Below, piece by piece: positions 1 to 37,320 of a stretch of DNA of 37,320 nt. The stretch is from Aneurinibacillus terranovensis DSM 18919 (GTDB taxonomy: Bacteria; Bacillota; Bacilli; Aneurinibacillales; Aneurinibacillaceae), in assembly GCF_000430625.1 (NCBI RefSeq), contig NZ_AUMJ01000059.1, positions 1-37,320 on the forward strand. The letters are read 5' to 3'. Each line of letters opens with the position of its first letter. The first letter of the stretch is position 1. The notes beneath the pieces were generated by a model that saw only the letters and a program-made list of their open reading frames with translations, did not search any database and was not told the DNA's origin. A program made the translations under genes and the position numbers.

Positions 1-6
1 CATCTG

Positions 7-127
7 CTCTCAGCGGCGACCTTCACATCTTATCAAATCTAAAATACTTTGTCAATAACTTTTTGTGATTTGATTCGATTCAATTGTTGTTGTCACTCGT
101 TAGCGACAAGAAATAATATATCATCTA
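7..127. repeat. Pair of similar 30-bp modules, unknown function
   Basis: The gene-free left end holds two related segments in the same orientation. One is near 7-35 (CTCTCAGCGGCGAC then a TTATCA end) and one near 97-127 (CTCGTTAGCGACAAG then an ATATATCA end). They are separated by AT-rich DNA containing TTTGTCAATAACTTTTTG. I see no open frame worth calling between 1 and 204 and no clear intrinsic terminator for the his operon, which ends at 205. I have an impression that similar modules recur in other Firmicutes, but I cannot name them, so this is only a pattern. Confidence 0.3.
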
Positions 128-204
128 TCCGGATGATTGGCAAGCATAAATTCACAAAAAGACAGCAGAAAAAGATTCCTCTCTTTCCACTGTCCATTCG
201 CACG

Positions 205-858
205 TTATTTTGCATGTCTCTCTTCAAGTACTTTTAATACAGCATCCAACGGAAGTTTTTGCTCACGAAGAAGAACGAGTAAGTGGAACAATAAATCCGC
301 AGCTTCCCACTGAAGCTCTTCATGGCTTCTATTTTTAGCGGCTATAATGACCTCCCCTGCTTCTTCACCGATTTTTTTCAGGATTTTATCAACCCCTTCT
401 TTAAATAGATAGGTGGTATATGACCCTTCCGGCATTTCAGCTTCCCTTGCCGCAATCACTTTTTCCAGTTCATTCACGATAGCAAAACGATTTTTGAGTT
501 TTGCATTTTCCGCTTCCGGATTCCCGTCCGATCTTTCCTTGTTAACAAGTGAATCAGCAAAACAAGAATACTGCCCTCTATGGCAAGCAGGACCGGCCGG
601 AATCACTTTAATCAACAGCGCATCCTGGTCGCAATCATAAATAACATCCACGACCTGCTGCGTATTTCCGGAGGTTGCCCCTTTGTGCCATAACTCCTGG
701 CGGGAACGGCTCCAAAACCACGTTTCTTTCGTCTCCAGCGTTTTTTGCAGTGACTCTTTATTCATATAAGCAAGAGTCAGAACCTCCTTGCTTTGCGCAT
801 CCTGAACAATCGCCGGAATCAGACCGTTTTGATCGAATTTGACTTTTTGCCTTTCCAT
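205..858 (-). CDS. hisI: HisIE: phosphoribosyl-AMP cyclohydrolase / phosphoribosyl-ATP pyrophosphatase
   Basis: Bifunctional cytoplasmic enzyme for steps 2 and 3 of histidine synthesis: it removes pyrophosphate from PR-ATP and then opens the adenine ring of PR-AMP. The N-terminal HisI half (about residues 1-105) shows the metal-site residues DCDQD at 75-79 and the Cys pair in [10 protein letters not shown] (C92, C99). The C-terminal HisE half (about 109-217) has the helical [13 protein letters not shown] and [13 protein letters not shown] segments of the MazG-like fold. The 217-aa length is normal for the fused form. It is the last gene of the operon. Its ATG overlaps the hisF stop as TAATG, so the two are probably translationally coupled. 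Confidence 0.97.
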
Positions 859-1634
859 TATACCGTCTCCTCTACCGAACGTATCTCAATGCCATGCGTG
901 GACAAATAATGTTTTACCTCTTTGATTGACGTTTCTTTGTAATGAAAAATCGACGCTGCCAGTGCCGCATCCGATTTTCCTTCTACAAACGCCTCGTAAA
1001 AATGTTCCTTTGACCCGGCCCCACCTGAAGCGATGACAGGAATGTGGACCGCCTCCGAAACTGCTCTTGTTAATGCCAGAGCAAAACCTTCCTTCTGTCC
1101 GTCACAGTCCATACTGGTGAGTAAAATTTCGCCTGCACCCAGTTCTTCTACCCTTTTCGCCCACTCTACCGCATCCATGCCGGTTGCCTGCCGGCCGCCG
1201 TGCGTATACACTTCCCATCCACTACCGTTCTCGCGCGCCTTCGCGTCAATGGCAACTACGATGCACTGGCTGCCAAACACCTTCGCGCCTTCCCTTATCA
1301 GTTCGGGCTGCTTTACGGCGGCGGTGTTAACTGAGACTTTATCCGCACCTGCGCGCAGAATTCTGCGCATATCATCAACGGCATTAATACCTCCACCAAC
1401 CGTAAAAGGGATGGTTACGTTTGCCGCTGTCTGCTGAACAACCCCTACCATCGTCTCTCTACCTTCGTGTGAAGCGGAGATGTCCAGAAAAACAAGTTCG
1501 TCGGCACCTTCGTCACTGTAGCGTTTTGCAAGTTCAACCGGGTCACCCGCATCACGCAAATTCACAAAACTTACGCCTTTAACCACACGGCCCTCTTTTA
1601 CATCAAGGCAGGGGATGATGCGTTTTGCCAGCAT
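858..1634 (-). CDS. hisF: HisF: imidazole glycerol phosphate synthase, cyclase subunit
   Basis: (beta/alpha)8-barrel subunit of IGP synthase. It uses ammonia delivered by HisH to turn PRFAR into imidazole glycerol phosphate and AICAR. The catalytic aspartates are visible as D11 in [15 protein letters not shown] and D130 in CIVVAIDAK. Phosphate-binding glycine loops appear as FTVGGGIN and VIASGGAG. The length of 258 aa is typical. The gene lies between hisA and hisIE, and both junctions are one-base TAATG stop/start overlaps. HisH is encoded two genes upstream, so both subunits come from the same transcript. Confidence 0.97.
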
Positions 1635-2371
1635 TATATTACCTCCTTAACATTTGCAATGGCGTTCGCCAACTGAATACGGTCCGTGTAAAGGGCTTTT
1701 CCGACAATGGCTCCGCCGACGCCATCTTTCGCGTACCGGGCGAGTTCAAGCAAATCCTGCTCCACGCTTACCCCGCCTGAAGCAATCACATTTTTGCCGG
1801 TTGCACGTGCAAGTCTTACAATGGCCTCTGTATTAGGTCCTTCCAGTGTGCCGTCGCGGGAAATATCCGTATAAATGAACGTTTCAGCTCCTTTGGCAAT
1901 CAATATCCGGGCAAGCTCTTCGGCCGTGACTTCGGAGGTTTCCAACCAGCCGTGTGTTGCTACATATCCATTCCGTGCGTCGATCCCGATTGCAACCTTA
2001 TCCCCGTATTTCGCCAGTACCTGCTCGGCAAACGGCTGATCCTGAATAGCGGCTGTGCCAAGAATTACACGGCTTACGCCACCTTCAAGATAACGGTCCA
2101 CATCTTCCATTCGACGCAGTCCTCCGCCAATTTGTACCGGAACATCAAGGCCCCGCGCAATGGCCAGTACGATTTCATCGTTTATCGGGTGGCCCGCTTT
2201 AGCCCCGTCCAGATCGACGAGATGCACCCATTCCGCTCCCTGTTCCGCCCACTGTTTAGCCATCCCGAGCGGTGAATCGCCATACACGGTCTCCCTGGCG
2301 TAATCACCCTGCAGCAGGCGAACACATTTGCCGCCGCGGATATCAATCGCCGGATAAATAACAAATTTCAT
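1634..2371 (-). CDS. hisA: HisA: ProFAR isomerase
   Basis: Catalyses the Amadori rearrangement of ProFAR to PRFAR. It is a (beta/alpha)8 barrel homologous to HisF. The general acid/base aspartates are D10 ([15 protein letters not shown]) and D131 ([10 protein letters not shown]), and the second-half motif [14 protein letters not shown] is intact. The 245-aa length is standard. A strong ribosome-binding site (GGAGAGAGGGAG) precedes the ATG. The 54-bp gap to hisH is the largest gap inside the operon. Confidence 0.97.
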
Positions 2372-2425
2372 CCCTGCTCTCCCTCTCTCCTTAACAACTT
2401 GGCCAGCGTCAAGCCGATAACTCTC

Positions 2426-3049
2426 CTAAATAAGCGCTGTTTCACACAAATTCGCGAAGTTCTCTAGTAATTTCATTCCGACCGAACCGCTTTTCTCCGG
2501 ATGGAACTGCATCCCGTATACATTGTTGCGACCAACAATGGCCGGCACGGTCTGATAGTAATCCGTAGTCGCAAGCAGAATATCCCTGTTCTCCCCGCCA
2601 GGCTGGAGGAAATACGAGTGAACGAAGTAAACATACCCTTCGTTTACCTGATTAAAAATAGGGTTTTCGTCCCGAAGAAATTCCAGTCGATTCCATCCCA
2701 TATGCGGAATTTTATAGTCACCGGTAAATCGCTTTACGTGTCCTGGCAAAAGGCCAAGTCCTGTGTGGTCCCCATGTTCATTACTGGACTCAAAAAGAAT
2801 TTGCATCCCAAGGCAAATGCCGAGCAAAGGTTTTCCGCTTGCGGCATACCGTTTAATCGGCTCAATGAGGCCCCGTTCCCGCAAATTGTCCATGGCGTCC
2901 CCGAACGCGCCGACTCCGGGTAAAATGGCCCCTTCAGCTTTCATGAGCTTATCGCCATCCGAAACAAAAGCATACGCATGTCCAAGGCGTTCCACTGCCT
3001 TGCTCACGCTGTGCAAATTCCCCATCCCGTAGTCAATAATCGCGATCAT
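2426..3049 (-). CDS. hisH: HisH: imidazole glycerol phosphate synthase, glutaminase subunit
   Basis: Class-I glutamine amidotransferase that hydrolyses glutamine and channels ammonia to HisF. The catalytic triad is readable: nucleophile C79 in LLGICLGMQ, then H183 and E185 in GMQFHPEKSG. The oxyanion-strand motif LPGVGAFGDAM is present at 43-53. The protein has 207 aa, normal for the family. It starts 2 bp after hisB ends and is followed by hisA. Confidence 0.97.
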   Translation of the reverse strand: MIAIIDYGMGNLHSVSKAVERLGHAYAFVSDGDKLMKAEGAILPGVGAFGDAMDNLRERGLIEPIKRYAASGKPLLGICLGMQILFESSNEHGDHTGLGLLPGHVKRFTGDYKIPHMGWNRLEFLRDENPIFNQVNEGYVYFVHSYFLQPGGENRDILLATTDYYQTVPAIVGRNNVYGMQFHPEKSGSVGMKLLENFANLCETALI

Positions 3050-3051
3050 GG

Positions 3052-3639
3052 TTACAACAACCCCTTTGTAGACGGAATGCCTTTGACACGGGGGTCGACC
3101 GTTGTCGCTTCATCTAACGCACGGCCTAGCGCTTTAAAAATGGCTTCGATCATGTGATGGGTATTGCGCCCGTAATGTACGATAACATGAAGCGTGATGC
3201 GCGCTTCCAGTGCAAGCTTCCAGAGGAATTCGTGGACGAGTTCCGTCGGAAACGTCCCTACCATACTCGAAGGATACTCCGCTCGATATTCGAGGTGCGG
3301 ACGGTTGCTTATATCAAGGGCTACCTGGGCTAACGCTTCGTCCATAGGGATAAAAACATTGCTGTAGCGTTTGATTCCCTTTTTATCACCCAGTGCTTCA
3401 CGCAGGGCTTGCCCCAAACAAATCGCAATGTCTTCTACCGTATGGTGGTAGTCGATTTCGATATCGCCTTTTGCGTGTACCTCCAGTTCGAATTGGCCAT
3501 GCTTCGCAAACAAATCAAGCATATGGTCAAGAAAAGGAACATCTGTCCGAAGCGTACTCATCCCTTCTCCGTCGATTCCAAACATAAGCTGAATATCCGT
3601 TTCATTTGTTTTCCGATTAATCGTGGCTTTGCGCATCAT
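3052..3639 (-). CDS. hisB: HisB: imidazoleglycerol-phosphate dehydratase
   Basis: Manganese-dependent dehydratase that converts IGP to imidazole acetol phosphate. This is the monofunctional bacterial form of 195 aa, without the histidinol-phosphatase domain of enterobacterial HisB. The metal-binding signatures FLDHMLDLFAKHG, DYHHTVEDIAICLG and HHMIEAIFKALGRAL are all intact. Two adjacent ATG codons (3639, 3636) follow GAGGGGGAATC, and the second has the better spacing. No histidinol-phosphate aminotransferase or phosphatase gene is in this window, so those steps must be encoded elsewhere. Confidence 0.96.
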   Translation of the reverse strand: MMRKATINRKTNETDIQLMFGIDGEGMSTLRTDVPFLDHMLDLFAKHGQFELEVHAKGDIEIDYHHTVEDIAICLGQALREALGDKKGIKRYSNVFIPMDEALAQVALDISNRPHLEYRAEYPSSMVGTFPTELVHEFLWKLALEARITLHVIVHYGRNTHHMIEAIFKALGRALDEATTVDPRVKGIPSTKGLL

Positions 3640-3648
3640 GATTCCCCC

Positions 3649-4923
3649 TCATTTTTCGTTTTCAAGCCGAACCTGAATGGCACGCGCATGAGCCTCTAAC
3701 CCTTCCTGTCTCGCAAAGGTCACCATTTTGCTTCCGTTAGCCAATAAATCTGACTTACTGTATGCAATTAAGCTGGACTTTTTAAGAAAGTCATCCACAT
3801 TAAGCGGCGAGGAGAAACGGGCGGTTCCATTCGTCGGCAAGACATGGTTTGGTCCGGCAAAATAATCCCCAACCGGCTCGGAGCTATACGCGCCAAGGAA
3901 AATAGCTCCGGCATTTTTTACTTTTCCCAGGTTGCCCACCGGATCCTCAATCATCAGTTCAAGATGTTCGGGCGCCAGCCGATTAACCACAGCAAAACCG
4001 TGCTCCAGATTTTCAACGAGACAAATCGCACCGTAATCACGAAGGGCCGCCTCCGCAATTTCTTTGCGCGGCAGTTCCGCCAGCTGTCTATCCACTTCCT
4101 GCTGTACGTTATCCGCCAACCGGCGTGAAGCGGTCACGAGAACAGCCGAAGCCATCCGGTCATGTTCCGCCTGGGAAAGTAAATCTGCCGCTACATAAGA
4201 GGGATTGGCCGTATCGTCTGCCAGCACAACGATTTCGCTCGGGCCTGCAACCATATCTATATCAACGATGCCAAATACTTCCCGCTTGGCAAGGGCAACG
4301 TATATGTTTCCTGGACCTACAATTTTATCAACCGGTTTAATGGACTCAGTCCCATACGCGAGGGCCGCAATCGCCTGCGCTCCTCCTATTTTGTAGATCT
4401 CCTGGATTCCGAGTTCACGGGCTGCAACGAGTACACCGGGATTAAGACCGCCGTTTTTGTCGGGAGGTGTGAGCATCACGATTTCTTCGACACCGGCAAC
4501 TTGAGCGGGTATCGCATTCATTAACACAGAAGAAGGATAGGCAGCTGTTCCTCCGGGGACATACAAGCCTACCCGCTGCAGCGGACGAATGATTTGTCCG
4601 AGCATTGTGCCAGACTCTTTGGTCGTCATCCATGATTGACGCATCTGCCTGCCGTGGTAGTCTCGAATATTGGCCGCGGCTTCGCGAATCGCTTCCCGTA
4701 CTTCAGGGTTAATTTGCTCATCGGCAGCCTTTATTTCCTCTGCCGTTACCCGCATCCCATGTAATTCGATACCGTCGAATTCTTTTGTAAAACCAAGGAC
4801 GGCACGGTCACCGTCACGTTTCACTTTATCCAGAATGGCAAGTACTGCCTTGCGCTGTGCTTCTGTCCCATTCTCCACGTCCCTTCGGGTGGAAAAATTC
4901 CCGGCTTCAACGATTCGAATCAT
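3649..4923 (-). CDS. hisD: HisD: histidinol dehydrogenase
   Basis: Zinc- and NAD-dependent enzyme for the last two steps, L-histidinol to L-histidine. Family motifs present are [45 protein letters not shown] and GPNHVLPT, which include the zinc and catalytic histidines. I chose the ATG at 4923 (424 aa, beginning [10 protein letters not shown]) over an in-frame codon 63 bp further upstream. It is preceded by GGAGAAAGGGGAG at good spacing, and the longer version would overlap hisG. It sits 4 bp after hisG. Confidence 0.95.
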
Positions 4924-4927
4924 CAGC

Positions 4928-5575
4928 CTACTCCCCTTTCTCCACGATGGACGCGAATTTTTCATATACATAATCCACCGCGTCACTTTTCATCCGGTAG
5001 CTTACGCGATTCGCGATCAATCGCGTGGTAATTGGAACAATTTCCTCCAGTTCTACAAGCCCGTTCTCCTCCAGGGTTCTCCCGGTTGAAACAATATCCA
5101 CGATTCGTTCAGCAAGTCCGATGAGAGGAGCCAGTTCAATGGAACCGTTCAACTTAATCACTTCAACCTGCTGGCCTTGCTCACGAAAATATTTAGACGC
5201 AATGTTTGGATACTTCGTCGCCACGCGCGGCGAGCTCCCGGAGGGCTTCCAGCCCGGAAGTCCGGCCACAGACATACGGCAGAGACTGATTTTCAAATCG
5301 AGCAATTCATATACGTCCCGGTCTTCTTCGAGCAAAACATCCTTGCCGACCACCCCGATGTCAGCCACTCCGTATTCGACATAGGTCGGCACATCCATAG
5401 GTTTGGCAAGAATAAAGTCCATGTTCGCTTCAGGAACAGGGACAATCAGCTTGCGGGAATCATCAAACTCAGGAGGAAGTGGTACGCCTGCCCTGCGCAG
5501 TAAATCCGCCGCCTCTTCAAAAATTCGCCCTTTCGGCATCGCAACAATAAGTTTCTCACTGGATGCAATGGACAT
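4928..5575 (-). CDS. hisG: HisG (short form): ATP phosphoribosyltransferase catalytic subunit
   Basis: Commits ATP and PRPP to histidine synthesis. At 215 aa this is the short HisG, which lacks the C-terminal allosteric domain and depends on HisZ, encoded just upstream. Visible motifs are [17 protein letters not shown] at the N-terminus and the PRPP-binding stretch [20 protein letters not shown]. Its ATG shares a base with the hisZ stop (TAATG), and AAAGGAGGGAG provides the ribosome-binding site. The pairing fits known hetero-octameric HisZG enzymes, where feedback by histidine acts through HisZ. Confidence 0.96.
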
Positions 5576-6744
5576 TAGGCTCCCTCCTTTGTCAAATCGA
5601 TGACTTCATCCTGCAGCTGTGTATGGATAGCTGCATCGTATTCTTCTTTTCGCTGGGCTATGACAACAAGTCCCTGTTCCAGACGCAGTTTGCTTGCCTT
5701 TTCCAGCGCTTCTTTACGCTGATTTTCGCTGTATAAAATGAAAACTCGCTTGACAGGCTCCGGCTTATACTCCGACGCATCCATCAGCCGATCCATTCGC
5801 ACAGCAAATCCAGTGGCCGGGCACGGCCGTCCGAATTGAGCCATTAAACCATTGTAACGCCCGCCTGTACAAAGCGGAAATCCTTGATTGGCAGCATATC
5901 CTTCAAATAAAACCCCTGTATAATAATTTAAATTGCTTAAAAGATTCAAATCAAAAAGTATATAGTCTGTCACCTGATACGCTTCGAGCGCTTCCCATAA
6001 CTCTGCGAGGTTAAGGACGGCTTTACGGGCCCGTCCGTTTACCGTAATCGATTTCGCTTTCTCGATTAATTCTTTACCCCCGCGTAGCGTAAGAAGTTCG
6101 CACAAGCGCTGCTCGTTTTCTTTATTCAGGGCAAGGCCTTTCACATACGCGCGAAATCCGACGTAATTCCTGTAGTGTAAAAATTCTTTTAGCGTCTCCC
6201 TATCTGCCGGATTCTCCACAATTTCCTCAAGAAGCCCCTCCAAAAAGCCGATATGCCCGATGACAATCTTAAACATTTCAACCCCGCATGCTTTTAAAAC
6301 AGAAACGGCGAGGGCAATCGCCTCCGCATCCGCATCGGCCAAATCGGATCCGATATACTCGATCCCCGTGTGGCCGAATTCGGCGTTGCGGCCGGCTTCT
6401 TGCGCCTGCGCCCGAAAAACGTTAGCTGTATACATTAACCGCAGGGGAAGCGGTTCATCTTTAAGCAGCGAAGAAGCAACCCGTGCAATCGGTGCTGTCA
6501 TATCCGGACGAAGCACCAGGGTCTTTCCCTCTTTGTCCAACAGTTTAAACAATTTATTGTCAAGTGTAGCGCTGGCTCCGCCAACGGTATCGTAATATTC
6601 AAGTGTCGGGGTAGCAATTTCCCGATACCCCCAGCGCACCATGCATTCTTTTAGCCGCTCTTCCAACCAGCGCTGCTTCTCCAGCGTATCCGGCAGCACA
6701 TCACGCATACCAAGCGGCTTTTCAAATCCAAGCGGTTTTGACAT
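5575..6744 (-). CDS. hisZ: HisZ: ATP phosphoribosyltransferase regulatory subunit
   Basis: Histidyl-tRNA-synthetase-like paralogue that lacks aminoacylation activity and acts as the regulatory partner of short HisG. Class-II synthetase-like segments are [27 protein letters not shown], and a histidine-binding-type region with [14 protein letters not shown] and [13 protein letters not shown] chose the ATG at 6744 (389 aa, [13 protein letters not shown]) because GGGAGTGGAG lies a few bases upstream. The codon seven residues earlier has no ribosome-binding site. It is the first gene of the operon, directly behind the candidate operator at 6769-6792. Confidence 0.95.
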
Positions 6745-6768
6745 CCGTCTCCACTCCCGTCTCATTTA

Positions 6769-6792
6769 CTTTAGTTTGGTAGAGAACTAAAG
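6769..6792. promoter_or_regulatory. Candidate his-operon operator (perfect 8+8 palindrome)
   Basis: CTTTAGTT and AACTAAAG form a perfect 8-bp inverted repeat around an 8-bp spacer, 25 bp upstream of the hisZ start. With the promoter below, the site would lie about +7 to +30 of the transcript, a typical repressor position. A TrpR-like protein (YerC/HisR) has been proposed as the histidine-operon regulator in Bacillales. That it binds here is my inference. No T-box leader fits in the short space available. Confidence 0.55.
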
Positions 6793-6805
6793 CGTTGTTG
6801 AATGT

Positions 6806-6835
6806 AGTCTACCACGCGTTGTTGGAAGTCGTCAA
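6806..6835 (-). promoter_or_regulatory. Candidate sigma-A promoter of the his operon
   Basis: On the minus strand, TTGACG (6835-6830) and TAGACT (6811-6806) are separated by 18 bp. A short direct repeat, GCGTTGTTG on the plus strand at 6792-6800 and 6816-6824, overlaps the promoter with 24-bp spacing and may be a second regulatory element. The match is moderate, not consensus. Confidence 0.5.
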
Positions 6836-6840
6836 CAGTT

Positions 6841-7056
6841 GGTGAATGGAATGGTTCGTTTTTTATTTTTTGCTTTTTTCCCGCTGCCTAGTTTTATGAA
6901 CAGAGGGGGACGTCTTTCTGTCCGATTGTCTCCCTCTTCGAGCTACCCGGATGTTTCGGACAGGGTCTCCCTGTTTGTTCTAATACGGACAGTTTACGCT
7001 TCCTTGCAAGGAAAGACCCCACAAAAAATAAAACGGACCATTCCATCCCACTCACC
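6841..7056 (-). repeat. Palindromic repeat family, copy 1 (intact core)
   Basis: A 216-bp imperfect palindrome. The left arm GGTGAATGGAATGGTTCG and the reverse complement of the right arm share ATGGAATGGTYCG followed by T-rich DNA. Read on the minus strand, the centre is CTGTCCGA (6963-6956), a 30-nt loop (6955-6926) and TCGGACAG (6925-6918). The outer helix continues after an AAAGAC bulge on the 3' side. The loop starts AACATCCGGGTAGCTC and ends GGGAGACAA. The same loop recurs at 12905-12934 and 25063-25092. It lies between the his promoter and the esterase pseudogene and encodes no convincing protein. Confidence 0.8.
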
Positions 7057-7062
7057 GTTATT

Positions 7063-7462
7063 TTACTCCATAGAAATAAGCCAACGTCGCCGGTAGCTGG
7101 CTCTGCCAGAATCCCCAGTCATGCGCCGTCCTGTTCCGCATATGCCACCTTTGCCCCCCCTCTTTTCAAGCAACTGCTTCATTTCACGATTATACATAAG
7201 GAAGTCCACTTTTCCTGTATCTACCGCTACCTCGGTTTCCTTTCGCCCGACCACCAAGTAGATATTAAGATGATCTAATGCAATCTGCTGCAAAACATTT
7301 TTCATCGTATCAGGATAGAAATCCCCGGATAATAAAAAAAGTGGGGAGCAGTTCATCTATAAAAAAAGATTTGTAAGCGGCATTGAGCAAGCGCCCGGTG
7401 CCGTATTCTTCGGTGCGATTCTCGTACGACACTGTAACAGCAGCAATAATAAAAGGAAACAG
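7063..7462 (-). pseudogene. Esterase D-like alpha/beta hydrolase remnant
   Basis: Three pieces of one esterase can be read in different frames. First, about 7462-7325 encodes PFIIAAVTVSYENRTEEYG and ends in FIDELLPTF. Second, about 7350-7170 encodes LSGDFYPD, YLVVGRKETE and MKQLLEKRG. Third, about 7165-7063 encodes KVAYAEQDGAHDWGFWQSQL and ends AYFYGVK then a stop. The second frameshift falls at a run of seven G (C on the plus strand). About 60 residues that should carry the GxSxGG nucleophile elbow are missing between the first two pieces, and the N-terminus is absent. The catalytic serine is therefore gone and the gene is dead. Homology stops near 7462, where AT-rich DNA begins. Confidence 0.75.
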
Positions 7463-7555
7463 TCCCCTTACCAAAAAATAAAAAATGATAATTTATGAAA
7501 ATTTTGTAAATAATATTGTAATTTTGTACCAGGTATATTATAGTTAATTTTGTGA

Positions 7556-8166
7556 AAAATTGCATCATTGGCTTTGCTGACATCAGCAATACCAACTACT
7601 TTTGTCAGTGCAGAGCAACCTAGTAGTGTGAGTTCTCAAGCTACAACATCTGCCTCTCAGTTAAAAGGAACAGATTTTGCTGATTATGTATCCAGTCTTG
7701 GTCAAGGTGAATTTGATTCCCAACAAAAAAAGTTAAAACAACAATTTGATAGTTTAACAGACAAAGAGTTCGATTCTTTTATGCACAACTATGTAATGAA
7801 GAATAAAGACTCAGGAATTGATTTAAGCAAAAAAATGAAATCTCTTGGAATTGATTTTTCTATGAAGCCCCAAGGCGTATCGGCTCAGCCAATGATTGTT
7901 GGAGCATCTCAATTAACTTTAGATGTGTATTCTGGTAAAAGAGGTGGAGACTCGTATACTCGATTATACGCATCATGGGCTTCATCTACTTCCGAAACAA
8001 GTCCAGCTTCATATGATTTGGTATCCATAGAATGGGATCCAAGTGTCGGAGCATTTTATTCTGCTGATGTTGGAGATGCTACAAAAGCATCCAATTAGCT
8101 ATAATGCAACAATAAGCAGTTCAGAACTTAAGTGGGAAAAATACAATGAGAATGCAACCACCCTTT
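7556..8166 (+). pseudogene. AT-rich gene for a putative secreted protein, broken at both ends
   Basis: The main open frame runs from a TTG at 7568 to the stop at 8098 (about 176 aa). In-frame codons just upstream (KIASLALLTSAIPTTFVSA) look like a signal peptide ending in a VSA signal-peptidase site. A stop at 7553 cuts them off from any start, and the A-tract at 7555-7559 is a plausible indel site. After the stop, the +1 frame continues as YNATISSSELKWEKYNENA to a stop at 8166, suggesting a second frameshift. The mature part is rich in Ser, Lys and Asp. I do not recognise the family. Base composition is clearly more AT-rich than the his genes, consistent with horizontal transfer. A shortened but functional product from the TTG cannot be excluded. 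Confidence 0.5.
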
Positions 8167-8178
8167 AATAATTCAAAA

Positions 8179-8210
8179 GGCATCCGGTTAAACTGGATGC
8201 CCTTTGTTCT
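8179..8210 (+). terminator. Hairpin terminator after the 7568 gene
   Basis: GGCATCCGG (8179-8187) pairs with CTGGATGCC (8193-8201), with one G-U pair and a 5-nt loop, followed by CTTTGTTCT. The U-tract is imperfect. It separates the broken secreted-protein gene from the lipoprotein gene that starts at 8233. Confidence 0.6.
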
Positions 8211-8232
8211 ATATAGAATGGAGGTAAAATTT

Positions 8233-8790
8233 ATGGCAAAAAAATCCGTTTTGATTGTTTTTATCCTTACGGCATCTTTAGGATTGCTATCCTGTAATCA
8301 AAATCGACTCGTCCCTGCTGAAGCAGAACAAGCAAGTCAACCGGTAATGGAGGCTATTTTTTACCACCATTATTCCGTTTCTCTTTTTCAATTTGGCAAA
8401 ATTATGAACAAATTATCCCTGGTTACTCATCAGCAAGATTTACCTTACATTAAGGGGATGGTGGATGCTTACGATGATACGAATCCTTTATTTATTTCGG
8501 CTCTAATAGTTAATGACAAAGAAACATTTAATAAAATAGTCCCCAAAGATTTACAGGAGGAAGTAATAGCTCTATTTAATAACCAAAAGGCATATATTTC
8601 CTATGTTGAAACTTTGTTAGAGCAAAAAGACACCGCAAAAATTAAAAAGAACGCAGGAGAATTTGCTAACGTATATAAACTTGAAAGAGAGTTAAACGAC
8701 AACCGGCTTCGAAATAGGGAAGATTTGAGTGATTATAAAAAGAGCCTGCTGCAAATGAATAAGATTTTAAGTAAGTATGCTAATCATTAA
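8233..8790 (+). CDS. Putative lipoprotein of unknown function
   Basis: A 185-aa protein with a lipoprotein signal peptide: MAKKSVLIVFILTASLGLLS followed by Cys, giving the lipobox LLSC at residues 18-21. The mature protein is expected to be anchored on the outside of the membrane. The rest is charged and probably helical, with no motif I recognise. The ATG at 8233 was chosen because GGAGG lies 8 bp upstream and because it gives a proper signal peptide. A longer in-frame reading would run back through the terminator. The gene is AT-rich like its upstream neighbour and convergent with corA, with a degenerate repeat between them. Confidence 0.75.
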   Translation: MAKKSVLIVFILTASLGLLSCNQNRLVPAEAEQASQPVMEAIFYHHYSVSLFQFGKIMNKLSLVTHQQDLPYIKGMVDAYDDTNPLFISALIVNDKETFNKIVPKDLQEEVIALFNNQKAYISYVETLLEQKDTAKIKKNAGEFANVYKLERELNDNRLRNREDLSDYKKSLLQMNKILSKYANH

Positions 8791-8831
8791 TCCGGAATGG
8801 TAAAATTTTGACCGGGATTTGACCCAAAACG

Positions 8832-8883
8832 TTGCAGATGCAGCGAAATCCGTTTATTTTTGCATTTTTCCACTCTGGAGGAA
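8832..8883. repeat. Truncated arm of the palindromic repeat family
   Basis: Just left of copy 2, the segment around CCGTTTATTTTTGCATTTTTCC resembles the outer arm of copy 2 (CCGTTTCTTATTTTTTGC, then TTTCC). It has no partner arm of its own, so it looks like a broken copy in tandem with the next one. Confidence 0.4.
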
Positions 8884-9068
8884 GTGGGCAATGGAATGAT
8901 CCGTTTCTTATTTTTTGCTTTCTTTCCTTTACCCAGTGTTTCGTCAAAAAGGGCGTTCAAATTGAAGAAACCATTGTTTCGAGCCGCCTCCAAACGGAAG
9001 GGAAGCACGGCACTCCATGCTTCTCCGCAAGGAAAAACCCGCAAAAGAAACGGATTCGCCGCATCCCT
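8884..9068. repeat. Palindromic repeat family, copy 2 (degenerate core)
   Basis: The outer arms are clear: GGCAATGGAATGATCCGTTTC on the left matches the inverted right end around AAACGGATTCGCCGCATCCC. The inner flank with TTTACCCAGTGTT matches copy 4, and TCCGCAAGGAAAAACC matches the corresponding part of copies 1 and 4. The conserved 30-nt loop is not recognisable; only a GAGC-type fragment near 8980 hints at it. The right end touches the corA stop codon (9067-9069), so the element may act at the corA 3' end. Confidence 0.6.
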
Positions 9069-9993
9069 ACCACCACCTTTTCCACTTAATATACGCGCCC
9101 ATCGCAAGCGATACGGTAATCATAAGTCCCCACACGTAGGCATACCCGTATTTCCAATGAAACTCCGGCACTTGCAGGTTCATTCCATACAGGCCGACAA
9201 TGAAGGTAAGCGGCAGGAAAAAGGTGCTGACAATCGTTAACGTCTTCATAATTTCATTCATCCGGTCGCCCTTTAAAGAAACCTGGAGTTCAAGCAAACT
9301 TGTCAGTGATTCACGGAACGAGTCGACAGAATCGACCACGCGGTTCAGATGGTCAAATACATCCATCAGGTAGACATTAATTTCATCCTTCGTATAAGGA
9401 AACTGGGAATGCATGAGAGTCCCGAGGACATTTCGTTCTTCAACAAAGAGTCGACGAACCTTATGCAGCTTCCGCTTCATGTCAAAAATCCGATACGCCA
9501 TTTTTTTCATGAACGGATTATGGTACAGCGTGTTCTCCATCCGCTCAAGTTTTTCTTCTATCCCGTCTACCAGTTCCAGGTATTCGTCGACACACCTGTC
9601 CAGCACATGGTACAGAATCAGTCCCGGGTTTTGCATTTTGTCGGGCATCTGGATAAATTCTTCCCGCGTACCCTCTAATGTGGATGACTCTTGAGTTATA
9701 ACCGTAATTACAAAATTTTTTCCGATAATAACGCCAAATGGGTGCAGCAGCCAGTTCGCCTTCATGCCGGAAAATAAAATAAACGCATGGTCCTTGTATG
9801 TATCGACTTTCGGGCGTTGTCGATTGATATAAATACAGTCTTCCACCACCAGCGGATGGCAGTGGTACATCTCACCGATTATTTTTTCTATTTCTTCTTT
9901 TGTCGGGCTAAGCAGCCGCAAAAACACAACTTCATCTTCTTCAGGGGGGCGTGTTTCCGTATGTATAACAGTACCGTTCTTATATACAAGCAT
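9067..9993 (-). CDS. corA: CorA-family divalent cation transporter
   Basis: Inner-membrane channel for Mg2+ (or Co2+/Ni2+) uptake. It is 308 aa with a large cytoplasmic N-terminal domain (about 1-245, rich in acidic and helical segments such as DEYLELVDGIEEKLERMEN) and two C-terminal membrane helices at about 252-271 and 283-302. The family signature GMN is present at 270-272 in VGLYGMNL, and the tail KWKRWW is basic as expected. It lies downstream of yvoF with an 18-bp gap, suggesting cotranscription. CorA versus the Zn2+-type ZntB relatives cannot be decided from sequence alone, but GMN plus length favours CorA. Confidence 0.9.
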   Translation of the reverse strand: MLVYKNGTVIHTETRPPEEDEVVFLRLLSPTKEEIEKIIGEMYHCHPLVVEDCIYINRQRPKVDTYKDHAFILFSGMKANWLLHPFGVIIGKNFVITVITQESSTLEGTREEFIQMPDKMQNPGLILYHVLDRCVDEYLELVDGIEEKLERMENTLYHNPFMKKMAYRIFDMKRKLHKVRRLFVEERNVLGTLMHSQFPYTKDEINVYLMDVFDHLNRVVDSVDSFRESLTSLLELQVSLKGDRMNEIMKTLTIVSTFFLPLTFIVGLYGMNLQVPEFHWKYGYAYVWGLMITVSLAMGAYIKWKRWW

Positions 9994-10011
9994 CCGCAGA
10001 CTCCTTCTTGC

Positions 10012-10506
10012 TTACTGGTCTTTGATATAGATGATTTGCATCGGATTACCACCAACAAACGCACCGGGCGGCACATCCCGGTTGACTAGTGTCCCGGCGG
10101 ATACAACAGCATTGTCGCCGACGGTAACGCCCGGCAGAATGGTCGAATTCGCACCGATCATCACATTCGAACCGATTTTTACATCACCAAGCCGATACTC
10201 TGAAATTAAATATTCGTGAGCCAAAATCGTCGTGTTATAGCCGATAATACTATTTGACCCAATAGAGATTCGCTCGGGAAACATTGTATCCATCATTACC
10301 ATGAGAGCAACAGCGGTGTACTCACCGATTCTCATTCCGAGAAATGTACGGTACATCCAATTTTTAAGCGGCATCCATGGTATGTAGCGTGCGAGTTGAA
10401 CGACGGTAAAACATTTGACAACCTTTCGGAAAGGAACGGTTTTATACAGCTGCCAGAGTGAATTGGGGCCTGTAACAGGATAGCGTTCGGTTTGACGTTT
10501 TGCCAT
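10012..10506 (-). CDS. yvoF: YvoF-like hexapeptide-repeat acyltransferase
   Basis: A 164-aa member of the left-handed beta-helix acyltransferases (maltose/galactoside O-acetyltransferase type). Hexapeptide repeats run from about residue 75 to 150 and include ISIGSNSIIGYNTTI, VKIGSNVMIGANSTILPG and VTVGDNAVVSAGTLV. The ending PPGAFVGGNPMQI is typical of the superfamily. The substrate is unknown. The identification as the Bacillus YvoF counterpart rests on order: it follows ppaX and hprK as in B. subtilis. The gap to ppaX is 15 bp, so the genes are probably one transcript. Confidence 0.8.
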   Translation of the reverse strand: MAKRQTERYPVTGPNSLWQLYKTVPFRKVVKCFTVVQLARYIPWMPLKNWMYRTFLGMRIGEYTAVALMVMMDTMFPERISIGSNSIIGYNTTILAHEYLISEYRLGDVKIGSNVMIGANSTILPGVTVGDNAVVSAGTLVNRDVPPGAFVGGNPMQIIYIKDQ

Positions 10507-10521
10507 AAAATTTCTTCCAAA

Positions 10522-11169
10522 TCAATCAGATTTTTTGACGATGTGAAGCAGTTCTTTCATATCGTGGATTAAATACGTCGGCTTGAACGTCGAAAGGAAG
10601 TCGGCTCCTTTCAAGCTCCATGCGACTCCCGCAGAATCAATACCGGCGTTATGGGCCGCTTCAATGTCATACTGGCTGTCCCCTATCATTAACGTGCTGG
10701 CGGGATCGGCGCCCATTGACGCCATCGCTTTAAGCACAGGAGCCGGATGCGGCTTGTGTTCTTCCGTATCCTGAAAGCAGACAACCGTTTCCATAAACTT
10801 ATCCAATCCAAAAAGGCGCAGGCCCATCTGCGCTGTTTTTCTCTGCTTTGTTGTGACAACCCCCATACGAACCCCCATGTTAGCCAGTTCTGTCAGGGTT
10901 TCTACGACATTAGGAAACTCACGAACAAGTTCATCGTGTACCTGTTCATTATGTTCGCGGTAAACCTGGACGAGTTCTTCCGCCCTCTCCCGATCAAAAA
11001 GCTGCATCTGGTCGTACAGGGGTTTACCCATGTGTGGAATCAAATCGTCCCTTGAATATTTGCCCGGAAAATACTTATCCAACGTAAACAGAAAAGAGGT
11101 GAGGATTAAGTTATTTGTATCAATCAAAGTACCGTCTAAATCAAACAAAACATGTTTATATGTAAGCAT
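10522..11169 (-). CDS. ppaX: PpaX: HAD-family pyrophosphatase
   Basis: A 215-aa HAD hydrolase. Motif I is DLDGTLIDTN at residues 10-19, motif II falls in GVVTTKQR, and motif IV is MIGDSQYDIEAAHNAG. In Bacillus, PpaX hydrolyses the pyrophosphate released when HprK dephosphorylates Ser-phosphorylated HPr. That role is inferred from the position next to hprK and the typical length. Other HAD phosphatases (for example phosphoglycolate phosphatase) look similar, so context carries the call. Confidence 0.88.
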   Translation of the reverse strand: MLTYKHVLFDLDGTLIDTNNLILTSFLFTLDKYFPGKYSRDDLIPHMGKPLYDQMQLFDRERAEELVQVYREHNEQVHDELVREFPNVVETLTELANMGVRMGVVTTKQRKTAQMGLRLFGLDKFMETVVCFQDTEEHKPHPAPVLKAMASMGADPASTLMIGDSQYDIEAAHNAGIDSAGVAWSLKGADFLSTFKPTYLIHDMKELLHIVKKSD

Positions 11170-11274
11170 TCGAAGACTCCTTTAAAAAGTTGATCGATAA
11201 TTTCGGCCTAATCGTTGCCTCTCTATCAAAGAGCCAGCCGTACAGTATGTATCGGGAAACCATTGAGAATCGTT

Positions 11275-12207
11275 TTACATATCCTCAATCGCTTCCTCGA
11301 TCGTATCGGTTAATTTTTTGCTGAATACAACTGCCGCGTTGTAGCCCATTCGCTTCAAGCGGAAATTCATCGCGGCCACTTCAACAATGACAGCAAGGTT
11401 GCGCCCGGGACGAACAGGGATGGTAATTTGTGGTATATCGGTATCGAGTATTTTTAATTTTTCTTCATCCAGACCAAGGCGGTCATAGTATTTTTGCGGA
11501 TCCCAGATTTCCAAACGAATAACGAGAGAGACGCGCTTATAGTTGCGCACGGCACCTGCCCCAAACAATGTCATTACATTTATTATGCCCAGGCCCCGGA
11601 TTTCAAGTAAATGCTGAATCAGCTCAGGCGCGCTTCCAATCAGTTGGTTTTCCTGGGTCTGGCGAATTTCTACCGCATCATCCGCAACAAGGCGATGCCC
11701 CCGTTTGACCAGTTCCAGAGCGGTTTCACTTTTTCCAATCGAACTTTGTCCTACAATAAGGACGCCAACCCCGTATACATCAACAAGCACACCGTGCATC
11801 GTAGTGGTCGGAGCCAGGCGTCCTTCCAGGTACGTAGTCAATTTACTCGACAGTTTCGTTGTAGCAAGAGGAGAAGTGAGGACAGGCACCTGCCGTTCCT
11901 TGGAATATTGAATAAGTTCTTCAGGAACTTCCAGGCCGTGTGAGACACATACGCACGGTGTATCATCGCCCAGAAGAAACTTGATTCTTTTTTCGCGTTC
12001 TTCTTTGTTCAGTGTTTCATAAAAGCTGAGTTCCGTTTTCCCAAGTAATTGAATGCGCTGGGACGGGTAAAAATCGAAAAAACCGGCGATTTCCAAACCC
12101 GGGCGGCTAATATCGCTCACCGTTATTTCACGCATCAGCCCGGCCTCTCCGCTGACAACCTTCCACTGAAAGTGCTGGACCACATCGCGTACATGGGTTT
12201 TTCTCAA
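11275..12207 (-). CDS. hprK: HprK: HPr kinase/phosphorylase
   Basis: Bifunctional enzyme that phosphorylates or dephosphorylates Ser46 of HPr and so controls CcpA-dependent catabolite repression. It has 310 aa, with an N-terminal regulatory domain (about 1-130), Walker A GQSSIGKS at 153-160, the conserved HGV and DD residues around 138 and 176, and the signature [20 protein letters not shown]. The start is TTG at 12207 with AAGGAGAG about 11 bp upstream. The usual lgt gene between hprK and ppaX is absent; only 105 bp without an open frame separates them. Confidence 0.96.
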
Positions 12208-12354
12208 AGAGATCGACTCTCCTTATCATATAATTTTTGTTTCATTGTAACACATGCTCGTCTCTTTCGCTTTGTCCATACAGAAAACAGGGCGTTCACC
12301 CCGGAACCTTGCCGTCGAATAAGGCATAAAAAAGGGAAAGAGGGGGATAATCAC

Positions 12355-12765
12355 GTGGATGACAAACAACTTAAATCATTAGCAGAACAATTAAATAGCC
12401 CTGTGATGAAGCAGCTTCAGGAAACGATGAAAATATGGGCACCCTTTTTGGAACGTCATCATAAGGATTTAACAACACAATTCAAGCCGCTCTTTCAGCT
12501 TGCTCAAACGCTGATGACTATGACCCCGGCACCAAAAGCCGCGCGGAAAGCTCCTGCACCAAGACAAACGGCCGAAAATCAGAAGCCCGTGAAAAACACG
12601 CCTGAAACAGAAATTGTTTCAATCCGACCGTTCCGCTCACCTCAATATGCATCCCAGGAAAAAGTGAATGAATTACAGCGGACGAATCAAAAATTAATGG
12701 ATGAGTTAAGGAAGCTGCGCATGGAAATCGAACAGTTGAAAAGAACGAAGACAACAAAACCATGA
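12355..12765 (+). CDS. Small coiled-coil protein of unknown function
   Basis: A 136-aa product from a GTG at 12355, preceded by AGAGGGGGATAATCAC. The open frame extends further upstream but would run into the divergent hprK gene, so the GTG is preferred. The N-terminal part (DDKQLKSLAEQLNSPVMKQL) looks helical. The middle is Pro/Ala/Lys-rich (about 60-85) and the C-terminus is a coiled coil (VNELQRTNQKLMDELRKLRM and a basic tail). No signal peptide or membrane segment is seen. I do not recognise a named family. It is divergent from hprK and convergent with uvrA, and is the only plus-strand gene between 8790 and 29468. Confidence 0.7.
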   Translation: MDDKQLKSLAEQLNSPVMKQLQETMKIWAPFLERHHKDLTTQFKPLFQLAQTLMTMTPAPKAARKAPAPRQTAENQKPVKNTPETEIVSIRPFRSPQYASQEKVNELQRTNQKLMDELRKLRMEIEQLKRTKTTKP

Positions 12766-12818
12766 AGACGACGGAATCAATAAGGATGAACCAAACAACC
12801 AGGAAGGCGCATGAGCAT

Positions 12819-13013
12819 GAGAAAAACTCGCGGGCGTTGCCGCTCGTCCTTTTTCTGCAGGGAAGCGAAACGGCCGCTTAGTGACCGGAAGGTCGGACCG
12901 ACAAAACATCCGGGTACCTCAATGATGGAGACAATTGTCGGTCTGATCGACCTTCCGGCCACACGCTCCACATCGAAAAAGCAACGTTCGGCACACTCCC
13001 GCGAGTTTTTCTC
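12819..13013 (+). repeat. Palindromic repeat family, copy 3 (different arms, same core)
   Basis: Terminal inverted repeats are perfect over 16 bp (GAGAAAAACTCGCGGG at 12819-12834 and its complement at 12998-13013). Most of the 195 bp can pair. The core is a 30-nt loop at 12905-12934 (AACATCCGGGTACCTC, ending TGGAGACAA). It is closed by CCGGAAGGTCGGACCGACAA on the left (12885-12904) and its partner at 12935-12958, which carries a few extra bases as a bulge. The outer arms do not resemble copies 1, 2 and 4. It lies between convergent genes. Confidence 0.8.
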
Positions 13014-13028
13014 AGGTGACCCATGGAG

Positions 13029-13072
13029 GAAAGTATATGTTGCTTTAACACTGTAAAGCAACATATACTTTC
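13029..13072. terminator. Perfect 19-bp hairpin (bidirectional terminator)
   Basis: GAAAGTATATGTTGCTTTA (13029-13047) and its exact complement (13054-13072) enclose a 6-nt loop. It lies between convergent genes, 264 bp after the 12355 gene and beyond the uvrA end on the other strand. The T-tracts are short, so it may be a backup terminator or a processing site. Confidence 0.6.
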
Positions 13073-13082
13073 TTTAACGGTA

Positions 13083-13129
13083 ATAAAAACGGTACGATGT
13101 CCGCGTAGGACTGATCGTACCGTTTTTAT
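13083..13129. terminator. Bidirectional intrinsic terminator of uvrA and the convergent gene
   Basis: ATAAAAACGGTACGAT (13083-13098) pairs perfectly with ATCGTACCGTTTTTAT (13114-13129), and an inner GTCC/GGAC extends the stem. Flanking A and T runs provide a U-tract on both strands. It is the second of two strong hairpins in a row, 57 bp past the uvrA stop. Confidence 0.88.
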
Positions 13130-13185
13130 GCCCCTACCTATTCATACAGCAGCCGGGCTGCCCAAGCACTTCCCAAAAAGGCCGA

Positions 13186-16050
13186 TTACACTCGGACTTC
13201 CAGCCGTTGCTCCGAGCGCTTGCGGTCACGTTCAAGGACCGGTTTGAGGAAATGGCCGGTATAAGAAGCCGGAACCTCGCATACTTCCTCCGGTGTGCCT
13301 TCCGCCACGATCGTTCCTCCGCGGTGACCGCCTTCCGGACCGAGGTCAATAATATAATCCGCTGTTTTAATCACATCCAGATTATGTTCAATCACGAGTA
13401 CGCTGTCCCCATTATCCACGAGACGCTGCAGCACTCGCAGCAGCCGATCAATATCGTCAACGTGCAGTCCGGTCGTCGGTTCGTCTAAAATGTAAAGCGT
13501 TTTTCCCGTGCTGCGCCGGTGTAATTCAGAAGCAAGCTTGATGCGCTGGGCTTCCCCACCGGACAGCGTGGTTGCAGGCTGGCCAAGCTTCATGTAGCCA
13601 ACGCCGACATCAAACAAGGTTTGCATTTTCCGTTTAATGCGTGGAATGTTCTTAAAGAACTCCAGCGCGTTCTCAATGGTCATATCCAACACATCGGCAA
13701 TGTTTTTCCCTTTGTATTTCACCTGAAGTGTTTCGCGGTTGTACCGTTTGCCCTGGCACACCTCGCACGGAACATAAATATCGGGCAGAAAATGCATCTC
13801 AATCTTTATAATTCCGTCCCCGCGGCATGCTTCACAGCGGCCGCCTTTCACATTAAAGCTGAACCGTCCCTTTTGGTATCCGCGCATTTTAGCTTCGTTC
13901 GTCTGCGCGAATAAATCCCGGATATCATCAAAAACCCCGGTATATGTCGCGGGATTCGAGCGCGGTGTGCGCCCGATCGGCGACTGGTCAATATCAATGA
14001 CCTTTTCGAGATGTTCAAGACCTTCCAGTTTGCGGAAGGAACCCGGTTTTTGCTTCGATTTATGAAGTTCCCGTGCAAGTGCTTTATGCAGAATTTCATT
14101 AATAAGCGTTGATTTCCCAGACCCTGAAACACCCGTTACGCAGGTGAAAACGCCAAGCGGTACTTTCAGATTCACATTGTGCAGGTTATTTTCTTTGGCT
14201 CCGATAATCTTAATCCATTTGCCGTTCGTCTCACGGCGCTGGAATGGAACCGGAATGAACTTGCGGCCGCTCAGGTATTGGCCGGTGAGCGATTTGGGAT
14301 TATTCATCACTTCCTGCGGCGTGCCTTTCGCAATAACCTCCCCGCCATGAACACCGGCTCCCGGGCCGATGTCAATGATATAGTCGGCGGCCAGCATCGT
14401 ATCTTCATCGTGTTCAACCACAACAAGAGTATTTCCCAGGTCGCGCATATGGGTCAACGTTTTAATCAGGCGCTCGTTGTCCCGCTGGTGAAGGCCGATG
14501 CTCGGTTCGTCCAATATATAAAGAACCCCCATCAGACTCGATCCAATCTGGGTTGCCAGCCGAATGCGCTGCGCCTCGCCGCCGGATAGCGTTCCGGCAG
14601 AGCGGCTCATCGTTAAATAATCCAGCCCCACGTCCACCAGAAAGCCGAGGCGGGCATTAATCTCTTTTAGAATAAGGCGAGCAATTTGGAATTCCTTATC
14701 TGTAAGCTGCAGCCCTTCAAAGAAAGTAAGAGCGTCAGATACCGAAAGCTCTGTTGTATACGCAATATTTCTGCCGTTAATTAAAATTGCCAGCGATTCG
14801 GGACGGAGGCGGCGGCCCTTACAGGATGGACAGTTTTTCTGGCTCATGTACGACTCCAACTGCTCACGGGTCGATTCCGAACCTGTCTCCCTGTATCGGC
14901 GCTGCACATTATTCACGACACCTTCAAATACCATATACGTATCCCGGTAGGTCGTACTGAAATCGCTCTTGTAGCGAAAATGTAACTTCTCCGTCCCGCT
15001 GCCATACAGGAGGACGTGCTGCTGTTGTTCCGTCAGTTCTTCAAAAGGTTTGTTTTTGTCGATTTTGTAATGGCGGGCAACACAATCAAGAATCTGCTCA
15101 TAGTAGTTGGATGTCGAACTGTTCCACGGCTCCAGCGCGCCTTCAGCCATACTCTTCGTCCGGTCAGGCACTACTAAATCCGGATCGACCTCAAGCTGGC
15201 TGCCCAACCCGTCACATGTCGGACAGGCACCGAACGGGCTGTTAAACGAAAACATGCGGGGTTCCAGTTCATCAATGCTAAACCCGCAAATCGGGCAGGC
15301 TAAATTCTGGCTGAACAGCAATTCTTCCCGCCCGATAATATCCACCAGGACCCGTCCCTCAGCAAGGCGGAGGGCCGTTTCCAGAGAGTCAGAGAGACGC
15401 GACTCTATCCCTTCTTTTACGACGATCCGGTCGATGACGACTTCAATGGAGTGCTTCTTGTTTTTCTCCAGTTCAATCGCTTCTGACAAGTCCCTTACTT
15501 CCCCGTCTACCCGAACACGGACATAACCCTGTGACCGGATATCATCCAGCAATTTTTTATGCTCACCTTTACGCCCCTGAATAAGCGGGGCAAGAATCTG
15601 CAGGCGGGTTTTCTCAGGATAATCAACAATCCGGTCCACCATTTGTTCAATCGTCTGGGAAGTGATTTCAATCCCGTGTTCAGGACAATGCGGGCGCCCA
15701 ATCCGGGCAAACAGCAGGCGCAAATAATCATAAATTTCGGTGACGGTCCCCACTGTCGAACGCGGATTGCGGCTCGTCGTCTTCTGGTCGATGGAAATCG
15801 CCGGTGAAAGCCCGTCAATCGAATCCACATCTGGCTTCTCCATTTGCCCGAGGAATTGCCGGGCATAGGCTGATAACGACTCTACATAACGGCGCTGCCC
15901 CTCGGCGTATATCGTATCAAACGCAAGGGAGGATTTTCCGGAACCGGACAGGCCTGTCAACACGACAAACTTGTCCCGTGGAATCGTCACATCAATATTT
16001 TTCAGGTTATGGGCGCGTGCGCCCTTAATTACTATATTTTCGCGGCTCAT
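13186..16050 (-). CDS. uvrA: UvrA: excinuclease ABC subunit A
   Basis: Damage-sensing ATPase of nucleotide excision repair that loads UvrB. About 954 aa from the ATG at 16050 ([20 protein letters not shown]). A start 33 bp upstream would add a charged tail not expected in the family. Two ABC modules are present, with Walker [10 protein letters not shown] and GVSGSGKST, signature [12 protein letters not shown] and [12 protein letters not shown], and Walker [16 protein letters not shown] and [12 protein letters not shown]. Zinc-binding cysteines are visible in [31 protein letters not shown] and CEVCQGKR. The start lies 10 bp beyond the uvrB stop, so the two form one operon. Confidence 0.97.
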
Positions 16051-16060
16051 GCCTTCATTT

Positions 16061-18049
16061 TCATCCTTCCGCTTTGATCTCAATAATCAAATCACGCAGT
16101 TCGGCCGCACGCTCAAAATCGAGGTGGCGGGCGGCTTCCTTCATTTCGTCTTCCATGCGAAGGATGAGTTCTCTGCGCTCTTTCTTGTTCAATTTACTGT
16201 ATGCTTTATCCGGCAAGTAATCCGCAGAATCCTCCGCAACCTTCGTCGCTTCAATGACATCGCGGATTGCCTTTTGGATCGTTTGTGGAGTAATGCCGTG
16301 TTTTTTATTGTGGGCCATCTGGATTTGACGCCGACGGTTTGTCTCTTCGATTGCACGCTCCATCGATTGAGTCATCTGGTCGGCGTACATGATTACATGG
16401 CCCTGCGAATTACGGGCCGCCCGGCCAATCGTCTGAATTAAGGACCGTTCATTGCGCAGAAACCCTTCTTTATCCGCGTCGAGAATGGCAACGAGCGAAA
16501 CCTCCGGTATATCCAATCCTTCCCTGAGAAGGTTAATTCCAATCAGAACGTCAAAAACACCACGGCGCAGATCACGAATAATCTGCATCCGCTCTATCGT
16601 TTTAATATCCGAGTGCAGGTAGTTCACTTTAATTCCGACATCTTTTAAATAGTCGGTCAAATCCTCCGACATTTTTTTGGTTAATGTCGTGACAAGAACG
16701 CGTTCATTGCGGGCAATCCTTTCATTGATTTCACCCAACAAGTCATCGATCTGTCCCTTGGAAGGCCGGACATCAATGGTCGGATCGAGAAGGCCGGTTG
16801 GGCGAATGACCTGCTCGACAACCTCAGGTGTTTTTTCCAATTCATACGGACCGGGCGTGGCGGATACATATACGATTTGCTTTACATGGTCCTCAAATTC
16901 ATCAAAGCGCATTGGCCGGTTGTCGGCGGCGGACGGAAGGCGGAACCCGTGGTTAATCAACATCTCTTTGCGCGCTCTGTCCCCATTATACATCCCTCGA
17001 ATTTGTGGAAGCATGATATGAGACTCATCCACCATAATGAGAAAGTCGTCCGGAAAATAATCAAGCAAGGTGTAAGGGGTAGCACCTGCCGGCAACCCCG
17101 TTAAATGACGCGAATAGTTCTCGACGCCGGAGCAAAAGCCCATTTCCTGCAGCATCTCGATATCATAGCGTGTCCGCTGTTCGAGGCGTTGGGCTTCCAG
17201 AAGCTTTCCTTCCGCTTTAAATTTTGCCAGCTGCTCTTCAAGCTCCGCTTCAATACTCTTAATCGCCCGCTGCATTTTATCCGGTCCGGTGACATAGTGG
17301 GACGCCGGAAAAATCGCGACATGCTCACGTTCGTGAAGGATTTCTCCGGTTAATATATCAATTTCCGTAATCCGCTCAATTTCGTCTCCGAAAAATTCAA
17401 CCCGAATAGCATGTTCGCTGTTGGACGCCGGAAAAATTTCCACAACATCCCCGCGAACGCGGAAAGTCCCGCGCGTGAAGTTGATATCGTTACGGTCATA
17501 TTGAATATCAATTAACCGGTGCAGCACCTCATCCCGGCTTTTTTCCATCCCGCGGCGCAGCGAAAGCAGCAGCGACGCATAATCCTGAGGAGACCCCAAC
17601 CCGTAAATACATGAAACACTGGCGACAATAATCACGTCATTACGCTCAAACAGCGCACTCGTAGCCGAGTGGCGCAATTTATCGATTTCGTCGTTCGTGC
17701 TTGCATCTTTTTCTATATACGTATCCGTCTGCGGGATGTAAGCTTCCGGCTGATAATAATCATAGTAGCTTACAAAATACTCCACCGCATTATTCGGGAA
17801 AAACTCTTTAAACTCGCTGGCCAGCTGGGCTGCCAGCGTTTTATTATGGGCGATAACCAGTGTGGGCTTATTAATTTTTGCAATAACCTGAGCCATGGTA
17901 AACGTCTTTCCGGTTCCTGTCGCACCGAGCAGCGTTTGGTGTTTTTTTCCTCCTAATATCCCTTCCGTCAGCTGTTGAATAGCGGTCGGCTGGTCACCTT
18001 TCGGCTCATAATCCGACACAAGCTCAAATTTTTTAGCAAGCTTTTCCAC
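16061..18049 (-). CDS. uvrB: UvrB: excinuclease ABC subunit B
   Basis: Helicase-like damage-verification subunit, 662 aa, starting at GTG 18049 behind AAAGGATGGG. Motifs: Walker [16 protein letters not shown], the beta-hairpin region [17 protein letters not shown] for motif [34 protein letters not shown] for motif VI, and a C-terminal UVR domain ([19 protein letters not shown]) for contact with UvrC. It is complete. A TATAAT box at 18087-18092 and a LexA-like box at 18133-18146 lie upstream. Confidence 0.97.
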
Positions 18050-18086
18050 GTTTTTTACCCATCCTTTTTTCTACATGCTGCCTATC

Positions 18087-18092
18087 ATTATA
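18087..18092 (-). promoter_or_regulatory. -10 box (TATAAT) of the uvrBA operon
   Basis: A perfect TATAAT is read on the minus strand 38 bp upstream of the uvrB GTG. No good -35 hexamer is seen at 17 bp, which could reflect a weak or activator-independent SOS promoter. Confidence 0.55.
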
Positions 18093-18132
18093 GCATATTT
18101 GATATACGAAATCTCATTTCCAGGCAAAAAAT

Positions 18133-18146
18133 CGAACATAGGTTCC
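18133..18146. promoter_or_regulatory. LexA (DinR) SOS box upstream of uvrB
   Basis: CGAACATAGGTTCC matches the Bacillus SOS-box pattern CGAAC-N4-GTTCG at 9 of 10 fixed positions. uvrB is a known LexA target in Bacillus. The site is about 40 bp upstream of the -10 hexamer, a little further than usual, so either another start site is used or the box is weak. Confidence 0.6.
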
Positions 18147-18164
18147 GGCTTCCTAAATAAATGA

Positions 18165-18211
18165 ATAAAAAAATATTCCTGTGTTTACATGCGGCGCGTA
18201 AACCAGGAATA
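18165..18211 (-). terminator. Terminator of the heptad-repeat protein gene
   Basis: On the minus strand TATTCCTGGTTTAC pairs, with one bulged base, with GTAAACACAGGAATA, and TTTTTTTATTC follows. It lies 24 bp past the stop of the gene at 18235. Confidence 0.75.
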
Positions 18212-18234
18212 GCAGAACCAGCAGCTACCTTATA

Positions 18235-18651
18235 TTAGTTTTCAAGCAACTTTTTAATTGAAGCAATCGTCCGTTCATTTCGCACGGTTTTTTCCCACGT
18301 ATGATCCATATCCCGCTCGAGTTGGGAAAACCGTTCGATGACTTCTTCATGGTTATTTTCGACCTTTTCCGTCAGGGCTTCCAGTTTGGACCCCATATCC
18401 ACTAGTCTGGTATTCATACTCTCTATCCGGAAATCCATGCCCTCTATCCGGGTATTCATACTCTCTATCCGGAAATCCATGCCCTCTATCCTTGTATCCA
18501 TATCCTCTATCCGGGTATTCATGTTCTCCACCCTTGAATTTGTAGCACCTACGTTCTTTATCAATTGGTGCAGTAAATCATCATGCCGCTCTACGGTAGA
18601 CTTAATCTCCCGTACCTCCAGCAGTATTTGTTTTAACAGTTCTTCCTCCAT
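18235..18651 (-). CDS. Heptad-repeat coiled-coil protein of unknown function
   Basis: A 138-aa soluble protein that is almost wholly coiled coil. Residues about 45-90 consist of consecutive 7-residue units such as MNTRIED, MDTRIEG, MDFRIES, MNTRIEG and MDFRIES, with Met/Ile at the core positions. It is flanked by charged helices (LLKQILLEVREIKSTVERHD; HEEVIERFSQLERD). No signal peptide or membrane helix is seen. Such repeats usually form long parallel oligomers. The function is unknown. It is preceded by AAGGGGGGCGGCGAAGT and isolated by terminators on both sides, so it is a single-gene unit. Confidence 0.8.
   Translation of the reverse strand: MEEELLKQILLEVREIKSTVERHDDLLHQLIKNVGATNSRVENMNTRIEDMDTRIEGMDFRIESMNTRIEGMDFRIESMNTRLVDMGSKLEALTEKVENNHEEVIERFSQLERDMDHTWEKTVRNERTIASIKKLLEN
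18418..18522. repeat. In-gene 42-bp tandem repeat (two 21-bp heptad units each)
   Basis: Two nearly identical 42-bp units (18418-18459 and 18460-18501) are followed by a half unit. Each 21-bp half begins with CTCTATCC and encodes one heptad of the coiled coil at 18235-18651. The near identity at DNA level suggests recent duplication and possible length variation between strains. Confidence 0.8.
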
Positions 18652-18680
18652 ACTTCGCCGCCCCCCTTACTATCAACATT

Positions 18681-18724
18681 GTATCAAAAAAAGCTACCAT
18701 TACAATCACAGCTTTTTTTGATAC
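18681..18724. terminator. Bidirectional terminator between csbA and the coiled-coil gene
   Basis: GTATCAAAAAAAGCT (18681-18695) and AGCTTTTTTTGATAC (18710-18724) are perfect complements over 15 bp with a 14-nt loop. The T-run inside the stem's 3' arm serves as the U-tract. It ends the minJ-csbA transcript. Confidence 0.75.
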
Positions 18725-18795
18725 CAACATAACAACAGATAGGCCATATTCATTTGCGATGTACGGTTGCGTGTACCTCTTGTCCGTAAGCTTTC

Positions 18796-19026
18796 CTATT
18801 TCGTAAGGTTCTTATTTTTTAAAATCTTAAACGCCAGCCATAAACCTGCCAGCCCCGATACCACACCGGTTAAAATGACCGGAAGCGGCTGATAAGCACC
18901 GTCAAATGCCGCCATCATAATTCCAAGTGTGGCAATAAGCCCCACCCATGCATTCAGTGAAAAGCGCGACAAGCCTGCAACGAGAATAAACGGAAGAATA
19001 AGTGCAATGGCATACTTAACAATCAT
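18796..19026 (-). CDS. csbA: CsbA-like small membrane protein
   Basis: A 76-aa protein with two to three membrane helices (about 4-20, 24-42 and 48-68) and a basic tail KILKNKNLTK. Size and hydropathy match B. subtilis CsbA, a sigma-B-controlled protein of unknown biochemical role that is also encoded beside uvrBA. No sigma-B promoter is evident directly upstream. Its ATG overlaps the minJ stop by 4 bases (ATGA), which points to translational coupling with minJ here. Confidence 0.75.
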   Translation of the reverse strand: MIVKYAIALILPFILVAGLSRFSLNAWVGLIATLGIMMAAFDGAYQPLPVILTGVVSGLAGLWLAFKILKNKNLTK

Positions 19027-20327
19027 ATGGACACATCCCTTTCCTGAGCAACTTCCACATGAGTTTCCTGCGGGGGAATCTTCCCTGTTCCACCCAATCT
19101 GTATGTTTTTCTCCGGAACAAGTCTACAATGCTTGCCTGCCCCGGCTTGACATACCGCTGTACAGACGCATCCGGCGCAAGAACAATACCAAGTTCATGG
19201 TGTTCCCCCTGATATAAGGAACGTTGCACATATTTTATATAGCCTTTTTGATTTTTTACTTCCATTTTACAGAAGGCCGATTGCCGCTGCAATGCGGGAT
19301 AAATATCGTCTTTGTCTAAAACGTTAACACCGTTTACTTTAATAATAACATCTCCTGTGACAATCCCCATTTCATCCGCCGGGCTTCCCGGAATGACCGC
19401 CAGAACGCGGACACCGTCTTTCAACTGCACATATAACGGAGAAATTTGCTTCTCCCGCAGCCGTCCGTATATTCGTATCAGTTCGTGCGAAAACAGAGAG
19501 AGAAGTGAGCCAATGAGTGCAAAAACCGGCAAGTATTTCGCCGCGTAGGCGATGATAAACAGGGCAATCCCCCACCAGATTATCTTCTTTCCGGACTGTT
19601 TGGATTTCTCAAAAGGAGGCATTGTAACAGCTACATCCATATAGCCGACCACAGACGGAACAGGGAGCAAACTCAGCACCGCGGAACCGGAATAAAACCA
19701 GGGCACCCAGGAGGGCAAACCTGTGAATGAAAATCCCGCGCCCGTACTGCCGGGCATAAAAATAAACAGGGGGAGCAGCCAGAACTTATTCAACTGGAAC
19801 GCTCCGATCGCTCTCCCGCGTTTACCGGCAATATAAACCGGCGAAGCCCCTTTCTCAGGTTTGCTGTGCATCAACAACCCTTCGACAATATGAAGAACAG
19901 CAACAAGCGCGAGAATCGACGGAACATGCAGAGCGTTTACCCAATCGATTACGGACGGCAAAATCCCTGTTCCACCTATATGGAACCATGGCGCAAAAAA
20001 GGCGAGGATGCCGAGCAAGCCGCCCGCATAGGCAAAGGAAAGAAACCTTACGCTGAACAGAGCGAGAACCACACTGACAATCCAAAGCAAAAGCATTTCT
20101 TGATAGGACAGAGCAACACCAAACGCAATCAGAAGAACGGACGCCCCCAGTCCCCCGATTACCCCGTATCCAATCGAACGCAACAATTCGAGACTGGCTG
20201 TCGTCATGCGCGCATGAAATAATCTGCGCTCGATACCAACCTGTCTGCGGTATAGTAAATACATATAAAAAATAAACACATAGAGTACTGGATTTATAAA
20301 AAATCTCAGAATTGACCAGAAGTCCAT
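19023..20327 (-). CDS. minJ: MinJ-like multi-pass membrane protein with PDZ domain
   Basis: A 434-aa protein with about eight membrane helices in the first 290 residues and a C-terminal PDZ domain (about 295-375, with DEMGIVTGDVIIKVNGV). The segment KRGRAIGAFQLNKFWLLPLF resembles the conserved loop of B. subtilis MinJ, which links DivIVA to MinCD and the flagellar/cell-division machinery. Identification as MinJ rests on topology, length and location beside ctpB and csbA. Other PDZ membrane proteins remain possible. A separate terminator lies between this gene and ctpB on the left-reading strand. Confidence 0.7.
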   Translation of the reverse strand: MDFWSILRFFINPVLYVFIFYMYLLYRRQVGIERRLFHARMTTASLELLRSIGYGVIGGLGASVLLIAFGVALSYQEMLLLWIVSVVLALFSVRFLSFAYAGGLLGILAFFAPWFHIGGTGILPSVIDWVNALHVPSILALVAVLHIVEGLLMHSKPEKGASPVYIAGKRGRAIGAFQLNKFWLLPLFIFMPGSTGAGFSFTGLPSWVPWFYSGSAVLSLLPVPSVVGYMDVAVTMPPFEKSKQSGKKIIWWGIALFIIAYAAKYLPVFALIGSLLSLFSHELIRIYGRLREKQISPLYVQLKDGVRVLAVIPGSPADEMGIVTGDVIIKVNGVNVLDKDDIYPALQRQSAFCKMEVKNQKGYIKYVQRSLYQGEHHELGIVLAPDASVQRYVKPGQASIVDLFRRKTYRLGGTGKIPPQETHVEVAQERDVSI

Positions 20328-20387
20328 TTGAATCCCCCTCTCTTTTCAAAAGTAGGAACATGCTCTCGAAGAAAACGCACGGCATGA

Positions 20388-20427
20388 AAAAAAAAACCAC
20401 GGCGATACATTTGCCGTGGTTTTTTAT
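20388..20427. terminator. Terminator downstream of ctpB
   Basis: AAAAAACCACGGC (20391-20403) and GCCGTGGTTTTTT (20413-20425) form a perfect 13-bp stem with a 9-nt loop, flanked by long A and T runs on both sides. It ends the ftsE-ftsX-M23-ctpB transcript, 38 bp after the ctpB stop. Confidence 0.9.
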
Positions 20428-20463
20428 ATTCTACATCCGAAGGCGCTATCCCTGCTTTCGCCT

Positions 20464-21933
20464 TTATTTTGTAGAATGCGCCAGCACTTGGAGTGCGGCC
20501 TGCAGTTGCAAATCATTTTGCGGTTCACGGATGCGCTTGATAAGAGCATCCTGCAAAGCCTGAGCGGTTTTGCGGTCAACCTTTCCTGTCTGCGGCAGGG
20601 AATGCTGTCCCTGGAAGGTCTTCACAGCCTGTTCGGTTCCGTTATCGAAATATCCGTCCGACCTGTCGGTGGGAAGGGAAAGACCTTTAAGGATAAGCTG
20701 GAGATTCTGTACATCCGGACCGATCATGTCCTTGTGCAGTTCCTTACCGGCTGGAAGCGGTGCTGCGTTGAAATAGTCAGGCTGTTCCACTTTCACATTC
20801 GGGGTAATTCCCTTTTTATGAATCCATGTTCCATCCGGTGTTAACCATTTCGCAATGGTTAGCTTAATTTGACTTTCGTCTTTGAGCGGCAGCGTGTTTT
20901 GCACCGTCCCTTTTCCGAATGTCTGCGTACCAACCACCTTGTATCCGTTATCCTGAAGGGCTCCTGCCAAAATCTCCGCTGCGCTTGCGCTGCCTTTATC
21001 TGCAAGCACCACAATCGGATATTTAGCCTGCTGCAGAGTAGAATGGAACTCTTCCTTCTGCCCGTCACTGTACTGGACCTGTAAAATTGTGCCTTTATTC
21101 GGGACAAGCATTTTCCCTATATCCACTACGGCGTTTAACAGACCACCCGGATTGCCGCGGACGTCGACAATCAGCCCCTGTATCTTTTTCGCTTCCAATT
21201 TCTTAAGTTCGGTCGAAAACTGTTTGGCCGTTTCCTCGGCAAACTGGCTGATTTCAATCTTCCCGAACGTTTTCCCGTCTTTTACGACGGTATCTGAATA
21301 CACGGTTTCAAGCGGAATGTCGTCCCTCACAACCACCACGTTCGTTGGGCTTTGTAGGCCTGTCCGCATAATTTCAAGTTCCGCTTTTGTACCTTTAGGG
21401 CCACGAATTTTCGTTACCGCTTCACTGAGGCTCATGCCATCGAGACTAACGCCGTTTACTTTTAAAATCTGGTCACCGGAACGAAGCCCCGCCTTTTCAG
21501 CAGGAGACCCTTTGTACGGGGAAACAATCGTAATTTTACCGTTTTTAAGCGCAACTTCAGCTCCGATTCCCTGAAAGCTTGATTCCAGGGAGGAGCGGAA
21601 GTCGGTTGCTTCTTTCTTGCTCATATAGGTAGAGAACGGATCATCCAATGCTTTAACCATTCCCTCAACCGCACCGTCAATCAACTTGCTTTTATCGACT
21701 TTCCACAGCGTAGAACTTTGTATGAGCTGGTATGCTTCATACATTTTTTTTATATCCGCACTGGTCTGTGCCGAATTTCCCGCATTCAACATACTGGACA
21801 CAGGAGCTTGCTGCCCCCAGGCCTGTCCATACAGTTTAGCCCCGGCAAGCGTAATCAAACACGTCGAAAAAACAGAGGCGAGAATAATGATAACGAGCGT
21901 TCGACGTTTTATAAACAAAATCTCCAGCACCAC
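20464..21933 (-). CDS. ctpB: CtpB-like S41 carboxyl-terminal processing protease
   Basis: Membrane-anchored serine protease of 489 aa. An N-terminal signal anchor (about 10-32) is followed by a PDZ domain (about 105-190, GSPAEKAGLRSGDQILKVNG). The S41 catalytic domain has the nucleophile Ser in DKGSASAAEILAG and the Lys in TFGKGTVQ, and a C-terminal peptidoglycan-binding domain follows (about 395-465, GPDVQNLQLILKGL). In Bacillus CtpB cleaves SpoIVFA during sporulation, but linkage to ftsEX suggests envelope substrates too. The start is uncertain: GTG at 21933, or a TTG at 21918 behind AAAGGTGG. Confidence 0.92.
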   Translation of the reverse strand: MVLEILFIKRRTLVIIILASVFSTCLITLAGAKLYGQAWGQQAPVSSMLNAGNSAQTSADIKKMYEAYQLIQSSTLWKVDKSKLIDGAVEGMVKALDDPFSTYMSKKEATDFRSSLESSFQGIGAEVALKNGKITIVSPYKGSPAEKAGLRSGDQILKVNGVSLDGMSLSEAVTKIRGPKGTKAELEIMRTGLQSPTNVVVVRDDIPLETVYSDTVVKDGKTFGKIEISQFAEETAKQFSTELKKLEAKKIQGLIVDVRGNPGGLLNAVVDIGKMLVPNKGTILQVQYSDGQKEEFHSTLQQAKYPIVVLADKGSASAAEILAGALQDNGYKVVGTQTFGKGTVQNTLPLKDESQIKLTIAKWLTPDGTWIHKKGITPNVKVEQPDYFNAAPLPAGKELHKDMIGPDVQNLQLILKGLSLPTDRSDGYFDNGTEQAVKTFQGQHSLPQTGKVDRKTAQALQDALIKRIREPQNDLQLQAALQVLAHSTK

Positions 21934-22003
21934 CTTTAAGTAAATCCGACTTCCCTTCTAGTATATGACAGAATAAGGGAGATTATATCTATCAACTACT
22001 GTT

Positions 22004-23209
22004 TTACCGCAAATATTCCATCGGATCAACTTTGGTTCCATTCTTGATGACCGTTAGATGACAGTGCGGACCTGTTGCATATCCGGTCATACCGACCTCT
22101 GCAATTTTTTGCCCGGCTTTCACGATCTGGCCTTCGGAAACCATAATTCCTCCGTTGCGAATGTGTGCATACAGTGTACTTAACCCATTTCCGTGGTAAA
22201 TAATAACCGTATTCCCATACCCGTTAATATAGCCCGTTGAAGCAACCACCCCATCGGCAACTGCACGGATGGTTGTCCCTTCCGGCGCTCCGAAATCAAC
22301 ACCATCGTGGAACTTTTTGGTGTGGAAAACCGGGTGTATACGCCAACCAAACGGTGAAGTAACCGGTGCGCCTGCGACCGGCGGAATAAACTGTCCGCCG
22401 GAATACTGAACGGGCGGTGTGTATCCTCCCCCGGCATTTTGCTCTTGCGCCTGGCGCTGAGCATCAATTTTTTGCTGCAACTGATTCACCAGATCGAGGG
22501 CAGCCTGCTGCTGTTCTGCCTTGGCCTCTTCCAGGTCGCCTTCTTTTGTTTTTAGGTCGGCGAGAAGCTTCTCACGGTTTTTCTTTTGCTCCTGCAGGGT
22601 AGCAACAAGCGTTTGCGCGTCAGCTTCCATTTTCTTTAGATTGTTTAGATTCGTTTCAATTTCTGTTTTTTTCTGTTGAATCAGGTCACGATCCCGTTTG
22701 TTGTCCTCAAGAATTTGCATATCCTGATCGACAATAGCCTGTACCGCATCGAGACGGCTTAAAAAATCAGAGATATCTTTCGAACCCATTAACACATCAA
22801 GGTATGAGATATTTCCATTTTCGTACATGGCAACAACGCGGCTTTTTAAGAGATTGTTGCGCTTGGCGACGCGAAGAACAGCCTGCTGCAGATCATTGGC
22901 GGCTTTTTGCGCCTGAGCGCTTACGTCGTTAATTTTCTGGTTTAAATCGTTCATTTTAGCCTGTGTATCGTTCATTTTCAAATCGATGCTCATGATGTCT
23001 TCTTTTGCATTCTGCTGCTGTTGTTGGACGGCGCTAATCTGGTTTTCAATGGCACTGACCTGTACCTTTTTCGCGGCAACCTGCTTCTTAATCTGTTTGA
23101 TTTGTCTCTGAACATCCGTGACACTATTGGCATACCCGGTTATAGGAACCAGGGAAGTCATCACAACAACAGCCAAAAGCGGTATCATGATTCTCGTTTT
23201 CCTCATCAT
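22004..23209 (-). CDS. M23 murein hydrolase with coiled coil, FtsEX partner (EnvC/PcsB-like)
   Basis: A secreted protein of 400-401 aa. The signal peptide ends near residue 27 (ITGYA). A long coiled coil covers about 30-255, very rich in Gln, Lys and Asp/Glu. A Pro/Gly linker and a C-terminal M23 zinc endopeptidase domain (about 282-400) follow. Zinc-site residues are intact: H301 and D305 in FHDGVDFG, and H382/H384 in GPHCHL. It therefore looks catalytically competent. The ATG pair at 23209/23206 follows AGGGAGG, and the second ATG has better spacing. The gene directly follows ftsX, and such coiled-coil hydrolases are activated by FtsEX in other bacteria. Confidence 0.9.
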   Translation of the reverse strand: MMRKTRIMIPLLAVVVMTSLVPITGYANSVTDVQRQIKQIKKQVAAKKVQVSAIENQISAVQQQQQNAKEDIMSIDLKMNDTQAKMNDLNQKINDVSAQAQKAANDLQQAVLRVAKRNNLLKSRVVAMYENGNISYLDVLMGSKDISDFLSRLDAVQAIVDQDMQILEDNKRDRDLIQQKKTEIETNLNNLKKMEADAQTLVATLQEQKKNREKLLADLKTKEGDLEEAKAEQQQAALDLVNQLQQKIDAQRQAQEQNAGGGYTPPVQYSGGQFIPPVAGAPVTSPFGWRIHPVFHTKKFHDGVDFGAPEGTTIRAVADGVVASTGYINGYGNTVIIYHGNGLSTLYAHIRNGGIMVSEGQIVKAGQKIAEVGMTGYATGPHCHLTVIKNGTKVDPMEYLR

Positions 23210-23248
23210 TTCCTCCCTAAAACTGCTTGATTTATAGATGTGAACGCA

Positions 23249-24145
23249 TTATATGCGTAAGAAACGGCGGACGGACACAATGCTTCCCCATACTCCTATG
23301 AACACACCGATGCCTAACAGAATGAAAGAAATCTGATAGGCAAGAGGATAAAGCGGAAGTAAATCAAGGAAGTAGAGGGATAAATCTTTTTTAATCATCG
23401 TAATTAAAGATTCGTATCCTACCAGAAGCAGAATGATTGGTAGAATCGCGCCCAAAATTCCCATCAATGCACCTTCAACAAAGAAAGGACCCCGAATAAA
23501 TGAATTCGTTGCTCCAACAAGCTTCATAATCTCAATTTCTTTTCGTCGGGCGACGATTGTAAGTTTGATCGTATTGGCGATTAAAAACATTGCTGTAAAC
23601 CCAAGGGCAAGGATAAACACTACAATCACAAACCGGATGACATTCGTTATCGCAAACAATTTGCTCGCTGTCTGTTCCGCATAGTTTACCTTTTTCACTT
23701 CTTTTATCTGTTTAATCGCCTGCGCCACCGCTCCGGTTTTCTGCGGAGAGGTCGCTCTGACGACAAACGCATCCGGCAGCGGGTTCTCTTTCTCCAGACC
23801 CTGGAACAGAGAACTGTTGTCCCCAAAGCTCGCTTTGAATTCCTTCAATCCCTGTTCTTTCGGTACAAAAGTGACTTCCCCGACATCCTTAATCTGCTTT
23901 AACTCACTTTCGACAACTTTTGCCGTCCCGCGGTCGGCCGTCACATCGAGTGACACACGAATCTCCACCTGCTTTTCAACATTGGAAACAAGGTAGTTCA
24001 CATTCATCGCAAGCAGGAGAAAAACACCGAGAATTAGCAGGGTAATCGTAACCGCACTCACAGAAGCAAAAGACATCCAGCCGTTGCGCCCCAGATTACG
24101 GAAGCCCTCTCGCACATGGCGTTTGATAGAGTTACTATTCGTCAT
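23249..24145 (-). CDS. ftsX: FtsX: cell-division ABC transporter-like membrane subunit
   Basis: A 298-aa protein with an N-terminal cytoplasmic helix, TM1 (about 26-50, VTITLLILGVFLLLAMN) and an extracellular domain (about 50-170). Three further helices follow in the FtsX-type permease domain (IRFVIVVFILALGFTAMFLI; GILGAILPIILLLVGY; ISFILLGIGVFIGVWGSI). I chose the ATG at 24145 (MTNSNSIKRHVREGF) because AGAGGGGAA precedes it. It overlaps the end of ftsE by 11 bases. FtsEX transmits ATP hydrolysis to murein hydrolases outside the cell. Confidence 0.95.
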   Translation of the reverse strand: MTNSNSIKRHVREGFRNLGRNGWMSFASVSAVTITLLILGVFLLLAMNVNYLVSNVEKQVEIRVSLDVTADRGTAKVVESELKQIKDVGEVTFVPKEQGLKEFKASFGDNSSLFQGLEKENPLPDAFVVRATSPQKTGAVAQAIKQIKEVKKVNYAEQTASKLFAITNVIRFVIVVFILALGFTAMFLIANTIKLTIVARRKEIEIMKLVGATNSFIRGPFFVEGALMGILGAILPIILLLVGYESLITMIKKDLSLYFLDLLPLYPLAYQISFILLGIGVFIGVWGSIVSVRRFLRI

Positions 24146-24821
24146 AGCCGTATTCCCCTCTCTGTTCATCACGGACAATACGGCCGCCTTCAATGGCGAT
24201 GACGCGCTTGCGCAGGCTGTTTACAATGTCTTTATTGTGTGTAGCCATCACTACGGTTGTCCCCCGGCGGTTAATCTCAAGAAAGATATCCATAATTTCC
24301 TGGGATGTCTCAGGATCGAGGTTCCCTGTCGGCTCATCGGCGATAATAATGCCAGGGTTATTCACAATAGCGCGCGCGATCGCAACACGCTGCTGTTCTC
24401 CGCCTGATAGCTGATCAGGTAAAGAGCGCGCTTTATGCTTCAGACGCACAAGTTCCAATACTTCTGTAACGCGAGGCTTTATAGTCTTCTTCGGCGCTTC
24501 GATAACTTCCATCGCAAAGGCAACATTTTCATAAGCGGTTAATTTCGGAAGAAGCTTAAAGTCCTGGAACACCACCCCGATGCTCCTGCGGACATATGGA
24601 ATTTGCTTCTCCTTCAGGCGGTTGATATGAAACTTATTAAGCACAATTTCCCCTTTGGAGGCCTTCTCTTCACGATACATCAATTTAATAAAGGAAGATT
24701 TACCTGCCCCGCTGGGGCCTACGACGAAGACAAACTCACCGGGTTTAATATGTACGTCAATCGCTTGCAGAGCAATCGTACCATTCGGATATGTCTTCCA
24801 TACATCTTGCATTTCTATCAA
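24135..24821 (-). CDS. ftsE: FtsE: cell-division ATP-binding protein
   Basis: An ABC ATPase of 228 aa, the same length as B. subtilis FtsE, from a TTG start at 24821 (MIEMQDVWKTYPNG) with GGGTGA 5 bp upstream. A longer in-frame reading adds a hydrophobic tail unlike the family. Walker A GPSGAGKSS is at 35-43, the Q-loop is VVFQDFKLLPKL, the signature is LSGGEQQRVAIARA, Walker B is IIIADEPTGNLD, and the switch His is in ATHNKD. It is the first gene of the ftsEX-M23-ctpB operon. Confidence 0.96.
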   Translation of the reverse strand: MIEMQDVWKTYPNGTIALQAIDVHIKPGEFVFVVGPSGAGKSSFIKLMYREEKASKGEIVLNKFHINRLKEKQIPYVRRSIGVVFQDFKLLPKLTAYENVAFAMEVIEAPKKTIKPRVTEVLELVRLKHKARSLPDQLSGGEQQRVAIARAIVNNPGIIIADEPTGNLDPETSQEIMDIFLEINRRGTTVVMATHNKDIVNSLRKRVIAIEGGRIVRDEQRGEYGYDE

Positions 24822-24898
24822 ATATATCACCCAAACTACTATAAATTTTTCTATTATTTCCTCGGAAATGACATCATTCAACACCAAAACCCTATCCT

Positions 24899-24904
24899 AT
24901 TATA
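24899..24904 (-). promoter_or_regulatory. Extended -10 promoter of the ftsE operon
   Basis: Minus-strand TGGTATAAT gives a consensus -10 with the extended TG motif, 78 bp upstream of the ftsE TTG. The -35 region (CATGCT at 17 bp) is poor, as is common for extended -10 promoters. Confidence 0.6.
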
Positions 24905-24963
24905 CCATTTGTCGTCGAAAAAGCATGTTTCTTGGTAGAATTAACTCAAAAAATTCAAAAGTA

Positions 24964-25207
24964 GGTGCGAATGGAATGGTTCGTTTTTATTTTTTGTAGA
25001 GTCTTTCCTTGCGGAGGAGCGATGACTGTCCGTGTTATGCCAAAAAGGGAGACCCTGTCCGAAACATCTGGGTAGCTCAAAGAAGGAGACAGTCGGACAG
25101 GAAAGACGTCTCCCTTTTTGCCCTAACACTGGGTAACGGAAAGAAAACAAAAAATGAAACCGGATAAGCTTTACAAAAATAAAAAAAGAACCCATCCGTT
25201 GCATACC
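24964..25207 (+). repeat. Palindromic repeat family, copy 4 (intact core, longest)
   Basis: The left arm GGTGCGAATGGAATGGTTCG matches the inverted right arm (25170-25207, ending CATCCGTTGCATACC). The centre is CCTGTCCGA (25054-25062), a 30-nt loop at 25063-25092 (AACATCTGGGTAGCTC, ending AGGAGACAG) and TCGGACAGG (25093-25101). After an AAAGAC bulge the helix continues as GTCTCCCTTTTT against AAAAAGGGAGAC. It lies upstream of the ftsE promoter. It has the same sense as copy 3 and the opposite sense to copy 1. Confidence 0.82.
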
Positions 25208-25328
25208 TCCTGAGATTTGGATCAGGCTTTGCTCAAAAAACTGCAGGAGAGGCTAAGGAAGGATATATGTAAGGTTTGTTTACTGAATTAACCAATTAAT
25301 TTGTGTTCGGATTGCATTCGAGTCAATA

Positions 25329-25430
25329 TCTTGGACACAAAAAAAAGGGGACTCTACACTGATTGTTTTATGTGCTCTTCTACCGACTGAGGAGTTTTAT
25401 AACCCAAATCATTCTAGAGGCAAATTTTTA
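25329..25430 (-). mobile_element. IS3-type transposase C-terminal remnant and right end
   Basis: Minus-strand codons NDLGYKTPQSVEEHIKQSV followed by a stop (about 25430-25370) look like the extreme C-terminus of an IS3-family OrfB. The sequence after it (AGAGTCCCC, then a T-run and GTGTCCA) resembles an IS3-type terminal repeat at 25330-25350. Nothing upstream of this piece can be read as transposase, so only a stub remains. The 25208-25328 and 25431-25578 stretches show no gene I can support. Confidence 0.45.
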
Positions 25431-25578
25431 GGGCGCCCGCAAAAAAGGGTACCCTGATTCATTGAAAGGATTTTCGGCACGTCGAACAGTGACTGTGCAG
25501 AACCACTTTTTGCTTCCATATTATGTTGAGTATTTTGGGAATTATCCTACTAGGATTTGACTTCATATACTAACATTA

Positions 25579-25707
25579 CTAAACTTCAATTTCAACTTCG
25601 TTTTCAATTGCAATTGGTAAGTAAATTTCTATGTCCTGTTGTACTGCTTCAAATGAAACTGCCATGGCATATGGAACAGTAGCATTCATGTCTTTATTCC
25701 AGCCTTT
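25579..25707 (-). pseudogene. Unidentified C-terminal gene fragment
   Basis: An open stretch of 42 codons with a stop at 25579-25581. It includes MNATVPYAMAVSFEAVQQD and ends ENEVEIEV. The regular beta-strand-like ending suggests the real end of a larger protein. No start with a ribosome-binding site is seen, and it abuts the truncated oxidoreductase remnant in another frame. I cannot name the family. Confidence 0.35.
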
Positions 25708-25714
25708 TTACTGC

Positions 25715-26298
<584 letters not shown>

Positions 26299-26366
26299 TT
26301 GACTTCCTCCTTTGCATGTGAGTACCTAAATTGCTTCTTTTCCATTTTCCAACTTCGGTACTTTAT

Positions 26367-27143
26367 TTACATTCCTGTAAAGAGGGTTTGCCTTTTTTCA
26401 AGAAAGGCCTGTGTGCCCTCATTCTTATCGGAAGAGCCAAACAAAATAGCTTGCGCCAATTTTTCCATCATTAATGCTGTGTCCATATCCATATCGAATC
26501 CGCGGTTGATAACGAGTTTAGCCATTCTGACTGCAAGAGGTCCCTTCATTAGAATCTTTTCTGATTTTTCTTTCACAACCTGCCATAGTTCTTCTATGGG
26601 TACAACCGAAGATACTAAACCAACCTCCCTCGCTTGATTTGCTGACAATATTTCTCCCGTCAAAATCATGTCTAACGCTCGACCTTTTCCAATGATTCGG
26701 GCTAATCGTTGGGTTCCGCCTGCTCCCGGAATAATGGATAAATTTAGTTCCGGTAACCCGATTTTTGCATGATCAGCGGCGATACGAATATCACAGGCCA
26801 TGGCCAGCTCACAGCCCCCGCCTAGGGCAAATCCGTTTATGGCCGCAATCGTTGCTTTATTGCAATTTTCAATCCTGCGATAGACAGCTGACATCCCAGG
26901 GATTAGAGCGTCTAAGGATTGTTTTTCACTTAGCTGTCTGATATCCGCTCCTGCCGCAAATGATTTTTCCCCGGCTCCGGTAAATACAATTACTCCTACT
27001 TTTTTATCATTCTCCAAGGTTTCCAAGGCATGCTCTATTTCCTTTAAGGTTTGACCATCCAATGCATTTCTAACATCCGGTCGGTTGATTCTAATAATTC
27101 CAATTTTCTCTTCTTTTTCTACCAAAACATTCTCATAGTTCAT
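26367..27143 (-). CDS. Enoyl-CoA hydratase (crotonase family)
   Basis: A 258-aa hydratase that adds water to trans-2-enoyl-CoA in beta-oxidation. Oxyanion-hole and CoA-binding motifs are present (AAGADIRQL; AAINGFALGGGCELAMACD). Both catalytic glutamates are there, E112 and E132 (LPELNLSIIPGAGGTQRLA), so it should be an active hydratase and not an isomerase. It is the last gene of the operon, 82 bp after the FadF-like gene. Substrate chain length cannot be read from sequence. Confidence 0.92.
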   Translation of the reverse strand: MNYENVLVEKEEKIGIIRINRPDVRNALDGQTLKEIEHALETLENDKKVGVIVFTGAGEKSFAAGADIRQLSEKQSLDALIPGMSAVYRRIENCNKATIAAINGFALGGGCELAMACDIRIAADHAKIGLPELNLSIIPGAGGTQRLARIIGKGRALDMILTGEILSANQAREVGLVSSVVPIEELWQVVKEKSEKILMKGPLAVRMAKLVINRGFDMDMDTALMMEKLAQAILFGSSDKNEGTQAFLEKRQTLFTGM

Positions 27144-27224
27144 GTCGATTCCATCTCCTTTGTAACTACCGCTCCAACTTTGAATAGCTGCCCACCTGAA
27201 ATGGGTAATTCCTATACGTAACCC

Positions 27225-29300
27225 TTAGCATGTTATTGAACGCTCAACAATCTCTGCGATATCTAATGTTTTTACTTGCTCTTCTACTTCCTTTGCCTTC
27301 GTTCCATCACTCAACATCGTTAAGCAATAAGGACAGTTGCTTCCGATCGTAGTCAGATTCAGACGTAGAGCTTGTTCTGTTCTTTCTATATTAATCCGTT
27401 TTCCTTGCATTTCCTCCAACCACATCATCCCGCCGCCTGCTCCACAGCACATGGCATCTTCGCGATTACGCTTGATTTCCAATAGTTTAGCCCCCGGAAT
27501 TGAAAGCAAAATCTCACGCGGAATATCATAGATGTTATTATATCGGCCCAAATAGCAGGAATCATGGTAGGCGATCATCTCATTGACTTCCTTCTTCGGC
27601 TTAATTTTACCTTCCTTGATCAGCTGATGGATCAACTGCGTATGATGATAAACCTCCGCTTCCAATCCGAATTCAGGGTACTCATTCTTGAACGTATTAT
27701 AAGCATGAGGATCAATCGTAACAATTTTCTTCACTTCATAGGTCTGAAAGATGGCGATGTTTTCTTGAGCCAGCTGCTGGAACAAAAATTCGTTCCCCAT
27801 GCGACGCGCCGTGTCACCAGAGTTGCGTTCCTCATTCCCAAGAATGGCGAACTTTACACCTGCTATATTCATGATCTTTGCGAATGATTGGACAATCTTT
27901 TGACTCCGTTTATCAAATGAACCCATTGATCCAACCCAAAATAAGTAATCAAATTCCTCTACCTCATGAACCGTAGGCACATCAATATCCTCACGTTCTT
28001 CGCGCCACTTAATCCGCTCTTTGCGATTGATCCCCCAAGGATTGCTCTGTCTTTCGACATTCTGGAAGTATCGTGTAGCTTCATGTGGCATATCCCCTTC
28101 GGTAAGCACTAAATAACGACGCATATCCACGATTTTTTCTACATGTTCGTTGGCCACTGGACATTGGTCTTCACAGTTGCGACAAGTTGTACAAGCCCAT
28201 AATTCTTTTGCAGTAATGACATCAACAATCAATCTCGGCATTTCTATAGTAGCTGCCACTTCGTTGGAGGATGTTACCACTCCGGCTTGCAAGGCCAATT
28301 GGTTTGCCTTTGTATTCTTAAAAGCAAAGCTTGGCATCCATGGTGTACGGGAGGTGACGGCAGCCCCATGTTCTGTAAGATGATCACGCATTTTGACAAT
28401 CAAATCCATCGGTGAGAGTGTCTTCCCGGTATTGGCAGCCGGACACATATTGGTACAGCGTCCACACTCCACACAGGCATAAAGGTCTATTAATTGATTC
28501 TGACGGAAATCTACAACATTACTCATTCCATAGGATTCTTGAGATTCATCTTCGAAATCAATAGAAGTTAGCTTTCCTACCGGCTTGGTGTCTCTGAGAT
28601 ACACATTCACAGGTCCAAAAATTAAGTGGACATGCTTGGATTGAGGAACATAAACCAAGAAGCTTAGCAGTGTCAAGAGGTGAATCCACCAGAAAACATA
28701 GAACAGTACTCCACCCGCACCTTGACCAACGCCTGCAAACCATCCAGCGATGGTCGATGAGAACGGAGCATACGCATTGAACCCTTCATAACCAATCCAC
28801 ACCTGTTCAAAGGCCAATGATAAGAAAATCGACATCATCAAAGTCGTTAAGAAAATAATGACAAGACCTGATTTAAGCCCACGCTTTAAGCGTTTCAGCT
28901 TTTCGATATAGCGGCGGTAGTAGGCGTAAAGGACTGCCAGCAAAACCAGAAAGGTCGTTATTTCCTGCGTTAAGCTAAAAAAATGATGAGCCGCCCCAAG
29001 AGGATAAGCAAATCCCTTGATAAATCCTTTTATAATCAATTCGATGGCACCCAATTGAAGAATCAGAAAGCCGTAAAACATAATGACATGCATGCTGCCG
29101 CTTTTCGAATCCTTCAACAGCTTTCTCTGTCCAAATACATTGATTAATACCTCATTCATTCGAACACTCGCATCTTCTTTCAGATTGCTCTTTTTCCCCA
29201 ACTTAATGAAGGTTACACGGCAATATACTAGATACGCAAACAAATAGACGGCATAGCCTGTTACGGTTAGGAAAGCAAGGAAATTTACTAGTGATAACAT
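27225..29300 (-). CDS. fadF: FadF-like ETF:(mena)quinone oxidoreductase, iron-sulfur membrane protein
   Basis: A 691-aa protein. The N-terminal membrane domain (about 1-225) has several helices of the NarI/heterodisulfide-reductase type. Two [4Fe-4S] motifs follow, CVECGRCTNMCP and CTTCRNCEDQCP, then a C-terminal CCG region (HDSCYLGRYN, AMCCGAGGGMMW, SNCPYC). This architecture matches B. subtilis FadF, proposed to pass electrons from reduced ETF to menaquinone. It therefore links the acyl-CoA dehydrogenase and EtfBA here to the respiratory chain. It is separated from etfA by the transposase gene and may need its own promoter. Confidence 0.9.
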   Translation of the reverse strand: MLSLVNFLAFLTVTGYAVYLFAYLVYCRVTFIKLGKKSNLKEDASVRMNEVLINVFGQRKLLKDSKSGSMHVIMFYGFLILQLGAIELIIKGFIKGFAYPLGAAHHFFSLTQEITTFLVLLAVLYAYYRRYIEKLKRLKRGLKSGLVIIFLTTLMMSIFLSLAFEQVWIGYEGFNAYAPFSSTIAGWFAGVGQGAGGVLFYVFWWIHLLTLLSFLVYVPQSKHVHLIFGPVNVYLRDTKPVGKLTSIDFEDESQESYGMSNVVDFRQNQLIDLYACVECGRCTNMCPAANTGKTLSPMDLIVKMRDHLTEHGAAVTSRTPWMPSFAFKNTKANQLALQAGVVTSSNEVAATIEMPRLIVDVITAKELWACTTCRNCEDQCPVANEHVEKIVDMRRYLVLTEGDMPHEATRYFQNVERQSNPWGINRKERIKWREEREDIDVPTVHEVEEFDYLFWVGSMGSFDKRSQKIVQSFAKIMNIAGVKFAILGNEERNSGDTARRMGNEFLFQQLAQENIAIFQTYEVKKIVTIDPHAYNTFKNEYPEFGLEAEVYHHTQLIHQLIKEGKIKPKKEVNEMIAYHDSCYLGRYNNIYDIPREILLSIPGAKLLEIKRNREDAMCCGAGGGMMWLEEMQGKRINIERTEQALRLNLTTIGSNCPYCLTMLSDGTKAKEVEEQVKTLDIAEIVERSITC

Positions 29301-29350
29301 TCAGTTCTTCCTCCATTGTCGATTCTTATTCACTTTCCTTACGTTCCGGA

Positions 29351-29386
29351 TCAAATAATAAACTAGGAAAACGTTCTATTATTTGA
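29351..29386. promoter_or_regulatory. Inverted repeat upstream of fadF (possible operator)
   Basis: TCAAATAATA (29351-29360) and TATTATTTGA (29377-29386) are perfect 10-bp complements separated by 16 bp. The site lies 51 bp upstream of fadF, between it and the transposase gene. It does not resemble the B. subtilis FadR box (TGAATGA-type). Its function is unknown. The 29301-29468 stretch holds nothing else I can support. Confidence 0.35.
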
Positions 29387-29468
29387 TTTAAAATTGTAAG
29401 TAATTACTAGATACACATTAGATTTTAATTCACCAGAAAGAACTGTTAAAAATGCAATCAAAAAACGA

Positions 29469-30593
29469 TTGCCGATCTTTTTTAGTGTTCTTGATCTAAA
29501 ACCCTATGCAAAAGAACTGCGAAGTCGATCACCCCGTGGTGCCGACGGCCATTGTAGAGAAGGAGTTCTACGCGCACTCCTGGCTGCGCCGCTTGAGCAC
29601 ATTACAACGTTTACCGGCTTGCATCATCGATTGGAAACAGATCTTCGAATTCGCTATCAGTGCGGACTCCCGCTTGATCGCGAAGCTCCATCTATCTCCA
29701 CGTTAAGTCGCGTATTCGCCGAGTTGACGAAGAAGAACTTAGCTAAGCAGCTGTTCGAGGAATTGGTCAAACGCTGTCAGCAAGACGGCATCATCGACGG
29801 CAGCACGTTGCGATCAATAGCGCTGCCATCCATGCTTACGAGAAGAAATCCTAAACGAAAAAGTGAGTTGACAGGCCATGCGAACTGGGGCGCAAAACTG
29901 GATTCGTTCGGCAACAAAGTCACTTGGTTCGGTTATAAACTCCATATGGCTGTTGATACGAAAAGCGATCTGCCGCTCGCACTGGAAGTTACGCCGGCTC
30001 ATGTCAATGATGGGGAAATGGCACCGGGTCTGATGGACAAAGTAGCTGCCCAAAAAACCACGCGATTCTTCCTGCTCGATGTGGGCTACGATCAAATGAA
30101 AGTTTACGAAGCTGCCCGGAACGTGAAGGCGGAAGCCATTATTCCACTTAATCCCCGTGGAGAGAAAGAACCTCTTGCTGGGATGACAACAAACGGAACG
30201 CCTTGCTGTTCCATGGGATTCGCGATGACTTATTGGGGCGCTGACGGTGATCACTTGAAGTTTCGTTGTCCTCACGCCACGGGCAAAGTGGATTGCCCGT
30301 TAGGCATGAGCGCCTGCTCTTCTTCCAACTATGACATGGTCGTCAAAGTAGATGCAAAGGATGATCTCCGACGATTTAGCAGACCTCATCGGGATACAAA
30401 ACGCTGGAAGGAGCTTTACAACGAACGTACCAGTGTGGAACGATGCAATTCCAGATTGAAAACCTACCTTACAGCAGATGGCCTGCATGTCTGGGGCATT
30501 CAGAAAGTAACAACTCACCAGTATCTAAATGCCATCGTACTGCTCGTGTCCGCCATTTCCGCTGCTTCTAGAAAGAACCAAACGGCAGCTTAA
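29469..30593 (+). mobile_element. Defective DDE transposase gene (IS4/IS5-superfamily type)
   Basis: A 374-codon frame with a DUF772-like N-terminal part (EGVLRALLAAPLEHITTFTG) and a DDE_Tnp_1-like domain. The second Asp (FFLLDVGYDQ) and final Glu (YNERTSVERCNSRL) are visible. Codons at 29799-29853 read TLRSIALPSMLTRR, but the -1 frame there reads HVAINSAAIHAYEKK, clearly the conserved stretch that should carry the first catalytic Asp (AID). That position is Asn (AAT) even in the correct frame. Two compensating indels plus D-to-N mean an inactive enzyme. The start is a lone TTG without a ribosome-binding site, so the 5' end may also be lost. It is antisense to the operon it interrupts. No terminal inverted repeats were found. 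Confidence 0.85.
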
Positions 30594-30719
30594 AAATTTG
30601 CAAACGCTAAAATTGTGAAGGTCTGCCCATTTTCAGAATCCAGCCACTTAGTAACCCCAAACGTCATTAGATTTTGCTATCTTTATCCAAAAACGGATTT
30701 TTGCAAAATGCTCATTTAA

Positions 30720-31688
30720 CTATGAAACAAGTACCTTTTTAAATTCTTCTGTTAAAAGAGGAACAATTTCAAATAAATCGCCTACAATTCCGTAGTCCGC
30801 TACTTGGAAAATTGGCGCTTCCGGATCCTTGTTGATAGCCACGATTATTTTTGAGTTAGACATTCCTGCCAAATGCTGAATGGCACCGGAAATCCCGCAA
30901 GCTATATATAAATCGGGGGTTACGACTTTTCCTGTTTGTCCAATTTGTAAACAGTAGTCGCAGTATTCCGCATCACATGCCCCGCGTGATGCTCCCACAG
31001 CTCCCCCTAAAGCTTCTGCTAATTCCTGAAGAGGCTTGAACCCTTCTTTGCTTTTCACACCACGGCCACCGGATATGATCACTTTTGCTTCACTCAGATC
31101 AACTCCACTCGTGGTTTTTCGAACGATTTCTTTAACCATTGTTCTTACATCTTTAATTGCCGTCTGGAACTGAATAATCTCCGCTTGTAAAGGATTTTCT
31201 TGTATCCCGAAGTTATTCGGACGTAGGGTTCCAAACACTTTCCCCTTGGTAAATACCTTCTTTTGGAATGCTTTACCCGAATAAATCGGCCGGGTAAAGA
31301 CAATGGTACCATTCTCCAAGTCTACCCCTGTGCAGTCAGAAACCAGTCCGACGCCTAATCTTGCAGCCACTCTTGGGGCTAAGTCTTTACCAATGGCTGT
31401 ATGTCCCATGAGAATGACATCGGCTTGCACTTCCTCAATCAGCTGACATAAAGCTTGGGCATACGCATCCGTCGTATAGACAGAAAGAGCTTCATCTTCC
31501 AGAACATATATTTTTTTTGATCCGTATTGACTTACTTCCGTTACAAAACGGGATGCTCCTGAACCAAAAAGCGATACAGAAACTTCACCACCTTGAGACA
31601 GCTTTCGGGCTACCGTCAAAGCTTCAAAAGAGATATTACGTAACTTTCCATCTTTAATTTCTGCAAACACCAATACTTTTTTACTCAT
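30720..31688 (-). CDS. etfA: EtfA: electron transfer flavoprotein alpha subunit
   Basis: A 322-aa ETF alpha subunit. It has an N-terminal alpha/beta domain and the C-terminal FAD-binding domain with GGRGVKSKEGFKPLQELAEA, VGASRGACDA, QIGQTGKVVTPDLYIACGIS and the end segment DYGIVGDLFEIVPLLTEEF. It accepts electrons from the acyl-CoA dehydrogenase and passes them to the FadF-like protein. It follows etfB by 25 bp. It is the last gene before the transposase insertion on this strand. Confidence 0.95.
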   Translation of the reverse strand: MSKKVLVFAEIKDGKLRNISFEALTVARKLSQGGEVSVSLFGSGASRFVTEVSQYGSKKIYVLEDEALSVYTTDAYAQALCQLIEEVQADVILMGHTAIGKDLAPRVAARLGVGLVSDCTGVDLENGTIVFTRPIYSGKAFQKKVFTKGKVFGTLRPNNFGIQENPLQAEIIQFQTAIKDVRTMVKEIVRKTTSGVDLSEAKVIISGGRGVKSKEGFKPLQELAEALGGAVGASRGACDAEYCDYCLQIGQTGKVVTPDLYIACGISGAIQHLAGMSNSKIIVAINKDPEAPIFQVADYGIVGDLFEIVPLLTEEFKKVLVS

Positions 31689-31713
31689 TGATCCATACTC
31701 CTCGATCTATTAA

Positions 31714-32478
31714 TTAAACTATTTTCTCTTCACTTCGAAGCAGATGAACAAGGTCATGAACCTGTTGTCCAATGTCACCTTCTAAAATACGTCCGGCTTT
31801 TTTCTTAGGCGGAACATATTGATCTTGAACGGAAGTTCGAAGGGCTGCATCATCTTCGGATAACCCCAGATCTTCTGCTCTCAAACGATTAAGAGGCTTT
31901 TTCTTCGCTTTCATAATTCCGGGCAGGGAAGGATAGCGAGGTTCGTTTAATCCTTGTTGGGCGGTTGCCAAGAGTGGAAGATGGACGTCAATCACTTCCA
32001 TGTCTCCTTCGATATCGCGTTCTACGGTTGCCTTACTGCCTTCAATAAAGAGTTTGGTAATAGCAGAGACATGCGGAATACCTAATTTTTCGGCGACACG
32101 GATGGTAACTTGACCAGATCCGGAATCCACCGCCATATTCCCGCCTAGAATTAAATCGTACTTATTCCCTTTAATCGCTGCCACGATATAATTGCTGATG
32201 GTATACTCATCAGCCTCTTCCTCTAACTCAACCAAGATCCCTTTATCAGCTCCCATGGCGAGTGCTGTTCTCAAAACGCTCTCTGATCGAGCTGGTCCAA
32301 CTGTCAATACCGTTATTTCCGCACCTGAATCTTCCTTGATCTTGACGGCTTCTTCCACTGCATACTCATCATACGGATTAAGGATAAACTCTACACCCTC
32401 CTCATTAATCCGACCGTTTTGAATCACAATCTTCTCTTCCGTATCAAAGGTCTGTTTCAATAACACTAAAATATTCAT
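31714..32478 (-). CDS. etfB: EtfB: electron transfer flavoprotein beta subunit
   Basis: A 254-aa beta subunit that binds AMP and docks the dehydrogenase. Visible motifs are LNPYDEYAVEEAVKIKE, VLTVGPARSESVLRTALAMGADKGI, DLILGGNMAVDSGSGQV and the recognition-loop region LPLLATAQQGLNEPRYPSLPG. An AGGAGGAAGT ribosome-binding site precedes the ATG. No Cys pair or extra domain suggestive of bifurcating ETFs is evident, which fits a normal beta-oxidation role. Confidence 0.95.
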   Translation of the reverse strand: MNILVLLKQTFDTEEKIVIQNGRINEEGVEFILNPYDEYAVEEAVKIKEDSGAEITVLTVGPARSESVLRTALAMGADKGILVELEEEADEYTISNYIVAAIKGNKYDLILGGNMAVDSGSGQVTIRVAEKLGIPHVSAITKLFIEGSKATVERDIEGDMEVIDVHLPLLATAQQGLNEPRYPSLPGIMKAKKKPLNRLRAEDLGLSEDDAALRTSVQDQYVPPKKKAGRILEGDIGQQVHDLVHLLRSEEKIV

Positions 32479-32508
32479 TGTCCTGACTTCCTCCTTAAAA
32501 CTATGAAC

Positions 32509-33657
32509 TTAGAGATATTCAAGTTTTAGCTGAGCTGCAATAATGTTTTTCTGGATTTCAGATGTTCCTTCATAAATTTTCGTTATTCTTGCATCCCGAT
32601 AAAAACGCTCAATAGGAAATTCGGCAATGTATCCAATCCCTCCGTGAATCTGTACGGCTTTATCTGCCACGCGGTTATATACTTCGGAACCAAGCAGTTT
32701 TACCATAGCCGCTTCCTTAATGACCTTCATTTTTTGATCCACCATCCATGCCACACGATAAGTCATACTGCGCAAAGCTTCAATATCAAGAGCCATATCA
32801 GCCAAGTAATGCTGGATAATTTGTTGTTCAAAGATCGGTTTGCCAAATTGGATTCTCGTATGGGCATGTTCCATAGACATCTCTAATAACTTATCGCAAG
32901 ACCCTAAGTTCCGTGCAGCAAGTCCTGCTCTTCCATTAGCAAGAATTTTCAAAGCATTAACATATCCTTGTCCTTCTTGACCTAGTATGTTTTCAGCAGG
33001 TACTTCACAATCTTCAAAGAAAATTTCAGCGGAATGGCTTCCATGGAGGCCCATCTTCTTTTCTTTTTTCCCAATGGTTAACCCGGAAAAGTCTTTCTCA
33101 ACGATAAAGGATGAAATTCCTTTTGCTCCTTTAGATGGATCTGTCACTGCCATAACCGTAAACACATCCGCTATGAGAGCATTGGTTATATAATGTTTGC
33201 TCCCATTTAATAGGTATTTGTCTCCTTTTCTGACCGCAGTTGTTTTCAGATTTGTCGCATGTGAGCCCGCGCTGGGTTCGGTCAAAGCAAAGGCACCTAT
33301 CATTTCCCCTTTTGCCATCGGCGGCAAATACTTTCTCTTCTGTTCTTCATTCCCCATCTCCACAATCCCAACAGAACCAATACCTGTATGGGCACCGATA
33401 ACGGTGGTATAGCCATTATGTGTTCTTCCCAATTCCTCATAAATTGCACACTTGCCGACCATTCCGATACCCGTTCCGCCGTATTCTTCCGGGATACTCA
33501 GCCCAAACAATCCCATTTCCTTAGACATGTTCATGATTTTTTCAGGAATTTCGTCCTTCTCTTCTATTTCCATCGCCAGGGGATCGACTTCGCTATCAAT
33601 AAATTCTCGGATACTTTGTTTTAAAAACTTGATATCCTCTGATAATTGGAAATCCAT
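32509..33657 (-). CDS. Acyl-CoA dehydrogenase
   Basis: A 382-aa FAD enzyme that makes the 2,3-double bond in acyl-CoA. The three-domain fold is marked by GLFGLSIPEEYGGTG (N-terminal helices), GAFALTEPSAGSHATNLKT (beta domain, FAD contact) and AVQIHGGIGYIAEFPIERFY with the catalytic Glu in IYEGTSEIQ. The ATG at 33657 (MDFQLSEDIKF) is favoured over a GTG three codons upstream because it gives the usual N-terminus; the ribosome-binding site AGGAAGG could serve either. The substrate is unknown. Confidence 0.93.
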   Translation of the reverse strand: MDFQLSEDIKFLKQSIREFIDSEVDPLAMEIEEKDEIPEKIMNMSKEMGLFGLSIPEEYGGTGIGMVGKCAIYEELGRTHNGYTTVIGAHTGIGSVGIVEMGNEEQKRKYLPPMAKGEMIGAFALTEPSAGSHATNLKTTAVRKGDKYLLNGSKHYITNALIADVFTVMAVTDPSKGAKGISSFIVEKDFSGLTIGKKEKKMGLHGSHSAEIFFEDCEVPAENILGQEGQGYVNALKILANGRAGLAARNLGSCDKLLEMSMEHAHTRIQFGKPIFEQQIIQHYLADMALDIEALRSMTYRVAWMVDQKMKVIKEAAMVKLLGSEVYNRVADKAVQIHGGIGYIAEFPIERFYRDARITKIYEGTSEIQKNIIAAQLKLEYL

Positions 33658-33674
33658 GATATCCACTTTCCTTC

Positions 33675-34529
33675 CTAGTTCGTAGTGTATTCGTAAAATC
33701 CTCGACCTGATTTTCTTCCCAAACGTCCTGCTTTCACGTATTTCACAAGTATGGGGGATGGACGATACTTTTCCCCTAACTGGTGATACAAATATTCCAT
33801 ATTTCGCAAACGGCTATCTAATCCTACTAGATCCGCCAATTCGAGTGGACCCATCGGGTGATTCAACCCAAGTTTGAGGGCTTTGTCGATATCTTCTGCT
33901 GAAGCCACTCCTTCCATCAGCATGTTCATGGCCTCATTTCCGATGAGACAATTCATTCGACTGGTTACAAAACCGGGAAATTCATTGACTTCGACTGTTT
34001 CTTTTCCCATCTTTTCCGCCAGTTGTTTTACAACTCGTACCGTATCGTCAGATGTATCCAATCCTCTAATAACTTCAATTAATTTCATACGATGAACTGG
34101 GTTGAAGAAGTGCATCGCTACACATTGATCAGGCCTTTTGGTGGAGGCCGCGATTTCAGTCGGACTCATTGTCGAAGTATTGGTAGCCAGGATCGCATGT
34201 GCGGGTGCCAACTCATCCATTTGCTTAAAGATATTGATTTTCAGTTCCATAATTTCTAATACTGCTTCAATTACCAAGTCACTCTTGACTACAGCTTCTT
34301 GCAGCCCAGTAGTATAAGAAAGATTTTTCATAGCCTCATCGCGCTGTTTCGATTGAACGTATCCTTTTTTCACGCTTTTATTTAATTGGGTTTTGATATA
34401 TTCTCTTGCCCGTACGATTGCTTCTTCAGATATGTCCTGTAAGGTTACTTCAAACCCGGCTAATGCTGCGGTATAGGCAATTCCTCGTCCCATCGTACCG
34501 CCGCCAATCACGGCAATATGATTGATCAT
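33675..34529 (-). CDS. 3-hydroxyacyl-CoA (3-hydroxybutyryl-CoA) dehydrogenase
   Basis: A 284-aa NAD-dependent dehydrogenase of the single-function short type. The Rossmann motif is IAVIGGGTMGRGIAYTAALAG at the N-terminus. ATNTSTMSPTEIA and the catalytic His in MHFFNPVHRMKLIEV follow, then the C-terminal dimer domain with NEFPGFVTSRMN and GLNHPMGPLELADLVGLD. The ATG at 34529 with GGGGATT upstream is preferred to a TTG three codons earlier. It starts 1 bp after the CoA-transferase stop, so the genes are tightly coupled. Confidence 0.95.
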   Translation of the reverse strand: MINHIAVIGGGTMGRGIAYTAALAGFEVTLQDISEEAIVRAREYIKTQLNKSVKKGYVQSKQRDEAMKNLSYTTGLQEAVVKSDLVIEAVLEIMELKINIFKQMDELAPAHAILATNTSTMSPTEIAASTKRPDQCVAMHFFNPVHRMKLIEVIRGLDTSDDTVRVVKQLAEKMGKETVEVNEFPGFVTSRMNCLIGNEAMNMLMEGVASAEDIDKALKLGLNHPMGPLELADLVGLDSRLRNMEYLYHQLGEKYRPSPILVKYVKAGRLGRKSGRGFYEYTTN

Positions 34530-34530
34530 G

Positions 34531-35718
34531 TTAAACAATCCCCATTTCTTTTAAATTTTCGATTTCTTTGATTCCATAGCCGAGATTGGTTAACACTTCA
34601 TCTGTATTTTCACCTAATAAGGGAGGCGCCTTTCGAACGGATCCTGGCGTTTGCGATAATTTAATCGGGATCCCTAGCATTTTCAGCATGCCAATTGTAG
34701 GATGCTCTACCTCTTGAATCATTTCGCGAGATTGAACCTGAGGTTGGGCCAAGACTTGAGCCAAGTCATGAATCGGTCCACTGGGTACGCCTGCACGTTT
34801 TAACCTTTCCATGATTTCCGATGAATCTTTTCTCTTCGTGTATTCCGTGAGAATTCCCACGAGTTCTTCACGGTTCGCAACCCGGTTCACATTTACTGAA
34901 TATTTCGGATGATCCTTTAAATCGTTAAGTTCAAGAGCATCGCACATTTTTTTCCATAACCAATCGTTTGGTACGGCGATGATGACATAACCATCTTTTG
35001 TCTCAAAAGCTTGATAAGGAACGAGAGTAGGATGAGCGGAACCAAAACGACCTGGAGCTTTTTCCGTTGCTAATACACCCTGTCCCAAATAATTGGACAG
35101 CGATACAACGGTATCCAAAAGAGAAGATTCCACGTATTGCCCTTTTCCCATCTTTTCTCTGGCCAGCAAGGCTACGACTACCCCAAACGATGCATATAGT
35201 CCCGTTGCTAAATCTACAATAGAAAATCCGACCTTTACTGGGGGACGACCAGGTTCTCCAGTGACACTCATCAATCCGCCGAATCCTTGCATGAGCAAAT
35301 CATAAGCTGGTTCATCTTTCATTGGACCCGTTCGACCAAACCCGCTAACTGCACAATACACCAGACGAGGGTTGATTTTTCTAAGCACGTCATACCCTAA
35401 TCCAAACTTCTCCATGGTTCCGTTCCGGAAATTCTCGATCAAAACATCGGCATCTGCCACTAGTTGTTTGACAATCCGTTGTCCTTCTTCCGTTTTGAGG
35501 TTCAACGTTATGCTTTTTTTATTCTTATTCAGGCTCATAAAATAACAAGATTCACCATTGATTTCAGGTGGAATATAACTTCGAGTTTCATCCCCAATCC
35601 CGGGCTGTTCAACCTTAATAACTTCTGCGCCCATATCGGCCAATTGCATACTACAAAAAGGGCCAGCGAGTGTTCTCGAAAGTTCTATTACTTTAATCCC
35701 TTCTAATGGACCTGCCAT
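34531..35718 (-). CDS. CaiB/BaiF (type III) CoA-transferase
   Basis: A 395-aa family III CoA-transferase that moves CoA between acids without ATP. Motifs: VIELSRTLAGPFCSMQLADM, GAEVIKVEQPG, DVLIENFRNGTMEKFGLGYD and the active-site Asp region VGFSIVDLATGLYASFG. The ATG at 35718 (MAGPLEGIKVIEL), behind AGTGGGGGGGA, replaces a longer reading that adds 13 residues not expected in the family. In this operon it probably activates the acid substrate, since no acyl-CoA ligase gene is present. The acid itself cannot be told from sequence. Confidence 0.93.
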   Translation of the reverse strand: MAGPLEGIKVIELSRTLAGPFCSMQLADMGAEVIKVEQPGIGDETRSYIPPEINGESCYFMSLNKNKKSITLNLKTEEGQRIVKQLVADADVLIENFRNGTMEKFGLGYDVLRKINPRLVYCAVSGFGRTGPMKDEPAYDLLMQGFGGLMSVTGEPGRPPVKVGFSIVDLATGLYASFGVVVALLAREKMGKGQYVESSLLDTVVSLSNYLGQGVLATEKAPGRFGSAHPTLVPYQAFETKDGYVIIAVPNDWLWKKMCDALELNDLKDHPKYSVNVNRVANREELVGILTEYTKRKDSSEIMERLKRAGVPSGPIHDLAQVLAQPQVQSREMIQEVEHPTIGMLKMLGIPIKLSQTPGSVRKAPPLLGENTDEVLTNLGYGIKEIENLKEMGIV

Positions 35719-35800
35719 CCAAAATCCCCCCCACTTGCTCATGAATGATATTTGCAAAAAAATATTCTATTTTGGGAAATTTCATCGTCCATTCGATTAA

Positions 35801-36994
35801 CTACACTTGCATATTTTCCACGATTGTTGTAATTCCTTGTCCCCCACCAATACATAGGGTGACCAATCCATACTTTTCTTCTCTTCGTTCCATTTCGTGC
35901 AATAATTTGGTCATTAGAATGGCTCCTGTAGCTCCAAGAGGATGGCCTAAAGCAATCGCCCCGCCATTCACATTTACTTTCTTCAAATCCATGTTGAGCT
36001 CCTTAATAACAGCTAGTGCTTGGGCTGCGAATGCCTCATTCAATTCGATTAAACCGATTTGATCTAATGAGAGTCCAGCAATAGATAGAGCTTTCTTCGT
36101 TGCCCCCACTGGGCCAATCCCCATGATCTCCGGAGAAACCCCTGAAACAGCTTGAGCAATGATTTTTGCTCTTGGTTTAAACCCGCGCTTATGCGCAGCG
36201 TCCTCCGACATCAATAAAACTGCTGATGCCCCATCGTTTCGCCCACTACTATTTCCCGCAGTTACGGTACCGTTTTCTTTAAACACCGATTTCAATTCAC
36301 TCAGCTTTGCCAAACTGGTTAATCGTGGGTGCTCATCTATCTCAAAAAAAGTTACTTCTTTTCTTTGTTTGATTTCATAAGGAACTATTTCTTGGCGAAA
36401 ACGCCCAGACTGAATCGCTTGGTGAGCAAGTTTCTGACTTCGAAGGGCAAATTCATCCTGTTCCTCTCTAGAAATCTTGCACTGTTCTGCCAAATTTTCC
36501 GCTGTAACTCCCATGGTCAGATTTCCATAAATCTCTATCGGTTGTGAACGTGGTTGGCTTTCCGTATTAGGATCGATAATCTCTCTATTTCCCGAACCGA
36601 ATCCATAGCGCACGTTTCGAATATAATAGGGTGCTGTACTCATTGATTCGGCACCACCAGCTATTATCACATCAGATAAGCCGCTCATAATTTGCAAAGC
36701 TGCATTATTGATGGCCTGAAGCCCTGAGCCACATTGTCTGTGTACGGTATAACCAGGTACCTCAACCGGAAGTCCTGCACGTAAAAGAGCCAATCGGGCA
36801 AGATTAGGTGAATCTGCACTTTGTTTTGCCTGTCCTAAGATCACCTCATCCACTTCATCTTTTTCCATTCCTGTACGTAACAGGATTTCTTGAATCACTC
36901 TTGCAGCAAGGAAGTCTACCTCCACATCCTTCAAACTGCCTCCAATTTTCCCTACAGCAGTTCTGACAGAGTCAATGATTACAACGTTTTTCAA
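35801..36994 (-). CDS. Acetyl-CoA acetyltransferase (thiolase)
   Basis: A 397-aa thiolase that cleaves 3-ketoacyl-CoA or condenses acetyl-CoA. The acylated Cys is C88 in HRQCGSGLQAI, which is HRQ where most relatives have NKV or NRV. NEAFAAQ, GGAIALGHPLGATGA and the second Cys in LCIGGGQG are present. The start is a TTG at 36994 with AAGGGGGGG 6 bp upstream. It is the first gene of the operon, followed after 82 bp by the CoA-transferase gene. Confidence 0.95.
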   Translation of the reverse strand: MKNVVIIDSVRTAVGKIGGSLKDVEVDFLAARVIQEILLRTGMEKDEVDEVILGQAKQSADSPNLARLALLRAGLPVEVPGYTVHRQCGSGLQAINNAALQIMSGLSDVIIAGGAESMSTAPYYIRNVRYGFGSGNREIIDPNTESQPRSQPIEIYGNLTMGVTAENLAEQCKISREEQDEFALRSQKLAHQAIQSGRFRQEIVPYEIKQRKEVTFFEIDEHPRLTSLAKLSELKSVFKENGTVTAGNSSGRNDGASAVLLMSEDAAHKRGFKPRAKIIAQAVSGVSPEIMGIGPVGATKKALSIAGLSLDQIGLIELNEAFAAQALAVIKELNMDLKKVNVNGGAIALGHPLGATGAILMTKLLHEMERREEKYGLVTLCIGGGQGITTIVENMQV

Positions 36995-37016
36995 ATTTAA
37001 CCCCCCCTTGTATATT

Positions 37017-37069
37017 AAGAGCAGCGAATGATTTGGTTAACATAAAACCGAATTGTCGTTGCTCTTTTT
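37017..37069 (+). terminator. Hairpin in the thiolase leader; plus-strand terminator form
   Basis: AAGAGCAGCGA (37017-37027) pairs with TCGTTGCTCTT (37056-37066), with an inner GGTT/AACC-type stem. On the plus strand it is followed by TTTTTA, the form of an intrinsic terminator. On the minus strand the same hairpin lies in the leader of the beta-oxidation operon, 22 bp before the start codon. It may block antisense transcription into the operon or act as a leader structure. Confidence 0.55.
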
Positions 37070-37074
37070 AGATT

Positions 37075-37116
37075 TTTGATCTTTGAAAACATAATAGAAA
37101 ATGTGGATTTAAAGTC
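37075..37116 (-). promoter_or_regulatory. Weak candidate promoter of the beta-oxidation operon
   Basis: On the minus strand, ATGACT (about 37117-37112) and TATTAT (about 37095-37090) are 16 bp apart, placing the start just before the leader hairpin. Both hexamers deviate from consensus, so this is a tentative call. Confidence 0.3.
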
Positions 37117-37123
37117 ATGTCTA

Positions 37124-37227
37124 GTGGTGGAGGATGTAGCCCCGAAGGGAACCGAGGAACCGAAGGTTCCGAGTGTTCACAAAGGGGGAACAAGCGTAGC
37201 GCGTGGCTTGTTTCCATCCATCACCAT
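37124..37227. other. Compact multi-hairpin segment, possible structured RNA
   Basis: GTGGTGGAGGATG (37124-37136) can pair with CATCCATCACCAT (37215-37227). Inside lie three hairpins: CCC-CGAA-GGG (37140-37149), GGAACC-GAA-GGTTCC (37156-37170) and GGAACAAGC with GCTTGTTTCC (37187-37215). The result is a multi-branched fold typical of a structured RNA. No protein frame is convincing. The GC-rich segment continues to the window edge with further pairing potential (TACCAAGGGAAGG; TTTCCCCCTG). Its identity is unknown; a mobile-element-linked guide RNA is one possibility. Confidence 0.45.
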
Positions 37228-37320
37228 CATCAGTTAAAGGGTTTACGATCTTGGGCTGTCTTTGGGAAAATGGCCTTAGGTGTCTACCAAGGGAAGGTTC
37301 CGTTTCCCCCTGTTGCCCCT

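What the first reader, a model, noticed from the sequence alone, without database searches (positions are those of the whole stretch)
20464..24821. FtsEX linked to its own coiled-coil M23 hydrolase and a CtpB protease
B. subtilis FtsEX activates CwlO, encoded elsewhere. Here ftsE-ftsX is followed directly by a long-coiled-coil M23 endopeptidase with intact zinc ligands, an arrangement like EnvC/PcsB adaptors but catalytically competent, and then ctpB. The operon suggests one regulated system: FtsEX switches the hydrolase and CtpB may process or remove it, as Ctp proteases trim hydrolases in other bacteria.
Basis: inference. Interest (0 to 1): 0.5.

Follow-up and report, generated by a model that had tools for sequence, protein, structure and literature searches.

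The report
FtsEX operon with its M23 hydrolase
Next to the genes of a bacterial cell-wall switch (FtsEX) sits the gene of a long coiled-coil cell-wall cutter with an intact metal site; the pairing looks real and common in this bacterial phylum, so this locus is typical and the textbook Bacillus subtilis case looks like the exception.

Summary
Confirmed. On the minus strand of an Aneurinibacillus-like genome lie ftsE, ftsX, a coiled-coil M23 protein with all zinc ligands, and a CtpB-type S41 protease, closed by a strong terminator. The arrangement is ordinary: in an ftsX-centred survey (60 genera of the class, 40 further families) 87 of 100 loci encode an M23 protein just after ftsX, 86 of these 87 with intact ligands, and 79 of 100 also have the S41 gene. 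No CwlO-type protein was found in this genome. The model resembles FtsX-bound EnvC, but EnvC has lost the zinc ligands that this protein keeps. FtsX/M23 couplings favour the published FtsX-EnvC interface (9 of the top 20, 2.1 expected), though a phylogeny-aware test lacks power. Best reading: FtsEX directly gates a live M23 endopeptidase through its coiled-coil tip. The CtpB-trimming idea is not supported: in 7 of 13 loci without the M23 gene the S41 gene still follows ftsX. Known kind, apparently uncharacterised variant (live LytM enzyme instead of NlpC/P60, CHAP or dead LytM). Enzyme activity and gating are untested.

The parts
24135..24821 (-). ftsE, ATPase subunit
   Evidence: TIGR02673 above cut-off
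23249..24142 (-). ftsX, membrane subunit
   Evidence: NF038347 and PF18075 above cut-off
23774..23860 (-). FtsX X-lobe, residues 95-123 (M = 1), predicted partner-binding part
   Evidence: mapped onto E. coli FtsX 145-171, interface from PMC7668044
22004..23209 (-). coiled-coil M23 protein, 401 aa
   Evidence: PF24568 and PF01551 above cut-off; AlphaFold2 model
22436..23131 (-). coiled-coil hairpin, residues 27-258; tip near residue 143
   Evidence: model helices 27-129, 136-141, 146-258; antiparallel couplings
22022..22315 (-). M23 catalytic domain with H301, D305, H349, H382, H384
   Evidence: PF01551 residues 299-396; residues intact in 86 of 87 first M23 proteins after ftsX
20464..21933 (-). 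CtpB-type S41 protease with PDZ and PG_binding_1 domains
   Evidence: PF22694, PF17820, PF03572, PF01471; 4c2c matched over residues 61-484
20391..20425 (-). terminator-like hairpin closing the operon
   Evidence: 13 pairs, U-rich 3' side, -19.9 kcal/mol, z -4.1, 0 of 200 shuffles as good

Best explanation
ftsE-ftsX-M23-S41 is a co-transcribed cell-wall remodelling unit. FtsEX works as a mechanotransmitter: ATP cycling by FtsE moves the FtsX extracellular domains, whose X-lobes grip the tip of the long hairpin of the M23 protein, and this exposes or positions the tethered M23 domain so that it cuts peptidoglycan cross-links itself instead of recruiting an amidase. Shown here: gene order, its conservation, intact metal site, EnvC-like fold, no CwlO-type rival found in this genome. 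Supported but not proven: the FtsX to coiled-coil contact. Inferred from EnvC, PcsB, CwlO and RipC: gating by ATP, and the cellular process (division or elongation). The S41 protease is a conserved neighbour whose substrate is unknown.
For: M23 gene within 200 nt after ftsX in 49 of 60 class genera and 37 of 40 other families, one more class locus at 662 nt; zinc and catalytic residues complete in 86 of 87 first M23 proteins; the only CC_PcsB protein of the genome is this one; top two Foldseek matches are FtsX-bound EnvC 6tpi_A and 8tzl_E; EnvC has W320, V324, Y368, S399, Y401 where this protein has H301, D305, H349, H382, H384; inter-protein couplings fall on the published interface in 9 of the top 20 and 11 of the top 30 (2.1 and 3.1 expected; circular shifts 0.001 and 0.0003); where M23 is unlinked, 11 of 13 genomes still encode a coiled-coil M23 protein elsewhere.
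Against: Independent-contrast test of the strongest coupled pair is not significant (3.3 same way, 1.0 other way of 7 contrasts, median p 0.6) and FtsX 98-E arose once on that tree. Without M23 column 129 the interface excess falls to 7 of 20, 10 of 50 and 13 of 100 (10.2 expected). The interface test was run after I had seen the coupling list. The top Foldseek superpositions are loose (rmsd 28.6 and 21.6 A, TM about 0.3): the parts match, not their placement. No clear EnvC-type restraining arm is seen in the model, so how the enzyme is kept off is open; helix-end to active-site couplings are weak (3 of 20, p 0.036; 3 of 40, p 0.18).
Confidence: 0.7

Rival explanations
1. The M23 protein is mainly an EnvC-like activator: its LytM domain recruits and switches on an amidase, and its own zinc site matters little.
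For: EnvC-like fold and top structural matches to EnvC; a few relatives have an altered site (L172 and L255).
Against: The zinc and catalytic residues are complete in 198 of 202 ftsX-linked M23 proteins (the set holds the window's own copy and some duplicates), which points to selection for catalysis.
Confidence: 0.17
2. FtsEX and the M23 enzyme are neighbours without direct contact; FtsEX serves another partner and the M23 enzyme acts on its own.
For: Gene order can persist without contact; residue couplings are not significant once relatedness is allowed for.
Against: No other CC_PcsB protein in the genome and no coiled-coil NlpC/P60 protein among those read; couplings sit on the known interface; genomes without the linked gene keep a CC_PcsB protein elsewhere, 13 of 13.
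Confidence: 0.1
3. One reading: CtpB degrades or trims the M23 protein, so that one operon holds switch, enzyme and off-switch. This can be true together with the best explanation.
For: S41 in 79 of the 87 surveyed loci with a linked M23 gene; P. aeruginosa CtpA degrades cell wall hydrolases (PMC11021448 and PMC8764530, starts of abstracts in a search listing).
Against: S41 follows ftsX in 7 of 13 loci without an M23 gene there, and 8 of 87 loci have M23 without a full S41 gene in the stretch, two of them cut by its end; the closest characterised relative, B. subtilis CtpB, is known to me from the papers read as a sporulation signalling protease.
Confidence: 0.12

Closest known systems
FtsEX-EnvC (E. 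coli, V. cholerae)
   Same: FtsX extracellular domain with X-lobe; coiled-coil hairpin with a short tip helix; C-terminal LytM/M23 domain; best structural matches
   Different: M23 site intact here, lost in EnvC; gene next to ftsX, while E. coli envC lies elsewhere; no clear restraining arm in the model
FtsEX-CwlO (B. subtilis), FtsEX-PcsB (S. pneumoniae), FtsEX-RipC (mycobacteria)
   Same: coiled-coil hydrolase reported to be activated directly by FtsEX (PMC11627006 and PMC7668044, passages); CC_PcsB domain shared with PcsB
   Different: catalytic domain is M23, not NlpC/P60 or CHAP; cwlO is encoded away from ftsEX
FtsX-EnvC of Fusobacterium nucleatum
   Same: ftsX and envC adjacent; FtsX captures EnvC; both deletions block cell separation; described as closer to clostridial than to E. 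coli proteins (PMC5915739, passages)
   Different: no FtsE homolog at that locus; no S41 gene mentioned; the state of its zinc site was not seen in the passages
CtpB of B. subtilis
   Same: S41 protease with the same domains, E 1.4e-127 to 4c2c; ctpB also follows ftsEX in B. subtilis (PMC5072692, passage)
   Different: separated from ftsX by the M23 gene here; substrate unknown

Membership tests
FtsEX | FtsE and FtsX family models above cut-off, FtsX extracellular domain | tested here: met
   TIGR02673, NF038347, PF18075
FtsEX | complex of FtsE and FtsX with ATP-driven signalling | not testable with these tools
   needs biochemistry
EnvC (equivalog) | NCBIfam EnvC model above cut-off | tested here: not met
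   NF008644 71.1 bits, cut-off 270
EnvC (equivalog) | degenerate zinc site | tested here: not met
   H301, D305, H349, H382, H384 present; EnvC has W320, V324, Y368, S399, Y401
EnvC (equivalog) | coiled-coil hairpin followed by LytM fold | tested here: met
   model and Foldseek matches 6tpi_A, 8tzl_E
EnvC (equivalog) | restraining arm over the LytM groove | tested here: inconclusive
   helix 146-258 is continuous in the model; couplings weak
CwlO/PcsB/RipC-type FtsEX hydrolases | CC_PcsB coiled coil | tested here: met
   PF24568 73.3 bits, cut-off 27
CwlO/PcsB/RipC-type FtsEX hydrolases | NlpC/P60 or CHAP catalytic domain | tested here: not met
   catalytic domain is M23; PcsB equivalog NF046104 62.5 bits, cut-off 450
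CwlO/PcsB/RipC-type FtsEX hydrolases | direct binding to FtsX | tested here: inconclusive
   couplings favour the interface but the phylogeny-aware test lacks power
M23 endopeptidase | HxxxD and HxH motif plus catalytic histidine | tested here: met
   invariant in 12 of 12
M23 endopeptidase | peptidoglycan cleavage | not testable with these tools
   needs enzyme assay
CtpB | S41 with CtpB N-domain, PDZ and C-terminal PG_binding_1 | tested here: met
   4c2c over residues 61-484
CtpB | sporulation signalling protease | not tested
   role of B. subtilis CtpB from PMC6242693, passages
CtpB | NCBIfam lmo1851-type S41 model above cut-off | tested here: not met
   NF052377 494.1 bits, cut-off 725

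The most novel reading that the evidence does not exclude
A live LytM/M23 endopeptidase is the default and ancestral output of FtsEX in Bacillota; the textbook Gram-positive partners (CwlO, PcsB) are lineage-specific replacements of the catalytic domain on the same coiled-coil tip, and EnvC of E. coli is a relative that lost catalysis.
Probability: 0.4. Interest if true: 0.6.

Novelty: new variant of a known kind. Interest (0 to 1): 0.38.

Why it matters
Characterised FtsEX outputs are an amidase activator (EnvC) or NlpC/P60 and CHAP enzymes. If the usual partner in this phylum is a directly gated M23 endopeptidase, work on B. subtilis and streptococci has described exceptions, and EnvC's dead LytM domain has a plausible living counterpart in which catalysis and gating can be tested in one polypeptide.

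Tried and rejected
Rejected: (1) that the operon is unusual: the survey says it is common. (2) A hidden CwlO: one CC_PcsB protein in the genome; of 8 NlpC/P60 frames, 7 were read and none shows a long coiled coil by eye (no coiled-coil program was run), the eighth (L009) has an open frame of 128 aa, too short. Caveat: the PF24568 control does not ring in B. subtilis, so that model alone could miss CwlO. (3) CtpB as the dedicated protease of the M23 protein, on linkage grounds.

Led nowhere or failed: a full-length coupling run was killed; mutual information over full length was led by conserved columns with rare changes; the independent-contrast test lacked events and most of its output was cut; helix end against active-site rim was weak; the NlpC model made matched nothing, so neighbours were not screened for NlpC/P60 there; no Rfam match in the window. 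A looser S41 count (53 of 60 and 37 of 40) was replaced by one needing 100 bits (49 of 60 and 37 of 40), because PDZ domains alone can match. Ten literature searches listed no paper that I recognised as describing an intact M23 gene after ftsX as the rule in Bacillota; most listed papers were seen as listings only, the library lacks most subscription papers, and PMC3786131 is not held.

Sampling limits: the 100-locus survey takes one genome for each of 60 of the 62 class genera outside the own family that had an FtsX match, and the first 40 families in handle order outside the class. Genomes without an FtsX match (10 of 111 and 9 of 119) are not in it. The 80 further loci (72 with M23) were picked for the coupling analysis; of the 15 class genomes left out then, 12 belong to families already seen without a linked M23 gene, so 72 of 80 is not a survey figure. 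The 45 loci were found by M23 similarity; 33 of them have an ftsX match. The 202 pairs include the window's own copy and duplicates; 177 rows remained after redundancy removal and 4 rows with altered ligand columns were dropped, leaving 173.

Full report
What is there. On the minus strand lie ftsE (24821..24135), ftsX (24142..23249), a 401-aa M23 protein (23209..22004) and a 489-aa S41 protease (21933..20464). The FtsE, FtsX, M23, CC_PcsB, S41 and PG_binding_1 models exceed their curated cut-offs. ftsX starts inside the end of ftsE; 39 nt separate ftsX from the M23 gene and 70 nt the M23 gene from the S41 gene. A hairpin of 13 pairs with a U-rich 3' side follows the S41 gene (-19.9 kcal/mol, z -4.1); the membrane PDZ gene (20327..19023) lies beyond it. 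Promoter-like matches in the region are not above shuffles by much (14 found, mean 9.2, sd 3.5). No transcript was measured.

Host. The nearest named relative found is Aneurinibacillus sp. Ricciae_BoGa-3 (M23 protein 73% identical). In the family, 11 of 11 genomes carry the M23 protein nearly full length (own genome included).

How common. I asked the question from ftsX, not from the M23 gene. FtsX_Gpos was found in 101 of 111 genomes drawn from the class and 110 of 119 drawn from the phylum. Up to 8.7 kb around ftsX were fetched for one genome in each of 60 class genera (own family left out) and 40 families outside the class. An M23 gene follows ftsX in 50 of 60 and 37 of 40, within 200 nt in 49 and 37. 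M23 plus S41 are found in 45 of 60 and 34 of 40; S41 alone in 4 and 3; M23 alone in 5 and 3 (in two of the class loci, L119 and L128, an S41 frame is cut by the stretch end); neither in 6 and 0. Zinc and catalytic residues are complete in 86 of 87 first M23 proteins.

The 13 exceptions. All 13 genomes without a linked M23 gene carry at least one CC_PcsB protein over the cut-off elsewhere. Judged by an M23 profile and motifs, 11 of 13 have a coiled-coil M23 protein with HxGxD and HxH; one (G133) has only an NlpC/P60 and one (G152) only a CHAP protein. So the partner is usually unlinked rather than lost, and the catalytic domain on this coiled coil is exchangeable.

No CwlO here. The genome has one CC_PcsB protein, the one in the window, and eight NlpC/P60 matches, none of which looks like CwlO (limits in Tried and rejected). 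It has four M23-domain matches and two S41 proteases over the prc cut-off; the C-terminal part of the second S41 protein reads differently by eye and was not scanned.

Structure. AlphaFold2 on 71 sequences gives mean pLDDT 88.7 and pTM 0.69: helices 27-129 and 146-258 with a short helix 136-141 at the tip, a loop, then the M23 domain. The best Foldseek matches are EnvC bound to FtsX and V. cholerae FtsEX-EnvC; the second look gives 8tzl_E Z 22.5 over 283 residues at 16.4 A and 6tpi_A Z 17.7 over 269 at 27.1 A, so the parts match while their relative placement differs. Long helical hairpins of unrelated proteins also match the coiled coil. Cook et al. describe the EnvC coiled coil as a hairpin whose linker holds a six-residue helix, with FtsX contacts at EnvC 114-128 and 141-160 and FtsX 145-171 plus 112, 114, 117, 173, 175 and 202 (PMC7668044, abstract and passages).

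Coupling. On 173 paired rows (about 140 effective), couplings within the M23 protein trace the hairpin from its tip near 143 out to about residues 36 and 250. Between the proteins the top-20 mean is 1.18 against 0.75-0.90 in 8 re-pairings; re-pairing also removes shared ancestry, so this is no clean control. Mapped onto the published interface, 9 of the top 20 fall in it (2.1 expected), 11 of 30 (3.1), 13 of 50 (5.2), 17 of 100 (10.4) and 31 of 200 (20.8); circular shifts of the interface reach these in fractions 0.001, 0.0003, 0.0036, 0.029 and 0.023. The pair FtsX 67 with M23 126 aligns with the E. coli contact K117-D122; the pair FtsX 150 with M23 126 has the FtsX side of the contact D202-R126, and its commonest residues are E or D with K or R. 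Against this: without M23 column 129 the counts are 7 of 20, 7 of 30, 10 of 50, 13 of 100 and 28 of 200, and independent contrasts for columns 129 and 123 are too few to decide.

Function. The likeliest mechanism is the FtsEX mechanotransmission already proposed for EnvC, PcsB, CwlO and RipC, with the difference that the gated domain is a zinc endopeptidase. What keeps it off is unclear: no restraining arm is evident in the model, and the coupling signal between helix end and active site is weak. Whether it serves division or elongation cannot be told; Fusobacterium mutants of the adjacent ftsX-envC pair fail to separate (PMC5915739, passages), while B. subtilis uses FtsEX-CwlO for elongation (PMC6705773, passages).

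The protease. The S41 protein is a close CtpB relative. It is a common neighbour, but it follows ftsX also where the M23 gene is absent (7 of 13), so linkage gives no special support for trimming of the M23 protein.

Novelty. Each element is known. The combination, FtsEX with an in-operon coiled-coil partner whose M23 site is intact, was not found as a characterised system in the papers I could search (calls listed in Tried and rejected), although genome annotators may well know it. I file it as a variant of the FtsEX-hydrolase kind that is frequent in its phylum.

Noticed in passing
24961-25160 (upstream of ftsE), also 6861-7046 and 8899-8953: A palindromic element of about 200 bp with 55 matching pieces over the genome (40 of 106 first-look candidates were scored) and inverted arms; looks like a dispersed MITE-type repeat, no Rfam match.
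   Followed up: partly
L050, L051 (Laceyella), L055 (Thermoactinomyces), L095, L111, L119, L129, L137, L153: Two to four tandem M23 genes between ftsX and the S41 gene; possibly several hydrolases served by one FtsEX.
   Followed up: no
19023-20327: Multi-TM protein with a C-terminal PDZ domain downstream of the operon; a PDZ protein of this type lies in 49 of 60 and 23 of 40 surveyed ftsX stretches. Its position recalls MinJ of B. subtilis (recalled, not tested).
   Followed up: partly
L172, L255: ftsX-linked M23 proteins whose zinc site is altered, possible independent losses of catalysis as in EnvC; L237 and L288 also differ at one column, which may be misalignment.
   Followed up: no
L021 (G005:C3:503563-504600): A second, unlinked coiled-coil M23 protein (45% identical) in one genome of the family, metal site intact.
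   Followed up: no
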